Source: an uncultured Alphaproteobacteria bacterium
Lineage (GTDB): Bacteria > Pseudomonadota > Alphaproteobacteria > Methylaequorales > Methylaequoraceae
Assembly: GCA_902579395.1 (NCBI GenBank)
Contig: CACHGK010000003.1
Coordinates: 62,001 to 126,000, forward strand
Direction of reading: 5' to 3'
DNA: 64,000 bases
Made by a program: the position numbers and the translations under genes. How positions within the stretch are numbered: the stretch's first letter is position 1; every line of letters begins with the position of its first letter. A model generated the notes under the pieces. It worked only from the letters and a program-made list of their open reading frames with translations, did no database searches and was not told where the DNA came from. Shown here piece after piece: positions 1-64,000 of the stretch.

Positions 1-815
1 GAAGTTAATCCGGCTGCCCCCATATCTTGTATAGCAATTATAGCATCTTCCTTCATCAATTCTTGGCAAGATTCTAATAATAGTTTTTCCATAAATGGAT
101 CACCAACTTGAACTTGAGGCCTGTTAGATTCAGAGTTATCATCAAATTCTGCTGAGGCCATAGTTGCTCCGTGAATTCCATCTCTTCCAGTTTTTGAACC
201 AACATATATAATTGGATTTCCAACTCCCTTTGCTATGGAGTAAAAGATTTTATTTTTTTTAACAAGACCAACGCACATAGCATTAACAAGAATATTATTA
301 TTGTAAGATTCATGGAAAAAACATTCACCCCCAACTGTTGGAATACCAACACAGTTACCATAATCACCAATACCTTTTACAACTCCAGATAACAGGTTTT
401 TTGTTTTAGAGTGTTTTGGGGAACCAAATCTTAAAGAATTTAAATTTGCAATAGGTCTAGCTCCCATTGTGAATACATCTCTCATAATGCCACCAACCCC
501 AGTTGCAGCACCTTGATAAGGCTCAATAAATGATGGATGGTTATGACTTTCCATTTTAAAGACTAGAGCATCTTCTTCGCCTATATCAATAATACCAGCA
601 TTTTCTCCAGGTCCGCAGATTACATTTTCTCCCTTTGTAGGGAGAGTTTTTAACCATTTTTTTGTTGATTTATAAGAGCAATGTTCACTCCACATGACCG
701 AAAAAATACCTAGTTCAAGTAAGTTGGGTTTTCTTTTTAAAATTTTTTTAATTAACAAATATTCTTCTTTACTCAAGCCGTGGTCACTAATAATCTTCTT
801 TGAAATTTCTTTCAT
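1..815 (-). CDS. purL: Phosphoribosylformylglycinamidine synthase II, PurL (partial, N-terminal ~271 residues)
   Basis: Large subunit of FGAM synthase: it makes FGAM from FGAR, ATP and ammonia supplied by PurQ (purine pathway step 4, cytoplasm). The frame has no stop before the left edge, so the C-terminal part lies outside the window. Visible family motifs are SEHCSYKS at residues 43-50, ESHNHPS at 89-95 and the following [13 protein letters not shown]-site stretch. The ATG overlaps the purQ stop as ATGA, implying translational coupling. The need for separate PurS and PurQ, both present upstream, shows this is the short PurL type rather than the long fused enzyme of gammaproteobacteria. Confidence 0.96.
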
Positions 816-1501
816 AGCAATTCACCCAAGCCTTTAAAAAAGAGAATTCCGTCTTGACTTCCAAATTTGTCAACAGCTCTTTCTGGATGAGGCATCATAC
901 CTAATATATTTTTTTTTTTATTTATGATTCCTGCTATGTTATTAAGTGACCCATTTGGATTGCTCTCTTTGTTAATATTACCGTTTTTTGAAGAATATTT
1001 AAAAATGATTTGATTATTATCTTCTAATTCTTTTAGTGAATCTGGTGTTGTATAAAAATTTCCTTGTGCGTGAGCAATTGGAAATTCAACGACTTTCTTT
1101 TTTAGATTTTTTGAAAAAATAGATTCTTTATTTTCTACTTTTAAGTGTGTATTTTCGCATTTAAATAATTGATTATTATTTTTCAACAAAGTTCCCTTAA
1201 GAAGATTACACTCTGTTAAAATTTGAAAACCATTACATATACCGATTATAGGAAAACCTTTTTTAGCATATTTTATTACTTCATGAATTGCTGGAGATTT
1301 GGTGGCAATCACTCCAGCCCTCAAATAATCACCAAATGAGAACCCCCCTGGAAGAAATATCATTTCATAATTTTCTATCTTTGAATCATTGTGCCAAACA
1401 TATGATACCTTTACGTTAAGATATTTTTGAATTGAAACTGATAAGTCTCTATCACAATTAGAGCCTGGGAAAACGATAATTGAGACATTTTTTTTTGACA
1501 C
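812..1501 (-). CDS. purQ: FGAM synthase glutaminase subunit PurQ
   Basis: Class I glutamine amidotransferase that releases ammonia from glutamine for PurL. The N-terminus carries the FPGSNCDRD motif (residues 11-19), the nucleophile is Cys89 in GICNGFQ, and the catalytic His205/Glu207 pair sits in PHPE near the end. At 229 residues it is full length for the family. It lies between purS (3 bases upstream) and purL (4-base ATGA overlap), so the three FGAM synthase parts are made from one message. Nothing unusual is visible. Confidence 0.97.
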
Positions 1502-1504
1502 AAC

Positions 1505-1738
1505 CTATTTCTTTATAATTTTAAAATTTTCAATTACAGGATTTGATAGTAGATCTTTACTTATTTTCCTTATTTCATCTAGTCCTTTATTTGAATCAAT
1601 GATTTCAATATCAAAATACTTTCCTTTTGATAGATTTTTCATTGATTTGAAGCCCATATTTGAAATTGTTTTTTTTAATGCTTCAGCTTCAGGATCAAGA
1701 ATCCCTTCTTTATAACTAATATAAATTCTATAAATCAT
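1505..1738 (-). CDS. purS: FGAM synthase subunit PurS
   Basis: Small 77-residue protein that bridges PurQ and PurL in the three-part FGAM synthase. It has the typical PurS layout: an N-terminal beta strand ([19 protein letters not shown]), then the central [17 protein letters not shown] segment. Its start codon lies inside the 3' end of purC (11-base overlap) and its stop is 3 bases before purQ. Identification rests on size, the motif and the position in the pur operon. Confidence 0.95.
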
Positions 1739-2486
1739 TCTTTATAACCTTTTTAAATTCTTTTTCTGATAAGACTCCTAGCCTATACGCCACTTCTTTG
1801 TATGCTTTATCTACTTCGCCTAAGTTCTGCCTAAACCTATCCTTATCTAGTTTTTTGTTAGTTTTAAGATCCCACAGTCTGCAATTATCTGGACTAATTT
1901 CGTCTGCAAGTAAAATAGAGGCTTCATCACTTTTCCAAAACCTGCCAAATTCTAATTTAAAGTCAACCAATCTGATGTTTATGGAAAAAAAATATCCAGT
2001 TAAAAAATCATTAATTCTTGATGACAAAGAAATTATTTCCTCTAACTCATTTGGTGAAGCCCAGTCAAATACTATTATATGCTCCTCTGAAATAATTGGA
2101 TCGTTTAAATTATCATCCTTTAAATAAAATTCTATTATAGGCCTTGAAAGTACTTTTCCTTCCTCAATACCAAGCCTTTTAACCAGTGATCCGGTTGCAA
2201 TATTTCTAACTACAACTTCAATCGGGATAATTTCAAGTTTTTTTACCAATTGTTCTCTCATATTTAACCTTCTTAGAAAATGAGTAGGAACATTTATTTC
2301 TTTTAGTCTTGTCATAATTAATTCTGATATAAAATTATTGAGAACACCTTTACCTGGGATTTGTCCTTTCTTCTTGTTATTGAATGCAGTTGCGTCGTCT
2401 TTAAAATATTGAATTAAAGTATCGGGTTCAGAACCCTTATAAAGAATTTTTGCCTTTCCTTCATATAATTTTTTCTTATTTTTCAT
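1728..2486 (-). CDS. purC: SAICAR synthetase PurC
   Basis: Phosphoribosylaminoimidazole-succinocarboxamide synthase, which joins aspartate to CAIR using ATP. It is 252 residues, the usual length for the bacterial monofunctional enzyme. The N-terminus has the [11 protein letters not shown] nucleotide-binding signature; the middle has [19 protein letters not shown], and [10 protein letters not shown] and [12 protein letters not shown] follow, all family hallmarks. The gene overlaps purB by 11 bases at its start and purS by 11 at its end, consistent with tight operon coupling. Confidence 0.97.
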
Positions 2487-3774
2487 TTAGAACTCTCTTA
2501 AAAATAAAATCTACATTTTTTAAAAAATAATTTAAGTCAAACAAATTATTTATTTCCTCAAGGTTCAGCAAAGATCTAATATTCTTATCTTTTTTTAATA
2601 ATTCTTTAAAGTTTTTTTCAACTTTCCATGATTTAAGAGCTAAAGTTTGAACAATTTTGTATGCCTTTTCTCTTGAAATTCCTTTTTCAATCAATTTCAG
2701 CATTACTCTTTGAGAATTATATAAACCATTGGTTTTACGTAAATTTTTTTCCATCATTTTTTTGTTTACAACTAAATTTTTTATAATACTTTTCATTCTA
2801 TTCAACGCGAAATCGCAGAGTACTAAGCTATCAGGAGCAAGAGTCCTTTCAACTGATGAGTGAGAGATATCTCTCTCATGCCAGAGTGTTATATTTTCCA
2901 TGAATGGGATGCAGCTCGATCTGACAACTCTGGCAATTCCAGTAAGGTTTTCACTTAAAACTGGATTTTTTTTATGTGGCATTGCAGAAGAACCTTTCTG
3001 ATCTTTTGAGAAAAACTCCTCTACTTCGCCAACTTCACTTCTATGAAGATGCCTAATTTCAGTTGCTAAATTTTCTATAGATGAAGCGATTAATGCAAGT
3101 GTAGAAAATAAATAAGCATGTCTATCTCTTGGTATTATTTGTGTAGGAACATCTTCAACGCTTAAATTAAGTTTTTTAGCAACATATTTTTCTACATAAG
3201 GATTAATATTAGCGTATGTTCCAACAGCCCCAGAAATTGTGCAAATTGAAATTTGTTTTTCAGCGTTAATTAGTCTTTTGTAATGTCTTTCGAATTCACA
3301 AAATTTTGCAAGCATCTTTAAACCAAAAGTTGTAGGCTCAGCAAATATTCCATGACTTCTTCCAATGCATGGCAAATTTTTAAATTCTAGCGATTTTAAT
3401 TTCAGGTTATTTATTAAATCTTTAAGTTCTGTCTTAATGATTTTACATGACTGCTTAAGTTGTAATGAAAATGCTGTATCGATTATATCAGAAGAAGTAA
3501 CCCCTTTATGAATAAATCTTGAGTCCTCACCAACATTCTCTGCCACATTTGTTAAGAAAGCGATAACATCGTGTTTGACTTCTTTTTCAATTGCATCGAT
3601 TCTAGAGGAATCAAAACTCGCTTTTTTTTTTATATTTTTAAGGGACTGTTTAGAAATTTTTCCTTTTTGATGTAGAGCTTCACAAATTAAAATTTCTATT
3701 TTTAACCAGATTCTAAATTTATTATCTGATTCCCAAATTTCTGAAATTTCTTTACGCTTGTATCTTGGAATCAT
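2476..3774 (-). CDS. purB: Adenylosuccinate lyase PurB
   Basis: Fumarase/aspartase-superfamily lyase that removes fumarate from SAICAR and from adenylosuccinate, serving both the IMP and AMP branches. The superfamily signature [11 protein letters not shown] is at residues 261-271, the catalytic-His region RSHG is at 139-142, and [11 protein letters not shown] is near 90-100. At 432 residues it matches the short bacterial/archaeal type. It starts 5 bases after map ends and overlaps purC, forming map-purB-purC-purS-purQ-purL. Confidence 0.97.
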
Positions 3775-3779
3775 AATCT

Positions 3780-4559
3780 TTAATAGGGGGGGAAAGTATA
3801 GTTTTTTTTTGATAATGTGAATATTTCATAGCCATCATTTGTAACTCCAATAGTATGTTCAAATTGTGCTGAAAGTGATTTATCTGATGTTACAGCAGTC
3901 CATCCATCGGATAGTATTTTTACCTTGTAGTCACCAATATTTATCATTGGTTCGACTGTGAAAAACATTCCTTCTTCCAGTTTTTCGCCTTCTCCAGGAT
4001 TTCCGAAATGGAGAACACTAGGGTTGTCGTGGAATAACTGACCTAAACCGTGACCACAAAAATCACGAACAATAGAGTAATTTTTTTTTTCAGCGTAAAT
4101 TTGGATTGCATGTCCAATATCTCCAAGTGTGCTTCCCGGTTTAATGGTTTCAATACCTTTCATCATAGCCTCGTAAGTTGTTTCAACTAATTTTCTTGCT
4201 TTCAATTTGACCTCGCCAACATAAAACATTCTACTTGTATCTCCGTGCCACCCATTCAAAATAGGAGTGACATCAATATTTATAATATCTCCGTTTTGTA
4301 AAATTTTATCTCCAGGTATCCCATGACAAACAACGTGATTAACTGATGTACAAATAGACTTTGGAAAACCTTTATAGTTCAATGGAGCTGGAATTGCTCC
4401 TCTACTCGTTTGAAATTCATGACAAATATTATTTAATTCCAATGTTGATATGCCTGGTTTTATAAAATCAGATACATAATCCAGACATTCTGCTGCTAGC
4501 TGACCTGCTTCTCTCATAAATACGAATTCATCTTTTGTATGTAATTTGATATTATTCAT
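3780..4559 (-). CDS. map: Methionine aminopeptidase, type I
   Basis: Removes the initiator methionine from new proteins using a two-metal centre. Expected metal ligands are visible: Asp96 and Asp107 (NIDVTPILNGWHGDTSR), His170 (CGHGLG), Glu203 (TVEPM) and a Glu near 234 (QFEHT); His79 of VCHG is the substrate-binding His. 259 residues is usual for MetAP type Ia without an N-terminal zinc extension. It is first in the minus-strand pur operon; a 48-base divergent gap separates it from the CinA-type gene, so the operon promoter should lie there. Confidence 0.96.
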   Translation of the reverse strand: MNNIKLHTKDEFVFMREAGQLAAECLDYVSDFIKPGISTLELNNICHEFQTSRGAIPAPLNYKGFPKSICTSVNHVVCHGIPGDKILQNGDIINIDVTPILNGWHGDTSRMFYVGEVKLKARKLVETTYEAMMKGIETIKPGSTLGDIGHAIQIYAEKKNYSIVRDFCGHGLGQLFHDNPSVLHFGNPGEGEKLEEGMFFTVEPMINIGDYKVKILSDGWTAVTSDKSLSAQFEHTIGVTNDGYEIFTLSKKNYTFPPY

Positions 4560-4607
4560 TAAAATGACAATTTATATTAAATAATACAAAACTTACAGAA
4601 AAATTTA

Positions 4608-5354
4608 ATGAAAAAAAAAAGAAAATCATCAGGAATCATTATTATCGGAAATGAAGTGTTATCCGGTAAAACCTTGGATACTAATTCAAACTTTATGTGT
4701 AAAGAACTCTTTAAAATAGGAATTTCTTGCGAAGAAATAAATTCTATTAAGGATGATGAAAAAACTATAATTGATAAAATAAATATATTTAAGTCTAAAT
4801 TCGATTATGTTTTTACATCTGGAGGTATTGGACCTACACATGATGACATAACTTCTCTAAGCATAGCAAAAGCATTAAATCAAAAATTAATTTTGAATAG
4901 TGAAGCAAAACTAAGAATTTCAAAACATTATTCTGATGATATTTTAACTGAAGCCAGATTAAAAATGGCTTTTATGCCAGAAAATGCTATTTTGATAGAT
5001 AACCCTGTGAGTGTGGCACCAGGCTTCTATGTTGAGAATATTTATGTTTTTCCTGGTGTTCCTGAGATTCTTCAGGTTATGTTCAAAGATTTTGTAATAT
5101 CTTTAGACGAAGGTTATAGATATTTCAAAAGGACAATTTCAACACATCTTTCAGAGGGTATTATTGGTGATTATATTGCAAGGACTCAAAAGAAATATGA
5201 AAATATTGAAATTGGAAGTTACCCATATTTCAAGAAGAATTCCTTTGGAGTTTCATTAGTTCTAAAAGGGGAGAATGAGATTGAGGTTAAAAATGTTTGT
5301 GATGAAATATTTGAATATATCAAAATTCAAAATGGAAATCCTCAGTTATTTTAG
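4608..5354 (+). CDS. CinA/MoaB-like molybdopterin-binding domain protein
   Basis: 248-residue protein of the MoCF (molybdopterin-binding) fold. The N-terminus reads SSGIIIIGNEVLSGKTLDTN, and FTSGGIGPTHDDITS is the family signature; a later VFPGVPEI motif is typical of the CinA N-terminal half. The CinA C-terminal deamidase domain is absent, as in the short stand-alone family members common in alphaproteobacteria. Its exact substrate is unknown; I would not call it a Mo-cofactor enzyme, since true MoaB/MogA are shorter. Its stop codon overlaps that of the convergent popZ-like gene by 4 bases. Confidence 0.85.
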   Translation: MKKKRKSSGIIIIGNEVLSGKTLDTNSNFMCKELFKIGISCEEINSIKDDEKTIIDKINIFKSKFDYVFTSGGIGPTHDDITSLSIAKALNQKLILNSEAKLRISKHYSDDILTEARLKMAFMPENAILIDNPVSVAPGFYVENIYVFPGVPEILQVMFKDFVISLDEGYRYFKRTISTHLSEGIIGDYIARTQKKYENIEIGSYPYFKKNSFGVSLVLKGENEIEVKNVCDEIFEYIKIQNGNPQLF

Positions 5355-5746
5355 TCTTTTGATTTTTTTATATAATCTGAAAATTCAAGTTCAATAATCC
5401 TTTTTAAATTATTGTTTATCCATTCATCCATTAACTTATTAAACTTTGTCTCAATACTTAAAATTTTTTTTACTTCATTATTTGAAGATTTAATTTTTTT
5501 TTTAAAGTTAATATTTTGCCAATTTGATAATACGTTTGACTTTTTATGACTTTTGTTTTCTTGGGCAGTTTGTAATATTTTGCTTTCAGTTTCATGAATA
5601 ATTTCTTTTTGTAAAATTTTTTTATCATTTAAATGATCGACATTTGTAAAGTCTTTTTTTACAAAATTTTCATATTCAACTTTAGCGTCGTTTATAAGAT
5701 TCAATATTGAATTTAGAAGTTCCTCAAATGATTTTTCTTTACTCAT
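5351..5746 (-). CDS. PopZ-like polar organising protein (DUF2497 family), divergent
   Basis: 131-residue acidic/lysine-rich protein. Two regions resemble the PopZ/DUF2497 family: an N-terminal helix (KSFEELLNSILNLINDA, cf. the family pattern EEILxSIRxII) and a C-terminal helix (MDEWINNNLKRIIELEF, cf. LKEWLDxNLPxIVE). The middle is low-complexity and polar, as in PopZ. I chose the ATG at 5746 because the 12 residues upstream do not resemble the family. PopZ forms a polar matrix that anchors ParB and the chromosome origin in Caulobacter; that role is inferred here. A second PopZ-like C-terminus is encoded at 6301-6504. Confidence 0.55.
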   Translation of the reverse strand: MSKEKSFEELLNSILNLINDAKVEYENFVKKDFTNVDHLNDKKILQKEIIHETESKILQTAQENKSHKKSNVLSNWQNINFKKKIKSSNNEVKKILSIETKFNKLMDEWINNNLKRIIELEFSDYIKKSKD

Positions 5747-5843
5747 TATGGCAAATTTATATTCAATATAATTAAGAATCAATTTTTTTTAAAAAATATA
5801 TAATTTTTTTGTAAAAGTTATTATTAATTCTTTTTATGTTAGT

Positions 5844-6314
5844 ATGGATGTTATGAATGGTATAATAATAGATTTTTTCCCCTTTGCTTTTATCCTCATA
5901 ATATTATTTTTTTTTCTAGCTATACCAAAAAAAAAAAATGTCAAAAAAAATTACGAAAGAATTGAAAATGATAAAACACAGATTATACCGTCAAATGAGA
6001 ATAGTAGAAAAATTCTTGAGAATGCTGAAATCAAGCTAATTGCATTAAAAGATTTGTATAAACAAAATTTAATCGATGCTAGTGTCTATGTAAGTAAAAC
6101 AGAAGTTATTTCCAGAAATTTAAGTAAAGAGTTTGGCAACGATATTATGGAAATTCCTAATCTTCAAAAAAACATTATTTTCAATGGTCTTAAAAAAGAA
6201 ATTAGAATGAAAATTAAGACTATCCCCTCAAAAAATGTTAAAAATAATATTGATAATCTCATTTCTGCTGTAGATAATAAAATAAAAGCTGGAGTTTTGA
6301 GTGAAGATAAATAA
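5844..6314 (+). CDS. Small single-pass membrane protein of unknown function
   Basis: 156 residues. One strong hydrophobic segment (about residues 6-27, IIIDFFPFAFILIILFFFLA) is followed at once by a lysine cluster (IPKKKNVKKN), indicating an inner-membrane anchor with a cytoplasmic tail. The tail includes LKDLYKQNLIDASVYVSK, which resembles a SHOCT-type short helical motif, and is otherwise polar and helical. It overlaps the downstream PopZ-like gene by 14 bases, so the two are probably co-translated; a link to cell-pole organisation is possible but unproven. I do not recognise a named family. Confidence 0.6.
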   Translation: MDVMNGIIIDFFPFAFILIILFFFLAIPKKKNVKKNYERIENDKTQIIPSNENSRKILENAEIKLIALKDLYKQNLIDASVYVSKTEVISRNLSKEFGNDIMEIPNLQKNIIFNGLKKEIRMKIKTIPSKNVKNNIDNLISAVDNKIKAGVLSEDK

Positions 6315-6504
6315 TTCAGAAATACTAAATAAAGTCAAAGAAAAAGTATCTGAAAAAAAAGAGAAACTGGGCAATATCAAGGATAGTAAGGTTCTTGATA
6401 GCAATGATAGTTTGGAGACTGAATTGAAGAAATGGATAAAAGAAAATGCAGAAAAAATTGCAAAAGATATTATTAAAGAAGAGGTAAAGAAAATTTTCAA
6501 ATAA
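6301..6504 (+). CDS. Short PopZ C-terminal-like (DUF2497) protein
   Basis: 67-residue, lysine- and glutamate-rich, very likely all helical. Its last 28 residues (LKKWIKENAEKIAKDIIKEEVKKIF) fit the PopZ/DUF2497 C-terminal oligomerisation motif well, better than the longer protein at 5351-5746 does. It has a GTG start 14 bases inside the end of the preceding membrane-protein gene. It lacks the N-terminal client-binding helix and the proline-rich linker of full PopZ, so it may act as an oligomerisation partner. The valS gene that often neighbours popZ is not here. Confidence 0.6.
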   Translation: MKINNSEILNKVKEKVSEKKEKLGNIKDSKVLDSNDSLETELKKWIKENAEKIAKDIIKEEVKKIFK

Positions 6505-6609
6505 TTCTAATTTTTATTAAAAACACTCATAATTTAAAAAATTGTTTTATTATTATTATTTTAATATACATATTAATTTACTACACTTTTAATTTTTGTA
6601 AGTTATGAA

Positions 6610-6615
6610 TATAAT
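6610..6615 (+). promoter_or_regulatory. Probable -10 element of the tRNA-Leu promoter
   Basis: Exact TATAAT lies 10 bases before the mature tRNA 5' end, which would put transcription start at about 6621-6623. No convincing -35 hexamer is visible at 16-18 bases upstream, only T-rich sequence. In DNA this AT-rich a chance match is possible; the position is what supports it. Confidence 0.45.
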
Positions 6616-6624
6616 TTTGAATGC

Positions 6625-6713
6625 GCGAGCGTGCTGAAATTGGTAAACAGACAGGACTTAAAATCCTGCGGGTGGTAACACCCTTGTGGGTTCAAGTCCC
6701 ACCGCTCGCACCA
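6625..6713 (+). tRNA. tRNA-Leu (anticodon UAA)
   Basis: Class II tRNA. The acceptor stem pairs GCGAGCG (6625-6631) with CGCTCGC (6703-6709), followed by discriminator A and an encoded CCA (6711-6713). The anticodon stem CAGGA/TCCTG (6652-6656/6664-6668) encloses loop CTTAAAA, giving anticodon TAA at 6659-6661. The long variable arm (CGGGTGGTAACACCC region) and the GGTTCAAGTCC T-loop are typical of tRNA-Leu. No integrase or attachment-site duplication is seen next to it. Confidence 0.96.
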
Positions 6714-6732
6714 GCCAATAAAAGTTAATTAA

Positions 6733-7440
6733 ATGCAAAAAAAGATTTCAATCAAAATATTATTTTTTTTAACACTTATATTTTTCAGTAAATATTCCAT
6801 TTCAGATGATATCAACCAAAAAATTAAGGAATTTATTTTAAAAAATCCAGAAATTATTATTGAGTCCTTAAATAATCTTGAAAAACAAAAAGAAGATGAA
6901 AGAAGGATTGAGGATAAAAAAAAAGTTGAAGATTTACGTGAAGAAATATTTGAAACTGATAATCAAGTTTATGAGGGAGATTCGGATGGAAGTAAAGTTT
7001 TAGTTGAGTTTTTTGATTATAATTGCTCTTACTGTAAGAGAGTTCACGAAGATTTAAAAACCGTTCTTAAAAAATCTTCGGACATAAAAATTATTTATAA
7101 AAATTTTCCAATTTTGTCAGAAAACTCTGTAAATCTTGCTAAATATGCAATTATTATTTCTGAAATAGATCATAAAAAATTTGTTCAATTCCATAATTTT
7201 ATTATCTCTCATAAAGGTAGAGTTAATGATAAACATTTGGTTCAAATTTTTAATAAATTAAACATTATCAAGAGTGAGATCGATGCTAGATTAGAAGATA
7301 AAAAAGTAATTGATATGCTTGAGAAAGACATAAGTTTGGCTCAAAAGCTTGGGCTAAGGGGTACTCCAGCCTTTATTATTAAAGATGAGATTATATTCGG
7401 CTATATTAACTCTGAAGAAATATTATCAAAATTAAATTAA
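6733..7440 (+). CDS. DsbA-family periplasmic thiol oxidoreductase (Com1/ScsC-like)
   Basis: 235 residues. An N-terminal signal (IKILFFLTLIFFSKYSIS, cleavage near residue 23) exports it to the periplasm. A charged helical region (about 25-80) precedes the thioredoxin fold, as in Com1/BdbD/ScsC-type proteins where it can drive oligomerisation. The active site is C98-S-Y-C101 in DYNCSYCKR, with the cis-proline loop GTPAF near 216. It probably introduces or isomerises disulfides in exported proteins. It converges with the HExxH gene, sharing 4 bases at the stops. Confidence 0.88.
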   Translation: MQKKISIKILFFLTLIFFSKYSISDDINQKIKEFILKNPEIIIESLNNLEKQKEDERRIEDKKKVEDLREEIFETDNQVYEGDSDGSKVLVEFFDYNCSYCKRVHEDLKTVLKKSSDIKIIYKNFPILSENSVNLAKYAIIISEIDHKKFVQFHNFIISHKGRVNDKHLVQIFNKLNIIKSEIDARLEDKKVIDMLEKDISLAQKLGLRGTPAFIIKDEIIFGYINSEEILSKLN

Positions 7441-7883
7441 CAATATAGATTGTTTTTAGACTGCGATTTAAATTTTGCAGCAAAACCGTTGCTGTATAGG
7501 ATTTTTTTACCGTATTGACTAAGATATATATTGTGATTAACTAATGCATCCATTTCTCTGAGATGTTTTTTTGTCTTGGATTCATAATTTGTAAAAATAT
7601 TTTGATCATCTTGTAAAATATGAATCAACTCATGTAATAGAATACCTCTGTGACATATATCATCCATTGGTGAAAGTTGTTTTGATAGGTAAATAGTATA
7701 TTTAGGGTTATCAGGAGTTAATGCAAGAATTTCACAATCACGTTTACATGCAAGTTGTGAGAGTTCCTTTTGTTCGAGAAACTCTACTTCTGGAAATTTT
7801 TTTGGTTCTTTATATTCAGTATTAGTTGTTATCCAGAAAAGTAGTGCTACTATAAGCTCATTTAAAGTTTCAAATTTTTCCAT
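7437..7883 (-). CDS. HExxH-motif putative metalloprotein, unknown function
   Basis: 148 residues. The only recognisable feature is HELIH at residues 84-88, the zinc-metallopeptidase HExxH motif, with acidic candidates for a third ligand about 20 residues on (KHLREMD). Four cysteines are spread through the protein (ACKRDC, DICHRG and the last residue). There is no convincing signal peptide; the LIVALLFWI segment near the N-terminus is short. Small HExxH proteins of this size occur in alphaproteobacteria without an assigned function. Proteolytic activity is only a guess. Confidence 0.6.
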   Translation of the reverse strand: MEKFETLNELIVALLFWITTNTEYKEPKKFPEVEFLEQKELSQLACKRDCEILALTPDNPKYTIYLSKQLSPMDDICHRGILLHELIHILQDDQNIFTNYESKTKKHLREMDALVNHNIYLSQYGKKILYSNGFAAKFKSQSKNNLYC

Positions 7884-7905
7884 ATTAGTATAACAATAAA
7901 AGTTA

Positions 7906-8847
7906 ATGATTAAAAAATTGTTTATTCATCGCTCTCTTCCAGAAATGTATCACATAGATGTAGGAGATAACAATAAAATTTATACAGAAGTAAGTGGAAA
8001 AAAAGATGGTATCCCAATTATTTTTGTTCACGGAGGTCCTGGAGGTCAATGCAGAAGTGAACACCATTCTCTTTTTGATCCTGAAATTTATAAATCCATA
8101 ATTTTCGATCAAAGAGGTTGCGGGAAAAGCACTCCATATAGATCTTTAAATGGAAATAATACTGAAAATTTAGTTAAAGATATTGAGAAAATTAGAGAAT
8201 TCTTCAAAATTAAAAAATTTATAATAGTTGGTGGATCTTGGGGGGCAACTTTGGCAATAAAATATGCAATAAAGCACCCTGAAAACCTTATAGGCGTTCT
8301 ATTAAGATCTGTTTTTTTGGGTACAATTGAAGAGATTAATTGGGCATTTATTGACGCACCAAAAATTTTTGCTCCAAATCTTTACGAAAAATTTAAACAC
8401 TATTCTAACAAAAAGGATATAATAGATTCGTACTACAAAGAAATTGTTGAAAAGAACTCAAAAATACATTCTTGGATATGGCATGATTATGAAAGGATGT
8501 TATCACAATTAAATCCAAAAAATTATTTTTTTGAAAAAGAGGAAATAATACTTGAAAGGGATGGTGTTCCCAACTCCCCTTTTATGGAATTATACTACAC
8601 AAAAAATAAATTTTTTATGGAAAAAAACGAAATACTTAAAAAAATTAAAAATATCTCAAACCTACCATCATACATTGTTCAAGGAAGATATGATTTAATT
8701 TGTCCGCCTATTAATGCATTTAACCTTCATGAAAGGTGGCCCTCATCAGAGTTAAAGTTTGTCAATACTGCTGGTCACTCATCATCAGATGAAGGTATAA
8801 TAGATAATTTACTGATTGGTTTAGAAAAGTTAAGTCAACATGTCTAA
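7906..8847 (+). CDS. pip: Proline iminopeptidase (alpha/beta hydrolase)
   Basis: Cytoplasmic exopeptidase that frees N-terminal proline from peptides. The oxyanion-hole motif HGGPGG is at residues 42-47, DQRGCGKS at 68-75 and the nucleophile elbow GGSWG at 109-113 (Ser111). The acid is in GRYDLICP near 262 and the histidine in TAGHSS near 293. All are specific to the S33 proline iminopeptidase family, and 313 residues is normal. Its 3' end overlaps queG by 18 bases in convergent orientation. Confidence 0.93.
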   Translation: MIKKLFIHRSLPEMYHIDVGDNNKIYTEVSGKKDGIPIIFVHGGPGGQCRSEHHSLFDPEIYKSIIFDQRGCGKSTPYRSLNGNNTENLVKDIEKIREFFKIKKFIIVGGSWGATLAIKYAIKHPENLIGVLLRSVFLGTIEEINWAFIDAPKIFAPNLYEKFKHYSNKKDIIDSYYKEIVEKNSKIHSWIWHDYERMLSQLNPKNYFFEKEEIILERDGVPNSPFMELYYTKNKFFMEKNEILKKIKNISNLPSYIVQGRYDLICPPINAFNLHERWPSSELKFVNTAGHSSSDEGIIDNLLIGLEKLSQHV

Positions 8848-9936
8848 CTCATAAAGTACATATTTATTTTTCTCATTTTTTAATTTAGTCCTTAGTAATC
8901 TTATTTCTTTGTCATTGAGGAGTTGGGACAGGGACCATATACAAGAACCTCTAATTATAGGGTTGCAATTATTTAAATGATAATAGATTGCTTTAATTAA
9001 ATTTTTATCTTTACTATTTCCTGATGCAATTATCACGTTTCGTAAAAATCTGATCCAACCAATTCTTCTAATAGGTGAATTTAAAAAATAACTTTTAAAT
9101 TTTGTTTCATTAAAGTTTAGAAAAAATAATAAATCTCTATTAAAATTATCATTAATAAATTTTTTTTCATTAGTTTCTTTAGAAAATTTATTCCATGGGC
9201 ACACAGATAGACAATCATCACAACCATAAACTTTATTTCCCATTTTTTTTCTTAAACTTTTTGGAATTGGACCTCTATATTCTATGGTTAAATAAGATAT
9301 ACACTTCCTTGCATCAATTATATTATCTTCCAATATTGCATCCGTGGGACAAATATCAATGCATTTGGTGCAAGTCCCACAATTATCTATTAAATTGTCC
9401 TCTTCTTTAATTTTTATAGGTAAAAAAATTTCAGCTAAAAACAACCAAGATCCAAATTCTTTAGAGACAATGTTTGTATGTTTACCTTGCCAGCCAATTT
9501 TTGCTTTCTGAGCAAAATATTTTTCCATTACTGGAGACGTGTCGACAAACACTTTTGAGGAGATATTGAACTCAGAGATTAACCAATCTTGAATGTTTAT
9601 CAACTTTTCTTTTATGATATCGTGGTAATCATAATTTTGAGCATAAACACTTATGTTTGCAGCGCTTTTTTCTGCATTAAATCTTAATGGATTTGTTCCT
9701 GGAGAATAATTCAGACCAACAACAATCACAGTTTCAACTTTATCCCATATTTTTTTTGGATTAACTTTTTTTTCAAAATGTCTTTCCAACCACTTCATTT
9801 CGCCATGGTAGTTTTTATTTAAAAAATTTTGATAATTTTTTTGAGTTTCTTTATCTACTTTTGAAGTTGCAAACCCAACAATATCAAAACCTTCAGTTAA
9901 TATTTTTTTTTTTAATTTTTTTTTAAGTTCTTCCAT
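8830..9936 (-). CDS. queG: Epoxyqueuosine reductase QueG
   Basis: Last step of queuosine synthesis: a cobalamin- and iron-sulfur-dependent enzyme that reduces epoxyqueuosine to queuosine in tRNA. Two [4Fe-4S] ferredoxin-like motifs are visible: CGTCTKCIDICPTDAI (about 186-201) and CDDCLSVCPWNKF. The N-terminal part carries the WLERHFEKKVNPKKIWDKV and VDTSPVMEKYFAQKAKIGW segments of the B12-binding domain. At 368 residues it includes the C-terminal HEAT-like tail. It is divergent from queC with a 33-base gap. Confidence 0.95.
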   Translation of the reverse strand: MEELKKKLKKKILTEGFDIVGFATSKVDKETQKNYQNFLNKNYHGEMKWLERHFEKKVNPKKIWDKVETVIVVGLNYSPGTNPLRFNAEKSAANISVYAQNYDYHDIIKEKLINIQDWLISEFNISSKVFVDTSPVMEKYFAQKAKIGWQGKHTNIVSKEFGSWLFLAEIFLPIKIKEEDNLIDNCGTCTKCIDICPTDAILEDNIIDARKCISYLTIEYRGPIPKSLRKKMGNKVYGCDDCLSVCPWNKFSKETNEKKFINDNFNRDLLFFLNFNETKFKSYFLNSPIRRIGWIRFLRNVIIASGNSKDKNLIKAIYYHLNNCNPIIRGSCIWSLSQLLNDKEIRLLRTKLKNEKNKYVLYELDMLT

Positions 9937-9969
9937 TTTAATTATCTTGTTAAATATTATAATTCTAGA

Positions 9970-10659
9970 ATGATAAATAAATCAAATAAAGCATTGGTTC
10001 TTTTGAGTGGTGGATTAGATTCAGCAGTTGTTTTATCGATTTGCAGAAAACAAAAAAAGGAAATTCATGCTATTTCTTTTGATTATGGACAAAGACATAA
10101 ATTAGAGTTGAAATATGCAAAATGGCAATCTGATTTTTTTAAATGTTTATCCCACAGAATCTTCAAAATTGATTTTTATGGAGGTTCTGCATTAACTGAC
10201 AAAATTGAAGTTCCTAATAATAAAAAAGTAGAGGATATTCCAGAGGATATCCCTGTGACATATGTTCCAAGTAGAAATATAGTTTTTTTATCATTTGCAT
10301 CGGGATATGCAGAATTTAAAGATATTGATAATATTTATATTGGTGTCAATGCTGTAGACTATTCTGGATACCCTGATTGTCGGCATGAATTTATAAAAGC
10401 ATTTGAACAAATGATAAATAAATCTACAAAAAAAGCTTTAAACGGTAGGAAGTTTAAAATAATGACACCACTTATTAACTTTTCTAAAAAAGAAATAATA
10501 GTTCTAGGAAAAAAAAATGGTGTTGATTTTTCAATGACGTCAAGTTGTTATAATCCAGTAAAAAAAAAAAATTGTGGTCAGTGTGATTCTTGTTTGTTAA
10601 GAAAAAAGGGTTTTGATGAAGCTTCAATGATAGATCCTGCAGAAAATAAAAATGTATAA
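9970..10659 (+). CDS. queC: 7-cyano-7-deazaguanine synthase QueC
   Basis: Converts 7-carboxy-7-deazaguanine to preQ0 with ATP and ammonia. The PP-loop LLSGGLDSAV is near residues 11-20, and the C-terminal zinc site has the pattern SCYNPVKKKNCGQCDSC. VPSRNIVFLSFASGYAE is also a family signature. The 229-residue length is normal. First gene of the plus-strand queC-queE-queD run, overlapping queE by 8 bases. Only 33 bases separate it from queG, too short for a preQ1 riboswitch. Confidence 0.97.
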   Translation: MINKSNKALVLLSGGLDSAVVLSICRKQKKEIHAISFDYGQRHKLELKYAKWQSDFFKCLSHRIFKIDFYGGSALTDKIEVPNNKKVEDIPEDIPVTYVPSRNIVFLSFASGYAEFKDIDNIYIGVNAVDYSGYPDCRHEFIKAFEQMINKSTKKALNGRKFKIMTPLINFSKKEIIVLGKKNGVDFSMTSSCYNPVKKKNCGQCDSCLLRKKGFDEASMIDPAENKNV

Positions 10660-11284
10660 AATTAAAGAAATATTTAGATCAATTCAAGGTGAAGGATACA
10701 ATATTGGAAAAGAAACAGTTTTTGTGAGATTTTCAGGGTGTAATTTCTGGAATGGAAATATTAATGATAGAACAAATGCAATTTGTGATTTTTGTGATAC
10801 TGACTTTAAAGGTGTAGATGGGAAAAATGGTGGTGTATACAATTTAAAAGAACTAATAGAAAAAATTGGTATTGTTTGGGAATCCTCATTTACTCTTCAA
10901 AAAAAACTCGTTATTTTGACTGGTGGTGAGCCACTTCTTCAGGTCGATGAGAATTTAGTAAATAGTCTTAAAGAAAAAAAATTTTTAGTGGCAGTTGAAA
11001 CAAACGGATCGATAGAATCTAAGATTAAATTTGATTGGACTTGTGTTAGCCCAAAAGACCCTAAAAGATGGTTGCTTAGAAGAGGAGACGAACTTAAAAT
11101 AGTTTATCCTCAGAATAAATTTAATCTACATGAATTAATTTCCTTAGATTTTAAATATTTCTTTCTTCAGCCTAAATATAACCATCTAAAAAAATTAAAT
11201 GTTAATAAGACCATCGATTATTGTAAACTGAATAAACCTTGGTTTCCTAGTTTTCAACTTCATAAAACAATTGGAATTATGTGA
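10652..11284 (+). CDS. queE: 7-carboxy-7-deazaguanine synthase QueE
   Basis: Radical-SAM enzyme that contracts the ring of 6-carboxytetrahydropterin to CDG. The N-terminus has SIQGEGYNIGKETVFVRFSGC, and the cluster ligands follow the variant spacing C-x14-C-x2-C (first Cys in SGCNFW, last two in CDFC), a known QueE subtype rather than the usual CxxxCxxC. The SAM-binding GGEPLL motif follows. Its stop TGA overlaps the queD ATG by one base (TGATG), favouring re-initiation. Confidence 0.95.
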   Translation: MYKIKEIFRSIQGEGYNIGKETVFVRFSGCNFWNGNINDRTNAICDFCDTDFKGVDGKNGGVYNLKELIEKIGIVWESSFTLQKKLVILTGGEPLLQVDENLVNSLKEKKFLVAVETNGSIESKIKFDWTCVSPKDPKRWLLRRGDELKIVYPQNKFNLHELISLDFKYFFLQPKYNHLKKLNVNKTIDYCKLNKPWFPSFQLHKTIGIM

Positions 11285-11640
11285 TGCTTATTTTTAAAAA
11301 ATACTTTTTTGATGCAGCACATTACCTTTCAGATTTAGGTGACAATCAAAATTATAAAAAAATGCATGGTCATAGTTATGAAGTAACTATAACACTGTCA
11401 GGTGAAGTGAATCAGGATAAGAATTGGGTTATGGATTTGGAGAGGTTAGATAAATTGACTAAGCCGGTAATCTCATTACTTGATCATTCTACTTTAAATG
11501 ATGTAGTTGGTTTGGAAAAGCCAACAAGCGAGAATATAGCAAAATGGCTTTGGTTAAATTTAAAGAAAAAAGTTCCAAACCTTGTAAGAGTTGAAGTTAA
11601 TAGACCAAGAATTGGAGGATGTATTTACAGTGGTGAATAA
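11284..11640 (+). CDS. queD: 6-carboxytetrahydropterin synthase QueD (PTPS family), catalytic Cys replaced
   Basis: Converts dihydroneopterin triphosphate to 6-carboxytetrahydropterin. Zinc ligands His13 (DAAH) and His28/His30 (HGH), plus the DHSTLND and PTSENIA motifs, identify the family. The cysteine expected in the CxxxHGH motif is Tyr24 here (YKKMHGH); the only cysteine is near the C-terminus (GGCIYSGE). I chose ATG 11284, which overlaps the queE stop, over GTG at 11281. Operon position still argues for a role in queuosine synthesis. The stop abuts the convergent queF end. Confidence 0.9.
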   Translation: MLIFKKYFFDAAHYLSDLGDNQNYKKMHGHSYEVTITLSGEVNQDKNWVMDLERLDKLTKPVISLLDHSTLNDVVGLEKPTSENIAKWLWLNLKKKVPNLVRVEVNRPRIGGCIYSGE

Positions 11641-12096
11641 TTATCTTGATCTGTATTGAGGAATGTTAAGTTCATTAATGTAAACATTTTTTGTTTTCGT
11701 TCCTGTTTGAAAAATTACATCAATCGGAATGCCCCCTCTGGGGTTCCAGAAACTTGCCACTCTTATCCATTTAGGTTTTACCGAATTGATTATTTTTTTT
11801 GCAATTTTTATGGTACAATCTTCATGAAAGCCTCCATAATTTCTAAAGGTAAATAAGTATAATTTAAAAGATTTACTTTCTATAATTAACTTTCGAGGAA
11901 TGTAATCAACAATTATATTTCCGAAGTCTGGCTGAGATGTTATCGGACAAATACTAGTAAATTCTGGAGCTGTAAATCTAATAGAGTAATCATCATTGGG
12001 GTGCGGGTTTTTTACATTATCTAAAACAAAGCTATCTGGTGAATTTCTTATTTTGGAATTTGATCCCAGATATCTAGGTTTTTTTATATTTTTCAT
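11641..12096 (-). CDS. queF: NADPH-dependent 7-cyano-7-deazaguanine reductase QueF, type I
   Basis: Reduces the nitrile of preQ0 to the amine preQ1. The catalytic motif SICPITSQPDFGNIIVDY holds the nucleophile cysteine and the partner aspartate; ESKSFKLYLFTFRN follows, then FHEDC. At 151 residues it is the short unimodular (YkvM-like) type, not the bimodular E. coli type. It overlaps tgt by 23 bases, ending the minus-strand run queA-tgt-queF. Confidence 0.95.
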   Translation of the reverse strand: MKNIKKPRYLGSNSKIRNSPDSFVLDNVKNPHPNDDYSIRFTAPEFTSICPITSQPDFGNIIVDYIPRKLIIESKSFKLYLFTFRNYGGFHEDCTIKIAKKIINSVKPKWIRVASFWNPRGGIPIDVIFQTGTKTKNVYINELNIPQYRSR

Positions 12097-13195
12097 GATA
12101 ATTAAGGTAATTTTTCTTTAAATCTTTAAATTTTTTTTTAAAAATTGATTCACGTATATCAGACATCATTTTTTTATAAAATGCAATATTATGTAAACTT
12201 AAAATCATAGATGATAATATTTCATTGCTTTTAGTTAAATGGTGTATATATGATCTTGAAAAATTATTTGATACATGGCAGTCAACCGATGAATCAATTG
12301 GATTTTCGTCTTTAGCGTAACATGCATTTCTTAGATTTATTTCTCCTAAAGATGTAATCGCTCTTCCATTTCTACCAAATCTTGTTGGAATTACACAATC
12401 AAACATATCAATTCCACTCTCAACAGCTTTAATTATATCAACAGGTCTCCCTACACCCATAAGGTATCTTGGCTTATCAATGCAAATATTCTCTAATGAT
12501 TGTTTAACAACATCAATCATCAATTCATGGGGCTCTCCAACGGACAATCCCCCAAGAGCATAACCATCAAAATCTATTTCACTTAGAATACTTGAGCATT
12601 CTTTTCTTAAATCTTGGAACATTCCACCTTGAACTATACCAAATAATCCATACCCTGTTCTTGTTTTAAAAACTTTCTTACATCTTTTAGCCCATCTAAG
12701 TGATAATTCCATCGATTTTTTAGCTCTTTCATATGTAGCAGGATACTCTGTACATTCATCTAATACCATCGAGATATCTGAGTTTAGATTTTCTTGAATT
12801 TTTATTGCATTCTCAGGAGTCAAATTAATTTTTTTTCCATCTATGTGTGATAGAAAACTAACACCCTCTTCATTTATTTTTCTTAATTTAGAAAGTGACC
12901 AAATCTGATATCCACCTGAATCAGTTAAAATTGGCTTATTCCAATTTGTAAATTTTTGAATACCACCCATGTTTCTGATAAGTTTATCCCCAGGTCTAAG
13001 CATAAGATGATAAGTGTTAGAAAGTATAATTTCTATATCAAGTTTCTTCAACTCCTCTGGGAAAATTGCTTTAACAGAACCCAATGTACCTACCGGCATA
13101 AAAACTGGAGTTTTTATTTTGCCATATCGTGTTTGTAATACTCCAGCTCTTGCTTCTTTGTCTGTTGTTTCTAATGAAAACTTAAATTCTTTCAT
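12074..13195 (-). CDS. tgt: Queuine/preQ1 tRNA-guanine transglycosylase Tgt
   Basis: Exchanges guanine-34 of GUN-anticodon tRNAs for preQ1. Active-site motifs include LSNTYHLMLRPGD, LTDSGGYQIWSLS with the catalytic Asp, GGLSVGEP and FDCVIPTRFGRNG (second Asp). The C-terminal zinc site is present in modified spacing (CYAKDENPIDSSVDCHVSNNFSRSYIHHL), with two Cys visible and His. Length 373 is normal for bacteria. It overlaps queA by 14 bases and queF by 23. Confidence 0.96.
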   Translation of the reverse strand: MKEFKFSLETTDKEARAGVLQTRYGKIKTPVFMPVGTLGSVKAIFPEELKKLDIEIILSNTYHLMLRPGDKLIRNMGGIQKFTNWNKPILTDSGGYQIWSLSKLRKINEEGVSFLSHIDGKKINLTPENAIKIQENLNSDISMVLDECTEYPATYERAKKSMELSLRWAKRCKKVFKTRTGYGLFGIVQGGMFQDLRKECSSILSEIDFDGYALGGLSVGEPHELMIDVVKQSLENICIDKPRYLMGVGRPVDIIKAVESGIDMFDCVIPTRFGRNGRAITSLGEINLRNACYAKDENPIDSSVDCHVSNNFSRSYIHHLTKSNEILSSMILSLHNIAFYKKMMSDIRESIFKKKFKDLKKNYLNYHEKYKKT

Positions 13196-14234
13196 TGCTA
13201 TTCCATATTAAGCATGCATCTCCATAAGAATAAAATCTAAGTTTTTGCTTTATTGCATACTGATATAATTTTTTAGTTTTATTTTTTCCATAAAGGGCAT
13301 AAATTAACAGTAATAAGGTGGATTTAGGTGTATGAAAATTAGTAATTAATCCATCAATAGAATTTATTTCATATCCTGGTTTAATAAATATATTTGTCTT
13401 TCCTTTGAAAGGTTTAATTAAACCTTTATTAGTTTTAGATGACTCGAGAAGCCTTAAAACCGTAGTGCCTACCGCAATAACTCTTCCTCCCTCTCTTTTT
13501 ATTTTATTTATTTCATTAGCAGATTTATCAGAGATATATCCCTCTTCAAAATGCATTTTATGATGCAAAATATTTTTAGTTTTTATTGGTAAATATGTTC
13601 CACCATTAACGTGCAAAGTAATTTTTATTATTTTTATTTTTTTTTTTTTTAAACTCTCAATAAGTTTATTCGTAAAATGCAAACTTGCTGTTGGAGAAGC
13701 AACAGCACCCTCTTTTTCTGCAAAAATGGTCTGATAATCGTTAAAATCCGAATCTAAAAAACCTCGCTTTTGAATATAAGGAGGAATTGGCATGCGACCA
13801 TAAGTTTTCATAATTTTATTCAGTTTTAAAAATGAAATATTAAATTTTAGATTATAAGTGATTTGATTTTCATAATCTTTCAAAGAATCTACAATTGCAT
13901 GAAAAGCTTTAAAAAATATTATTTTGTCGTTTTTTTTTATTTTTTCTTTTGATTTTATAAATGAACTCCAAATGTTTTTTTTTTTATTTTCTAATTTATT
14001 AAGATTTATTGATATTTTTTTTTCATTTACGGTACCCTCTAAATAGGCTTTTATTACTTTAGTATTATTAAATATAAGTGCATCATTTGGTTTTAATTCA
14101 TTTACTAATTCTTTGAATTTCAACTTTTTTAGATTTTTTCCAGTTATAATAAGGTCAGATTCGTCTCTTGGTTTTTTTGGATATAAAGCAATTAATTCAC
14201 GAGGAATTTTATAATCTAAATCTTCTATTTTCAT
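13182..14234 (-). CDS. queA: S-adenosylmethionine:tRNA ribosyltransferase-isomerase QueA
   Basis: Transfers and isomerises the ribosyl moiety of SAM to preQ1 in tRNA, giving epoxyqueuosine. The start MKIEDLDYKIPRELIALYP is the canonical QueA N-terminus, so I place the ATG at 14234 and discard 14 upstream residues that would reach into argE. DALIFNNTKV, GAVASPTASLHFT and TNFHTPKSTLLLL are family motifs. It lies 1 base after the argE stop and overlaps tgt. Confidence 0.96.
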   Translation of the reverse strand: MKIEDLDYKIPRELIALYPKKPRDESDLIITGKNLKKLKFKELVNELKPNDALIFNNTKVIKAYLEGTVNEKKISINLNKLENKKKNIWSSFIKSKEKIKKNDKIIFFKAFHAIVDSLKDYENQITYNLKFNISFLKLNKIMKTYGRMPIPPYIQKRGFLDSDFNDYQTIFAEKEGAVASPTASLHFTNKLIESLKKKKIKIIKITLHVNGGTYLPIKTKNILHHKMHFEEGYISDKSANEINKIKREGGRVIAVGTTVLRLLESSKTNKGLIKPFKGKTNIFIKPGYEINSIDGLITNFHTPKSTLLLLIYALYGKNKTKKLYQYAIKQKLRFYSYGDACLIWNSNERI

Positions 14235-14235
14235 T

Positions 14236-15369
14236 TTAGTAGAGTGTGTTAATAATCTTTTTAAGAAAAATCTCACATTTTTTTAACTGATCTAGTTCTA
14301 TGAACTCATCTGGTCGATGTGCTTGTTTAATACTGCCTGGACCACATACAACTGTTTGAAATCCTAGCTTATTGAAGATTCCAGCTTCTGTTCCGAAACT
14401 AACAGTTTCTATTGAATTGCTTTTAATATTTTTGAGGCACAGTGAAATGATTTCTTGATTATCTGAAGTATTTAATGGAGGAAAATCGTTCTGTTCTTCA
14501 AACTCTATAAAACATTTTTTATTTAGTTTTTTCATGTCTTTTTCTAATTTAAATAGAAATTTTTTTATTTCTTTTAAAAGTGTATGAGTTTGAAAGTCCG
14601 GGATATCTCTTATTTCAAATTCTATTTTGCATTTTTTTGGAATTATATTTACTGCTATTCCACCATTTATTTTTCCTACATTAATTGTTGTATAATTAGG
14701 AGAAAACTTTTTGTTTTTCCTTTTTTTTAAAATTACTTGCTTATTCTTTAGAAAATTTACAAATTCAGAACAAAATAAAACTGAATTAACACCATCGTCA
14801 ATTAATGAGGAATGCGCTTCAACTCCATGGAAAGTTACTAAAAAGTTTTTTTTCCCTTTGTGTTGGTTTACTAGTTTCATTTCCGTAGGTTCGCCAACAA
14901 TACAAAATTTTGGTTTAGGCTTTATTTTCTTTAAAAAAGGGATAAGTTTTTGAATTCCAATGCACCCAATTTCTTCATCATATGAAAAAATAAGATGCAA
15001 TGGTTTTTTTAGGTGCTCTTTTTTAATTCCTTTCATCAAAGATAGAACTACTGCAATAAAACCTTTCATATCTGCAGAACCTCTTCCAAAAAGTTTATTT
15101 TTTTTCCTCACTAATTCAAAAGGGTTTGTTTTCCATTCTTGTCCTTCAGTTGGAACAACATCAGTGTGTCCAGATAAAATTATACCTCCATCTACATTTG
15201 GACCAATTTTACAATAAACATTGAATCTACCTTCTTCCCCCTTTATTTTTATTGCTTTTATACCTAAACATTTTAAAAATTTTATTATGAAGTCTGCGAG
15301 GTAATTGTTACTTGTCTCGCTGACAGTTTTATAAGAAATTAATTTTCTTAAAATTTCCTCTGTATTCAT
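14236..15369 (-). CDS. argE: Acetylornithine deacetylase ArgE (M20 family)
   Basis: Zinc-dependent amidohydrolase that removes acetyl from N-acetylornithine in arginine synthesis. Metal and catalytic motifs: SGHTDVVPTEG, GRGSADMKGF, SYDEEIGCIG (catalytic Glu pair), VGEPTEMKLVNQHKG and a late GPGSIKQAHRPDEFI histidine. At 377 residues it fits ArgE; the related DapE has the same fold, but the sequence around EPTEMKLVNQHKGK is ArgE-like. It sits between nadK (1 base) and queA in one operon. Confidence 0.9.
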   Translation of the reverse strand: MNTEEILRKLISYKTVSETSNNYLADFIIKFLKCLGIKAIKIKGEEGRFNVYCKIGPNVDGGIILSGHTDVVPTEGQEWKTNPFELVRKKNKLFGRGSADMKGFIAVVLSLMKGIKKEHLKKPLHLIFSYDEEIGCIGIQKLIPFLKKIKPKPKFCIVGEPTEMKLVNQHKGKKNFLVTFHGVEAHSSLIDDGVNSVLFCSEFVNFLKNKQVILKKRKNKKFSPNYTTINVGKINGGIAVNIIPKKCKIEFEIRDIPDFQTHTLLKEIKKFLFKLEKDMKKLNKKCFIEFEEQNDFPPLNTSDNQEIISLCLKNIKSNSIETVSFGTEAGIFNKLGFQTVVCGPGSIKQAHRPDEFIELDQLKKCEIFLKKIINTLY

Positions 15370-15370
15370 T

Positions 15371-16135
15371 CTAAGAATTGCTAAATTGTTCGTTAATTAT
15401 TCTTTCTTCTAAATCGTGTCCAGGATCAAATAGAAGATTTACAAATAAGGTTTTATCCATTTCTATTTCAAGTTTTGTTATGTTTTGAAACTGCATAAAA
15501 TCTGCTTCAGCTCTTACTGGTCTCATGTCTGAATCGATCGCGTAAAGTGTAATTTTTGCGTCGTTGTTCAAAAGTGCTCCTCTCCATCTTCTTGGTCTGT
15601 AGGGACTAATTGGGGTTAGTGCTAAGACTCTAGCACCAACTGGAATTACAGGTCCTCTCAATGAAAGATTGTATGCCGAACTTCCAGCAGGTGTAGAAAT
15701 CAAGCATCCATCCCCAAGTAATTCTTTGATTCTTGTTTTATTATTTATCTTGATTTTTATTTTTGCTATCTTTGAACTATTTCTTATAAGTGAGACATCA
15801 TTAAAAGCTAGGCTTTCAGTTACCTTATTTTTTTTGTCAACACATTTAATTTTAAGTGGTGAAAGTTTGTAGGGAATTGCCTCTAACAGTCTTTTCTCTA
15901 GACCTGTTTCTAAATATTGATTCATTAAAAACCCAATGTGTCCTCTATTCATTCCATATATTGGTTTATTTAAGTGTAAGAATTTATGAAGAGATTGTAA
16001 CATTGTTCCATCACCTCCGAGTGCGACTATTACATCAGCTTTTTCTGGAGAGACACACTTATATTTTTTTTTCATTTTATTTAATGATTTTTGTGCATCT
16101 GGTTTGTTAGAGGATACAAAACCAATCTTTATCAT
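15371..16135 (-). CDS. nadK: NAD kinase
   Basis: Phosphorylates NAD to NADP with ATP. Diagnostic motifs are VALGGDGTMLQSLH (GGDG, about residues 40-53) and the NE/D-type and GSSAYNLS stretches (STPAGSSAYNLSLRGP). The C-terminus (LTPISPYRPRRWRGALL) is as in alphaproteobacterial NadK. 254 residues is normal for this class. It is 2 bases after moaA and 1 base before argE, in one minus-strand run. Confidence 0.93.
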   Translation of the reverse strand: MIKIGFVSSNKPDAQKSLNKMKKKYKCVSPEKADVIVALGGDGTMLQSLHKFLHLNKPIYGMNRGHIGFLMNQYLETGLEKRLLEAIPYKLSPLKIKCVDKKNKVTESLAFNDVSLIRNSSKIAKIKIKINNKTRIKELLGDGCLISTPAGSSAYNLSLRGPVIPVGARVLALTPISPYRPRRWRGALLNNDAKITLYAIDSDMRPVRAEADFMQFQNITKLEIEMDKTLFVNLLFDPGHDLEERIINEQFSNS

Positions 16136-16137
16136 TT

Positions 16138-17121
16138 TTATCCTCCCGTTGTGTTCATGTACCTTTTTTTAATATAGCTTTTTTCATTAATATTGAAAAA
16201 ATGTCTTTCAGGTTTCTTGTATATAACTGATTCAAGTGTATTGAATAATTCCTTACTTTTGCCAGATCTTAGAAATGGTTTCAAGTCAACAGAGTTATTA
16301 TCTCCCAAGCACGGATAAATAAAGCCATTAGAAGTAATCCTTATTCTATTGCAAGTAAGACAGAAGTGTTCTGAAATTGGGGAAATGAAGCCAACATTTA
16401 AATTGAGCTTTTTGCAAAAATAATACTTTGATGGTCCAGAGGATTTTAATTCAGATTTTTCGAGTTTAAACTCTTTCTTTATGATTTCTTTTGCTTTCGT
16501 TACAGGTAAATATTGTTTAGATCTTGAATAAGAAATTTCTCCTACGGGCATAACCTCTATAAATGATAGTGTAAAATTGTTTTTACCACACCATTTCATT
16601 AATGAAATTATTTCATCTTCATTAAAATTCTTAAGTAGAACAGTGTTAATTTTTATTTTTATGTTGTTAGATTTCGCTAAAAAAATACCATCAATGACAT
16701 TACTCAAATTACCACCATTTGTTATAAAGTTAAATTTTTGTTCGATTAATGAATCTAGTGAAACATTTATTCTTTTTATACCAAAATCAGCAAGGTTTTT
16801 TGCGTATTTTTTTAATTGTGTTCCATTTGAAGTTAATAATACTTCATCAATTTTATTTTGTGACAATTTCAATGACAGAAATTTAAAGTATTGAATAATA
16901 TCTTTCCTTATTAGTGGTTCCCCTCCAGTAATTCTAATTTTTTTAATTCCAAGTAGAATTAATTGGTCTGAAATAAGTTGGAGTTCATTAAGTGAAAGAA
17001 TATCTTTTTTTTTAAAAAAAAATGGATTAGAGGTTGGCATACAGTATTTGCACCTTAGATCGCATCTATCCGTGACAGAGACTCTAACATAATTAATTTT
17101 TCTTCCAAAACTATCAAACAT
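16138..17121 (-). CDS. moaA: GTP 3',8-cyclase MoaA
   Basis: Radical-SAM enzyme catalysing the first step of molybdenum-cofactor synthesis from GTP. The N-terminal cluster CDLRCKYCMP (CxxxCxxC) and GGEPLIRKD SAM motif are present, the C-terminal [4Fe-4S] cluster has the CLTCNRIR and later CLG cysteines, and the essential C-terminal Gly-Gly ends the protein (MNTTGG). 327 residues is normal. It heads the minus-strand run and is divergent from fdhD across 81 bases, fitting with the Mo/W-dependent formate dehydrogenase nearby. Confidence 0.95.
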   Translation of the reverse strand: MFDSFGRKINYVRVSVTDRCDLRCKYCMPTSNPFFFKKKDILSLNELQLISDQLILLGIKKIRITGGEPLIRKDIIQYFKFLSLKLSQNKIDEVLLTSNGTQLKKYAKNLADFGIKRINVSLDSLIEQKFNFITNGGNLSNVIDGIFLAKSNNIKIKINTVLLKNFNEDEIISLMKWCGKNNFTLSFIEVMPVGEISYSRSKQYLPVTKAKEIIKKEFKLEKSELKSSGPSKYYFCKKLNLNVGFISPISEHFCLTCNRIRITSNGFIYPCLGDNNSVDLKPFLRSGKSKELFNTLESVIYKKPERHFFNINEKSYIKKRYMNTTGG

Positions 17122-17202
17122 AAATTATTCTTCCTTCATTGTTTATATTTTAATGTCATAGGCTAAAATAACAAAGTAATCATTTTATTATAAGTTTAAA
17201 TT

Positions 17203-17997
17203 ATGAAAATAAAACCCGATCTTGAAAATCTGTCTCTCACAAGGAAAATTTTTGGGTTTGATGAAAATTTTAAAAGAAAAAAATTAGACGTAATAGAAGA
17301 AAGACCAATTACACTATTTCTTAACAATCAAGAAATAGTTACGATGATGACTATTAATGATTATCCAGAATACCTTGCTATAGGATATTTGTTAAATCAA
17401 AATATGATTACTAAAAAAACTAGAATTGAAGAAGTAGAATATCATGATGATTTAAATGCAGTTATTGTAAGGACACTAAAGGTTACAAATTATGAGCAAA
17501 AATTAAAAAAAAAAATTATAACATCTGGATGTGCGCAGGGAACAGTTTTTGGAAATGTAATGGAAAATTTTAGAAAAATTAAATTTAATAATTATTCAAA
17601 GATAAAAAAATCTTGGATTTATGATTTATCAAAAAAAATTAACCTTACTCCAAGTCTTTATCTAAAAGCTGGTGCTATACATGGCTGTGTTTTATGTGAG
17701 AAAAATAGACCTTTGATATACATGGAAGATGTAGGACGACATAATGCGATAGATAAAATCGCTGGTTATCTCAAGGTAGAGAAAATTTCACCATCGAATA
17801 AAATATTTTATACAACAGGAAGATTAACAAGTGAAATGGTTATAAAGTCAGTTCAAATGAGAATTCCAATAATAATTTCTAGATCTGGATTTACAGCATG
17901 GGGAGTTGAATTGGCGCGAAAAGCCAATCTAACTCTTATAGGAAGAGCTAAAGGCAAAAAATTCATAATTTTAAGCGGAGAAAAAAGAGTTGAATGA
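17203..17997 (+). CDS. fdhD: Formate dehydrogenase accessory sulfurtransferase FdhD (single-Cys loop variant)
   Basis: FdhD passes sulfur to the pterin cofactor of formate dehydrogenase to activate it. The C-terminal signature MEDVGRHNAIDKIAGY (residues 174-189) and TTGRLTSEMV are clear. The usual CxxC sulfur-carrier loop is reduced to one cysteine (TSGC110AQGT). A different CxxC is visible just before the signature, CVLC at 162-165. 264 residues is normal. Its 3' end overlaps mobA by 8 bases, and the FDH genes lie 3 kb on, supporting the role. Confidence 0.92.
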   Translation: MKIKPDLENLSLTRKIFGFDENFKRKKLDVIEERPITLFLNNQEIVTMMTINDYPEYLAIGYLLNQNMITKKTRIEEVEYHDDLNAVIVRTLKVTNYEQKLKKKIITSGCAQGTVFGNVMENFRKIKFNNYSKIKKSWIYDLSKKINLTPSLYLKAGAIHGCVLCEKNRPLIYMEDVGRHNAIDKIAGYLKVEKISPSNKIFYTTGRLTSEMVIKSVQMRIPIIISRSGFTAWGVELARKANLTLIGRAKGKKFIILSGEKRVE

Positions 17998-18607
17998 AAA
18001 GAATGTTGTTGGAATGATTTTAGCTGGAGGTTTGTCAAGGAGGATGGGAGAGGATAAATCTCAAAAAAAGATTTTAGGTAAAAGCTTGATTGAATTAGTA
18101 ATTAGAAGATCAAAAAAACAAGTTCAAACATTGATTATTAATTCTAATGATTTAGATGAGTCGCAGTTAAAATCTCATGTAAAAGCTATTATTAAGGATT
18201 GTTTACCCGGAAATTTAGGGCCTTTAGTTGGAATTCTTTCTGGCATAATATGGACTAAACAAAATACAAAAAGTAAATGGATGGTGAGTTTTCCAGTTGA
18301 TTCTCCTTTTTTTCCTGAAAATCTGGTTTGCAAGTTTTTAGAAATAAGCAAAGGTTATGATATTATTTTAGCAGAGGGAGGTGGAAGAATTCATCCTGTT
18401 TTTTCAATGTGGAAAGTAAACTTAGAAATAGAAAAGCAACTGTATGATTTCTTGAAAAATGATCAAAGAAAGATTGATAGCTTCACAAAAAAATTTAAAA
18501 CTAGGGTAGTAAATTTTTCAGATATTGGATATGATCCATTTTTTAACATTAATACACCAAATGATGTTGAAATAGCAGAAAAAATTTATAGGAATAATTT
18601 AAAATAA
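17990..18607 (+). CDS. mobA: Molybdenum cofactor guanylyltransferase MobA
   Basis: Adds GMP to molybdopterin, giving the guanine-dinucleotide cofactor used by formate dehydrogenases. N-terminal nucleotidyltransferase motif MILAGGLSRRMGEDKS, then GPLVGILSGI and a VDSPFFP metal motif. The best start is TTG 17990, inside the fdhD end; the next Met (18014) begins directly at MILAGG and would be unusually short. 205 residues is normal. Coupling to fdhD points to cofactor supply for the formate dehydrogenase. Confidence 0.93.
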   Translation: MNEKNVVGMILAGGLSRRMGEDKSQKKILGKSLIELVIRRSKKQVQTLIINSNDLDESQLKSHVKAIIKDCLPGNLGPLVGILSGIIWTKQNTKSKWMVSFPVDSPFFPENLVCKFLEISKGYDIILAEGGGRIHPVFSMWKVNLEIEKQLYDFLKNDQRKIDSFTKKFKTRVVNFSDIGYDPFFNINTPNDVEIAEKIYRNNLK

Positions 18608-18612
18608 TCTAA

Positions 18613-20376
18613 ATGAGCTTCATAAAAAAATTACACAAAAAACATATTGTTGCTAAACCTGGCTTTAATAGATGGTTGGTTCCTCCAGCTTCCATAGCCA
18701 TTCATTTATGCATTGGATCAGTCTATGCTTGGAGTATGTTTAACCCTGCATTAGTAAAAATTCTTGGAGTTGTCACCTCTTCTGGTGATGATTGGAACCT
18801 TGGACAAGTTGTTTGGATTTTCTCAGTCGCGATAGTTTCACTTGGTTTAGCCGCAGCATATGCTGGAAAATGGCTTGAAGAGGTAGGCCCCAGGATGGTC
18901 GGCTTTGTTGCAGCGTGTTGTTGGGGAGGGGGGTTTTTAATTGGTTCTTTAGGAATATATTTACAGGAGATCGGTGTGCAAATCTCATTATCATTACCTA
19001 TGTTTAGTTCAGAACCCATTGTTTTAAGGCTTGGTTTATATTTGCTTTATTTGGGTTACGGAATAATAGGTGGTATTGGTCTTGGTCTTGGGTATGTTTC
19101 TCCAGTCTCTACTCTCATAAGATGGTTTCCCGATAGGAGAGGCATGGCTACTGGAATGGCTATTATGGGTTTCGGAGGTGGAGCAATGATAGCCAAAGTT
19201 AGTATTGATAGGTTGCTTGCGAAATTTTATAAAGCACCAGAATATCTTGGTAACATTGATACTGTAAATTTAATTACTGAAGGTGGAAGAAGATTTGTTG
19301 ATATAGCTGGCAACCTAACAGAGGTTGTTATTGTTACAGCTAACGATATTGCAAAAATGATTGTACCAGGAGATACTGGTGTATACATTGTTGGAACAGG
19401 TTCAAGTGGTGCTGCTCAAACCTTTCTTTTTTTAGGCATAGTTTACTTTATAATAATGACAATTGCTGCTTTCTCCTATAGAGTACCTGCTGAAGGATGG
19501 AAACCAGAAGGGTGGGTTCCACCTAAAGATTCAAATAAAACTAGACTAATTACAAAAAACAATGTTCATATTGATCAAGCTTTAAAAACACCACAATTTT
19601 ATTTTCTATGGATTGTTTTGTGTTTCAACGTATCAGCCGGAATTGGTGTTATAGGTGTTGCAAAAACTATGATGATAGAGATTTTTCAACCAAGTTTGCC
19701 TATTATCGTAACTGCAGGTTTTGCAGGAACATATGTGTTAATGATCAGCGTTTTCAATATGGTTGGTAGAATATTTTGGGCTTCAATGTCTGATTTCATT
19801 GGCAGAAAAACAACCTATTTTATATTTTTTTCTCTTGGAATATTTCTTTATTTATCAATTCCATTTACAGCCAAAGCGATGAGTGTAGATCCAACTGTAA
19901 CTTATTTAATAATGTTTTACGCAGCATCTATGATAATTTTTACTATGTATGGTGGAGGGTTTGCGACTATACCTGCCTATCTTGCTGATATTTTTGGTAC
20001 AAAGTATGTGGGGGGTATACATGGAAGATTGTTAACTGCTTGGTCAACTGCTGGTGTTTTAGGCCCAGTCGCTATAACCCAACTTCGTCAACAATCGGTT
20101 GACAACGCCATTTCAGATCTTGTTTCAAAAATTACCCCAGAAAAGTTTCAAGAAATCTATGGTGCTCCTTTGGAAAATCTTTCTTTATTGGTCCAACAAA
20201 AAACGGTTACAATCTCTAACTTGATGCCTCATATGCCAGTGGGAACAATTAATCCGTCAACAACACTTTATAATACGACTATGTTCGCGATGGCAGGTCT
20301 ACTCGCTATAGCATTCGTTTCGAATTTACTTATTGGACCAGTAGATAAAAAACATCATATGGTAGAAGATAAATAG
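18613..20376 (+). CDS. MFS transporter, oxalate/formate antiporter (OFA) family
   Basis: 587-residue inner-membrane carrier with about 12 hydrophobic segments. The OFA hallmark HLCIGSVYAWSMFNPAL is near residues 31-47, GGIGLGLGYVSPVSTLIRWFPDRRGMATG around 150-180, and GTKYVGGIHGRLLTAWSTAGVLGP around 460-485. It is about 150 residues longer than OxlT because of a loop near residues 195-270 and an extra segment before the last helix. The position between fdhD-mobA and the formate dehydrogenase suggests formate (or oxalate/formate) uptake, which is inference. It converges with fdsA, 2 bases apart. Confidence 0.85.
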   Translation: MSFIKKLHKKHIVAKPGFNRWLVPPASIAIHLCIGSVYAWSMFNPALVKILGVVTSSGDDWNLGQVVWIFSVAIVSLGLAAAYAGKWLEEVGPRMVGFVAACCWGGGFLIGSLGIYLQEIGVQISLSLPMFSSEPIVLRLGLYLLYLGYGIIGGIGLGLGYVSPVSTLIRWFPDRRGMATGMAIMGFGGGAMIAKVSIDRLLAKFYKAPEYLGNIDTVNLITEGGRRFVDIAGNLTEVVIVTANDIAKMIVPGDTGVYIVGTGSSGAAQTFLFLGIVYFIIMTIAAFSYRVPAEGWKPEGWVPPKDSNKTRLITKNNVHIDQALKTPQFYFLWIVLCFNVSAGIGVIGVAKTMMIEIFQPSLPIIVTAGFAGTYVLMISVFNMVGRIFWASMSDFIGRKTTYFIFFSLGIFLYLSIPFTAKAMSVDPTVTYLIMFYAASMIIFTMYGGGFATIPAYLADIFGTKYVGGIHGRLLTAWSTAGVLGPVAITQLRQQSVDNAISDLVSKITPEKFQEIYGAPLENLSLLVQQKTVTISNLMPHMPVGTINPSTTLYNTTMFAMAGLLAIAFVSNLLIGPVDKKHHMVEDK

Positions 20377-20378
20377 GT

Positions 20379-23135
20379 TTAGGCGCTTATTTTTTCAATC
20401 TTTGCAGCACAATATTTCAGCTCAGGTATTTTCCCGTCTGGGTCCAATGCTTGGTTTGTAAGTAAGTTAGCAGGTGCATTTTCAAAACAAAATGGCATAA
20501 ATACCATTCCGTCAGGAATCATCTTGTCAAGTCTGACTTTTACACTAACTTTGCCTCTTCTAGTTGACAACTCAACAGTTTCGTCTTGCGAAAAATTATT
20601 TTTTTTCATTTCGTTTTTAGACATGTTTACATATGGTTGAGGTTCAATTGTACTTAAAACTTTGGATCTTGATGTCATTGATCCAGTATGCCAATGTTCC
20701 AGAAGTCTTCCAGTTGTAAGAATTAGAGGAAAACTAGAGTCTGGTGTTTCATCAGGAGAGACAATCTTTGCTGGGACCAACCTTCCTTTCTTATTTTCTG
20801 TTGGAAAACCCTCACCAAATATTACTTCGTTTCCAGGTTTGTTTGAATCATCGCACGGATATGTTACAGCTCCTTCGTTCACTAGCCTCTCCCAACTTAT
20901 ATTTCGCATCGATTCCATACAACCACTTAGCTCGTCATAAACCTCGTCGGGTCCAGAGTAGTTCCAGTCTAAGCCCATTCTTTTTGCAAGTTCCTGAATT
21001 ATCCAAAGATCTTGTTTTGCCTCTCCAGGGGGATTTATGGCCTTTCTGGCAAGCTGAACTCTCCTATCAGTATTAGTAAAGGTTCCTGTTTTCTCTGGAA
21101 ATGCTGAAGCAGGTAAAACAATATCTGCGAGATATGCTGTTTCGGTCAAGAAAATATCTTGAACAACTAGAGTATCTAGTCTAGCAAGTGCCTCTCGAGC
21201 ATGATTTGCATTAGGATCGGACATGGCTGGATTCTCTCCCATTACATAAAGGCCTCTAATTTCTTTGTTATATATAGACTCCATAATTTCAACTACAGTT
21301 AGTCCAGGGTTGGGATTGATTTCACAATTCCAGTATTTCTCAAAAAACTTTACATTTTCATGATTTGCAATTGGTAGGTAGTCTGGAAGTACCATTGGGA
21401 TAAGTCCCATATCAGAAGCACCTTGAACATTGTTTTGTCCTCTCAGCGGATGCAATCCTGTACCTTCTCTTCCCACATTGCCAGTTAAAAGTGCTAAAGA
21501 TATTAAACATCTCGAGTTGTCTGTGCCATGGATATGTTGAGATATACCCATTCCCCAAAAAATCATCGCGGATTTAGCATTTGCGAATAACCTGGCGGTC
21601 TCTCTAATTTCATCTGGAGAAATACCGCAAATTGCTGTCATTTCTTCAGGTGTAAAGTCTTTTACATGTTCTTTAAGCTCCTTATATCCTTGTGTATTTT
21701 TTTCTATATATTGTCTATCAACAAGCCCCTCTTCTATAATAGTATTTAACATTGCATTAAGAAGGGCCACATCTGCCCCCGGTTTAAACTGGAGACTTTT
21801 CTCAGCAATTCTGGATAAATCTTGTTTTCTTGGATCCATTATTATTAGTTTTAGTCCATTTTTGACTGCATTTTTAATAAACGTAGCGGCAACTGGATGA
21901 TTTTGTGTGGGTCTTGCACCAATAACAATTGCAACGTCTGCATTTTTAACTTCTGATACTGGAGCAGTAACTGCACCTGTACCTATTGCTTCCATAAGTG
22001 CTGCAACTGAAGACGCGTGACACATTCTTGTGCAATGGTCAACATTGTTATTTTTAAAACCAACTCTAACTAATTTTTGAAAAAGATAAGCTTCCTCATT
22101 AGAACCTTTTGCACATCCAAAGCCGGCAAGTGCTTTTTCTCCATTTTTAGAATCTCTGATATTTTTAAGTTTTTTGGCTGCAAGGTCAAGAGCTTCTTCC
22201 CACGAAGCTTCTCTGAAATGAGATAGTGGGTTTAATGGGTTGACTCGTTCTTTTGGATCCTTTTTGACTCCCTCTTTTCTTATCAAAGGTTTTGTTATTC
22301 TCTCTGGATTATGAACATAGTCAAATCCAAATCTTCCTTTTACGCAAAGTCTATTATGATTAGCTGGCCCTTCTCTTCCGTCTACAGATATTATTTTTTC
22401 ATCTTTAATGTTATATGTAAGTTGACAGCCAACTCCACAATAAGGGCACAATGAGTCTACTTTTCTGTCGGGAGTAGAAACTTTTTTACCATCTTCATTT
22501 AATAGATTAGATTCCATCAATGCTCCTGTTGGGCAGGCCTGAACACATTCTCCACAGCTTACACATGACGAGTCGCCCATTGGATCATTAAAGTCGAATA
22601 TAACTTTTGAAGTATGACCTCTGTTTCCCATTCCAATAACATCATTAACCTGAACCTCTCGACAGGCTCTTACACACAGGTTGCATTGTATGCAAGCATC
22701 AAGGTTAACAGCCATAGCAACGTGTGAATTATCTGAAATTGGGATATCCTTGCTTTCTCTTTTATCGAAACGGCTTTTATCAACCTTTACTTCATCAGCA
22801 ATTTTCCAAAAGTGGGAATCGGGGTCATGACAATCTTCTTTTACTGGTTGATCTGTTACAAGCAATTCTAAAACCATTTTTCTTGACTTCGCTGATCTTT
22901 CATCCTCAGTTGAGACTTTCATTCCTTCAGTAGGATGTCTAATGCAAGAAGCTGCCAATACCCTTTCACCTTCTATAGAAACCATGCATGCCCTACAATT
23001 TCCGTCAGCTCTATAACCAATTTTATCTGAATAACAAAGATGAGGTAAAACAATTCCGTTTTTTTTGGCGACTTGCCAAATGGTTTCTCCTTTTTCAGCC
23101 TTAACTTTCTTATTATTTAAAAAAAATTCTACCAT
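20379..23135 (-). CDS. fdsA: NAD-dependent formate dehydrogenase, catalytic alpha subunit (FdsA/Fdh1A type)
   Basis: 918-residue molybdo-/tungstoenzyme oxidising formate to CO2. Domain order: N-terminal [2Fe-2S] ferredoxin (Cys34, 47, 50, 64), a Cys3His cluster region (DCHDPDSH), two [4Fe-4S] motifs (CIQCNLCVRAC, CVSCGECVQACP), the CPYCGVGC cluster, then the bis-MGD domain. The metal ligand is cysteine, not selenocysteine, in TRMCHASSVA near residue 371. The C-terminal cofactor domain has TTGRLLEHWHTGSMTSRS. The gene follows fdsGB with 29 bases between. Mo versus W cannot be told from sequence. Confidence 0.95.
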   Translation of the reverse strand: MVEFFLNNKKVKAEKGETIWQVAKKNGIVLPHLCYSDKIGYRADGNCRACMVSIEGERVLAASCIRHPTEGMKVSTEDERSAKSRKMVLELLVTDQPVKEDCHDPDSHFWKIADEVKVDKSRFDKRESKDIPISDNSHVAMAVNLDACIQCNLCVRACREVQVNDVIGMGNRGHTSKVIFDFNDPMGDSSCVSCGECVQACPTGALMESNLLNEDGKKVSTPDRKVDSLCPYCGVGCQLTYNIKDEKIISVDGREGPANHNRLCVKGRFGFDYVHNPERITKPLIRKEGVKKDPKERVNPLNPLSHFREASWEEALDLAAKKLKNIRDSKNGEKALAGFGCAKGSNEEAYLFQKLVRVGFKNNNVDHCTRMCHASSVAALMEAIGTGAVTAPVSEVKNADVAIVIGARPTQNHPVAATFIKNAVKNGLKLIIMDPRKQDLSRIAEKSLQFKPGADVALLNAMLNTIIEEGLVDRQYIEKNTQGYKELKEHVKDFTPEEMTAICGISPDEIRETARLFANAKSAMIFWGMGISQHIHGTDNSRCLISLALLTGNVGREGTGLHPLRGQNNVQGASDMGLIPMVLPDYLPIANHENVKFFEKYWNCEINPNPGLTVVEIMESIYNKEIRGLYVMGENPAMSDPNANHAREALARLDTLVVQDIFLTETAYLADIVLPASAFPEKTGTFTNTDRRVQLARKAINPPGEAKQDLWIIQELAKRMGLDWNYSGPDEVYDELSGCMESMRNISWERLVNEGAVTYPCDDSNKPGNEVIFGEGFPTENKKGRLVPAKIVSPDETPDSSFPLILTTGRLLEHWHTGSMTSRSKVLSTIEPQPYVNMSKNEMKKNNFSQDETVELSTRRGKVSVKVRLDKMIPDGMVFMPFCFENAPANLLTNQALDPDGKIPELKYCAAKIEKISA

Positions 23136-23164
23136 TTGTTATTGTATATAATAATTTTTATCAA

Positions 23165-24832
23165 TTATATATGATCTTTAAAGAAATTTAAAGTACAAGT
23201 GATTGGATTTCCAGCTGCTTGACCTAAACCACAAATAGAGGCATCTGACATCGTTTTAACTAGTTCTTTTAGTAATTCTTCATTCCATGTGTTTTTTTCC
23301 ATCAGCTTTACTGCCTTTTCGGTTCCAACCCTGCAAGGAGTGCACTGACCACAACTTTCGTCATTAAAAAATTTAAGCAAATTAAGAGCAACTTTTTTTA
23401 CACTATCTTTATCTGAGAAAACTACGATTGCTCCTGAACCAATGAAGCAACCATGTTTTTCAAGAGTTCCAAAATCTAGTGGTATATCAGCCATTGTGGC
23501 TGGTAATATACCTCCTGAAGCTCCTCCAGGAAGATAACCGAGAAATTTATGACCATCTTGCATCCCTCCACAATAATCATTCAACAACTCATTCATGGTT
23601 ATACCTGCTGGTGCTAACTTAACTCCTGGGTTTTTAATTCTACCAGAAACTGAATAGCTGTGGGGACCTTTATGTCCATCTTTCCCTTGGCTACTGAACC
23701 ATTTGTGACCATTATTTAGAATATCTGGGACCCAAAAAACAGTTTCTATGTTGTGGTTCAGAGTTGGTTTTCCGAATAATCCAACTTTTGAAACGAATGG
23801 AGGTTTATGTCTAGGCAGACCTCTTTTTCCCTCTATTGATTCAATCATTGCTGACTCTTCTCCACAGATGTAAGCTCCCGCACCTCGTCTAATGAAAATG
23901 TTTGTTTCAGAGTCAATTAAATTCTTATCTTTTAATTTTTCTAATTCCTCAATCATATTTAATCTAATGCCTGGATATTCGTCTCTCATGTAGATATAAA
24001 TTTCTTTTGCATCAACAGCCCATGCTGCGATTAGCATGCCTTCAAAAAACTTATGTATGTTTTGTTCTAGATATAATTTATCTTTAAAAGTACCGGGTTC
24101 ACCTTCATCTCCATTAATTGTCATCAGTCTTGGTCCAGTTTCCATTCTTACAAATTTCCATTTTTGTCCAGATGGAAAGCCAGCTCCGCCCATACCTTTA
24201 AGTCCTGATTTGTTTAGTTCCTCAATAACGTTTTCTACAGGAAGCTTGTTTGAGTAACATTTTTTTAAAATTTCGTATCCTCCATCTTTAATGTAATCAT
24301 CAATACTCTTACCCTTGACTATAGTTGGGTGAAAATCTTTTTTTGAAATGACTTCCTTGATTTTTTCTAGGTTCGAATGTTCGACATGTTTGTGCCCGAC
24401 TTCACAAGCCGGTGCCTTATCGCATAATCCCATACATGGTGCTCTCAGAACTCTAACTTTCTTTTTATCTAAATTTTCATTGAGGTCTTTCATTAATTGA
24501 TCCGATCCATAAAGTTCGCATGTTAGACTATCACAAACTCGGATTGTTATTTCTTGGATTGAAGGTTCATCATCTTCTAAAACGTCGAAATGAGCATAGA
24601 ACGTGGCTACCTCATAAGATTCAGCAAAAGGGATTTTAAGAAGTTCAGATAGTGCGGCTAAATGTCTTTTTCTAATTTCTCCAAATTTGTCTTGTATAAG
24701 ATGGAAGTATTCTATTAAAAGATCTCTTTTAAGTGGGAGATGTTTAATTAACAGTTTAATCTCCTCTAAAGCAGAATCTTCAGTTTTTCGTCCCTTTGGA
24801 TAAAATTTTTTGTTTTTATTAATATCGAGCAT
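23165..24832 (-). CDS. Formate dehydrogenase diaphorase subunit, fused FdsG-FdsB (NuoE-NuoF)
   Basis: 555 residues. Residues 1 to about 150 are a NuoE/FdsG-like thioredoxin-fold domain with its [2Fe-2S] cysteines (CDSLTC, APCMGLCDKAPAC). The rest is NuoF/FdsB: the FMN/NADH-binding stretch GMGGAGFPSGQKWKF and RRGAGAYICGEESAMIES, then the [4Fe-4S] motif SCGQCTPCRVGTEK. It takes electrons from FdsA and reduces NAD. In Rhodobacter and Cupriavidus these are separate genes; a fused form is known from Methylorubrum Fdh1B. No fdsD-like delta subunit gene is adjacent. Confidence 0.93.
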   Translation of the reverse strand: MLDINKNKKFYPKGRKTEDSALEEIKLLIKHLPLKRDLLIEYFHLIQDKFGEIRKRHLAALSELLKIPFAESYEVATFYAHFDVLEDDEPSIQEITIRVCDSLTCELYGSDQLMKDLNENLDKKKVRVLRAPCMGLCDKAPACEVGHKHVEHSNLEKIKEVISKKDFHPTIVKGKSIDDYIKDGGYEILKKCYSNKLPVENVIEELNKSGLKGMGGAGFPSGQKWKFVRMETGPRLMTINGDEGEPGTFKDKLYLEQNIHKFFEGMLIAAWAVDAKEIYIYMRDEYPGIRLNMIEELEKLKDKNLIDSETNIFIRRGAGAYICGEESAMIESIEGKRGLPRHKPPFVSKVGLFGKPTLNHNIETVFWVPDILNNGHKWFSSQGKDGHKGPHSYSVSGRIKNPGVKLAPAGITMNELLNDYCGGMQDGHKFLGYLPGGASGGILPATMADIPLDFGTLEKHGCFIGSGAIVVFSDKDSVKKVALNLLKFFNDESCGQCTPCRVGTEKAVKLMEKNTWNEELLKELVKTMSDASICGLGQAAGNPITCTLNFFKDHI

Positions 24833-24863
24833 ATTGTTTTATTTAAACATTGAACATTTTCAT

Positions 24864-25382
24864 TTAATTGAAATGATCATTTATAATTTTTTTTACTTTA
24901 TCTAATAAATTACCTTTTTTAAATATAAATCCTTTAATTCCAGCATTTTTTGCCGACATTATATCACTTGGTTTATCTCCAACTAAAAAACAATGATTTA
25001 ATTGTAAATTATATTTTTTTACTGCATTATTTATCATGATTGGAGAGGGCTTCCTATCTGAATTTATACCAGAATTTGGTAAATCTGTTGAAAAGAAAAA
25101 ATCATCTATATAAGTATTGTAATTTTTTTTTAATTCCTCGTTCATCCAATTGTGTAGTTTGTTGACATCATTTTTTGAATAGAATTTTCTTTTTACTCCA
25201 GATTGATTTGTTACGACTATTACAAAATACCCCTTTTTTTTTAAATAATTTATTGCATTTTGGGCACCATTTATCCATTTAAAATCTTCTATTTTGTAGA
25301 GATATCCAATATCTTCATTAATTACACCGTCACGATCTAAAAAACACGCTTTGTTAATTTTTTTAAATTTTTCTTGATTCAT
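24864..25382 (-). CDS. GmhB-like HAD-IIIA phosphatase (heptose 1,7-bisphosphate phosphatase family), zinc loop lost
   Basis: 172 residues. HAD motif I FLDRDGVINEDIGYL, motif II VVTNQSGV and motif III/IV VGDKPSDIMSAKNAG are as in D-glycero-D-manno-heptose 1,7-bisphosphate phosphatase, which acts in LPS-core heptose synthesis. The zinc-binding Cys/His loop that typical GmhB has between motifs II and III (CxH...CxCRKP) is replaced by FSTDLPNSGINSDRKPSP, with no Cys or His. Substrate specificity could therefore differ. It is divergent from dksA over 46 bases. Confidence 0.75.
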   Translation of the reverse strand: MNQEKFKKINKACFLDRDGVINEDIGYLYKIEDFKWINGAQNAINYLKKKGYFVIVVTNQSGVKRKFYSKNDVNKLHNWMNEELKKNYNTYIDDFFFSTDLPNSGINSDRKPSPIMINNAVKKYNLQLNHCFLVGDKPSDIMSAKNAGIKGFIFKKGNLLDKVKKIINDHFN

Positions 25383-25393
25383 TTTTTTTCAAA

Positions 25394-25403
25394 TATAATT
25401 ATA
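25394..25403. promoter_or_regulatory. Palindromic -10-like element between gmhB-like gene and dksA
   Basis: TATAATTATA is a perfect palindrome carrying an exact -10 hexamer on each strand, 12 to 35 bases from the two divergent start codons. A shared symmetrical -10 could fire both ways. No clear -35 is visible on either side, and the AT content makes chance likely. Confidence 0.3.
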
Positions 25404-25428
25404 GTGCATAAATTTAAATTGTAGCTAG

Positions 25429-25860
25429 ATGGTAAAGAAAAAAAATAGAATGAATGGATCATACAAACCAACTGAAAAAGAAGATTTCATGAATCCAAAG
25501 CAATTAGAATATTTCAAAAATCTTTTAAATGAATGGAAAACAGATCTCCTTGCAGGCTCATCAACAACCATAAATAATCTTAAAGAAGAATCATCAAACA
25601 AACCTGACAATGCCGATAGAGCATCTATTGAATCCGAACGAAGTCTTGAATTAAGAACAAGAGACAGAGAAAGAAAACTTTTAAGCAAAATAAATAAAGC
25701 CTTAAAAAAAATTGATGAGGGAACCTATGGTTACTGTGAAGATACTAATAAACCAATTTCAATTAAAAGATTGATAGCCAGACCTATTGCCACATTATCA
25801 CTGGAAGCCCAGGAATCCCACGAGAAATCAGAAAGAATATATAAAGAGAAAGAATATTAA
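25429..25860 (+). CDS. dksA: DksA/TraR-family RNA polymerase-binding regulator
   Basis: 143-residue secondary-channel factor working with ppGpp to adjust transcription. The coiled-coil region is residues 20-85 (KQLEYFKNLLNEWKTDLL ... NADRASIESERSLELRTRDRERKLLSKI), including the acidic tip (NKPDNADRASIESE), followed by the globular motif YGYCEDTNKPISIKRLIARPIATLSLEAQ. Only one of the four zinc-finger cysteines remains (GYC), which is common in alphaproteobacterial DksA. The true start may be Met8 (25450). Confidence 0.92.
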   Translation: MVKKKNRMNGSYKPTEKEDFMNPKQLEYFKNLLNEWKTDLLAGSSTTINNLKEESSNKPDNADRASIESERSLELRTRDRERKLLSKINKALKKIDEGTYGYCEDTNKPISIKRLIARPIATLSLEAQESHEKSERIYKEKEY

Positions 25861-25903
25861 TTTAATTGTTGTTTTCAATTATTTTCATGCTAAAATAATA
25901 AAA

Positions 25904-25918
25904 GAACATTAATAGAAC
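25904..25918 (+). promoter_or_regulatory. LexA (SOS) operator of recA, alphaproteobacterial type
   Basis: GAACATTAATAGAAC fits exactly the GAAC-N7-GAAC box bound by LexA in alphaproteobacteria. It ends 4 bases before the recA ATG (25923) and follows a TAAAAT -10-like hexamer (25891-25896), so LexA would sit on the transcription start and the ribosome-binding region. This identifies recA as an SOS gene here and supports the alphaproteobacterial assignment. Confidence 0.88.
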
Positions 25919-25922
25919 ATTT

Positions 25923-26963
25923 ATGGATAAGCTTAAAACTTTAGAATCAACAATAAGCCAAATTGAAAGAAACTTTGGGAAAGGTTCTGTAATGAAGCTT
26001 GGTGAGAGGGATGTAGTAGAAATTGACGCAATTTCATCGGGATCTTTAAGCTTAGATATGGCACTTGGTATTGGTGGCCTTCCTAAAGGGAGAATTGTTG
26101 AGATTTATGGACCTGAAAGCTCAGGTAAAACTACTTTAGCGCTTCATGTTATAGCGGAGGCACAAAAAATTGGGGGTACTTGTGCTTTTGTTGATGCCGA
26201 GCATGCATTAGATCCAGTTTATGCAAAAAAACTTGGAGTTAATACTGATGAAATGTTGATATCCCAACCTGATAATGGAGAACAAGCTCTCGAGATCGCA
26301 GATACACTTGTCAATTCCAATGCTATTGACGTTTTGGTAATTGATTCTGTAGCCGCTCTTGTCCCTAGAGCCGAGATAGAAGGGGATATGGGAGATTCTC
26401 ATATGGGTCTTCACGCTAGATTAATGAGTCAAGCTCTTCGAAAACTGACAGGTTCTATTTCCAGGTCTCAGGCTTTAGTTATTTTTATCAATCAAATTAG
26501 ACAAAAAATTGGTGTTATGTTTGGTAATCCTGAAACCACCACTGGAGGAAATGCATTAAAATTTTATGCTTCAATTAGAATGGATATAAGAAGAATTGGA
26601 GCTATAAAAGATAGGGATGAAGTTATAGGTAACCAAACTAGGGTTAAAGTTGTCAAAAACAAATTAGCACCGCCTTTTAAAACAGTTGAATTTGATATAA
26701 TGTATGGTGAAGGTATATCAAAAACAGGTGAGATTCTCGATTTAGCCACCAAAGAAGGTTTAGTTGAGAAAGCTGGGGCATGGTATTCATACAATGGTGA
26801 TAGAATTGGACAAGGGAGGGAAAACGCTAAAATCTTTTTGAAAGAGAATTCTAAGATTTCAGAAGAAATTGAACATGCTATTCGCTCAAAAAAAGCTAAT
26901 CCTGATAATGAATCAGAAAATGTTGATTTGGATTCGTCAGATAAAGAAATCAAGGTTGATTAA
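25923..26963 (+). CDS. recA: Recombinase RecA
   Basis: 346-residue ATP-dependent strand-exchange protein and LexA co-protease. Walker A GPESSGKT is at residues 63-70, Walker [10 protein letters not shown] around 139-147, and loop L2 with [22 protein letters not shown]. The C-terminal tail is acidic ([10 protein letters not shown]), as usual. A LexA box lies directly upstream. alaS follows 33 bases downstream on the same strand; RecX is not encoded between them. Confidence 0.99.
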
Positions 26964-26996
26964 TTACTGAATTTTTCATTATAATCATAATATTAT

Positions 26997-29630
26997 ATGA
27001 AAAAATTCGACTCAAATTCAACTGATGTTAGAAATACCTTTCTAAAATTCTTTAAAAAAAATAATCATGTGGAAGTCAAGTCCTCACCACTAATTCCCGA
27101 AGATGATCCAACCATTCTATTTACAAACTCAGGCATGGTCCAGTTTAAGAAATGGTTTACAGGAGAGGAGAAACCTTCTAATAAAAATATTGTAACAGTT
27201 CAAAAATGTCTAAGAGCTGGAGGAAAACATAATGATTTAGAAAATGTGGGATACACTCCTAGACACCACACTTTTTTCGAAATGTTAGGAAACTTTTCCT
27301 TTGGTGGTTATTTTAAAGAGGAGGCAATAAACTTTGCTTGGGAATTATTAGTTAATGAATTTTTATTAGATAAGAAAAAGTTGATAATAACTGTTTACGA
27401 AGAGGACGAAAAATCATTCAATCTTTGGAAAAAAATTACAGGATTTTCAGATAATAGAATAATAAAAATTTCTACAACTGATAATTTTTGGTCAATGGGT
27501 GATACAGGTCCATGCGGACCATGTAGTGAAATTTTTTATGATAATGGAGATAAAATAAAGGGAGGTTTGCCTGGAACTAAAGATCAAGATGGTAACAGGT
27601 ATGTAGAGATTTGGAATTTAGTTTTTATGGAATTTGAAAAGAAAGGTAAAACTCTAGCTAAATTACCTGGAAAATTTGTAGATACTGGCATGGGACTAGA
27701 AAGGATTTCTGCTGTTTTGACAAATAAAATAAATAATTATGATACTGATTTATTTAAGTACTTATTTGAAAAGATAAGCTTGGAAAGTAAAAGTGAGGTG
27801 ACCTCTGAAAATTTAATTCATTTTAGAATTATATCAGATCACATGAAATCTATAGTTTTTATGATGTCAGAGGGAATATTGCCTTCCAATGAGGGGAGGG
27901 GATATGTTTTAAGAAGAATTATTAGAAGAGCATTACTGAATGTTAACAAAATTAAATCTGGAAAGATAATTTTATATAAACTTGTTGAAGGAGTTTTAGA
28001 TCAATATAAAGATGTTTATTATGAATTGGATAAAGCAAATTCATTTATCACAAGGAACTTAAAAAATGAGGAAGAAAAATTTTCGGAAACCCTTTCAATA
28101 GGACTTGAACTTCTCAATAAAGAAATAGAAAACTTAAAAAATAAAAGTTTTAAACCTGAAGTAGCATTTAAACTTTATGATACATATGGTTTCCCTGTAG
28201 ATATGACCAACTCAATCTTATCCGAAAAAAAAATTAAATTGGATATGGAAAAATATAGACTTTTAATTGAATCTAATAAGAAAACACAAAAAAAATCATG
28301 GATTAGTAAAACAGGTATTTCCAATAAATTAATTGACAAAGCATTTCTTAAGGACCTGCAAAAAACCAGCTTTTGTGGATATGAAAATAATTCATGCGAT
28401 TCAAAATTATTAAATATAATTGAAAACGGAATTTTTGTAAAATCAATTGAATCTATTAATGATTCTATTCTTATTTTTGATAAAACTCCATTTTATGCAG
28501 AATCTGGGGGACAAATTGGTGATTCGGGAAAAATATTAGATCTAAATGGAAATTTAGTAGGAGAGATATCTGATACCAAAAAAAATGCTAAAGGTGTTTT
28601 TTTTCATTTCTTAAGTAAAAGTTTTGGAAGAATAGAGACTAATAAAAAATATACCCTATTAATTGACAAATTAAAAAGAGATAAAATTACTAACAACCAC
28701 TCTGCAACACATCTGCTTCATGAGTCATTAAGACGAGTGGTTGGGAAGCATGTAAGCCAGAAAGGATCGTTGGTTAGTGACAAAAAATTAAGATTTGATT
28801 ACACATCAAATGAAAAGTTGTCTAATGATCAAATGAGAAAAATTGAATCATTGGTTAATAATTCAATTAGATCAAATACAAAAATTAATATAGAAAACAT
28901 GCCTGTAAGAGACGCAATTGAGAGTGGTGCAATTGCTCTTTTTGGCGAAAAGTACCCAGAAATAGCTAGAGTGGTAAAAATTGTTGAAAAAAAAGAATCA
29001 GACAATATTCTTTCGTCTATAGAACTTTGTGGAGGCACTCATGTTGAAAATACTGGACAAATTGGAGTTTTTAAACTTCTAAGTGATATCTCGGTTTCAT
29101 CCGGAACAAGAAGGGTTGAGGCATTAACAGGAGAAAATGCTGAGAAATATTTTGAAGAAAAATCTGAAATTTTAGATGAAATTAAAAAAATATTAAATGC
29201 CTCAAACGATAATGTGATTGAAAAAATTAAGATACTTAAAAAGGAGTCTATCATATCTAAAAAAAAGGAAGATACAGATAATGTTATTTTCAATAAATCA
29301 AATATTATTAAGCGATCAAAAATCGAGATATATTATGATAATTTATCATGTTCACCAAAAGATTTGAGAAATAACTCAGATATAATAAAAAAGAATTTTA
29401 ATAATGGAATTATAATTTTAACAACACTTCAAAATAACAAGGTTTCAGTTGTTGTTTCGGTTTCCAAAACTTTTGTTGATAAATTTGATTCAAATGAAAT
29501 TATTAAAAAAATAATATTATTCCTTGGAGGAAAGGGAGGAGGAGGGAGAAAAGACTTATCTCAAGGTGGTGCTCCTCTAAACAACAATTTCGAGAAAATT
29601 AAAGATTATATTAGTGAAATAATTAATTAA
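26997..29630 (+). CDS. alaS: Alanyl-tRNA synthetase
   Basis: Charges tRNA-Ala. At 877 residues it is full length, with the catalytic class II domain (FTNSGMVQFKKWF, RAGGKHNDLENVG, MGDTGPCGPCSEIFYD), the editing domain with zinc-binding HSATHLLH (about 571-578) and CGGTHV, and a C-terminal oligomerisation/C-Ala domain ending in GGKGGGGRKDLSQGGAP. It lies downstream of recA, a common alphaproteobacterial order. The 3' end overlaps icd by 8 bases, convergent. Confidence 0.98.
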   Translation: MKKFDSNSTDVRNTFLKFFKKNNHVEVKSSPLIPEDDPTILFTNSGMVQFKKWFTGEEKPSNKNIVTVQKCLRAGGKHNDLENVGYTPRHHTFFEMLGNFSFGGYFKEEAINFAWELLVNEFLLDKKKLIITVYEEDEKSFNLWKKITGFSDNRIIKISTTDNFWSMGDTGPCGPCSEIFYDNGDKIKGGLPGTKDQDGNRYVEIWNLVFMEFEKKGKTLAKLPGKFVDTGMGLERISAVLTNKINNYDTDLFKYLFEKISLESKSEVTSENLIHFRIISDHMKSIVFMMSEGILPSNEGRGYVLRRIIRRALLNVNKIKSGKIILYKLVEGVLDQYKDVYYELDKANSFITRNLKNEEEKFSETLSIGLELLNKEIENLKNKSFKPEVAFKLYDTYGFPVDMTNSILSEKKIKLDMEKYRLLIESNKKTQKKSWISKTGISNKLIDKAFLKDLQKTSFCGYENNSCDSKLLNIIENGIFVKSIESINDSILIFDKTPFYAESGGQIGDSGKILDLNGNLVGEISDTKKNAKGVFFHFLSKSFGRIETNKKYTLLIDKLKRDKITNNHSATHLLHESLRRVVGKHVSQKGSLVSDKKLRFDYTSNEKLSNDQMRKIESLVNNSIRSNTKINIENMPVRDAIESGAIALFGEKYPEIARVVKIVEKKESDNILSSIELCGGTHVENTGQIGVFKLLSDISVSSGTRRVEALTGENAEKYFEEKSEILDEIKKILNASNDNVIEKIKILKKESIISKKKEDTDNVIFNKSNIIKRSKIEIYYDNLSCSPKDLRNNSDIIKKNFNNGIIILTTLQNNKVSVVVSVSKTFVDKFDSNEIIKKIILFLGGKGGGGRKDLSQGGAPLNNNFEKIKDYISEIIN

Positions 29631-30825
29631 TTATCTTTGATTTTATAATCTTAAATAGTTCATTTGTGGTTACCCAACTTTGGTCAGGTCCACACATTAA
29701 AGCTAAATCTTTAGTCATTTGACCAGAATTAAGAATACTAATACAGATTTTTTCAATTTTTTCTGAAAATTCACTTAATTTTCTATTAGAATCCAAAAAA
29801 GCTCTGTGTGACAAGGCACGAGTCCAAGCAAAAATTGAAGCTATAGGATTTGTTGAGGTTTCAATTTTTTTTTGATGTTGCCGAAAATGACTTGTAATAG
29901 TGCCGTGTGCAGCTTCGGTTTTGAGAATTTTTCCATCAGGACTTTGAAGTACAGATGACATTAAGCCAAGTGAACCAAAACCCTGTGCTACCAAATCTGA
30001 CATCACATCTCCATCATAATTTTTACAGGCCCACACAAAGCCTCCACTCCATTTCATCATACATGCAACCATATCATCAATTAATCTATGTTGATAATTT
30101 AGTTTTTGTTTTTCAAATTGATTTTTAAAATTTTTATTAAATTCATCATCGAATATATTTTTAAATGCCTCGTCGTATTTCTGAAGAATAGTATTCTTAG
30201 TGGATAAATAAAGAGGAAAATTTCTTTTCAATGCAAAATTAAAACACGAAATTGCGAAATCTCTTATTGAATCAAATTCATTAAAATATGCTAATCCAAC
30301 TCCGTCAGATTCGAATTTGTGTATCTCTATTTCATCATGTCTTCCCTTATCATTTTCGGAATATAAAACTAGCCTACTTTTTTTTTTAGTAAAAATTTCT
30401 TTTGATTTGTATATATCACCGAATGCATGCCTAGCTATAACAACTGGTGCATTCCAATGATTTACAATTTTTGGTATTCTCTTAATTATTATTGGTTCAC
30501 GAAATATTGTTCCCTTTAGTATATTCCTTATTGTTCCGTTAGGAGATGGGTATTTCTTTTTCAAACTATACTCTTTTACTCTTTTATCATCTGGTGTAAT
30601 GGTGGCGCATTTAACTCCAACAAAATTTTTTTTTATAGACTCTCCAGCTTCTTTTGTGACCATATCATTAGTTTTATCCCTATTAATAATTGAAAGATCA
30701 TATTCAATAAGTTTTAGATCAAGATAGGGGAGAATTAAATCTTCTTTTATTTTGTCCCAAAGAACTCTCGCCATCTCATCACCGTTAATATCAACAATTG
30801 GTTTTTGAATAAAAATTTTTGGCAT
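29623..30825 (-). CDS. icd: NADP-dependent isocitrate dehydrogenase
   Basis: TCA-cycle enzyme converting isocitrate to 2-oxoglutarate with NADPH formation. 400 residues, and of the homodimeric eukaryote-like type II family used by many alphaproteobacteria: motifs VDINGDEMARVLWD at the N-terminus, CATITPDDKRVKEYSLKKKYPSPNGTIRN, NYDGDVMSDLVAQGFGSLGLM and AAHGTITSHFRQHQ. 157 non-coding bases separate it from the divergent LysM gene and must contain both promoters. Confidence 0.97.
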   Translation of the reverse strand: MPKIFIQKPIVDINGDEMARVLWDKIKEDLILPYLDLKLIEYDLSIINRDKTNDMVTKEAGESIKKNFVGVKCATITPDDKRVKEYSLKKKYPSPNGTIRNILKGTIFREPIIIKRIPKIVNHWNAPVVIARHAFGDIYKSKEIFTKKKSRLVLYSENDKGRHDEIEIHKFESDGVGLAYFNEFDSIRDFAISCFNFALKRNFPLYLSTKNTILQKYDEAFKNIFDDEFNKNFKNQFEKQKLNYQHRLIDDMVACMMKWSGGFVWACKNYDGDVMSDLVAQGFGSLGLMSSVLQSPDGKILKTEAAHGTITSHFRQHQKKIETSTNPIASIFAWTRALSHRAFLDSNRKLSEFSEKIEKICISILNSGQMTKDLALMCGPDQSWVTTNELFKIIKSKIIN

Positions 30826-30983
30826 TTAAAATATAATTTTTTTTAATCTTACATATTACGATCTTAAAACACAGTTAAAAACAAGTTAATAATGAGATTT
30901 TCAGAACTAAAATATTAAAAAAAATAATAATTAACATTGGAAAGTAGAAAATTGGATATATTATTAAATTAAAAACTTTAGAT
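30826..30983. other. Intergenic region between divergent icd and LysM gene
   Basis: 158 bases, very AT-rich. It should hold two divergent promoters, but no hexamer pair stands out from the background. I see no ORF, hairpin terminator or RNA gene in it. Confidence 0.4.
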
Positions 30984-31964
30984 ATGAAAAAAGAATTAAT
31001 AACATTAACATTTTTATCTTCGATCTTTATTTTAGTCTATTTCTTATTTCCTAATTTACAAGAAAACATAAAAAAAGATGATGTTAAAAAATTAACTGAA
31101 AAAAGTGAAATTTATGGATCACACCAAAAAGAAAAATTATCTGAAGACAAAGTAATTAACTTGACATTTGACATTGTAAGAATATCTAAACATGGCGATG
31201 CAGTCTTAGCAGGAAAGTCAGAGCCTAATATTTATATTCAGTTGTTAGATAATGATAATGAAATTGCTAATTTTTTTTCTGATGGGAATGGTGAATGGAT
31301 ATGGGTAAGTGATTTGCCTTTAACAAGAGGAATTAAAAAGTTTAAATTAAAGCATGTAAAAGAAGACGGAAAATCATTTGAGTCTGATCAAACCATCGTA
31401 ATTCTTAATGACAAAAAAACAGAATCAAAACCAGTTGTAGCAAAATTTCTGGATAGCAGTGTTAAAACTATTGATATGTTAAATCTTGATTCTATCGGAA
31501 ATGGATTGTCGCTAGATTTAGTTAATTATGACCCCTTAGGTTCTTTATCAATTAAAGGAAGAACATTACCAAATCAAGTGGTGAGTTTTCTGGATTCTTT
31601 GAAAATAGTTGGGAAAAGTATTTCTGACGAAAATGGAAAATGGAAACTTACTATAAAAAATCTAGATTTATTGAATATCAAAACTATTGAGACTGTTATA
31701 AAAGGTCAAAAAATTTCAATTCCGTTCAGTAAGATAAATTTTGATGAATATGATAAAATTAAAAAACTAAAATTTGAGAACAAAAAAATAATTGTTAAGC
31801 CTGGGAATAGTCTTTGGAGAATAGCAAGAAAAAATCTCGGTGGAGGTATTTTTTATTCGGAAATTTATAGAAGTAATTTAAAGAGCATAAAAAATCCAGA
31901 TCTTATATATCCTGGACAAGTTTTTAATATGCCAAGTATCAAAAGTAAAATATTATATGAATAA
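30984..31964 (+). CDS. LysM-domain envelope protein
   Basis: 326 residues. An N-terminal hydrophobic segment (about 6-24, ITLTFLSSIFILVYFLFPN) is an anchor or signal. Two Ig-like/'carrier' beta segments follow (GDAVLAGKSEPNIYIQLLDN, about 70-90, and SIKGRTLPNQVVSFLD, about 190-205), then a C-terminal LysM (KIIVKPGNSLWRIARKNLGGG to PGQVFNMPS, residues 273-320) that binds peptidoglycan. Proteins of this build occur in alphaproteobacteria as YgaU-like envelope proteins. Its stop overlaps psd by 8 bases. Confidence 0.82.
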   Translation: MKKELITLTFLSSIFILVYFLFPNLQENIKKDDVKKLTEKSEIYGSHQKEKLSEDKVINLTFDIVRISKHGDAVLAGKSEPNIYIQLLDNDNEIANFFSDGNGEWIWVSDLPLTRGIKKFKLKHVKEDGKSFESDQTIVILNDKKTESKPVVAKFLDSSVKTIDMLNLDSIGNGLSLDLVNYDPLGSLSIKGRTLPNQVVSFLDSLKIVGKSISDENGKWKLTIKNLDLLNIKTIETVIKGQKISIPFSKINFDEYDKIKKLKFENKKIIVKPGNSLWRIARKNLGGGIFYSEIYRSNLKSIKNPDLIYPGQVFNMPSIKSKILYE

Positions 31965-32691
31965 AAATAAAGATTTTTTTGATAGGTTAGGTGATTTACT
32001 TAAAGATGCTGAATCTATAAAAGATTATGTACCTAAGATAAATAAATCCGGTTATCCATTTATTCTTTTATTTTTTATTATAACTTTAGTTTTATCGTTC
32101 TTTTCTGATTTTTTAGGTTGGTTTGGTTTTATACTTTCTCTTTGGTGTATATATTTTTTTAGAGATCCTGAAAGAGTTGTACCAAATATGGAAAATATTT
32201 TAGTGTCGCCTGCTGATGGAAAGATTCTTTCAATTAGCGAAGAAATGTGTCCTGAGAATCTTACTTCAGAAAAAAGTGAAAAGATGAAAAAAATTTCTAT
32301 TTTTATGAATGTTTTTAATGTTCATGTTAATAGAGTACCCTTTTCAGGGAGAGTAGCCTGGTTAAAATATGTACCAGGAGCTTTTCTTAATGCATCACTT
32401 GACAAATCAAGCAAGGATAATGAAAGAATGATATCTAAAATTGAAATAAAGAATAATAAATTTATTTATGTGGTCCAAATTGCAGGTCTTATAGCCAGAA
32501 GAATAAAATGTGACTTAGAAGAAAATCAGAATGTTAAAATTGGAGACAGATTTGGTATTATTAGGTTTGGAAGTAGAGTTGATGTTTATCTGACGAATGA
32601 TTTTTCCATTCAAACATTAAAGGGTCAAACTGCAATAGCAGGGGAAACTATCCTCGCTAAAATAGACAGTCCAATTAAGAGTAAAAAATAA
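31957..32691 (+). CDS. psd: Phosphatidylserine decarboxylase proenzyme (short type)
   Basis: Makes phosphatidylethanolamine from phosphatidylserine at the inner membrane. The proenzyme cuts itself at Gly205-Ser206 in RFGSRVDVYL, generating the pyruvoyl group. Two hydrophobic segments lie near 30-68, followed by FFRDPERVVP and FMNVFNVHVNRVPFSG, motifs of the Psd type common in alphaproteobacteria. 244 residues. Followed 5 bases later by pssA, the preceding step of the pathway. Confidence 0.95.
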   Translation: MNKNKDFFDRLGDLLKDAESIKDYVPKINKSGYPFILLFFIITLVLSFFSDFLGWFGFILSLWCIYFFRDPERVVPNMENILVSPADGKILSISEEMCPENLTSEKSEKMKKISIFMNVFNVHVNRVPFSGRVAWLKYVPGAFLNASLDKSSKDNERMISKIEIKNNKFIYVVQIAGLIARRIKCDLEENQNVKIGDRFGIIRFGSRVDVYLTNDFSIQTLKGQTAIAGETILAKIDSPIKSKK

Positions 32692-32696
32692 GTAAA

Positions 32697-33413
32697 ATGA
32701 AAAAATTATCGTTACGGAGTCTTATTCCTAATCTATTTACATTTATTTCTTTAACATTTGGGTTAACAGCAATTAAGTTTGCAATTGAGGAAAAATGGCA
32801 AATATCAGTATCCTTAATTGTCTTTGCATCCTTTTTAGACAATATTGATGGAAAATTAGCAAGGTTACTCAAAACTAATTCAGATTTTGGTGTGGAACTT
32901 GATTCATTATCAGATTTTATAAGTTTTGGGATAGCTCCAGCCGTGGTTGTTTACCTATGGTCAAAATCTTTATTTTTTGAAAGTAGTTGGGCATTTGTAA
33001 TTTTTTATGCAATTTGTTCATCTTCAAGACTTGCAAAATTCAATTTATCAAATTTTGAAAAGGGGGATGATTTGAAAAAAATAAAGTTTTTTTCAGGGAT
33101 TTCAACTCCTGCAGCAGCTGGAATTACTTTATTGCCTATGATGTTTTATTTTAGATTTAGTCCTTCATTGAATATAAATGAATTGCTGATAAAGTTTTAT
33201 ATTTTTATCCCAGCTATATTAATGATTTCAAACATACCTACCTATTCTTTAAAGGGAATTAAGTTCGAGAAAAAATTGCTTCCCTTTTTAATAATATTGT
33301 TAGCAAGTTTTTTATCGCTTCTTTTGACAGACTTTTGGCTTGCCATGATCATTTTGATTGTTGTTTATTTTTTAAGTATCCCATTTGCTATAAATGAATT
33401 TAGAAAGATTTAA
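32697..33413 (+). CDS. pssA: CDP-diacylglycerol-serine O-phosphatidyltransferase
   Basis: Inner-membrane enzyme forming phosphatidylserine, the substrate of Psd. The CDP-alcohol phosphatidyltransferase motif D-G-x2-A-R-x8-G-x3-D-x3-D is readable in DGKLARLLKTNSDFGVELDS and the following D. Several hydrophobic helices make up the rest of the 238 residues. psd-pssA adjacency is standard. The 3' end overlaps the convergent RND pump gene by 14 bases. Confidence 0.95.
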   Translation: MKKLSLRSLIPNLFTFISLTFGLTAIKFAIEEKWQISVSLIVFASFLDNIDGKLARLLKTNSDFGVELDSLSDFISFGIAPAVVVYLWSKSLFFESSWAFVIFYAICSSSRLAKFNLSNFEKGDDLKKIKFFSGISTPAAAGITLLPMMFYFRFSPSLNINELLIKFYIFIPAILMISNIPTYSLKGIKFEKKLLPFLIILLASFLSLLLTDFWLAMIILIVVYFLSIPFAINEFRKI

Positions 33414-36400
33414 AAAATCTTGATTTTTCCCCAACATATATTAGGCAAGGGGTAATTATGAGTGTGAGAATAAAAGAGAACATTACTCCAAATACCATAG
33501 CATTAGATAATTGAACCCACCACTGAGAACTTGGACTCCCAAAATTTAATTCAAAATCAATAAAATTTATATTTAAACCTATTGCCATTGGGATAAGACC
33601 AAAAAATGTTGTAAGGGTCGTGAGCATAACTGGTCTTAGTCTTTGTGCTCCAGTCCTAATTATTGAGTCTCTAATATTTTCACCTCTTTGTCTGAGATTT
33701 TTATAAGTATCCAGTAGAACGATATTATTATTAACAACAATCCCTGCTAGTGCAATAATGCCTATTCCACTCATAACTATTCCAAATGGTTTGTCTGATA
33801 ATAAAAGACCAATCATAACACCAATTGTTGAAAAAATTATGGCACTCAATATTATTAAACAATAATAAAAACTATTAAATGTTGCGATTAAAATTATAGT
33901 AATTAAAAAAATAGAAATGAAAAATGCTTTAATTAAAAAATTTTTTGCTTCGTTTTGATCTTCCTCCTGTCCACTAAAAATAATCTCAGATTTAAAACGA
34001 TCTTGGTTTTTGTTTAACCATTTTTGAACTTCTTTTACTTTATTATTACTTATTATCCCATCATTAACATCAAATTTTATCGTCTTTGAGTTTTGATTTT
34101 GATATCTAGTTATTTTACCAACCTTCTGTTTGGGAACTCGATCTACAAACAAACTCAAAGAAACAGGACCCATCTCACCTTCAATTAATATTTCATCTAA
34201 TTCGTCTAGCGTTCTAAATTTTTTATCATATTTGACAACTATGTCGATTTCTTCATCACTGTCATATGGCATGAATTCAGTTACTTTTAAGCCATGAGTA
34301 AGCATTTGAATGGCATCGCCAACAGTTTGAATGTTTATACCATGCTTATCTGCCTGAACTCTGTCTATTATTAACTCCCACTCTATTCCAGGGTTATCGA
34401 TATCAGTATCAATACTTTTAATCCATGATTTTTTTTTCAAAAATGAAAATAATCTTGATGAGTCCTCCATTAAGTGATCTATATTATTATTTACAATTTT
34501 AATTTCTACATCTCTATCTTTGGGAGGACCATCTTTTTTTTCAATATATTCAATATATATTCCTGGAAATTTATCTGTTTTGTTTTTAAGCTCTAACAAA
34601 ATATCTTTTGCTTTTGGACGATTTTTCCAATTAGTAAGTTCAATTTTAATACTTCCTACAACATCTTCCGATTCACTTCTTTTTTGACCCTTTATAAAGC
34701 CACTTCGTGAGTATATATTTCTCACAAATTTATTTTTTATTATCTCCTCTTCAACATTTTTAACTATTTTATCTTTTTCAATTGGGGAAAAGTTACCTCT
34801 GGCGTGAATCACTATTTCAGCATAATCTGGTTCTATTGGAGGAAAGTATTCTAAGCCTTTACCAAACTTGGAATAGTAAACTTGAATAAAAACTAAAGAA
34901 ACAACTGTTAATATAATTAGTTTTTTAGGGTTATCTAAACAGTACTCTATGAGATTAATATATTTTTTTTGTATTCCTTGAATATTTCTTAGGTCTCCAC
35001 TCTCTAATAAATTTAAATTTTTTAGACTCCTTTTAGACAAGGGTTTATCAAATCCAAAAATTCCTCCTATTGTCGGTATGAATATTAAGGCCATTAATAA
35101 TGAAGAAGATAATACTGCTAAAAGAGTAACTGGCAGGAAAAACATAAACTCTCCAGCAACACCAGGCCAAAAAATGAGAGGAAAGAACGCAGCTAGTGTT
35201 GTTAGTGTGGACGCTAAAACAGGAATAAACATCTTTTTAGCCGATAAGATAAAAACTTGTTTTTTATCTATTCCCTCACTTGATCTTCTGTTTGCATATT
35301 CAACTACTATAATCGCACCATCGATAAGAATTCCGACAGAAAGAATTAATGCAAAAAGCACAACTACATTTATCGTTACATTAAAAAAGGAGAGGATTAT
35401 CATAGACAATAAAAAAGATGAAGGTATAGAAATACTTACTAGTAGAGCAGATCTCCAACCCATAAAAAAAACGATGATTATAAGTACAATTAAAGAAGCA
35501 AGAATTACGTTATTTTCAAGGTCTTTTATCTGATTCTTAATTTTTTCTGATTCGTCTTGAAATATATCAATATTAAAAAATTTAGGTATTAGCTGTTTTT
35601 CGTTGATTAATAATTTTTTAATTTTATTGATTGTTTCAATTATATTTTCTCCAGTTCTTTTTGAAATTTCAAGAACTATAGCGCTTTCACCGTTATTCCT
35701 TGCAAAACCAATTTTTTCTTTGAATGAATCTCTTATTTCTGCAACATCATTTAGTGTTACAACTGAGTCGTTATTGGATTTAATTGGTATATTTAATAAG
35801 TCATTTCTAGTTTCAATCAAACTGGGTATTTTTAAATTGAAACTTCCTTTTTCATTACTTAATGTTCCTGCTGGAATCATTAAGTTACTGTTTGCTATTG
35901 AAGAAAGTACGTCTCTGTCAGTTAGTCCATAATTTTCAACAATTTGCGGATCAACTATTATTTTAACTTCTCTTTCTGAATCACCTAAAGTTGTAACTTC
36001 AAGTACTTCTGAAAATGATTCTATCTTTTTTTTTAAATATTTTGAGTATTTTTGAATTACTCTATCTTCAACTTTACCAGAAATAGCTACTGCCAAAACT
36101 GGGAATCTTGATAAATTTACCTCTGTTGCTCTAGGTTCATCTGTTTCAGCAGGTAATTTACTTTTTGTAATATCTATTTTTACCCTTGTATCTGAAAGAG
36201 CTTTATCTGAATTAAATCCTGCATCGAACTCCAATATAATATTTCCTCCTCCTAGATGGGAAGTTGAAGATATCTTTTTTACACCTTCTATGTTTTTGAG
36301 CTCTCTTTCAAATGGTTTTATAAGTAATCTTTCTGAATCAGTTGGTGAAATACCTTTATGAGAAATTGATATATAAATTACTGGTAAACTTATGTCAGGA

Positions 36401-36504
36401 TCTGACTCTTTAGGTAATGAAATATATTTGTATAATCCAAAAGAAATAAAGAAAAATAGAAAAGTCAAAACCAATTTTCTGAGATTGAGAATTTTTTCAA
36501 TCAT
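33400..36504 (-). CDS. RND-family efflux transporter permease
   Basis: 1,034-residue inner-membrane proton-driven pump, HAE1/AcrB-like. The duplicated 12-helix layout is visible: a first helix at the N-terminus, a large periplasmic loop, helices 2-6 at about 330-470 with the FALILSVGILIDGAIIVVEY motif, and helices 8-12 near the end (GIIALAGIVVNNNIVLLDTY). 'GGGNIILEF' and 'DPDISLP' fit envelope-stress RND pumps of alphaproteobacteria. The MFP partner gene overlaps it by 8 bases; no outer-membrane TolC gene is beside them. The substrate is unknown. Confidence 0.93.
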   Translation of the reverse strand: MIEKILNLRKLVLTFLFFFISFGLYKYISLPKESDPDISLPVIYISISHKGISPTDSERLLIKPFERELKNIEGVKKISSTSHLGGGNIILEFDAGFNSDKALSDTRVKIDITKSKLPAETDEPRATEVNLSRFPVLAVAISGKVEDRVIQKYSKYLKKKIESFSEVLEVTTLGDSEREVKIIVDPQIVENYGLTDRDVLSSIANSNLMIPAGTLSNEKGSFNLKIPSLIETRNDLLNIPIKSNNDSVVTLNDVAEIRDSFKEKIGFARNNGESAIVLEISKRTGENIIETINKIKKLLINEKQLIPKFFNIDIFQDESEKIKNQIKDLENNVILASLIVLIIIVFFMGWRSALLVSISIPSSFLLSMIILSFFNVTINVVVLFALILSVGILIDGAIIVVEYANRRSSEGIDKKQVFILSAKKMFIPVLASTLTTLAAFFPLIFWPGVAGEFMFFLPVTLLAVLSSSLLMALIFIPTIGGIFGFDKPLSKRSLKNLNLLESGDLRNIQGIQKKYINLIEYCLDNPKKLIILTVVSLVFIQVYYSKFGKGLEYFPPIEPDYAEIVIHARGNFSPIEKDKIVKNVEEEIIKNKFVRNIYSRSGFIKGQKRSESEDVVGSIKIELTNWKNRPKAKDILLELKNKTDKFPGIYIEYIEKKDGPPKDRDVEIKIVNNNIDHLMEDSSRLFSFLKKKSWIKSIDTDIDNPGIEWELIIDRVQADKHGINIQTVGDAIQMLTHGLKVTEFMPYDSDEEIDIVVKYDKKFRTLDELDEILIEGEMGPVSLSLFVDRVPKQKVGKITRYQNQNSKTIKFDVNDGIISNNKVKEVQKWLNKNQDRFKSEIIFSGQEEDQNEAKNFLIKAFFISIFLITIILIATFNSFYYCLIILSAIIFSTIGVMIGLLLSDKPFGIVMSGIGIIALAGIVVNNNIVLLDTYKNLRQRGENIRDSIIRTGAQRLRPVMLTTLTTFFGLIPMAIGLNINFIDFELNFGSPSSQWWVQLSNAMVFGVMFSFILTLIITPCLIYVGEKSRFFKSF

Positions 36505-37543
36505 TATTTTTAATTAACTCAACTTTTTCGCCATCAAGTGTGAAATCTTGACCTTGCGTTATTATAGTCAATATTGAATTTTTCATATATTCATCTTTTA
36601 CATTAATCCAATATCCATTTCCATTATCGCTTAATATAGAAACTGGTATAAATCTAACAATTTCATTCTCAATAATTTTTATTCCAATTTCCCCTTTATT
36701 ATTTAATGTAATTAATGATGAGGGAATAAATAATGCCATTATAGGTTCTGATTTGATTTCAATTTCACTTGATAATCCACTCAAAATTTTAAAATTATTA
36801 TTAATTACTTTAACCTGAATCTGAAAATTTCTAGTATTTTTGTCAGATGTTTTTGAAATATAATTGACGGTTCCATTAACTGACATATTTCCGATTCTTA
36901 CGGAAGCTTTCTGATTAAGTTTAATATTTATTATTTCTTTTTCATTTGCACTTGTATTTATAAAAATCGGATTCAAGTCAACTATTTTTGCTATAGGGTC
37001 TCCTTTTTTAAGGTAGTCACCGAGCTCAACATAGCTTTCGTCAATAGAACTATCGAAAGGCATTGAGACCTTAGTATTATTCAATTCGACTTGACTTTTT
37101 TCATACTTAGCCAGTGCATTTTCAAAATTTGTTCTTGACTGACTAAGTTTTACTTCAGATCTAAATCCTTTTTGAAATAGACTTTCTGCAACTTCATATT
37201 CTTTTTTCCTCTGATTAAGCAGAGCTTCCATCTCTTTAACTCTCGCAACTTTATCTTCAGGGTCAATCAATAAGAGTTGTGTTCCAGCTTTATAATATTT
37301 TCCTTTATCAAACTGTTTTGAGCTAATTCTTCCTTCCACTTGTGATTTTAATATTACAATTCTTGAGGCATTACTAAAACCTCTTAATTTAATGATTTTA
37401 GAAAATTTTTTTCTTACAAAATCTTCAACTTCAACTTTTTTAAGGATTTCTTCTGTTTTAATATTTTCAACAGTATCTTCTTTTTTAAAAAAAAGAAAAA
37501 TTGACCCAACTGTAAAAACTATAATTAAAACTATAACTTTCAT
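36497..37543 (-). CDS. RND efflux periplasmic adaptor (membrane fusion protein)
   Basis: 348 residues. An N-terminal anchor (VIVLIIVFTVGSIFLFF, residues 3-19) places it in the inner membrane facing the periplasm. The lipoyl/hairpin region (SQVEGRISSKQFDKGKYYKAGTQLLLID, then a coiled coil about 95-145) and beta-barrel domain (IFINTSANEKEIINIKLNQKASV) are typical MFP parts. It couples the permease at 33400-36504 to an outer-membrane channel. Confidence 0.92.
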   Translation of the reverse strand: MKVIVLIIVFTVGSIFLFFKKEDTVENIKTEEILKKVEVEDFVRKKFSKIIKLRGFSNASRIVILKSQVEGRISSKQFDKGKYYKAGTQLLLIDPEDKVARVKEMEALLNQRKKEYEVAESLFQKGFRSEVKLSQSRTNFENALAKYEKSQVELNNTKVSMPFDSSIDESYVELGDYLKKGDPIAKIVDLNPIFINTSANEKEIINIKLNQKASVRIGNMSVNGTVNYISKTSDKNTRNFQIQVKVINNNFKILSGLSSEIEIKSEPIMALFIPSSLITLNNKGEIGIKIIENEIVRFIPVSILSDNGNGYWINVKDEYMKNSILTIITQGQDFTLDGEKVELIKNND

Positions 37544-37622
37544 ATTATCTAAGAATTTTATTCCCGGTTTGATTAAATAATTAATTATTTATAAAATATA
37601 ATCTAATTAATAAATTAATAAA

Positions 37623-38531
37623 TTGAAAAATCCAATCTTCGCAGCAATTGATATAGGTAGTCATAATTGTAGATTAACGATTGTTGAGAAAGTTAATAAT
37701 AGTTTTAAGGTTCTCCATAATTATTCTCATGGTACAAACTTAATTAAAAATCTCTCATATAATAACGAATTTACAGATATAAATATTAAAAATACTGTTA
37801 ATTGTTTAAAAAAATTTTCTACACAAATTGAAAAGTTTAAAGTCGATAATTATAGGTGTATAGCTACTGAAGCCTGCAGACAAGTGGTAAATCCTGACTA
37901 CTTTCTTAATAAAGTCAAAGAGGAAACGGGAATTGAAATTGAAATAATCTCTTCCTATGAGGAAGCAAAACTGTCCTTAAAAGGCTGTGAAAAATATGTA
38001 AATAAAATGAATAACAGAGGATTTATTTTTGATATAGGAGGTGGAAGCACTGAGTTGACCTTTTTTGATAAAAAAAATGATATCTTTAAAACAAAATCAT
38101 TATCATATGGTGTTATAAACCTCTCTGAAAAAAAAGAAGTATATGGCTTTGAATTTGTTGAAAAAGAATTAAAAAACCATTTTTTATTTTGTAAAAATTT
38201 TGTTAATTCTAAATCAAATTTTATTTCCATTGGTTCCTGTAGCACAGTTACAACTTTGTGTGGAATTTTTCAAGATTTATTATATTTCGATCTCAAAAAA
38301 ATTGAAGGCTTTAGAATGTCAAATAGTGAATTATTAGATATTGCAAATTTGATAAGTCTTACAAGTAAATCAAAATTAAAAAAAATGCCGTGCGTAGGTT
38401 CTCGTTATAATCTTTTATTAAACGGTGTTGAAATTCTTAAATATATTTTGTCAATCATTCCAATTCAGATGATAATAGCAAGTCAAAAAGGATTAAGAGA
38501 CGGAATTGTTAGTGATTTGTTAAGAAAATGA
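37623..38531 (+). CDS. Ppx/GppA-family phosphatase (short, single-module)
   Basis: 302 residues, covering the ASKHA-fold Ppx/GppA domains only: AAIDIGSHNCRLTIVE at the N-terminus and FDIGGGSTELTFFD near 140, both phosphate-binding loops. The C-terminal helical/HD domains of E. coli Ppx are absent. Likely exopolyphosphatase or pppGpp phosphatase. The only start that keeps the first strand is TTG at 37623. The stop overlaps rlmE by 4 bases (ATGA), a pairing seen in alphaproteobacteria. Confidence 0.88.
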   Translation: MKNPIFAAIDIGSHNCRLTIVEKVNNSFKVLHNYSHGTNLIKNLSYNNEFTDINIKNTVNCLKKFSTQIEKFKVDNYRCIATEACRQVVNPDYFLNKVKEETGIEIEIISSYEEAKLSLKGCEKYVNKMNNRGFIFDIGGGSTELTFFDKKNDIFKTKSLSYGVINLSEKKEVYGFEFVEKELKNHFLFCKNFVNSKSNFISIGSCSTVTTLCGIFQDLLYFDLKKIEGFRMSNSELLDIANLISLTSKSKLKKMPCVGSRYNLLLNGVEILKYILSIIPIQMIIASQKGLRDGIVSDLLRK

Positions 38532-39163
38532 AAAAAATTAAATTAAACAAGAAACATAAGAGAGAGAACAGCACACGATGGATTCAGAGACATTTAAATG
38601 ACGAATATGTAAGAAAATCTAAAGTTGATGGATACAGATCAAGATCTTCATATAAATTATTAGAAATAGATCAAAAATTTAAAATACTTTATAAATGTAA
38701 AAATATTCTTGATTTAGGTTGTGCTCCGGGAGGATGGCTTCAAGTTGTTAAAGCTTTGACTTCCCAGCACAGTGTTATTGTGGGAGTAGATAAGTTAGAA
38801 ATTGAAAATATTAAAGGTGTAAAATTTATTAAAAAAGATATATTTGACGAAAATATAGTTAATATATTAAGTTCAAATTTTAATGATAAAGTAGATTTAG
38901 TGTTAAGTGATATGTCACCTAATTCTTCTGGAAATAAAAGTGTTGACCATCTTAGGATAGTATCTCTGGTTGAACGTGTAATTGAAATTTCTAAAGAAAT
39001 TTTAAGACCTAGGGGATTTTTAATTTCTAAAATTTTTCAAGGTGGAGCCCAAGGTGAGCTAATTCAATTAATGAAAATTCATTTAAATAATATTAGATAT
39101 ATTAAACCCAAGGCATCTAGAAAAGAATCATCTGAAACTTACTTAGTCGCTGAAAAAATATAA
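38528..39163 (+). CDS. rlmE: 23S rRNA (uridine-2'-O)-methyltransferase RlmE (FtsJ/RrmJ)
   Basis: Methylates U2552 of 23S rRNA. SAM-binding motif LDLGCAPGGWLQVV, the K-D-K-E-type catalytic residues in VDLVLSDMSPNSSGNKSVDH, and SKIFQGGAQGELIQLMK are family signatures; YRSRSSYKLLEID precedes them. 211 residues is normal. Translationally coupled to the Ppx/GppA gene. Confidence 0.96.
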   Translation: MKKIKLNKKHKRENSTRWIQRHLNDEYVRKSKVDGYRSRSSYKLLEIDQKFKILYKCKNILDLGCAPGGWLQVVKALTSQHSVIVGVDKLEIENIKGVKFIKKDIFDENIVNILSSNFNDKVDLVLSDMSPNSSGNKSVDHLRIVSLVERVIEISKEILRPRGFLISKIFQGGAQGELIQLMKIHLNNIRYIKPKASRKESSETYLVAEKI

Positions 39164-39205
39164 TTATTTTGTTTAAAATCTCAGAATTTTAGATTAAATT
39201 ATCCT

Positions 39206-40675
39206 ATGAAGAATTTAACTGAAGCATTGACATTTGATGATGTTCTAATAATCCCATCAAAATCTGCAATCAAACCAACTCAGACCAATGTTGCTTCAAA
39301 TCTAACAAAAAAAATAAAACTAAATATTCCCTTAATTTCAGCTGCAATGGATACCGTTACGGAATCGAAATTAGCAATCAAAATTGCACAGATGGGAGGT
39401 TTGGGAGTTATACATAAGAATTTAGATATTGAATCCCAAGCGCTTGAGGTAAATAAAGTCAAAAGATTTGAATCTGGTATGGTTGTAAATCCAGTCACAA
39501 TAAATCCACATAATTCTCTTGAGGATGCAATAAAGTTAAAGGAAAAGAATAATATTTCTGGAATACCAGTTGTCGAAGTTGGATCAAAAAAATTAATAGG
39601 AATATTAACAAACCGAGATATCAGATTTGCTAAAAATTTTGAGCAAAGAGTTAGTTCCCTAATGACAAAAGAAAATTTAATTACTGTGTCAGAAAATATT
39701 TCTATGAATGAAGCACAGAAACTTCTTCATAAACATCGAATTGAGAAACTTCTAGTTGTTGATAAAAGTTTTAAATGCGTTGGTCTTATTACAGTTAAAG
39801 ATATTGAAAAAGCGGAAAAATTTCCACTTGCATCCAAGGATAATCTTGGAAGACTTATGGTTGGGGCTGCAGTGGGAGTTGGAGAAGAACAGGGCATAAA
39901 GAGAATAAAATTTTTAGAAAAGGTTGGAGTTGATGTTATTGCAATTGATACAGCTCATGGACACTCTAAGGATGTAATTGAAACACTAAGAAGTGCAAAA
40001 AAACTTTTCCCGAAACTTCCGGTAATTGTAGGAAATATAGCAACAGCTGAGGCTGCAAAAGATCTTATTAACGAAGGAGCAGATGCATTAAAAGTTGGAA
40101 TAGGCCCTGGATCAATTTGCACTACAAGGATAGTTGCAGGTGTTGGCGTGCCTCAATTACATGCCATAGCCGAAACTTATAGCGTTGCAAAAAAACATAA
40201 AATACCCATAATTGCTGACGGTGGAATTAAATACTCTGGTGATATAGCTAAAGCAATTGCATTTGGAGCTGATGTTATTATGATTGGGTCTCTATTCGCT
40301 GGAACTGATGAATCGCCTGGAGAGGTTTTCTTATCGAATGGAAGAACTTATAAATCATATCGAGGAATGGGCTCTATTGCAGCAATGGGTAAAGGCTCAG
40401 CAGACAGGTATTTTCAGGAAGAAATACAACATAATGAGAAATTTGTGCCAGAGGGCGTTGAAGGTAGAGTGCCTTATAGAGGTACAGTGGTAAAAATAAT
40501 TGAGCAATTAGTTGGGGGCTTAAAGGCTTCAATGGGATATACTGGAAATAAAAATTTGATTGATTTCAAAAATAAAACCAAAGTTGTGAAGATAACATCG
40601 GCAGGTTTGAATGAGAGTCACGTGCATAGTATATCAATAACAAGAGAGTCTCCAAATTATCAGCTTAACAAATGA
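39206..40675 (+). CDS. guaB: Inosine-5'-monophosphate dehydrogenase GuaB
   Basis: Oxidises IMP to XMP with NAD, the first step toward GMP. 489 residues with the TIM-barrel interrupted by two CBS domains (about 95-205). The catalytic loop is [17 protein letters not shown] (Cys near 310), with the mobile flap around [18 protein letters not shown]. It overlaps guaA by 4 bases (ATGA), so both steps to GMP are coupled. Confidence 0.98.
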
Positions 40676-42222
40676 AAGAGTCTGTCTTAATTATTGATTT
40701 CGGTTCACAAGTTACCAAATTAATTGCTAGACGGATTCGTGAACTTGGGGTTTTTAGTAAAATTATTCCCTACGATAAGGTTTCAAAAAAAACTATTAAC
40801 CAAAAAAATATTAAGGGTGTTATATTCTCTGGTGGTCCAAAATCAGTAAATGAAAGAAATTCACCTAGAATTTTACCGTTTATTTATGACTCCAATATTC
40901 CAATACTGGGCATATGTTATGGTTTACAATTAATTTCAAAAAATTTTGGTGGAATTATCTCACCATCAGATGATAGAGAGTTTGGAAAGACAAATTTATT
41001 TTCAAAAAAAAACTCACCACTTATTGATGGAGTAGTTGATCTAAAAAAAAAACATCAAGTATGGATGAGCCATGCAGACAAAGTCGAAAGAATTCCAAAT
41101 GGTTTTGAGACAATAGCATCAACCGAAAATTGTCAGTATGCAATAATACAAAATCTAAAAAAGCAAATATTTGGAGTTCAATTTCATCCTGAGGTGGTTC
41201 ATACAAAAGGTGGAAAAAAAATATTAGAAAATTTTGTGAAAAAGATTTGTTTATGTAAAAAGGAATGGAGCATGAAAAACTTTAAAATAGAAATTTTAAA
41301 AGAGATTAAAAAAAAGGTTGGAAAAAATAAAGTGATTTGTGGGCTATCAGGCGGAGTGGATTCAACAGTCACAGCTGTTCTAATTAATAAAGCAATAGGA
41401 AAAAGATTGATTTGTGTTTTTGTAGATACTGGTTTTATGAGAAAAAATGAAAGAGAGTTAATTGAAAGTCTGTTCAAAAAAAATTTTGATATTAAATTAA
41501 AAGTTATTAACGCAAGTCAAATCTTTTTTAATAAACTTAAGGGTCAAAAAGATCCAGAGAAAAAAAGAAAAATAATAGGAAGAGAATTTATTAAAATATT
41601 TGAAAGATTCGCTTTAAATCAAATTGATATTAAATATCTGGCTCAAGGAACTTTATATCCTGATGTTATTGAATCTATATCAAAAGTAGGAAAATCTTTT
41701 GTAACAATCAAATCTCATCATAATGTTGGTGGATTGCCAAAAAAGATGAAATTAAAACTTTTAGAACCTCTGAAAGAGCTCTTTAAAGATGAAGTAAGAA
41801 TATTAGGTAAAGAATTAAATATTCCTGATAGTTTTAATAAAAGACACCCTTTTCCTGGACCTGGTTTAGCAATTAGACTTCTAGGTGAGATTGATAAAAA
41901 AAGTATAGGAATTCTTAGAGAAGCAGATGATATTTTCATAAAAATGATTAAAAAGGAGGGTCTTTATGATAAAATTTGGCAAGCCTTTTGTGTTTTATTA
42001 CCAGTTAACACTGTAGGGGTTATGGGAGATAATAGAACTTATGAAAAGATTTGCGTTCTCAGGGCTGTCACATCAATTGACGGGATGACCGCAGAATCTT
42101 ATAAATTTAAGACTAATTTTCTAGAAAAATGTGCAAATGAAATAATTAATAATGTTCCGGGTATTAATAGAGTATGCTATGACTACACTTCAAAACCCCC
42201 AGGGACGATTGAATTTGAATAG
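40672..42222 (+). CDS. guaA: GMP synthase (glutamine-hydrolysing) GuaA
   Basis: Aminates XMP to GMP. N-terminal class I amidotransferase domain with nucleophile Cys in ILGICYGLQL (about residue 83) and His/Glu in FHPEVVH; then the PP-loop ATP pyrophosphatase GLSGGVDSTV (about 224-233) and the C-terminal dimerisation domain ending in DYTSKPPGTIEFE. 516 residues. Last of the housekeeping run before the accessory region. Confidence 0.98.
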   Translation: MKESVLIIDFGSQVTKLIARRIRELGVFSKIIPYDKVSKKTINQKNIKGVIFSGGPKSVNERNSPRILPFIYDSNIPILGICYGLQLISKNFGGIISPSDDREFGKTNLFSKKNSPLIDGVVDLKKKHQVWMSHADKVERIPNGFETIASTENCQYAIIQNLKKQIFGVQFHPEVVHTKGGKKILENFVKKICLCKKEWSMKNFKIEILKEIKKKVGKNKVICGLSGGVDSTVTAVLINKAIGKRLICVFVDTGFMRKNERELIESLFKKNFDIKLKVINASQIFFNKLKGQKDPEKKRKIIGREFIKIFERFALNQIDIKYLAQGTLYPDVIESISKVGKSFVTIKSHHNVGGLPKKMKLKLLEPLKELFKDEVRILGKELNIPDSFNKRHPFPGPGLAIRLLGEIDKKSIGILREADDIFIKMIKKEGLYDKIWQAFCVLLPVNTVGVMGDNRTYEKICVLRAVTSIDGMTAESYKFKTNFLEKCANEIINNVPGINRVCYDYTSKPPGTIEFE

Positions 42223-42250
42223 AATAATTTACTATAATTAAAATTTAAGG

Positions 42251-43072
42251 ATGAATACAGATTGTTATATTTGCTCAGGAAAAATCAAAAAAATAAATGA
42301 TTTCTCATTCAAGTGCAAGGATTGTGATTATTATTTTTCAAATCTTAAACCTGGAGTCGGTCAAGATGTCTCTGGTTTAAAATTTTTAAGAAAAAAAAAT
42401 TTTAGAAAAATCATTGATGTTTTTCTTAAATTTAATAAAAAACCAAAAATTCTTGAAATAGGTTCAGGTGATGGATATTTTTTAGAAGAATGTATTAATT
42501 ATAAATTATCAATTATTGGTTCAGAAGCATCTCAAAAAAGTGTAAAAAAATTAAGATCAAAATTTAATAATCAAATAATAAAGTTACGCTTACCTGAAAA
42601 TATAAAAAAAAAATATAATAATCTTTTTGATGTAATTATATTTAACGATGTTTTTGAGCATTTGACTAAACTAAACGAGGTAATTAAATGTATAAGCCGT
42701 GTTCTAGCAAAAGATGGTGTTGTTGTTATTAATTTGCCAAGTTCAGATGGTATTAACTTTAAACTATCGAAGTTATTAATGAGTATCGGTATCTCTGAGA
42801 TATATAATAGACTTTGGCAAAAAGATTTTTCATCGCCACATTTAAGTTATTTTAATAAAAATAATTTGACTAACTTCCTTTTAAAACACAATTTCAAAAT
42901 GGTTAGTGATGGTTATTTAGATACAGTTGATTTTAACAACAAAGAGAGATTTGATAGTTTATTTAAGAATTATTTATTTAAATTTTTACTCAAAATCTTT
43001 CTAATTATTTTTTTTTATATACAAAGGATATTGCCAAAAGATAATATTTTTTTAATTTTTAAAAAGAATTAG
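42251..43072 (+). CDS. Class I SAM-dependent methyltransferase with N-terminal zinc ribbon
   Basis: 273 residues. The N-terminus has CYICSGK and CKDCDYYF, a two-CxxC zinc ribbon like those of sugar-methyltransferase families. SAM motif I is ILEIGSGDGYFLEE (about 71-84), with the acidic motif II and FNDVFEHL. A C-terminal hydrophobic helix (FLLKIFLIIFFYIQRIL) suggests membrane association. The context of glycosylation genes suggests a sugar or lipid-linked substrate, but no target can be named. An SD-like TAAGG immediately precedes the ATG. Confidence 0.8.
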   Translation: MNTDCYICSGKIKKINDFSFKCKDCDYYFSNLKPGVGQDVSGLKFLRKKNFRKIIDVFLKFNKKPKILEIGSGDGYFLEECINYKLSIIGSEASQKSVKKLRSKFNNQIIKLRLPENIKKKYNNLFDVIIFNDVFEHLTKLNEVIKCISRVLAKDGVVVINLPSSDGINFKLSKLLMSIGISEIYNRLWQKDFSSPHLSYFNKNNLTNFLLKHNFKMVSDGYLDTVDFNNKERFDSLFKNYLFKFLLKIFLIIFFYIQRILPKDNIFLIFKKN

Positions 43073-43073
43073 A

Positions 43074-44000
43074 TTAATTTGAAACAGTTTGTTGAAATTT
43101 TTTAAGTAAAGCTTTAGCTAAAGCCACAAGGTCGTCTTTGAAACCATACATATGTGTATATTGTATAATTTGTTTTGCAATCAAAGCCATGCGTTTCTCA
43201 AATGAGGGAATTTCATTAGGCTTTATAAGAGGGTTGTTGTATGCGGCTATATCGCTTCTTTGGAACTCGTAGGCAATGCTCATTCTTGGTTCTAAAACAT
43301 GTCTTGAATTAGAATTGGATCCCCAATGGAGAACATGTTGCGTCCAAACTAAAACGTCTTTCGGTTCTGCAGGTAAAGCTCTTATGTCTGTGAGATCTCC
43401 TGGAAAACCGTAATCAAGACCAAAAGGTTTTTCAAGATTATAAAATTTATCATGATTTGCAGGAAGAATATACATGCAACTATTATCTGGAACGGCCTTT
43501 GTGAGTGGTATCCATACAGTAATTGATTTGGGTGTATTATCTTCAAATAAAGTTCCACCTGATTTATCTCTGTGGGGTTTCCAACCTGATTGACCTGGTT
43601 TAACATTCCAAGCCCAAAAATCAGGTAGTTGAAGGTACTCTGTATCTAATAATTTTTTTAAGAAACTGTTCATTTGGTATTGTAGGTTCCAAAGTTCATC
43701 ATAAGCAAATATAAATACAGGTGGAAGATTTTTTTCACTGAGAGCCTTTATTGTTCTTTTGATATGATCAAGCGGTATTTTTAACCCAGGGTTTTTGAAG
43801 TGTGTGTAACCTTGGTGTACAACATTTTCTATATTTTCTTTATTCTCTTTTTTATTAAAATTTATCTTGTAATCTAACTTTTTCTTTTCGATTTCTAAGC
43901 TTGGAGAAAAAGATTCCCAAAAATTTTTATTAGAAAATTTATCAATTAATAAAAATTGATTTTCTATCTCTTTTTTTAATAGCATATTTAATTCCTGCAA
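43074..44000 (-). CDS. Phytanoyl-CoA dioxygenase (PhyH)-like Fe(II)/2-oxoglutarate oxygenase
   Basis: 308 residues. Expected iron ligands are His and Asp of WKPHRDKSGG (HxD) and a later His in WTQHVLHWGS or SNSRHVLEPR; the R in RMSIAYEFQR could bind 2-oxoglutarate. TVWIPLTKAVPDNSCMYILPANHD is a PhyH-family signature. It is last in the minus-strand run from the TPR-glycosyltransferase through the two methyltransferase-like genes, so hydroxylation of a sugar or side chain in that pathway is possible. Substrate unknown. Confidence 0.75.
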   Translation of the reverse strand: MQELNMLLKKEIENQFLLIDKFSNKNFWESFSPSLEIEKKKLDYKINFNKKENKENIENVVHQGYTHFKNPGLKIPLDHIKRTIKALSEKNLPPVFIFAYDELWNLQYQMNSFLKKLLDTEYLQLPDFWAWNVKPGQSGWKPHRDKSGGTLFEDNTPKSITVWIPLTKAVPDNSCMYILPANHDKFYNLEKPFGLDYGFPGDLTDIRALPAEPKDVLVWTQHVLHWGSNSNSRHVLEPRMSIAYEFQRSDIAAYNNPLIKPNEIPSFEKRMALIAKQIIQYTHMYGFKDDLVALAKALLKKFQQTVSN

Positions 44001-44011
44001 TTCTTAGACCA

Positions 44012-44857
44012 TTATATAGCTGTAAAAACTTTAGTGGGTTCTGTATTTTCATTTATGATTTTATCAAACATATTAGGATCTAGTTTTGGATCCTTTTCTT
44101 TTGGAAATGCCAAAACATTTTGAGTACATATCTGATTAAAATAATTTACAGTATTTCTTAAAAAATTATTTGGATTAAATAGACGTGATTTGACCCAGTA
44201 GGGATTGTAATGGTTTTTTAAAAGAAATTTATTTAATTTGTTTGGAAATTTATCATGATTTTCAATCCAAATAATTGGATTGAATTTTTTTAAAAAACTC
44301 ATTCCACCTTTTAGGACTTCTAGTTCCATAGATTCAACATCGATCTTTAAAAAATCACATCTATCTAAATTTAAAAATTCGTCTAATTTTAAAACTTGTA
44401 CAATTTGTTTTTTCTTTTTCTTATTTATTTTAACTTCTTTATTATTTTTTTTTTTTAGACTAATTCCACCAAAATTTCCTTGTTCTTCATAATTAAAGTT
44501 CTCAAATTTAATTTTCTGATTTTTAATTCCCAAACCATTTCTAAATATTTTAATATTTTTAAGGTTATTCATATTCACATTATTTTCTAGTAATTTAAAG
44601 ACAGATTCTTGTGGTTCAAAACAATAAACTTTTCCACTTAATCCAACTCTTCTAGCAAAAGGTATGGTAAAAGCACCAATATTCGATCCAATATCAAAAA
44701 CAACATCACTAGGCTTGATAAAATTAAGCATAACATTTAATTCTATATCAGAATATTCTCCATATTCCTTTAAACTCTTACCAATAAATATATCTGAATT
44801 AAAATATTCAAAATATCCATATTTTGTCATTGTCCTTTTAATATAATTTTCAATCAT
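44012..44857 (-). CDS. FkbM-family methyltransferase
   Basis: 281 residues from the ATG at 44857; an in-frame ATG at 44911 would add 18 residues and overlap the upstream gene by 62 bases, so I prefer the shorter form. SAM motif VVFDIGSNIGAFTIPFAR, then YCFEPQESVFKLLENNVNMN and DFLKIDVESMELEVLKGG, are FkbM hallmarks. Family members O-methylate sugars in lipopolysaccharide, glycolipids and flagellar glycans. It starts 8 bases inside the preceding gene. Confidence 0.87.
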   Translation of the reverse strand: MIENYIKRTMTKYGYFEYFNSDIFIGKSLKEYGEYSDIELNVMLNFIKPSDVVFDIGSNIGAFTIPFARRVGLSGKVYCFEPQESVFKLLENNVNMNNLKNIKIFRNGLGIKNQKIKFENFNYEEQGNFGGISLKKKNNKEVKINKKKKKQIVQVLKLDEFLNLDRCDFLKIDVESMELEVLKGGMSFLKKFNPIIWIENHDKFPNKLNKFLLKNHYNPYWVKSRLFNPNNFLRNTVNYFNQICTQNVLAFPKEKDPKLDPNMFDKIINENTEPTKVFTAI

Positions 44858-45776
44858 GGATCTTTGTTTTAAAAATCTTTTCAATAACTTTTGGTGAAGG
44901 AAAATGTCCATGCTTGGAAGTTAGTTCATAATTTGGTTCCATATAAATTTGATCAATTTGATTTGGTATGTCTTTAAATTTATTGATATATTTTCTTTTA
45001 ACAAAGTATGCATTTGCACCCGTATGGGCATTACAGCAAACTAATTTATAATCAAATTTTTTGAATAACTTTTCTAAACTCGTTAGTGATGCACCAAAAT
45101 AATCATCTCCAGTCCATTTATGATTTTCATCATAATCAATTATAAACTCTATTGGTGGAAAAAATTTTGCATTATATTCTACAATAAAAACTTTAGGAAA
45201 AATATTATTATTAAGAAATTCTTCTAAAAAATAATAATCATTACCATCTAGATCTAATGAAATTAAATCTAATTTATCAATACACAAATTATTCATTGAT
45301 TCTTTTGTAATTTCAATAATATTTTTTAAGTTAATCCATTTTTTATTGTAAAAAAATTTTTCTGTATTCATGTGTTTAAAACAAAGATCTTGGCAGCCCA
45401 CCCAAAAACCCTTCCATCCTAATGTGGATAAAATTAATGTATTGTTTTCTAAGCCATTGCCAACACCAAATTCAGCATAATTTCCATTTTTGATTTTTAA
45501 TCGTCTTATTATTTCAAGTGTAATACCATCTTCATCAGTTTGTGAAAAACATTTTCTTCCGAAATAATTAAGTGGGTTTTTAAAATGTTTTTTTCTTGAT
45601 AACCTTGAATTTTTTATAAGAAGATCCTTAACTAATACAAGCAATTGGCTATTAAGATTTTGAATTTCAAGATTACTGTAATTTAGACTTTTTATTTCAT
45701 TTAAAGCTAAAAATGCATCATTGTTTGTAAATATTTTATTTTCCATCTGATAATTTAAGAGCAATTTACATGCCAC
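44850..45776 (-). CDS. FkbM-like/Rossmann putative methyltransferase
   Basis: 308 residues. YAEFGVGNGLENNTLILSTLGWKGFW (about 100-125) has the place and shape of a SAM-binding loop, and LISLDLDGNDYYFLEEF (about 175-191) matches the FkbM-family acidic strand. The N-terminal 80 residues are helical and unassigned. It is probably a divergent methyltransferase; activity is unproven. It lies 8 bases after the TPR-glycosyltransferase stop and overlaps the next methyltransferase. Confidence 0.6.
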   Translation of the reverse strand: MACKLLLNYQMENKIFTNNDAFLALNEIKSLNYSNLEIQNLNSQLLVLVKDLLIKNSRLSRKKHFKNPLNYFGRKCFSQTDEDGITLEIIRRLKIKNGNYAEFGVGNGLENNTLILSTLGWKGFWVGCQDLCFKHMNTEKFFYNKKWINLKNIIEITKESMNNLCIDKLDLISLDLDGNDYYFLEEFLNNNIFPKVFIVEYNAKFFPPIEFIIDYDENHKWTGDDYFGASLTSLEKLFKKFDYKLVCCNAHTGANAYFVKRKYINKFKDIPNQIDQIYMEPNYELTSKHGHFPSPKVIEKIFKTKIHD

Positions 45777-45784
45777 TACAAATG

Positions 45785-47152
45785 TCAGAGATCAGCGAGT
45801 TTTTCTTTGATAATTTTTCTGATTTCTGAAAGTGGATAATGCCAATTATTTAATTTTTTTTGTCTTAAAAGTTTCACACTAGGATAAATTTTTTGTGACC
45901 CGCGTAATCCCCATCTAGAATCGGGAATTCTTGATAAAAGTAAATAAGTGTTTTTTCGCATTGAACCTGAAAGATGTACTAATGATGTGCATGTTGAGAT
46001 TATCATATCCATTTTGTTAACAAAAAAAGCAGTATCCATGAAAGTATTGATATATTTACTACAGTCATGATAATTATCATTTTCATAAACAAATTCAATA
46101 TTTGCTGATCCATTAAGTTGTTGTAATGAAAAGAAATTTACGTTTTTTATATTTAAAAATTTTTCAATTAATGAGGGATTTAAAGATCGAAATATCTCTC
46201 TTGGCTGCGATGGTCTCCCAGACCAAGCGATCCCAATTTTTAATTTATCATTGTTGAGGAGATTATGAAATTTTGAAGAAAGTTTATTATTGACTTTTTC
46301 AAATTTATTTTCAGATAATTGAATTGATAAAGGTGGCGGGGTGCAGTTATTTTGATTATCTTCTAGTAGATACGGTAGACTCATTTGATAGGTTATAAAG
46401 TCAGTACAGTTTATCAAATTCGATGATAATTTTTCTGTAATAATTATGTTCTTGAGATCCTTTGAATTACTAAAAAGATCATAAAGTTTTTCATTTACAA
46501 TAAAAATAACTTTATGACCTAGTGCGTTAACTTTCTTTAAGTACCTGGCGTACATAATTTGATCGCCATAACCCTGTTCGCTAAAAACAATTATAGTCTT
46601 TTTTGAATTAAGATTTTTTATATTAATTTTGAGTTCTGGTATTTTTTTTAATCTTTCATAAAACTTATTATTGGAATATTTCCTAAGCCATTGGAGTTTT
46701 TCTCTATTTTCATATAAACGATCACCCGATTTATGATTTCCAGTTAATTTTTCTATGATTGAAAGATAAAATTTCGCTAATTTTGAATCTTTATTCGAAG
46801 AAATATGTTGTTTGAGAAGTTTTTTTGCTTTTTTAAATTTTCCAACTTCAGAATAATACCAAGCCATTCCACAGTTAGCTTCAATCGAATCTGAATTTAT
46901 TTGTAATGCTGTTTTAAAACACATGTTTGACATATCAAAATTTTTATTCATCAGATATGCCGAGCCTAGGAGTTGCCAAATATTATAGTCAGACGGCTTA
47001 ATTAATACGCAGTCATTTAATATTTCTAATGCATAGCTTTTGTTTCCTGTAACATATAGTTGTTGTTTTGCTAATTCAATATTAGAATTTACTTTAAAAA
47101 TTAAATCATTATCCAAGTTACTGCTCCTTAGACTATAATCTTCAAGTTTCAT
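45785..47152 (-). CDS. TPR-repeat glycosyltransferase (GT9-like C-terminal domain)
   Basis: 455 residues. The first ~140 residues are TPR repeats (IWQLLGSAYLMNKNFDMSNMCFKTALQI, IEANCGMAWYYSEVGKFKKAKKLL). The C-terminal part is a GT-B/heptosyltransferase-like domain: VFSEQGYGDQIMYARYL (cf. EQGLGDxIQFARYL), KIGIAWSGRPSQPREIFRSL, IISTCTSLVHLSGSM, and PDSRWGLRGSQKIYPSVKLLRQ. This two-part family is common beside flagellar genes in alphaproteobacteria and is thought to glycosylate proteins. First gene of a four-gene minus-strand run, divergent from fliB. Confidence 0.82.
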   Translation of the reverse strand: MKLEDYSLRSSNLDNDLIFKVNSNIELAKQQLYVTGNKSYALEILNDCVLIKPSDYNIWQLLGSAYLMNKNFDMSNMCFKTALQINSDSIEANCGMAWYYSEVGKFKKAKKLLKQHISSNKDSKLAKFYLSIIEKLTGNHKSGDRLYENREKLQWLRKYSNNKFYERLKKIPELKINIKNLNSKKTIIVFSEQGYGDQIMYARYLKKVNALGHKVIFIVNEKLYDLFSNSKDLKNIIITEKLSSNLINCTDFITYQMSLPYLLEDNQNNCTPPPLSIQLSENKFEKVNNKLSSKFHNLLNNDKLKIGIAWSGRPSQPREIFRSLNPSLIEKFLNIKNVNFFSLQQLNGSANIEFVYENDNYHDCSKYINTFMDTAFFVNKMDMIISTCTSLVHLSGSMRKNTYLLLSRIPDSRWGLRGSQKIYPSVKLLRQKKLNNWHYPLSEIRKIIKEKLADL

Positions 47153-47192
47153 GCCAATAAAATTGACTAACGCAAGTGCTAGACTATTAGTT

Positions 47193-47208
47193 TGGCATAT
47201 TATTTGCT
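47193..47208 (+). promoter_or_regulatory. Sigma-54 (-24/-12) promoter of fliB
   Basis: TGGCATATTATTTGCT, with GG at 47194-47195 and GC at 47206-47207 (exact GG-N10-GC), matches the consensus TGGCACG-N4-TTGC[AT] except for the weak positions. Counting C47207 as -12, transcription begins at 47219, the A of the fliB ATG, so the mRNA should be leaderless. No Shine-Dalgarno lies between the element and the ATG. Confidence 0.8.
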
Positions 47209-47218
47209 GTTTTTTTAT

Positions 47219-48433
47219 ATGCCTGAAATAACACCAAAATATTACAATGAATTTAGCTGTCTAGGTGAAAAGTGCGAAGAAACATGCTGTCAAGGCTGGG
47301 TAATTAGTGTTGATAAAAATACCTTTGAAAAATACGAATCATCAAAAGACGTAATGTTTAAAAAAAATTCCTACTTCAACAAAATGCCTGAACCAACAGA
47401 TAGCTTTCATGGAATTATTAAGATGAAAAAGGATGGTTTTTGTCCATTTCTTAACGGAAAAAACTTATGTAGCATTCAAAAAAGCTATGGTGAAAATTAT
47501 TTGTCTTCAACATGTAAAACATTTCCCAGACGAAATATTAAATATTCTAATAATCAAAACATTAGAACTTTATCAATGGCTTGTCCTGAAGCGGCAAGAT
47601 TATGTTTAACCACTGATGATGCAATGAAAATTTTTGAAGACAATTATTATGAAAAGAAAAATTATATTGAGATTGTACCCAAACAATCTAGGGACTCTCA
47701 TAATATTGTAGGAGAAAAACTATTTAATAAAACTTTTTCTTTACTAAAGGATAATAATATTCCTCTCACCAATATACTTTTTGTAACAGAACAATTTTTA
47801 AATGAACAAGCAAATCTTGCTATACATCAAGATAAATTTGAAAATGTAACAAAACATTTAGTCGATGAACTAATACCAATCAATATTGTTAACTTTGATA
47901 ATTCATTTTTTAAACTTGGTTTTCTAGAAGATATATTTTGTTTTGTAAATAATTTAACCTACGACAATAAATCTAATGAAAAATTTAAGTTTATATTAAA
48001 AAATGTTTACGATGATTTGGTCACTAAATTTAAAAACTTTGATGATGCTACAGTGAATTTTAATAGATCACTAAAAATATTTAATAAATTTGAAGAGAAA
48101 AATCAGATTTATAGAAAACTATTTCAAAACGAAATACTTAGTCATGCTCAAATTTTCACTAATACAACTCCATTTTGCAGGAATAGATTTTATATAACCA
48201 TTTTTAGTGCAGCGATTTCAAAATTAATTTCAATTTCCAGAATCTCAAATAATGATGGCATGATAAATTTAGAAGATTTAATCGAACCTATTCAGAAAGT
48301 TGCTAAACATCATGGACTTTTTCTTGAATTTTATAAAAATATGGAATACAAATTTAATGATAAAATTCTTAATTCTTTAAATAAAATTGATAGAAATAAT
48401 GTATTCAATTCAGTTTTATTTCTTTTTCACTAG
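47219..48433 (+). CDS. fliB: Flagellin lysine-N-methylase FliB
   Basis: FliB N-methylates lysines of flagellin. The N-terminal cysteine cluster CLGEKCEETCCQGW (about residues 11-24) and the second cluster CPFLNGKNLCSIQ ... TCKTFPR (about 80-110) are the family signature, probably a metal or iron-sulfur site. 404 residues, normal length. I start at ATG 47219 (MPEITPKYYNEFSC) because the in-frame upstream start lies within the sigma-54 promoter. The 3' end overlaps the O-antigen ligase gene by 29 bases. Flagellin genes are not in the window, but the hook-filament genes lie 6 kb away. Confidence 0.9.
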   Translation: MPEITPKYYNEFSCLGEKCEETCCQGWVISVDKNTFEKYESSKDVMFKKNSYFNKMPEPTDSFHGIIKMKKDGFCPFLNGKNLCSIQKSYGENYLSSTCKTFPRRNIKYSNNQNIRTLSMACPEAARLCLTTDDAMKIFEDNYYEKKNYIEIVPKQSRDSHNIVGEKLFNKTFSLLKDNNIPLTNILFVTEQFLNEQANLAIHQDKFENVTKHLVDELIPINIVNFDNSFFKLGFLEDIFCFVNNLTYDNKSNEKFKFILKNVYDDLVTKFKNFDDATVNFNRSLKIFNKFEEKNQIYRKLFQNEILSHAQIFTNTTPFCRNRFYITIFSAAISKLISISRISNNDGMINLEDLIEPIQKVAKHHGLFLEFYKNMEYKFNDKILNSLNKIDRNNVFNSVLFLFH

Positions 48434-49637
48434 TATTTTTAAATAGATTTACTTTAATTTTAATTGCTATAAAAGCCAAAATTAAATAATAGCTTGCCTG
48501 CCACCAACCCAACCAAAATGAAAAGTTTACCAGTGAAGTACTCCAAAAATATCCATTAAAAAAAATTAAATATAAACGTGAGGTAGTACATTTTGTTATT
48601 TTCCAGACCTTATAGTTGATTATGAAAATAAAGAAAAAAAAGGAAACTAATCCAAGAAATCCAGTTTCTAATAGAAGTTCTATAATGAAGTTATGTGGAT
48701 GACTTGAAATAAAATTCATATCACCGGTATAGGGCGAACCTATTTCTTTTTGACTGCCTTTGATAAAATTTGAGGTGTCTTGACCATATCCAAATAATGG
48801 TTTTATTTTTATTTTTTTTATTGAGAACCCCCACATAAATTGTCGATGAGGATCGATTAATTCAGTAGGAATTGTAAATTGAAAATCTTGAATATTTTTT
48901 TCTTGGTGATCTCTGGGGAGATTTTGTGCAAAAAAGATTGTGGAAAAACAAAAAGAAAAAAATACGGTTGATATTATTAAAATTCGCAATTTTTTTTTTT
49001 GCTTTAAAATATTATACAAAAAAAAGACTAAACATGATGATGAACCAATAATAATTCCCAGGATTGCTGAGTTGCAATTGCTAATTATTATATTAGGAAT
49101 TAAAAATAATAATGGGATAATGTTTAATTTTGATTTTGATAAAAAGAAGATCAAGAAAGATAATAGTGTCATAATATTCATATAACCTTTGAATCTAATT
49201 ACTTCTGACATTTCAGAAAAATCAAAATGTGAAAAATTATAAGTTGTAATAACAAAACAATTTATAAAAAGGCTGATAGAAAATATTTTAAAAAGAAGAT
49301 CAGCATATTCTTTTTTTTTAATAAAAATTAAGTACAGTATAAATGAGAAAAAAACTATAAGGTATAAATAAATTATTACAGCTATAGATCTCTCTATTTT
49401 TATAGAGTTTAAAACCGAGATAAAGAAGCAAGAAATAAAAAGAAGTAGTATCAAAAGTTCTTTTTTATTTATATTTTTTAAAGAAGTCTTTAGGTCTTGG
49501 ACTAAAGATTTCTTGTTTATAAAAATTAATGTTAATAAACCAAGGCTTAATAGCGTTCCAAAAATAATTTTATTTATTAATAATAAAGAATAACAGAATC
49601 CAATTATGAATATGGATAGATATGTCTCAATTTTCAT
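48405..49637 (-). CDS. O-antigen ligase/polymerase-like membrane protein (Wzy_C family)
   Basis: 410 residues, about 11-12 hydrophobic helices. The periplasmic loop motif FGYGQDTSNFIKGSQ ... SSHPHNFIIELLLETGFLGL (about residues 290-340) is the Wzy/WaaL signature (GxGxG...HNxxLxxxxExGxxG). It joins or ligates sugar polymers at the outer face of the inner membrane. The ATG at 49637, 5 bases after the preceding stop, is preferred to one at 49670. LPS O-antigen or a glycoprotein oligosaccharyltransferase role cannot be told apart by sequence. Confidence 0.85.
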   Translation of the reverse strand: MKIETYLSIFIIGFCYSLLLINKIIFGTLLSLGLLTLIFINKKSLVQDLKTSLKNINKKELLILLLFISCFFISVLNSIKIERSIAVIIYLYLIVFFSFILYLIFIKKKEYADLLFKIFSISLFINCFVITTYNFSHFDFSEMSEVIRFKGYMNIMTLLSFLIFFLSKSKLNIIPLLFLIPNIIISNCNSAILGIIIGSSSCLVFFLYNILKQKKKLRILIISTVFFSFCFSTIFFAQNLPRDHQEKNIQDFQFTIPTELIDPHRQFMWGFSIKKIKIKPLFGYGQDTSNFIKGSQKEIGSPYTGDMNFISSHPHNFIIELLLETGFLGLVSFFFFIFIINYKVWKITKCTTSRLYLIFFNGYFWSTSLVNFSFWLGWWQASYYLILAFIAIKIKVNLFKNTSEKEIKLN

Positions 49638-49642
49638 ATAAA

Positions 49643-49894
49643 CTAAAATAAAATTGATATTATAATCCAACCTACAATTGTAGCAACAATAATAAAAACC
49701 AAAAATTGAAGTAATAAAATTAAATTTTTTGTTATTACTTGCTTATCAAATTTTGAAAAAAAGAAAGTAAGTAATCTAAAAATATTTCTTAAAATATAAA
49801 GTGCAATCGCACCTGTTAGAAAGTAAAAAAATAATTTTAATAAGTTGTAGTAAAATCCAATTTCATTTTTTAGTGATAAGAAAAATTCATACAT
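49643..49894 (-). CDS. Small two-helix membrane protein, unknown
   Basis: 83 residues with two hydrophobic helices (about 18-45, LLKLFFYFLTGAIALYILRNIFRLLTFF, and 60-82, LILLLQFLVFIIVATIVGWIIISIL) joined by a short basic turn (SKFDKQVITK), giving a hairpin in the inner membrane. Its ATG directly follows the stop of the 45-residue zinc-ribbon gene, and its stop is 5 bases before the ligase ATG, so it belongs to that operon. I do not recognise a family. Confidence 0.6.
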   Translation of the reverse strand: MYEFFLSLKNEIGFYYNLLKLFFYFLTGAIALYILRNIFRLLTFFFSKFDKQVITKNLILLLQFLVFIIVATIVGWIIISILF

Positions 49895-50032
49895 TTATTT
49901 TGATGATTCTTGTTCACACTTCGAACAAATTTGATAATCAATGGATCTTTTGGGATAAATGGTTCCTATTTCTTCAGAATATATCCAGAAGATTGAGCCA
50001 CACTTTTGACACTCAATCCAGAGTTTTTCCAT
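49895..50032 (-). CDS. 45-residue zinc-ribbon protein
   Basis: Very small gene found by reading the minus strand between neighbours. The protein has two CxxC knuckles (CQKC, residues 8-11, and CSKC, 36-39) spaced like a rubredoxin-type zinc ribbon, with two conserved-looking tryptophans nearby. Its TAA is followed directly by the ATG of the 83-residue membrane-protein gene, and it begins 6 bases after the 31-residue gene. That packing supports a real gene. Function unknown. Confidence 0.6.
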   Translation of the reverse strand: MEKLWIECQKCGSIFWIYSEEIGTIYPKRSIDYQICSKCEQESSK

Positions 50033-50038
50033 AAATTT

Positions 50039-50134
50039 TTATCCAGATTTGAGTTTATCTAAAACTTTGGAGAAAATCCCTTGAAGCTCTTCTTTTTTAA
50101 CTTTTTTAGGGTCAATTTTAATTTTTTTTGCCAT
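50039..50134 (-). CDS. 31-residue basic protein, unknown
   Basis: Tiny ORF with strong expression signals: an excellent Shine-Dalgarno (GGAAGGAT) about 7-9 bases before the ATG and a sigma-70 promoter at 50158-50186. The product is lysine-rich and helical (MAKKIKIDPKKVKKEELQGI, then FSKVLDKLKSG). It is the first gene of the run leading into the zinc ribbon, two-helix protein and O-antigen ligase. No function is evident. It could instead be a leader peptide. Confidence 0.5.
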   Translation of the reverse strand: MAKKIKIDPKKVKKEELQGIFSKVLDKLKSG

Positions 50135-50157
50135 TTTAATATCCTTCCAACAAAAAT

Positions 50158-50186
50158 ATACTATTATGTGAATATAGTCGTGTCAA
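50158..50186 (-). promoter_or_regulatory. Sigma-70-type promoter for the small-gene/O-antigen ligase run
   Basis: On the minus strand a perfect -35 TTGACA (50186-50181) is followed, after a 17-base spacer, by TAGTAT (50163-50158). The predicted start is near 50151, giving a short leader that contains the GGAAGGAT ribosome site before the ATG at 50134. Confidence 0.55.
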
Positions 50187-50198
50187 CATACAAAAAAA

Positions 50199-50612
50199 AT
50201 GCCACAAATATTTAAAGAATTAATTTTCAAAACATCAAATAAGGTGTTCTTGGATATAACGAACGAAATAATTGATGTAATCTCTTATAATTCTGTTAAT
50301 AATGCATTAGTTAATTTATCAATAATGCACACTAGTTGTTCTTTACTTATACAAGAAAATGCTGATCCGTCAGTACAAAAAGATATAAAAGATTTTTTAA
50401 ATACAATTGCCCCAGAAAAAGAATATTTTCATAAATCTGAAGGTCCAGATGATATGCCTGCACATTTAAAGTCTTTATTAACTCAAACACATTTAAGTTT
50501 AAGTGTTAAAAACAAAAAATTAATTCTTGGAAAATGGCAGGGAATTTTTCTTATAGAGCACAGAGTGGCTCCCCATAAAAGAAGAGTGCTAGTCCATATA
50601 TTAGAGGTTTAG
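50199..50612 (+). CDS. YjbQ family protein (UPF0047)
   Basis: 137 residues. The compact family motifs are complete: MHTSCSLLIQENADPSV (about 43-59), FHKSEGPDDMPAHLKSLL and LGKWQGIFLIEHRVAPHKRRVLVHI at the end. YjbQ proteins have a weak thiamine-phosphate-synthase-like activity, and their true role is uncertain. The stop is directly followed by the ATG of the next gene, so the two are co-transcribed. Confidence 0.93.
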   Translation: MPQIFKELIFKTSNKVFLDITNEIIDVISYNSVNNALVNLSIMHTSCSLLIQENADPSVQKDIKDFLNTIAPEKEYFHKSEGPDDMPAHLKSLLTQTHLSLSVKNKKLILGKWQGIFLIEHRVAPHKRRVLVHILEV

Positions 50613-51161
50613 ATGGTCTTACTTCAATCACCCATATGTAAGTTTGGTGAACAAATGCCGGAGTTTAAATTATTAAACGTAGACGGCATAGAATATTCGT
50701 CAAAAGAACTTTGTGGAAAAAATGGCACCTTGATAATGTTCATATGTAACCATTGCCCATATGTAAAAGCAATAATTGATGATCTTATAAAAGTTGTCAA
50801 AGAATTGAAAGAATTTGATATTTCATCTGTTGCAATTATGCCAAACGATTTTAATAAATATCCTGAAGATAATTTTGAGAATATGAAAGAAATTTCAAGA
50901 ATAAAAATGTTTTCTTTTCCTTATTTATTAGATTCGGATCAGTTAATTGCAAAAAAATTTGGTGCTGTCTGCACTCCTGATTTTTTTGGTTATAATGCTA
51001 GAAATCAACTTCAGTATAGGGGAAGATTTGGACAAATTAAAAATCTAGTACTAACTAATCATAAAAAAGATCTTTTGGAAGCTATGAAGGAAATTTCAAA
51101 AAAGCAAAAAGGTCCAAAAATTCAATACCCATCTGCAGGATGTAGTATTAAATGGAAATGA
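50613..51161 (+). CDS. Thioredoxin-fold/AhpC-TSA family protein
   Basis: 182 residues. The redox motif CNHCPYVKAIID (CxxC variant with Pro, about 46-57) and MPNDFNKYPEDNFENMKEI, then a cis-Pro-like loop VCTPDFFGY, mark the thioredoxin family close to peroxiredoxins found in many marine bacteria. There is no signal peptide, so it is cytoplasmic. Its electron partner is unknown. The 3' end overlaps the convergent dehalogenase-like gene by 14 bases. Confidence 0.85.
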   Translation: MVLLQSPICKFGEQMPEFKLLNVDGIEYSSKELCGKNGTLIMFICNHCPYVKAIIDDLIKVVKELKEFDISSVAIMPNDFNKYPEDNFENMKEISRIKMFSFPYLLDSDQLIAKKFGAVCTPDFFGYNARNQLQYRGRFGQIKNLVLTNHKKDLLEAMKEISKKQKGPKIQYPSAGCSIKWK

Positions 51162-51822
51162 TCTGATTTGTAATATCCAAAAGATTTTCTCCAATCAAGT
51201 CAGGTTTTAAATATTTTTCATTTAATTTTTTTTCATATCTTTTGACATAAGCTGTTCTCATACCAATATTTTTTGCCCCATTAACGTCCCACCCATGTGC
51301 AGCTACCATGAGACATTCAGAGGGCTTATTTTTAAGTTCTTCGCAAACATGAATGTAGGGGGCTGGAAAAGGCTTCCATTTTTTAACCTCATCTACAGAA
51401 AAACATAATTCAACAAAATCACTTATTTTATTTTTGATTAAAAGTTGTCTGGTGACATTCCTCGATCCATTTGTAAGAGTAACTAATCTAAATTTTTTAC
51501 TCAAAATCCTAAATGACTCAGTCACCTCTGGATGACTTCTTAGATTCTTAAAAGAGTTATTTAAAAAAGATAAGGTATGAATGTCATTCTTTAAATTTTT
51601 TTGAAGAAATAATCTTTCGAGTTCAATTATTCCTAATTCTGAAAACTTCATAAAATTATTATTTATACTAGATGAAAAACCTTCTTTAAGTACATTTGAG
51701 AACCAAAATTTAACATCATTCTTTGATAAACCATTTAACTCGAATTGATTTTCTAAAAATTTTAAAGAAAAAATAGTTTCGTTTACATCAAATACAATAC
51801 TTTTTAAATTTTTAAATGGCAT
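51148..51822 (-). CDS. HAD hydrolase, haloacid dehalogenase type II-like
   Basis: 224 residues. HAD motif I VFDVNETIFSL (nucleophile Asp), motif II VTLTNGS, motif III KPFPAPY and motif IV VAAHGWDVNGAKNIGM are in the pattern of L-2-haloacid dehalogenases (the HGWDxxGA form). It may act on 2-haloacids, though many family members are plain phosphatases. The start codon lies within the divergent sigma-54 promoter of the sulfotransferase gene, so occupancy there could affect both. Confidence 0.82.
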   Translation of the reverse strand: MPFKNLKSIVFDVNETIFSLKFLENQFELNGLSKNDVKFWFSNVLKEGFSSSINNNFMKFSELGIIELERLFLQKNLKNDIHTLSFLNNSFKNLRSHPEVTESFRILSKKFRLVTLTNGSRNVTRQLLIKNKISDFVELCFSVDEVKKWKPFPAPYIHVCEELKNKPSECLMVAAHGWDVNGAKNIGMRTAYVKRYEKKLNEKYLKPDLIGENLLDITNQIISI

Positions 51823-51832
51823 AAAAGTTGCT
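51817..51832 (+). promoter_or_regulatory. Sigma-54 (-24/-12) promoter of the TPR-sulfotransferase gene
   Basis: TGGCATAAAAGTTGCT has GG at 51818-51819 and GC at 51830-51831, exact GG-N10-GC spacing and the same TGGCAT ... TTGCT form as the fliB site. With C51831 as -12, transcription starts at 51843, the A of the ATG. The TGGCAT overlaps the start codon of the divergent HAD gene. No Shine-Dalgarno lies between element and ATG. Confidence 0.78.
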
Positions 51833-51842
51833 GATTTTTGTT

Positions 51843-53633
51843 ATGAGTTATCGGATAGATCAAAATTTACAAAAAAAAAAAGAAATATACAAAGAGTTAT
51901 TAGAAAAAAAAATCACTTTCTGTAATGAAAAATTAATCAAGGATCCTCAGGATATTGAATCATACTTCCAACTTTCTGATATAGCTATTAATTCATCTCA
52001 GTTTGAATTGTCAGATACTTTTTTGAAGGTTGCGGATACTATAAAACCTTTCTCTACTAAATTATTAATCAGAAAAGTAAATAATTTTATAAAAATTGGT
52101 AATTTTGAAAAAGCACATAGCTTAATAAAAAGATTTTATTATGAGCAAAATTTATATGATGATTTAAAAGATAACCCAAAAATATTGTCCTATTTTTCAA
52201 ATATTTTATTAACAGTATTTGCCGATTATGAAGGTAGTTTAAAATTAAGTTTAGATTCGATTAAGAGGTTTCCAAAAATTGAAGAAGGTTATAAAAGCTT
52301 GGCAGAAAACTATATTTATTTTTATGGAGATTTATTGCAAGGTAGAAGAATCCTTATTGAGTCAATCAATAAATTCCACTCAACACTTCTCGCTGAATCA
52401 TATATAAAAAGTTTTTTTCTTAATAACCCAAAGGCTGGTCTTTATGAATTAATTAAACTGAAAAAAGCAGGATTATTTTCTAAAAATGCATTCAAAATTT
52501 TATATTTTAATATTATGTCTTTTATTGGAAATTTGCAGTCGCAATTAGATTCATTGATGGAGATTAAGGATTATATTGATGAGGATCAATTTGATTATGA
52601 AAGACTTAGTTTAAATCCGAGTTATATTAATGAAATTTCATTAGACATTTTGCAACACAAAATTAAATTTGTTGAAGATGAACTTAGTTTTGAATTGGAT
52701 CATAATAATAAAAAAACATTGTCAAATAAGCTGTATTATTTGAAAATAATTATAGCCAGAAAATTTTTTAAGAAAAAAAAAATTAATGATGAATTTAAAT
52801 TTCTTGAAGAGGCTAAAGAAATATATTTTAAAAAAAACTTTCATTGTTCGACAAATCATACCCCTCCTATAAAGATAAAAAGTATGCCGATGACTTTATT
52901 TAATGATCAAAATGAATATGTTGAGTTAGTTAAGAAAAATAAATTAATATCTTATGATTATTCACCAATTTTTATTATTGGACTTCCAAGATCAGGATCA
53001 ACTTTGATTGAAAGTATAATTTCTGGATCAAAAGACATTATTAGTTGCGACGAATCTCAAATTATTTTGAAATTTAAGAATTATATTAAATTTATTAATA
53101 AGAAAAAAAGTATTATGGAAATGTATATTAATAATTTTCCTGAAATTTCTAATTTTAAAAGATTTACAGATAAGTCATTAAATAACTTTGCTAATATTGA
53201 TCTTATAATTCAGTTATTTCCTAAAGCAAAATTTATTAATTGTGTCAGAAACCCCAAAGAAAATGCAATAGCTATTTTTAAAAATAATTTTGATACTCTT
53301 CCATGGTCACTAAATATTAAATCTATTCTTAAATATATGGACGAGTATTTCAAATTAATAAATCATTATAAAAAAAAATATAAAGAAAAAATCTATACTT
53401 TAGATCATAAAAATTTAGTTTGTGACAAACAAAATACATCCAAGAAGCTTTTTGAATTTTTAGGTATTAAATGGAAACCTGAATTTTTAGATATTCACAA
53501 AAAAAAATTTACAACAGGAACATCAAGCAAACGACAGATAAAAAAGAAAATTTCAAAATCATTTTTGAATAAATATACTGATTATTATAAAAATTTAGAT
53601 CAATTTAAAAAATATTATAGTTGGCTTAATTAA
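51843..53633 (+). CDS. TPR-repeat sulfotransferase
   Basis: 596 residues from ATG 51843; an upstream TTG start would run through the sigma-54 promoter. The N-terminal half is helical repeats (TPR-like, e.g. DIESYFQLSDIAINSSQFELSD and NFEKAHSLIKRFY). The C-terminal domain has the PAPS-binding P-loop GLPRSGSTLIESII (about 380-393), and the 3'-phosphate-binding RNPKENAIAIFK region and KLFEFLGIKWKPEF. It should transfer sulfate from PAPS. The promoter links it to flagellar genes; a flagellin or hook glycan target is inferred. Confidence 0.85.
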   Translation: MSYRIDQNLQKKKEIYKELLEKKITFCNEKLIKDPQDIESYFQLSDIAINSSQFELSDTFLKVADTIKPFSTKLLIRKVNNFIKIGNFEKAHSLIKRFYYEQNLYDDLKDNPKILSYFSNILLTVFADYEGSLKLSLDSIKRFPKIEEGYKSLAENYIYFYGDLLQGRRILIESINKFHSTLLAESYIKSFFLNNPKAGLYELIKLKKAGLFSKNAFKILYFNIMSFIGNLQSQLDSLMEIKDYIDEDQFDYERLSLNPSYINEISLDILQHKIKFVEDELSFELDHNNKKTLSNKLYYLKIIIARKFFKKKKINDEFKFLEEAKEIYFKKNFHCSTNHTPPIKIKSMPMTLFNDQNEYVELVKKNKLISYDYSPIFIIGLPRSGSTLIESIISGSKDIISCDESQIILKFKNYIKFINKKKSIMEMYINNFPEISNFKRFTDKSLNNFANIDLIIQLFPKAKFINCVRNPKENAIAIFKNNFDTLPWSLNIKSILKYMDEYFKLINHYKKKYKEKIYTLDHKNLVCDKQNTSKKLFEFLGIKWKPEFLDIHKKKFTTGTSSKRQIKKKISKSFLNKYTDYYKNLDQFKKYYSWLN

Positions 53634-53676
53634 AGTATTGCTTTATGAAATTTAAAAATATTTTTACTCTCAATAT

Positions 53677-54174
53677 ATGATGTATCTGAATTTTATGAGG
53701 CATGCAAAATCTGATTTGAATGATGATGTTGATGACTTTTCTAGACCAATTACAACTGAGGGTGTTGAAACTACGAAAAAAATTTCTAATTTTCTTAAAA
53801 AAAATTCTATTTATTTTGATCTTATTTTCTGTTCTCCAGCAGTACGAACAAGACAAACTCTTGATTGTCTAATTGAAAATTTAAAGACTGAACAGTCAAA
53901 AATAATTAATGATTATAATTTGTACGAGGGTAATGAAGATAATTTTTTACTTAGAATAAGTAACATAAGAAGGTATAAAAATGTTTTAGTAATAACACAT
54001 GAACCTCAAATACTTTATTTCATAAACTATTTCTTAGAGCACACAGAAAATAATAATTTTGATTTTGTAAATTCTAGTCTTATAACACTTGAGTTTAATA
54101 TAAGTGAGTGGAATGAGCTCTCAAACCTCAATGTAAAACTAAAAAAATTTCTCGATCCAAATAAACTTATTTAG
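53677..54174 (+). CDS. sixA: SixA-like phosphohistidine phosphatase
   Basis: 165-residue histidine-phosphatase-fold protein. The catalytic RHG-type motif is RHAKSD near residues 8-13, with SRPITTEG and a C-terminal VITHEPQI. SixA removes phosphate from histidine on phosphotransfer proteins. Alphaproteobacterial relatives are often annotated only as histidine phosphatases, so the true substrate is open. Followed by a 121-base gap that holds the flgG promoter. Confidence 0.85.
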   Translation: MMYLNFMRHAKSDLNDDVDDFSRPITTEGVETTKKISNFLKKNSIYFDLIFCSPAVRTRQTLDCLIENLKTEQSKIINDYNLYEGNEDNFLLRISNIRRYKNVLVITHEPQILYFINYFLEHTENNNFDFVNSSLITLEFNISEWNELSNLNVKLKKFLDPNKLI

Positions 54175-54240
54175 AGCTTTTTAATCTTAAATTTTGTATT
54201 CTTCAAAAGCCTTATGTGATTAATATTTTTCATATTTATG

Positions 54241-54256
54241 TGGCATGAGGTTTGCA
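54241..54256 (+). promoter_or_regulatory. Sigma-54 (-24/-12) promoter of the flgG-flgK operon
   Basis: TGGCATGAGGTTTGCA: GG at 54242-54243 and GC at 54254-54255, exact spacing, one mismatch to TGGCACG-N4-TTGCA. The predicted start near 54267 gives a 29-base leader with AGAGGA as ribosome site before the flgG ATG at 54296. An in-frame ATG at 54245 lies inside the element and so cannot be the start. Confidence 0.82.
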
Positions 54257-54295
54257 GTTATATCTCAAAAACACACAGCTAGAAAGAGGATCATA

Positions 54296-55084
54296 ATGGC
54301 AATTAATGCAATGCATGTAGCAAAAACTGGACTTAACGCACAACAGGTAAGAATGCAAGTAATTTCAAATAATCTTGCAAATGTGAATACAAACGGTTTT
54401 AAAAGAGACAGAGCTAATTTTGAGTCTCTGCTCTATCAAATTATAAGAAGTAGTGGGGCACAGACATCAGTGGATACTGAGTTAACCTCAGGATTTTCAG
54501 TTGGAACTGGTGTTAATATAGTTAACTCGAATAAACTTCATTCTCAAGGAAGTATTGTGTCAACTGATAATTCTCTAGATTTAGCTATAGATGGTGGTGG
54601 ATTTTTTCAAGTTTTGCTTCCTGATGGTCAGGTTGTTTATACAAGAAATGGTGCTTTTTCAAGAAATAATGAAGGTATCCTTACGACAAATAGTGGTTTT
54701 ATAATTCAGCCTGAAATCGCGATACCTGCGGAAGCTACAAAGATCAATGTTTCAGCTGATGGAATTGTTTCAGTTCAAATTCCTGAACAGGTTGAAGCAC
54801 AGGAAGTTGGACAGCTGCAGTTGGCAGATTTTCAAAATAGAACTGGTTTGCAGCCGATTGGAGAGAATTTTTATGTTGAAACTACTTCAAGTGGTCCTCC
54901 AGTAATTGAGAATCCATTTGCTGCTGGTTTTGGAAAAATAATTCAAGGAGCATTAGAAAGCTCTAACGTAAATGTTGTTCAAGAACTTGTTGATATGATT
55001 GAAACTCAAAGAGCCTATGAAGTTAATTCAAAAGCAATAACATCAGTTGATGAGATGCTTAGATTTGTAAGTAATAATTTATAG
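54296..55084 (+). CDS. flgG: Flagellar distal rod protein FlgG
   Basis: Distal rod of the flagellum. From ATG 54296 (after AGAGGA, spacing suitable) the protein has 262 residues: N-terminal axial motif LNAQQVRMQVISNNLANVNTN, a flgG-specific centre (NNEGILTTNSGFIIQPEI) and C-terminal VVQELVDMIETQRAYEVNSKAI. Upstream flgF is absent. First gene of the flgG-flgH-flgI-flgJ-flgK-flgL block, whose sigma-54 promoter is at 54241. Confidence 0.96.
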   Translation: MAINAMHVAKTGLNAQQVRMQVISNNLANVNTNGFKRDRANFESLLYQIIRSSGAQTSVDTELTSGFSVGTGVNIVNSNKLHSQGSIVSTDNSLDLAIDGGGFFQVLLPDGQVVYTRNGAFSRNNEGILTTNSGFIIQPEIAIPAEATKINVSADGIVSVQIPEQVEAQEVGQLQLADFQNRTGLQPIGENFYVETTSSGPPVIENPFAAGFGKIIQGALESSNVNVVQELVDMIETQRAYEVNSKAITSVDEMLRFVSNNL

Positions 55085-55092
55085 GATTAGTG

Positions 55093-55785
55093 ATGAGATT
55101 AATATTATTTTTATCATTACTCTTCATCCAAGGTTGTGCTTCACATTTTCAAGATAAAATAGGTGAAGAATTTAAAAGTATTCAACCTGATTTTTCAAAT
55201 TATGAAAATGGAAATAATGCAACTGAGGGAGCCGTTTATGACGGTGATGGTGGACTTTTTGCATCTGACAGAAGAGCAAACAGAGTGGGAGATATTATAA
55301 CTATTACCCTAGAGGAAACTGTTTCATCATCAAATACAGGGACAGAAACACTATCTAAAAGCGACTCATATGCTTTTGATTTACCTGAAGCATTATTTGG
55401 ACCTTCATCATTACTTGGAAAACTGTTTTTTCCTGGTGGAGTAAAAGAAGATAATTTAAAAGGTGGAACCACTCAAGCATTTACTGGGTCGGGTTCAGCT
55501 GCTCAAGCAAACAGTTTAACTGGAACACTATCTGTTACTATCGTCAGAGTTTATCCAAATGGTAATCTTGAGGTTAAAGGTCAGCGAAAACTTAGTTATA
55601 ATAGCGGCACAGAATATATAAGATTATCGGGTGTAATTAGACCCGATGATATTTCTTCATCAAATACTGTTTCTTCTAAAAAGGTTGCAGATGCTGAAAT
55701 CTCTTATACAGGAACAGGCGATATGAATGATAGTGTAACGAAAGGTTGGTTAAGTAGATACTTTGCTTACGTATCTCCTTTTTAA
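55093..55785 (+). CDS. flgH: Flagellar L-ring lipoprotein FlgH
   Basis: Outer-membrane ring of the flagellar basal body. Lipoprotein signal with lipobox IQGC (Cys near 15) and AGGA ribosome site 6 bases before ATG 55093 (a GTG at 55090 is less likely). FlgH motifs: [22 protein letters not shown] and [25 protein letters not shown]. 230 residues. It follows flgG by 8 bases; flgA, which commonly sits between, is not present here. Confidence 0.96.
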
Positions 55786-55790
55786 TTAAT

Positions 55791-56909
55791 ATGAGAAAAT
55801 TTTTAATATATCTATTTTGCATTTTTTTTGTAAATCAGTCTGTTTTGGCAGACAGAATTAAGGATATGGCATCTCTTGCTGGAGTCAGATCAAATCAACT
55901 CGTTGGTTATGGGTTAGTTATAGGTTTAGCTAAAACTGGTGACGGAAGTGTAAACTTGACTAAACAAAGTATTGCAGCAATGATTTCACAATTTGGCGTT
56001 ATTGCAAATACAGCTGATATTGATGCAACAAATTCAGCCAATGTGATGGTAACCGCAAATCTTCCACCATTCGCAAAGCCAGGACAAACAATTGATGTTA
56101 CTGTTTCTACTATAGGCAAAGCAAAATCACTTAAAGGTGGGACTTTATTGATGACTGGATTAAAAGGGGCAGATGGAGAGGTTTATGCAATTGCTCAAGG
56201 AAATTTAGTGGTTGGTGGACTTGGAATTGAGGGTGCTGATGGTTCTAGTACTATCCAAGGAACTCCAACTGTTGGAAGAATTCCTGGAGGAGCTACAGTA
56301 GAAAAATTAGTAGAAAATACTTTTTTGGAGAAAGATAATATCGTTTTGAACTTACATCAAGCTGATTTTTCTCAAGCAAATAGAATTGCAAATTCAATAA
56401 ATGAAACTTTTGGACCAGAGGTTGCAATACCAATGGATTCAACTTCAATAAAAGTTAGAACCCCAAAAAACCCAGCACAAAAGGTTTCTTTTATTGGATT
56501 GTTAGAGAACATTAATTTCGAACCAGTTACTCCCAAAGCAAAAGTTGTGGTTAACTCCAGAACAGGAACAGTTGTAATAGGTGGTGATGTGAGAATTTCA
56601 CCAGCAGCTGTTGCCCACGGAAGTTTATCAGTAAGAATTCAAGAGGATACCAAACTACTATCTGAAGGCACAGGAACTGTGGTAGGAACCTCTGCCACTG
56701 TATCTGGAACAGCAGCAACTACCGCCCAAGACACGCAAATAGAAGTTGATGAAGAGCCAGCTAGAGCATTTGTCTTTGACCCTGGAATTGAACTTCAAAC
56801 ACTTGTTGATGCACTTAATGAAACTGGGACAACAGCAACAGATATGGTTGCAATTCTTGAAGCCCTAAGAGAAGCAGGTGCACTGAGAGCTGAACTTATT
56901 ATAATTTAA
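55791..56909 (+). CDS. flgI: Flagellar P-ring protein FlgI
   Basis: Peptidoglycan-layer ring protein, exported by Sec: signal peptide [17 protein letters not shown], cut near residue 21. The mature N-terminus [31 protein letters not shown] and [18 protein letters not shown] are typical; so is the C-terminus [36 protein letters not shown] pattern. 372 residues. A Thr/Ala-rich stretch near 302-315 ([15 protein letters not shown]) is a small local insertion. Confidence 0.97.
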
Positions 56910-56922
56910 TTTGGATAGATTT

Positions 56923-57228
56923 ATGGATAGTAACGCCATTTCAAAAATTAAGATTAACTTAAACGAGAATCTTTCTTTAGATCAAAAAAATAAAATAAAT
57001 AAAGATTCTAATATAGAGGAAGTTGCCAAAGAGTTTGAATCTTTATTTGTTTATCAAATGTTAAAAAGTGCAAGAAGAGCGAAACTCGCTGAAGAAATAT
57101 TTTCTAATCAAGGTAACGAAACTTATCAATCATTGTTGGACCAAGAGTATGCAAAAACTATATCCAAAAATCATAGTTTTGGAATAGCTGAAGCACTTAT
57201 AAGACAATTCGGAGATTCCAAGAGATAA
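56923..57228 (+). CDS. flgJ: Rod-binding protein FlgJ (N-terminal domain only)
   Basis: 101 residues from ATG 56923, which has GGA 8 bases upstream; a TTG 12 bases earlier is an alternative. The rod-binding motif EVAKEFESLFVYQMLKSARRA is clear. The muramidase domain of enterobacterial FlgJ is missing, as usual in alphaproteobacteria, so a separate peptidoglycan hydrolase must serve rod assembly. Its TAA is directly followed by the flgK ATG. Confidence 0.92.
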   Translation: MDSNAISKIKINLNENLSLDQKNKINKDSNIEEVAKEFESLFVYQMLKSARRAKLAEEIFSNQGNETYQSLLDQEYAKTISKNHSFGIAEALIRQFGDSKR

Positions 57229-60200
57229 ATGCCAAGTTTATTTGACATAGGAAAAAGTGGGCTTCAAGCTTACAGACAATCATTAGCAGTTACAGGTCAA
57301 AATATCGCGAATGTTAATACAGATGGTTACAAAAAAAGGGATGTGGCATTAGAGGAAGTTACTGGTGCTGGTGGAGGTGTTACAGAAATATCTGATCAAA
57401 CAGGATTAGGTGTAAGAGTTGAACAAATTAGAAGAGCATTTGACGAATTTTTGATAGATAAAGCAAGGCAAGCAACCTCTAATTTTAAAAAAGCAAATAC
57501 TTTTTCAGACGAAGTTAAGGATTTAGAAAATATACTGTTGCCTACGGATAATAATTTAAGTTCTGCAATTGGCGATTTTTTTAATTCTCTTCAAGATATT
57601 GCAGCATATCCAGATGAGCAGGCCTCTAGAATTGTTGCAATTGAAAAGGGAAAAGATTTGGCTGCTCAATTTAATCTTTATTCTGAGAGAATTTCAAATT
57701 TAAAAAACCAAATTAATAATAAAACAAAAAACGCAGTAACATCTGTTAATCTACTTTCAGATCAAATTTCTAATATAAATGCAAAAATTTTAGCCTCTGG
57801 GGTTGCAACGGGTGGATCGAATGCATTGTTAGATCAAAGAGATATGTTGCTAGATCAAATGTCTGAAGTCACTCAAGTGACAGTAAATTACGGTGATAAA
57901 GGTCAGGCTGAAGTAAGATTAGGGAACTCTGGTTCTGGTCCTATAATAGTGTCATCAGATGCTGAACCAACAAAAGGCAATGATACTACAACTCAAATAG
58001 ATGTTGTTAATCAAGGTAGTAGACTTCAACCAGTTGTTGGAGTTAATAAAATTGCAACAAATCAAATAAGGGGAGGATTAATAAGTGGAATGGTTGATGC
58101 ATTTGCATTAGCAGACGATACAATGAAAGAAATTGATAATCTGGCTACAATAATTTCTCAGAAGTTTAATGAAATTAATCAGTCAGGATTAGACCTCGAT
58201 GGAAAAGAAGGTAAACAAATGTTTACTGTATCAAGCCTCCAGGCAGTTGAAAATCCTACTAATAGGTCGAGTGTGGGTGTTGCGGTTTTCGTAACCAACC
58301 CTTTAGAAATAAAGAATTCAGAATACAGAGTTATTTATCATGAAAATGAAGAATTGTGGAAACTTACATCTGACGACATTAAAACTCCAATTACAGGTAA
58401 ACAAACAATTGACGGACAGGGTTTTAAGATTTCTTTTTTTGGAGAACCATTGGATGGAGACGAATTTTCTATAGTTCCAAGTAGTGCCTCTAAGGGTATG
58501 GCTTTCTTACTTGAAAGACCACAGGATTTTGCTGCAGGTTCAAAAACACTTATAAGTGCTAGTACTTCAAATACTGGAGCAGCAAGACTTGAGGAAATTT
58601 CACAACTTAAATTTGAGGATAAGACAACCATAAATGATGTTAGAAATGTTTTTTCAAATGGACTTAGTCCAGTTACATCTTCAAATTTTGCAAGTGATGG
58701 TGGGGCTGCAATTATTAAATCAGGTACTTCTTTTGTAAATTTAAGTTCATATAAGGCACAACCAGAATTACAATTTGGATTATCTGCATCCGATCTTACT
58801 TCATTAACTTCAATTAAAATAACAATGTCTGATGCGTCTTCTGTAACAGTTGACATAACTGGTGTAAAAACTCTTGAGGAGCTAGCAGATGTTTTAAATA
58901 GGAGTAGAGATGTTTCTGGAAATGCTCATAGCTTTAGAACAATGGGATTATTTGCATCTGGCGGAGGTGCATCTCTTACAATTGCAAGTAACAACAAAGA
59001 ATTCTCTTCAGGAGCAATTTCTGCATCATCCACTATTAATGCAAATGTAGTAAATCCGTCAGTAACCACGGCTAGTAAATTACAGATTTTTACGAGAGAA
59101 GGAAGGCACATAGCAGGAGAAGTTTTATCGGATGCTGAAATAGCAGAATTCATGACAGAAGAAAATGGATTTAATAAATTTGCTGAATACAGAGCGGATT
59201 ATTTGAATGGAACTGAAAAAGAGAAGTATAGAAATATTGAAGTAACTAGATCAACAGCTGAAGGAAACTATATTATAAGCTATGGATCAAATGGTACAGC
59301 TGCAAGTGCTCAAAGACACGCAACAGATGTGCCGGCTAGTCATGTCACAGCTGCATACACACTTACAGTAAATTCAACAACAACTGGCAAATCAAAAAAT
59401 ATTTCCGTACCAATAGAATCCTCTGCAGGTTTTGTGGCTGGTTTAATAAATTCTGAGGCAAGAACACTAGGAATTGAGGCAACAGCTTCGACAAAAGTTA
59501 AACTCTCAGCGCCAGCGTCAAATGGAACTATCTCTTTTAATCTTCGAAGCAAACAAGGTGTTGGAAATGATGCATCTATAAGTGCAACAATCTTATCAAC
59601 AGATCTTACGAATTTGGCTAATTCTATAAATAATTTTTCTGGTAGGACAGGTGTAATTGCAAATCTTTCATCTGATAAAAAACATATTGTAATGGTAAAT
59701 TCGGAGGGGGATGACATACAAATTTCTGCTTTCTCAACTCCAAACACCGTGGAAATGGAGGTTCTAAATAGTGATTATGGATCTTTTAGTTCTGCTATAA
59801 CAGTCAACCTTGATAATACAAATTTTAAGGCAGCAAGATTTAGTGGAGAACTCAAGCTCACGTCATCTTCTGCATTTAGTACATCTAATAATGGAGGAGG
59901 AACAACAGTTACTGGCTTGCAAAATGCACTCAGCGACGGCTTTTTAAATGTAACGTCTTCGAGCACAGGAGAAGTAAAAACAATAAAACCGGTAGTGCTA
60001 GAGGGAGATTTTTCAACTGGTCATCCTGAGGGATTGAGTGCATCTAGTTCGATTCTTTCTTATGGATTAAAGATACCAGCTGATGGAAATGGTGGTTTGT
60101 TTTCAACTACTGTTGATGTATCTAAACTTGATGTATTGAATAAAGCTCAAATTTCAAAAAAAATTGCTGAGGGGCTTAGAGCAGATAGTCCTTCCAGTGA

Positions 60201-62319
60201 AATAATTGGAACAGCTGTTACATCAATCCCAGAGGATGGAAAAAGCTTTAGAATTAATCATGATGGACTTACTTATACATTAACTATGGAAAATGGTGAG
60301 GTTGTGGTTTCTGGTGGTGAAAAAGATTTAATTACGGCGTATTTTGAAAATCCAGATCCAATTACAATCAATACTACTGCACTTGGTGGAACTAATACAA
60401 TTACCTCTACTGAGCATAATTTAGAGACTGGGGATGCTATAAAATATAATGCTGCAGAGAAAGTAATTGTTGACACAACTAATTTTGCATCAACTTCAAC
60501 AATTTCAATTCCAAATGATTTTACCAACAATGATCCCGTTGTTTATAATGCTGGTGGTAGTCTTCCAATTTCAGGGCTTGTGGACGGAACAACTTATTTT
60601 GTTAAAAATAGATCTGCAGATAGTTTCCAATTATCAGCAACATCAGGGGGGGCAACTTTAACTATAGCTGGAGGAACTGGCGGCAGTGTGTCAGATTCTT
60701 TTTCAAGCCCAAGAGATGGTTTAGTTGACGGACAAACTTACTTTGTTGTAAAGGTTGATGATCACAATTTTAAACTTGCTAGCAACTATACGTTGGCTAC
60801 AAATTCAACTCCTTCGGTTATAACTATTGGATCAAGTGGAGTTGGAGGAAATGCTGCCGATACTTTTGATCCAGCAAAAAATCTTTATATTTCGTCTGGC
60901 AGAACAATATCAGGATCTCAATTCTCTTTTCCTGTAGATTCAACAAATGATGATAATGCCAAATTATTTGGCATGCAAAGTTCTCAAATTGAAACTACGA
61001 TTACTGGTAAGTCAATAGCCACACCAGCGGCAAGTAACACATCACATTTTCACATTAAAATTAAAGATAATTCAAATCCTATTGGAATATTTGTAAAAGC
61101 TAACTCTAAAACAATAAACACATCTGGTGTTGGTGGATCCTCAACAACTTTAACCTCTACTGGTCATGGTTTTAAAACTGGTGATAAGATTACCTACACA
61201 GCTGGAGGCACCGCACTAAATGGTTTGACAAATGGCGCATCATATTTCGCTAAAGTGGTTGATGCCAATACTTTTAGTTTGGCCTCCAGTTTCGATAATG
61301 CAACATCTGAGATTACATCTTTACTTACATTTGGTGGAGGAAATGGACATGCAAGCGACAAATTTGCTACTGTTTTTGCAACAGCTTTATTAAATGATAA
61401 TGCTTCAACACCTGCGTCGGCAGTTGGAATCACTGCTGAAATAAATCAGATTAGTGATACAAATGCCCAAATCAGTATTATTAAAGAAGCTGATAAAAAA
61501 CAAATTATTGTCGACAGAATTACGGCTGGTGATGGAGCAACTGCAGAAAGCTTTGGTTTCAAAACAAGCCAAATTAATTTAAATGTTTTAAATGATGAAA
61601 TAAGATTACAATCTTTCACATCTGATGTTTCAGGTTCACATGCGATTGATTTAGAGGTTCCCACAAACAGTGTCAAATCACTGGTTGGTAATAATTTATC
61701 TTTATCTAACTTACCTTCAGAGGATTTAATTGTTTTAATGACTGGAAACGGATCAAAAAAAATTGCAGCAAACTATGGAGAAACTAATTCAGTATTGAAA
61801 GATGAAGAGTTAAAAATTTTAGTTGATTCCTCAAATAATAAGAAGGTAGAGATATTAGATAATGAAACGGGTCATACGATTGCAACACGTTTAATACCTG
61901 ATGACGGAATAATAAATACTTCAGACAAATCATTCAGAATAGTTGGTGAAACAAAAGTTAATGATTTCTTTACAGTTTTAAACAACAATGATGGAATCGG
62001 TGACAATAGAAATATTTTAAAGATGATTGAACTGCAGACATCGGATGTTAATGGAAAAAACTCAGGAAGTTTTCAAGATATATTTAATAAAACTGCAACG
62101 GAAATAGGTGCAACAGTTAGAAGTAGTGAAATGGAAGCACAAGACGCAGAAGCAAGTAGAGATGAAGCATTAGCATTAGAAGATGAAAGATCAGGAGTAT
62201 CTTTAGATGAAGAAGCATCATCATTGATTCAATTTCAACAAGCTTTTTCAGCTAATGCGAGAATAATTCAAACAGCAAGAGAACTTTTTGATTCACTTAT
62301 GAGAGTGGTTTCAAGGTAG
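57229..62319 (+). CDS. flgK: Hook-filament junction protein FlgK (HAP1), giant variant
   Basis: Links the hook to the filament. The N-terminus (LFDIGKSGLQAYRQSLAVTG, QNIANVNTDGY) and C-terminus (GVSLDEEASSLIQFQQAFSA, ARIIQTARELF) are textbook FlgK, and the middle-N region (GGSNALLDQRDMLLDQMSEV) is conserved too. The total is 1,696 residues against roughly 450-700 normally: about residues 380-1560 form a Ser/Thr/Gly-rich, beta-type insert. It includes a flagellin-IN-like motif (about 790-830) and FCCH-like modules (about 1045-1385). The insert should be surface-exposed. Reading frame is intact throughout. Confidence 0.95.
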   Translation: MPSLFDIGKSGLQAYRQSLAVTGQNIANVNTDGYKKRDVALEEVTGAGGGVTEISDQTGLGVRVEQIRRAFDEFLIDKARQATSNFKKANTFSDEVKDLENILLPTDNNLSSAIGDFFNSLQDIAAYPDEQASRIVAIEKGKDLAAQFNLYSERISNLKNQINNKTKNAVTSVNLLSDQISNINAKILASGVATGGSNALLDQRDMLLDQMSEVTQVTVNYGDKGQAEVRLGNSGSGPIIVSSDAEPTKGNDTTTQIDVVNQGSRLQPVVGVNKIATNQIRGGLISGMVDAFALADDTMKEIDNLATIISQKFNEINQSGLDLDGKEGKQMFTVSSLQAVENPTNRSSVGVAVFVTNPLEIKNSEYRVIYHENEELWKLTSDDIKTPITGKQTIDGQGFKISFFGEPLDGDEFSIVPSSASKGMAFLLERPQDFAAGSKTLISASTSNTGAARLEEISQLKFEDKTTINDVRNVFSNGLSPVTSSNFASDGGAAIIKSGTSFVNLSSYKAQPELQFGLSASDLTSLTSIKITMSDASSVTVDITGVKTLEELADVLNRSRDVSGNAHSFRTMGLFASGGGASLTIASNNKEFSSGAISASSTINANVVNPSVTTASKLQIFTREGRHIAGEVLSDAEIAEFMTEENGFNKFAEYRADYLNGTEKEKYRNIEVTRSTAEGNYIISYGSNGTAASAQRHATDVPASHVTAAYTLTVNSTTTGKSKNISVPIESSAGFVAGLINSEARTLGIEATASTKVKLSAPASNGTISFNLRSKQGVGNDASISATILSTDLTNLANSINNFSGRTGVIANLSSDKKHIVMVNSEGDDIQISAFSTPNTVEMEVLNSDYGSFSSAITVNLDNTNFKAARFSGELKLTSSSAFSTSNNGGGTTVTGLQNALSDGFLNVTSSSTGEVKTIKPVVLEGDFSTGHPEGLSASSSILSYGLKIPADGNGGLFSTTVDVSKLDVLNKAQISKKIAEGLRADSPSSEIIGTAVTSIPEDGKSFRINHDGLTYTLTMENGEVVVSGGEKDLITAYFENPDPITINTTALGGTNTITSTEHNLETGDAIKYNAAEKVIVDTTNFASTSTISIPNDFTNNDPVVYNAGGSLPISGLVDGTTYFVKNRSADSFQLSATSGGATLTIAGGTGGSVSDSFSSPRDGLVDGQTYFVVKVDDHNFKLASNYTLATNSTPSVITIGSSGVGGNAADTFDPAKNLYISSGRTISGSQFSFPVDSTNDDNAKLFGMQSSQIETTITGKSIATPAASNTSHFHIKIKDNSNPIGIFVKANSKTINTSGVGGSSTTLTSTGHGFKTGDKITYTAGGTALNGLTNGASYFAKVVDANTFSLASSFDNATSEITSLLTFGGGNGHASDKFATVFATALLNDNASTPASAVGITAEINQISDTNAQISIIKEADKKQIIVDRITAGDGATAESFGFKTSQINLNVLNDEIRLQSFTSDVSGSHAIDLEVPTNSVKSLVGNNLSLSNLPSEDLIVLMTGNGSKKIAANYGETNSVLKDEELKILVDSSNNKKVEILDNETGHTIATRLIPDDGIINTSDKSFRIVGETKVNDFFTVLNNNDGIGDNRNILKMIELQTSDVNGKNSGSFQDIFNKTATEIGATVRSSEMEAQDAEASRDEALALEDERSGVSLDEEASSLIQFQQAFSANARIIQTARELFDSLMRVVSR
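60364..61377 (+). repeat. Repeated beta modules in FlgK (phage-tail/adhesin FCCH-like)
   Basis: Protein-level repeats: H-x-L/F-x-T-G-D-x-I-x-Y...GLxxGxxYFxxxVDxxxFxLA. Copy A starts at 60364 (HNLETGDAIKYNA), is interrupted, and continues at 60718 (GLVDGQTYFVVKVDDHNFKLA). Copy B (60463-60717) lies between those halves with VVYNAGG and GLVDGTTYFVKNRSADSFQL. Copy C is at about 61108-61377 (GHGFKTGDKITY, GLTNGASYFAKVVDANTFSLA). This module type is typical of phage tail and adhesin-like proteins. Confidence 0.7.
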
Positions 62320-62328
62320 AGTCTCAAA

Positions 62329-62344
62329 AGGCACGAAAATTGCT
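62329..62344 (+). promoter_or_regulatory. Sigma-54 (-24/-12) promoter of flgL
   Basis: AGGCACGAAAATTGCT, with GG at 62330-62331 and GC at 62342-62343 (exact GG-N10-GC), matches GGCACG-N4-TTGC[AT] perfectly after the first base. It lies between the flgK stop (62319) and the flgL ATG. With C62343 as -12, the start is at 62355, one base before the ATG: leaderless. Some flgL could also come from read-through from flgG. Confidence 0.8.
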
Positions 62345-62355
62345 AGGTATACTGA

Positions 62356-63636
62356 ATGAAAATTAGTAATAAATTATTTAATGACCAACAATTAAGTCAA
62401 TTTTCCAAAAATATGGAAAAAATTCAGAAGATTCAGGATAAGATTTCTTCTGGTAAAAATATAATATTTGCTTCAGATGATCCGGTTGGAGCTGTCCAAC
62501 TTTCTGGTATGAAGGATGTGCTAGGAAAAGTTGATAGATTTATAGAAAATGCAAATATTGCTCGTGATAGGTTGCATTTAATGGACGCAACTATGGAGGC
62601 GGTAAATAATGTTTTTATAAGAGCTAATGAATTAGCAATCCAAGCTTCAAATGATATCTACGGCGTATCAGATAGAGAGGCGATAGCGATAGAATTTGAT
62701 GAAATGAAAAGTGAATTAATGACACTTGCCAATACTCAAGATTCAACGGGAACTTACATATTTGCTGGTTTTAAGACTAAAACAAGTCCATTTAAAATGA
62801 ATTCAGATGGAGCAGTAAAATATCACGGTGATCGCGGCGTATTAAACCTCCAGTTGACTGAATCTAGATTAGTAGAAACTACAATTGATGGTGGTACTGT
62901 TTTCCAAGATATCGTGACATCAGAGGGTGTTTCGACTGATTTATTTGGTGCTATTGATAACATTAGTAGATCAATTAGGACTGCAAGTGGTGGTGTTGAA
63001 TCAGCAAAAGCCGAAGGCATGGCAAAAATGACCTTAACTAATGCAGACCCTGGTACATATGCATTCACGATCAAATCTGGAACGAAATCACATGATTTTT
63101 CTCTAAATATAACTGGAAATGATTTGAGTGACGTAGCTACGGCAGTTAATTCAGCAAATTTAGACATAACAGCCACACTTGAAGACTCAAATAAAACACT
63201 TAAACTTGTTAATAGTTTTGGTCATGATATTGAAGTCAGTGATTTACAAATTACAGGTATTGACAAAGCACAAATACAACCAACATCATTCTTTACATTT
63301 CAACCGGTTGATGCAGCAGATAACAAACTAGGTAATCAACAATCAATATTTGACAAAGACCAAACAATAGCAAGTCGTCTTGATGAAATTGTTACAATTC
63401 AGAGTCATGTCTCTAATCAAAGAGCAAAAGTTGGTGCTCGTATTAATAGTGCTGAAAGAATAGGTGACGTGTTACAAGAAAGAAAAATTTTAATAAGTAA
63501 AGATATCAGCGACATTCAAGATGCTGATCTTGCTACACTTGTTACAAGTCTTCAAGCGCAACTTACAAGTCAAGAAGCCTCTCAAAAATCTTTTATAAAT
63601 ATAACAAAGTTGAATTTATTTGATTTTTTAAGTTAA
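62356..63636 (+). CDS. flgL: Hook-filament junction protein FlgL (HAP3), extended
   Basis: Second junction protein, next to the filament. The flagellin-like N-terminus (LSQFSKNMEKIQKIQDKISS, GKNIIFASDDPVGAVQL) and C-terminus (DADLATLVTSLQAQLTSQEA) identify it; the N-terminus fixes the start at 62356. At 426 residues it is about 100 longer than usual. The extra middle contains a flagellin-IN-like motif (about 254-295, DLSDVATAVNSANLDITATL, then LKLVNSFGHDIEV), as found also in FlgK. The gene abuts a convergent hypothetical gene. Confidence 0.94.
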   Translation: MKISNKLFNDQQLSQFSKNMEKIQKIQDKISSGKNIIFASDDPVGAVQLSGMKDVLGKVDRFIENANIARDRLHLMDATMEAVNNVFIRANELAIQASNDIYGVSDREAIAIEFDEMKSELMTLANTQDSTGTYIFAGFKTKTSPFKMNSDGAVKYHGDRGVLNLQLTESRLVETTIDGGTVFQDIVTSEGVSTDLFGAIDNISRSIRTASGGVESAKAEGMAKMTLTNADPGTYAFTIKSGTKSHDFSLNITGNDLSDVATAVNSANLDITATLEDSNKTLKLVNSFGHDIEVSDLQITGIDKAQIQPTSFFTFQPVDAADNKLGNQQSIFDKDQTIASRLDEIVTIQSHVSNQRAKVGARINSAERIGDVLQERKILISKDISDIQDADLATLVTSLQAQLTSQEASQKSFINITKLNLFDFLS

Positions 63637-64000
63637 TTAAATGTAGTCGTCAATTGTTGGCTCTTTTTTAACAATTTCACCTAGCTCGTGTAGATCTTCT
63701 TCTTTTGTTATATCCCATCCTGCAGGAGCTTTTTCAAAATGCCCTGATCTTAAAGAAAAACAATATGCTTTAAAATCTTTAACTGCCTTGTTACTGTTAT
63801 AAATTCTTTCTTTGTCTCCTTTAAGAGAATTTTTAAATATACCCTTAATCTTTCTTTCACTTCTGCCATCAAATTTAAATTTCCAATAAACATAGTTTAT
63901 AGCTAGTTCATGAGCCTCAAACATTGGGTTTTTTCTTTCTGAAAGAAATCTGAGAATTTCTTCGGCTGGACCGGCTATCTCAACCTCCTCTATACTTTTA
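63637..64000 (-). CDS. Hypothetical protein (C-terminal part; runs off right edge)
   Basis: The frame is open from 64000 to a stop at 63637, giving 120 visible residues; an internal ATG at 63924 is not needed as the start because open frame continues upstream to the edge. The visible part is charged, with a Tyr/Trp/Phe-rich helix (LAINYVYWKFKFDGR) and DFKAYCFSLRSGHFEKAPAGWD. I do not recognise a family. The stop abuts the flgL stop, convergent. Confidence 0.6.
   Translation of the reverse strand, partial: KSIEEVEIAGPAEEILRFLSERKNPMFEAHELAINYVYWKFKFDGRSERKIKGIFKNSLKGDKERIYNSNKAVKDFKAYCFSLRSGHFEKAPAGWDITKEEDLHELGEIVKKEPTIDDYI

Follow-up and report, generated by a model that had tools for sequence, protein, structure and literature searches.

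The single polar scaffold protein PopZ appears to have been replaced, in the bacterial family studied here, by two short PopZ relatives (A and C) and a small membrane protein (B), which are encoded together beside a cinA-like gene and may form a conserved polar scaffold module. This reading is held tentatively, at almost an even balance of confidence. It has been derived from one stretch of DNA of 64,000 nucleotides, the whole of which is called the window in the following, and from genomes of the window's family, presumably a marine one with small genomes and perhaps placed near AEGEAN-169/HIMB59, and of other families.

Organization of the locus

An earlier preliminary description of this DNA had put a small membrane protein between two PopZ-like ones, and this has been confirmed, all three open reading frames being present at the coordinates of Table 1. 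The start of A is a conserved ATG at 5746, the TTG at 5782 being only the start of the longest frame. The genes of B and C share 14 bases in the window, and over 18 loci their junction, with start codons chosen by us, ranges between an overlap of 14 bases and a gap of 17. The divergent interval between A and B was found to be 46-127 bases long in the 22 loci measured, and a scan of 2 kb around it gave 14 promoter-like matches against a shuffle mean of 13.8, which is no excess. The window is AT-rich, with a GC content of 0.30.

Two further proteins of the window were observed in passing. A 148-aa protein with an HELIH motif (7437-7883, minus strand) adjoins a dsbA-like gene in several loci of the family and has weak, sub-cut-off Pfam matches to DUF6647/SprT-like families, and a 1696-aa reading frame (57229-62319, plus strand) resembles by eye a FlgK-like flagellar hook-associated protein with a very long middle part.

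Table 1. Features of the locus and of a second family of hairpin proteins (positions in the window unless a genome or locus is named)
Feature	Position	Strand	Description
Gene A	5351..5746	-	131 aa, divergent PopZ by sequence; N-motif KSFEELLNSILNLINDA, linker with W-x-x-I-x-F (WQNINF), C-terminal helix with MDEWINNNLKRIIELE
Gene B	5844..6314	+	156 aa; a single hydrophobic helix at the N-terminus, then a stretch rich in lysine and a predicted pair of helical hairpins; core LIALKDLYKQNLIDASVYVSKTE
Gene C	6301..6504	+	67 aa, GTG start; minimal PopZ by sequence: N-stretch SEILNKVKEKVSEKK, short linker, C-helix KKWIKENAEKIAKDIIKEEVKKIF
A-B divergent interval	5747..5843		97 bases between the starts of A and B
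cinA-like neighbour	4608..5354	+	MoCF_biosynth and FLAD1_M; convergent with A, overlap of 4 bases; conserved flank
tRNA-Leu (taa anticodon)	6625..6713	+	neighbour on the C side
Second hairpin-TM family	G000:C1:89008-89268 (L050 1477-1854), also L047, L049, L051

Homology of A and C to PopZ

Judged by sequence comparison, A and C are divergent homologues of PopZ. In profile-profile comparison with a canonical reference set of 20 PopZs, C was found to match over the C-terminal helix with E 6.1e-6 (probability 85) and A over the same helix with E 2.3e-4 (probability 45), each as a single comparison and both probabilities being moderate. The canonical-PopZ score was reached by 0/200 column shuffles for A and 0/200 for C, whereas 28/200 reached it for the negative control B. 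The N-terminal stretches have also aligned in register, EKSFEELLNSILNLINDA of A on canonical EPTMEEILSSIRRIISED (E 5.1e-7) and SEILNKVKEKVSEKK of C on canonical EEILSSIRRIISEDD (E 2.7e-4), with 0/300 shuffles reaching either score as against 15/300 for the negative control B. When the N-stretches of C and A were compared directly with each other, 40/300 shuffles reached the score, which is not significant. The N-terminal client-binding helix motif of PopZ is present in the profiles of both proteins and weak in single members of C, the C-terminal helix of the PopZ oligomerization region is present in both by profile, and the stretch common to A, C and canonical PopZ is shorter than 50 residues.

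Within the window, the 113 reading frames of at least 60 aa were ranked for both motifs. A came first and C second for the N-motif; for the C-motif C came first and A third, an unrelated frame (11281-11640) outranking A. Among 10000 residue shuffles, 2 reached the N-motif score of A and 45 its C-motif score, the corresponding counts for C being 282 and 0. The strong C-terminal PopZ motif earlier noticed in the 67-aa C is borne out by its first rank and by the absence of any shuffle reaching its score, and A does carry the PopZ-like motifs described for both its ends, N-motif, linker and C-helix all being present. The idea of a 'divided' scaffold, on the other hand, was not supported, as A has all three parts and the profile of C can be aligned in register with the two motifs of PopZ. 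A and C look like the products of duplication with shortening rather than of a split of PopZ. The N-motif of C scores above zero in 11/19 members, 10 of these in the window's genus, and below zero in 8/19; by these scores it is weak outside that genus.

The strongest test of the homology was the genomic placement of the profile matches. The class search covered 385 genomes, 5 from the window's family and 380 outside it. Outside the family the A profile matched in 7/380 genomes, in all cases adjoining tolC- and/or valS-like genes, and the C profile also in 7/380, six matches adjoining a tolC-like gene and one (in genome G356) lying in a pilus-like cluster; these neighbours were recognized by eye from translations, and one genome (G182) was matched by both profiles. 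Since A and C lie below the Pfam cut-off and each profile matches only 7/380 outside genomes, the relation to PopZ must be regarded as remote; a DUF2497 gene is commoner than these matches, being present in 21/28 outside genomes sampled. A separate observation concerns genome G106, whose normal tolC-valS site is occupied by a PopZ-like gene (locus L147, 1501-1971) with an A-like N-terminus, DSLKDIIDSIKVMVAEAQ, a possible intermediate form.

In the DUF2497 search that had been proposed as a check, window C matches weakly and below the cut-off (16.8 of 27 bits) and A does not match, both missing the gathering cut-off of PF10691 (DUF2497). The best Pfam family for window C was DUF7570 (18 bits, below its own cut-off), with DUF2497 second. 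At E <=1, DUF2497 was listed for 13/19 C proteins of the family (best 2.1e-4), being the family named most often for C, and for 3/19 A proteins (best 0.079), DAP_DH_C being listed for 4 of the A proteins. In NCBIfam none of A, B and C had a match over the cut-off. Against solved structures, the canonical PopZ profile retrieved PopZ 6xry (chain residues 1-130 aligned), and the C and B profiles gave nothing below E 0.1.

The tolC-valS site

In other families popZ was seen at its customary site between tolC and valS, and PMC6414705 reports the same site for Caulobacter and Magnetospirillum. The valS loci were fetched for 30/32 genomes of the window's family, of which one lacks the valS start and 29 are readable. 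In 29/29 of these loci the upstream reading frame ends from 4 bases inside to 5 bases before the valS ATG. Six of these upstream frames were read and look tolC-like by eye, and the others agree with them in length and in how they end. As the two frames abut in every readable locus, there is no room for popZ between them.

A full-length PopZ elsewhere in the genome, together with the lack of any DUF2497 match, had been named beforehand as the finding that would speak against the preliminary description. DUF2497 was found over its cut-off in 0/32 genomes of the family, the same search having succeeded in 21/28 genomes of other families, and the sole DUF2497 match within the family (in G021, E 5.7e-4) is C itself. 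Yet the C profile finds a relative in 23 of these genomes. Apart from A and C, no other PopZ was found in it. Nor was a canonical PopZ found elsewhere in the window's own genome, which is 80% complete; it gave no match over the cut-off, and the usual slot is empty, so that the adverse finding named beforehand did not occur.

Linker and predicted structure

In PMC9512792 PopZ is described as a single conserved scaffold with a client-binding helix at the N-terminus, a disordered region that is acidic, and an oligomerization domain made of helices, the last two being needed for its condensates. The AlphaFold2 model of A has helices at 7-34 and 89-130, a pLDDT below 50 at 36-74 and a mean of 68, which suggests a linker of low predicted order. 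The net charge per residue of this linker has a median of +0.026 (range -0.11 to +0.164, 22 proteins), as against a median of -0.204 (range -0.372 to -0.035) in the 20 canonical PopZs and -0.097 (range -0.31 to -0.056) in 11 small-genome PopZs, which were drawn from 13 tolC/valS-side matches of the class search with a locus GC of 0.33-0.46. Because these AT-rich small-genome PopZs stay negative, though the ranges touch, AT-richness alone does not explain the non-acidic linker of A. An assembly built with such a linker may behave differently from that of PopZ.

The linker also carries a motif, W-x-x-[ILVKFH]-x-[FY], present in 17/19 A proteins and in 0/20 canonical and 0/11 small-genome PopZs, the pattern having been derived from A. 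The oligomerization domain of PopZ has three helices, one of them an extra helix before the W-helix; our pattern for this extra helix matched 0/19 A proteins, but it also matched only 7/20 canonical and 2/11 small-genome PopZs. With 131 aa (A) and 67 aa (C), both proteins are shorter than the 20 canonical PopZs (median 218.5, range 165-321), and C has hardly more than the C-helix and a short N-stretch.

Membrane protein B and its relatives

The AlphaFold2 model of B (mean pLDDT 65) has a helix at 4-26 and hairpins at 52-73/79-97 and 106-125/132-148. One N-terminal transmembrane helix is predicted, followed by lysines. By the positive-inside rule, a lysine-rich flank after a transmembrane helix faces the cytoplasm, and so the rest of B is placed there. 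As a PopZ relative B was rejected by profile, its score being reached by 28/200 shuffles, and as YajC, SHOCT or ZitP it was rejected for want of a Pfam match over the cut-off; no Pfam family matched B above its cut-off. B has a possible likeness to a SHOCT domain; SHOCT is absent from the Pfam families found at E <=1 for 19 B proteins and for the B-like proteins of family f18.

Outside the window's family the B profile matched in 2/380 genomes, G356 (E 2.4e-5) and G179 (E 3.6e-4), both of family f18 and both at weak E-values. These proteins have an N-terminal transmembrane helix and the same 35-residue hairpin core as B (E 4.3e-7), and near each is encoded a DUF2497 protein that passes the Pfam cut-off, at 0.7 kb in G356 (29.6 bits) and at 4.4 kb in G179 (29.1 bits). 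The C profile led independently to the DUF2497 gene of G356, and that of G179 was found only by inspecting the surroundings of the B match. The two DUF2497 genes (locus L183 of G179, 3638-4030; locus L184 of G356, 8648-9058) lie among pilus-like genes; in the cluster of G179 Pfam identifies a T2SSE-type ATPase and a prepilin peptidase, its pilin-like genes and the cluster of G356 being recognized by eye. The f18 DUF2497 protein is possibly a pilus-dedicated PopZ. This link between PopZ-type and B-type proteins is no more than suggestive, the two f18 genes being non-adjacent and on opposite strands; if it is real, its recurrence near pilus-like genes in f18 would make the partnership older than the window's family.

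The B profile also found a second, conserved family of single-TM proteins of ~125 aa with a B-like hairpin, IRELYVGGYISKGVYISETDRLYEKAKIFG (Table 1), beside which no PopZ-like gene was noticed. As the hairpin core occurs in proteins with no such neighbour, it is not specific to PopZ-type partners.

Conservation of the module

The cinA-like neighbour was found in 27/32 genomes of the family and is complete or nearly so in 24 of them; it is incomplete in G010 and G024, and in G025 there is a weak match to another gene. In 22/24 genomes with a complete cinA-like gene, and in 11/12 genera, A is kept divergent from B and C in the order seen in the window. The exceptions are G019, whose contig ends inside A, and G005, which has an inversion. 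The joint of the latter is a short shared stretch, and the first part of A remains at the contig end. At locus L142 of G005 (2807-3019 and the contig end; L059 is from the same record), C was observed to be fused by its first part to the last part of A. The record, AH-287-P08, is titled a MAG, but its name is in what we take to be the style of single-cell genomes, so that the junction is likely an amplification chimera, though scaffold halves may really have been exchanged. Two copies of the module are present on different contigs of G028, and G020 has an A that breaks off within the C-helix and a C with a changed end. The cinA-like gene of locus L170 (G010) was seen to pass mid-gene into a QueD/QueE-like region, probably by an assembly or amplification chimera.

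A, B and C are under purifying selection in the close relatives tested. The pooled dN/dS over 10 non-independent pairs from five close relatives was 0.24 for A, 0.14 for B and 0.26 for C, the counts including the B-C overlap.

Proposed mechanism and alternative explanations

In the proposed mechanism, A would be the client-binding member, with a good N-helix motif, a disordered linker and an oligomerizing C-helix. C would be a minimal PopZ, mostly oligomerizing helix, made together with B, and B a single-pass membrane protein whose cytoplasmic helical part holds C at the membrane. This tethering of C through B is inferred from the gene overlap, the conservation and the f18 genomes. A and C may co-assemble via their related C-terminal helices, and the membrane-held layer of B and C could nucleate or anchor a layer of A at the pole, to which ParA/ParB-type clients would bind. 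The steps which we infer for the module are its descent by relocation and duplication, a contact of B with C, co-assembly, polar position and ParB as a client. ParB was found in 25/32 genomes of the family and a ParA/MipZ-type ATPase in 26/32, lying ~0.6 kb from ParB in the window's genome. As the MipZ model matches in 14/14 control genomes as well, it shows only a ParA-type protein.

A more detailed form of this proposal has a two-part, membrane-anchored scaffold, in which B and the mini-PopZ C form one layer and A the client layer, joined by a shared helix; the acidic linker would have been lost, a W-x-x-I-x-F docking motif gained, and the partnership of B with PopZ would be older than the family. 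Taken with all these particulars, the proposal is rather doubtful.

An alternative would leave A alone as the working PopZ and make C a small regulator, which would pair with the C-helix of A and so cap or dissolve the assemblies of A, with B setting where or when C acts. C has little beyond one C-helix, its N-motif is weak and its linker short, and a truncated helix partner could conceivably act as a chain stopper; B and C overlap and A is divergent from them. But window C scores nearer to the canonical PopZ C-helix than A does (14.9 vs -1.9 bits), and we consider a regulatory C unlikely, less so than the further alternatives below.

The module might also organize another polar machine, a flagellum or type IV pilus, instead of the chromosome origin. 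The DUF2497 and B-like proteins of the two f18 genomes stand among pilus-like genes, and flagellar genes, read from translations, are present at 54-64 kb of the window. However, the neighbours in the family are cinA-like, map, purB, tRNA-Leu and dsbA-like genes, none for a pilus or flagellum having been noticed in those flanks that were read, and ParB is found in the genomes counted above; we regard a role in such a machine as quite improbable.

The idea that A and C are lysine-rich helical proteins without relation to PopZ, resembling it through composition, is largely contradicted and very improbable. The low GC of the window, the short motifs, the sub-cut-off Pfam scores and the 282/10000 shuffles reaching the N-motif score of C would agree with it, but the profile scores were reached by 0/200 and 0/300 column shuffles, and 13/14 out-of-family profile matches adjoin tolC and/or valS. 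Lastly, A and C might be what is left, in decay, of a PopZ that was lost. Their shortness and divergence and the altered copies of G020 could speak for this, but it is contradicted for the genus tested by the dN/dS of A and C in its close relatives and also opposed by the order kept in 22/24 genomes, and this explanation is hardly credible.

If a PopZ-based module is indeed retained here, a lineage with an empty popZ slot which has yet kept ParB, and which has two minimal versions and a candidate membrane partner, would reveal the dispensable parts of PopZ, namely the acidic linker, the length and the usual locus. C would offer a natural mini-scaffold of 67 residues for testing. Moreover, these results show that a plain DUF2497 search can miss PopZ relatives, having found none over the cut-off in 32 genomes.

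Comparison with known systems

In searches of the PopZ and DUF2497 literature, as far as the partly accessible texts go, no published report of such a relocated and duplicated PopZ arrangement was found. A and C share with PopZ (PF10691, of Caulobacter and others) an N-helix motif of the EEILxSIRxxIxED type and a C-terminal helix with a conserved W, and A also has a middle part of low predicted order. On the other hand, the window's family has two copies in place of one, both below the cut-off, away from tolC-valS and shorter; in the module, moreover, a PopZ-type gene is paired with a membrane protein gene, and the linker of A is non-acidic and carries the W-x-x-I-x-F-type motif.

The ZitP-PopZ pair offers a second comparison. 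PMC5182065 describes ZitP as acting on PopZ localization and as having a zinc finger at its N-terminus together with a transmembrane domain and DUF3426. B is likewise a membrane protein, but in 19 B proteins no Pfam match to a ZitP-type zinc finger or to DUF3426 was obtained at E <=1, and the gene of B overlaps that of C.

The third comparison is with the f18 pair, which resembles the window's module in that its DUF2497 gene, within the stretch read, is not at tolC-valS and in having a partner with an N-terminal transmembrane helix and the hairpin core. Whereas the module has two PopZ relatives, each of the two 18-kb stretches examined in f18 has one DUF2497 copy; its gene and that of the membrane protein are on opposite strands, non-adjacent and in a pilus-like context, and the f18 membrane protein has a long linker which distinguishes it from B.

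Follow-up and report, generated by a model that had tools for sequence, protein, structure and literature searches.

The TPR-sulfotransferase P0001, encoded in the window (the whole stretch of 64,000 nucleotides that was analysed), is probably a dispensable decoration enzyme of the flagellum that belongs to a sigma-54 regulon and sulfates a flagellar protein or glycan. Its promoter, active site and history in related genomes suggest a flagellar decoration gene with a chemistry new for bacterial flagella and a putative acceptor. The host genome (G000) is 1.3 Mb long and 80% complete, and its relatives include the uncultured marine Alphaproteobacteria AG-915-O07, AG-337-B08 and AG-337-E20.

Domain architecture and active site of P0001

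The gene extends from 51843 to 53633 on the forward strand, starts with ATG and encodes 596 aa; an alternative longer frame with a TTG start at 51828 would have its start codon inside the sigma-54 promoter. The translation matches the sulfotransferase profiles PF13469 (E = 1.1e-27) and PF00685 (E = 3.8e-10) over residues 375-569, the first with 98.1 bits against a curated cut-off of 27 and the second likewise over its own cut-off. The whole domain comprises residues 373-596 (52959..53630, forward strand) and contains the P-loop GLPRSGSTLIESII at residues 380-393 (52980-53021, forward strand), which confirms the P-loop sulfotransferase domain recognised in an earlier note on this DNA. The fusion to TPR repeats described in the same note is borne out by the fold and not by the sequence: no Pfam TPR model matches P0001, even at E = 1, but its relatives have strong matches to these models (best 3e-17), and an AlphaFold2 model based on an alignment of 42 relatives (pLDDT 88.6, pTM 0.88) predicts paired helices across residues 2-366 and, after them, an alpha/beta sulfotransferase domain. 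The best solved matches in Foldseek are the tyrosylprotein sulfotransferases 1 and 2 (TPST1 and TPST2, E = 8e-7), which are the closest solved structures by both sequence and fold; SPINDLY and O-GlcNAc transferase, which match the solenoid, rank after them. The N-terminal alpha-helical region (residues 2-366, 51846..52940, forward strand) is described here as a TPR-type solenoid on the basis of the model, the Foldseek matches and the TPR models in relatives. In the predicted structure, this solenoid and the C-terminal transferase meet the description of an architecture of the FlmG type, known from Caulobacter.

When P0001 is aligned with TPST1/2 and with its family, R383 (in the P-loop), E404, K444 and S562 fall at the positions of the catalytic R, E, K and S. 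We take them to match R78, E99, K158 and S285 of TPST2, the positions of K and S being assigned by reading of the spacing. R383 and E404 are invariant in the 42 rows of the alignment, as is K444, and P0001 also keeps S562, Q565 and R469, the arginine of the 3'-phosphate. The host genome encodes an APS kinase domain within a 625-aa frame of the CysN/CysC type, which makes a supply of PAPS possible. Since the active-site residues are kept and the donor can be made, the sulfotransferase of P0001 looks active. The APS kinase is present in most relatives, whether or not they carry the gene, so that it only permits sulfotransferase activity, and the supply of PAPS was rejected as a correlate of the gene.

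The sigma-54 promoter and the flagellar neighbourhood

The sulfotransferase gene is preceded by the -24/-12 promoter TGGCATAAAAGTTGCT (51817..51832, forward strand), an exact match to the sigma-54 consensus located 10 nt before the ATG at 51843. The CAT within this promoter is also the start codon of a divergent gene for a HAD-family hydrolase (51148..51822, reverse strand; HAD_2, E = 2.3e-14), a neighbour that is conserved beside the sulfotransferase gene or its scar. The promoter had been said to have the same form as that of fliB, and this is correct: the site has no mismatch, and its distance of exactly 10 nt from the ATG is found in both TPR-sulfotransferase genes and both FliB genes of the genome. 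The pattern TGGCAN6TTGCT has 14 exact sites in the host genome, as opposed to none for the reversed control pattern, and the slightly wider consensus TGGCAYN5TTGCW has no exact match in SAR11 and Prochlorococcus loci that total 2.4 Mb when both strands are counted. Sigma-54 itself is encoded in the genome (rpoN; PF04552, 208.5 bits). The flagellar-linked genes behind the exact sites are both FliB genes and those of FliS, FlgF and a FliO-like protein. The other genes with such a site encode the TPR-sulfotransferase, PII, a sigma-54 activator, a TPR protein, a transglycosylase and two products without an assigned family; some two of the 14 sites lie within genes and seem to be chance matches. 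The promoter form is real throughout the genome and marks mostly flagellar and FliB genes. The predicted membership of P0001 in a flagellar sigma-54 regulon, as originally claimed, is strongly supported by its site, the genome-wide motif and the presence of rpoN. The two proteins behind exact sites that match no Pfam family, one of 325 aa (L091:496-1473, reverse strand) and one of 298 aa (44850-45746 in the window, reverse strand; exact site TGGCATGTAAATTGCT at 45760..45775, reverse strand), may be additional enzymes of flagellar modification.

Because the ATG stands 10 nt after the site, the messages of both TPR-sulfotransferases and both FliB genes are probably leaderless. The leader of flgG, estimated from the position of its site, is about 40 nt long. 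The ATG is found 10-13 nt after the -12 element in many genes of the regulon, flagellar enzymes above all, and their transcripts are likewise probably leaderless; the division between these short spacings and the flgG leader is not strict, since flgL and flgF have 11-12 nt.

Close variants of the sigma-54 site stand before the flgG operon and flgL. That of the flgG-flgH-flgI-rod-binding-flgK operon, TGGCATGAGGTTTGCA (54241..54256, forward strand; flgG ATG at 54296), is conserved in the flgG loci of relatives, and the sigma-54-like site AGGCACGAAAATTGCT (62329..62344, forward strand) precedes flgL (62356-63636, assigned by TIGR02550). FlgK (PF22638; 57229-62319) is unusually long, with 1696 aa, and has 1689-1794 aa in relatives with complete loci. 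On the other side of the sulfotransferase gene, the site TGGCATATTATTTGCT (47193..47208, forward strand) belongs to the gene of the flagellin lysine-N-methylase FliB (47219..48433, forward strand), identified by the equivalog model NF038110 with 189.5 bits against a cut-off of 85. The next gene downstream of the sulfotransferase encodes a SixA-like histidine phosphatase (53677..54174, forward strand; His_Phos_1, E = 4.1e-09; TIGR00249, 63.7 bits, little below the cut-off of 74.5) and is possibly part of the same transcript. It begins 43 nt past the end of the sulfotransferase gene, and the 0.6 kb previously given for this distance was wrong. The 2.4 kb given for the flgG operon holds when counted from the start of the gene (about 2.45 kb); from its end, the distance is about 0.66 kb. 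A further neighbour, a TPR protein (45785..47152, reverse strand; TPR_17, E = 1.7e-06) with 28-30% identity to larger proteins of 545-573 aa at the same place in congeners, had been labelled TPR-GT9, which finds no support in Pfam.

Relatives of the gene and its loss within the genus

A complete copy of the gene is absent from all 12 congeners (60-93% complete). Seven of them have a scar of it in the interval between the HAD gene and sixA or flgG, and flgI is present in eight, including all seven with scars. In G001, the scar still has its sigma-54 site, followed by the ATG, 57 N-terminal codons and apparent last codons, and its alignment to P0001 reaches 51 points, a score that none of 2000 shuffles attained. 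In the six other scars, a degenerate site such as TTGCATAATATCTGCT precedes what is left of the gene, its ATG and a few codons; most of them retain the CAT that serves as HAD start codon. The scar loci (L071:9930-10260 and L072-L077) illustrate the decay of a sigma-54 promoter after gene loss, mostly sparing the overlapping HAD start. These remnants indicate that an ancestor within the genus had the gene in this position and that the gene later disappeared while the flagellum persisted. The loss of the gene from lineages that kept the flagellum fits a decoration, not a structural part.

The host genome contains a second TPR-sulfotransferase (G000:C2:152047-153786), which is 36% identical to P0001 and whose site, AGGCATAAATTTTGCT, has one mismatch and the same spacing. 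Its divergent neighbour, a TPR-protein gene, has an exact sigma-54 site, and about 10 kb separate the paralog from the second FliB. The surrounding island (L008:8351-13935 and L009:1038-15703) is variable, is flanked by DsbB-like and FAD-type genes and contains, apart from the paralog and the second FliB, a 322-aa non-TPR sulfotransferase, an arylsulfotransferase (PF14269), a sulfatase and a pyruvyl transferase. The same flanks enclose other genes in G020 and G027, including their TPR-sulfotransferases.

Only five of about 120 TPR-sulfotransferases have an upstream sigma-54 site with at most one mismatch, namely P0001, its paralog and the genes of G021, G020 and G027; the background of such sites is 2e-5 per position, or about 1 in 800 per 60-nt upstream stretch. 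These five genes come from four incomplete genomes of three genera in one bacterial family, and some are close relatives. All four genomes carry flagellar rod or hook genes. The site of the G021 gene has its mismatch in the -12 element and is 41 nt from the ATG. The other TPR-sulfotransferases of the same family have no sigma-54 site, and none of six of their neighbourhoods contains any of the flagellar genes tested. More than 40 TPR-sulfotransferases from SAR11, a group described as being without flagella (PMC11898729), also have no such site. Many SAR11 genomes encode a TPR-sulfotransferase of 450 aa at a fixed housekeeping place (e.g. L134 and L138, around 8400-9780), between lipoamide dehydrogenase-like and priA-like genes (names judged from sequence). 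A general link between TPR-sulfotransferases and flagella was rejected, as the flagellar genes tested were found in none of 20 distant alphaproteobacterial neighbourhoods.

The phylogenies group P0001, its paralog and the G021 gene in a firm clade (99/98 and 100/99 in two trees). A clade of all five sigma-54-linked genes, including those of G020 and G027, was obtained in one tree (92/79) and was not recovered in a thinned tree (46% of bootstrap trees); a single origin of the group was therefore rejected as settled. Since the placement of the G020 and G027 genes depends on sampling, the promoter was gained once or twice, and these two genes may have gained theirs independently. G021, which belongs to another genus, has the same block FliB - Wzy_C - UPF0047 - AhpC - HAD - ST - sixA on a contig that also encodes flagellins, FlgK, FlgL and FliD. 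The search of related genomes proposed in the earlier note thus places the gene beside flagellar genes in the host genome and in G021, through this block, but not in G020 and G027, though both of these genomes have flagellar genes. A co-occurrence with capsule or LPS genes instead of flagellar ones, which would have spoken against the proposed function, is not what is seen, since the gene accompanies FliB and flagellar genes in two genera and the sigma-54 sites extend to three.

Possible acceptors and comparison with known systems

If P0001 decorates the flagellum, its TPR-type solenoid would dock a substrate of flagellar export, a flagellin being the likeliest one, as the TPR half of FlmG does, and its TPST-like domain would move the sulfate of PAPS to a protein hydroxyl (tyrosine, serine or threonine) or to a glycan before export. 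Sulfation would then stand beside FliB methylation as an optional and easily lost surface modification, flagellum assembly being independent of P0001. We give about even chances to the full proposition that a bacterial flagellum is sulfated, on flagellin residues or glycans, by a TPST-like TPR enzyme that is under flagellar sigma-54 control, comes from a family known otherwise in non-motile SAR11 and acts in the cytoplasm before export; an acceptor that is either a flagellin or its glycan, both taken jointly, seems somewhat easier to defend. Apart from a protein hydroxyl, the acceptor may be a nonulosonic-acid glycan, since NeuB homologues are encoded elsewhere in the host genome; in congeners, genes for NeuB, a cytidylyltransferase, a family-2 glycosyltransferase and a TPR protein lie on the same side of flgG. 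The tyrosine and lysine counts of flagellins from gene-positive and gene-negative genomes, which are few and mixed, indicate no acceptor. Adhesion, recognition by the host and sensitivity to phages are influenced by flagellin methylation and glycosylation. With sulfate, the filament would gain a fixed negative charge, and the role of the modification could lie in this surface charge and in the evasion of phages or grazers.

Several other scenarios may explain the data. The enzyme could sulfate a glycan of the cell surface, such as the LPS O-chain, and be co-regulated with motility in a surface programme of swimming cells. An O-antigen ligase-like gene (PF04932) 2 kb from the sulfotransferase gene, the FkbM, PhyH and methyltransferase genes also nearby and the pyruvyl transferase and sulfatase genes in the island of the paralog are in line with this scenario. 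Nevertheless, sigma-54 sites stand before FliB and flagellar genes but not before the ligase gene, and the ligase is kept in congeners without the sulfotransferase, so that we regard a surface glycan as an unlikely target, albeit the one that fares best after the flagellum. It is less plausible still that the sigma-54 link reflects nitrogen control or some other programme and that the sulfate goes to an unrelated protein or a small molecule, as it would with the uncharacterised enzymes of SAR11. The presence of the nitrogen regulator PII in the regulon means that sigma-54 alone is no proof of a flagellar role, and close relatives of the enzyme occur in the non-flagellated SAR11, in housekeeping surroundings. 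Yet flagellar and FliB genes make up the majority of the genes identified behind the sites, and these SAR11 relatives are without a sigma-54 site. A non-catalytic sulfotransferase domain, which would make P0001 a TPR chaperone for flagellar export, is very improbable: a serine that contacts PAPS is replaced by alanine at residue 477 and the conserved R567 by lysine, but the P-loop and the residues R383, E404, K444, R469, S562 and Q565 are kept, Ala or Gly recurs at position 477 in SAR11 relatives, and a role in export is at odds with the loss of the gene in congeners whose flagellar genes remain. Finally, an accidental neighbourhood, in which the HAD-ST-sixA block came to adjoin flgG in a single genus, could account for the G021 block lying about 15 kb from flgK and not beside flgG, but it is hardly credible, as the promoter evidence is independent of position and the paralog and the G020 and G027 genes have the site elsewhere.

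The decoration of the flagellum, which we favor over these scenarios, has its closest parallel in FlmG of Caulobacter, a protein of about 600 aa with an N-terminal TPR part, a C-terminal transferase and, like P0001, an alphaproteobacterial flagellar setting (PMC7591256). The TPR half of FlmG binds the Caulobacter flagellins, as shown by two-hybrid analysis (PMC7591256); a similar docking by P0001 would be expected by analogy. The chemistry differs, since FlmG transfers pseudaminic acid through a GT-B domain and P0001 has a PAPS sulfotransferase. TPST1 and TPST2 match P0001 at the R, E, K and S positions of the active site but, unlike it, are Golgi enzymes that lack a TPR domain, and an identity of only about 20% means that their acceptor cannot be carried over. 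The bacterial tyrosine sulfotransferase RaxST modifies the small secreted peptide RaxX (PMC8872720), a substrate unlike the one proposed here; if the sulfate is on protein, the P0001 reaction would join that on RaxX among the rare examples of protein sulfation in bacteria.

The earlier statement that sulfation of flagellin is not an established modification holds for bacteria, within the literature covered, and not for archaea. No report of bacterial flagellum sulfation and no paper joining flagellin modification with a sulfotransferase was found in a literature that covered few subscription journals. In archaea, the flagellins of Halobacterium were described as sulfated glycoproteins in 1985, according to a later account (Wieland 1985, cited in PMC11980604), and the sulfotransferases VNG1056C and VNG1057C of Halobacterium salinarum sulfate the glycan of the swimming filament, their deletion having little or no effect on motility (PMC11980604). 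That system involves an archaeal N-glycosylation pathway and an archaellum, and neither a TPR-type enzyme nor sigma-54 control is described there (PMC11980604). The enterobacterial islands of FliB and flagellin modification resemble the P0001 locus in being made up of variable genes beside flagellar genes that are dispensable for swimming; the work on them lists methyl, acetyl, formyl, lipoyl and amino groups and does not mention sulfate (PMC4875605). Lastly, the uncharacterised TPR-sulfotransferases of SAR11 and other alphaproteobacteria have the same domain order as P0001, the SAR11 forms being its nearest relatives outside the bacterial family (about 35-42% identity in the sulfotransferase domain), but those checked differ from P0001 in having neither a sigma-54 site nor flagellar neighbours. 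If the proposed function is correct, P0001 would offer a first functional lead into these proteins, which SAR11 and other marine bacteria commonly encode.
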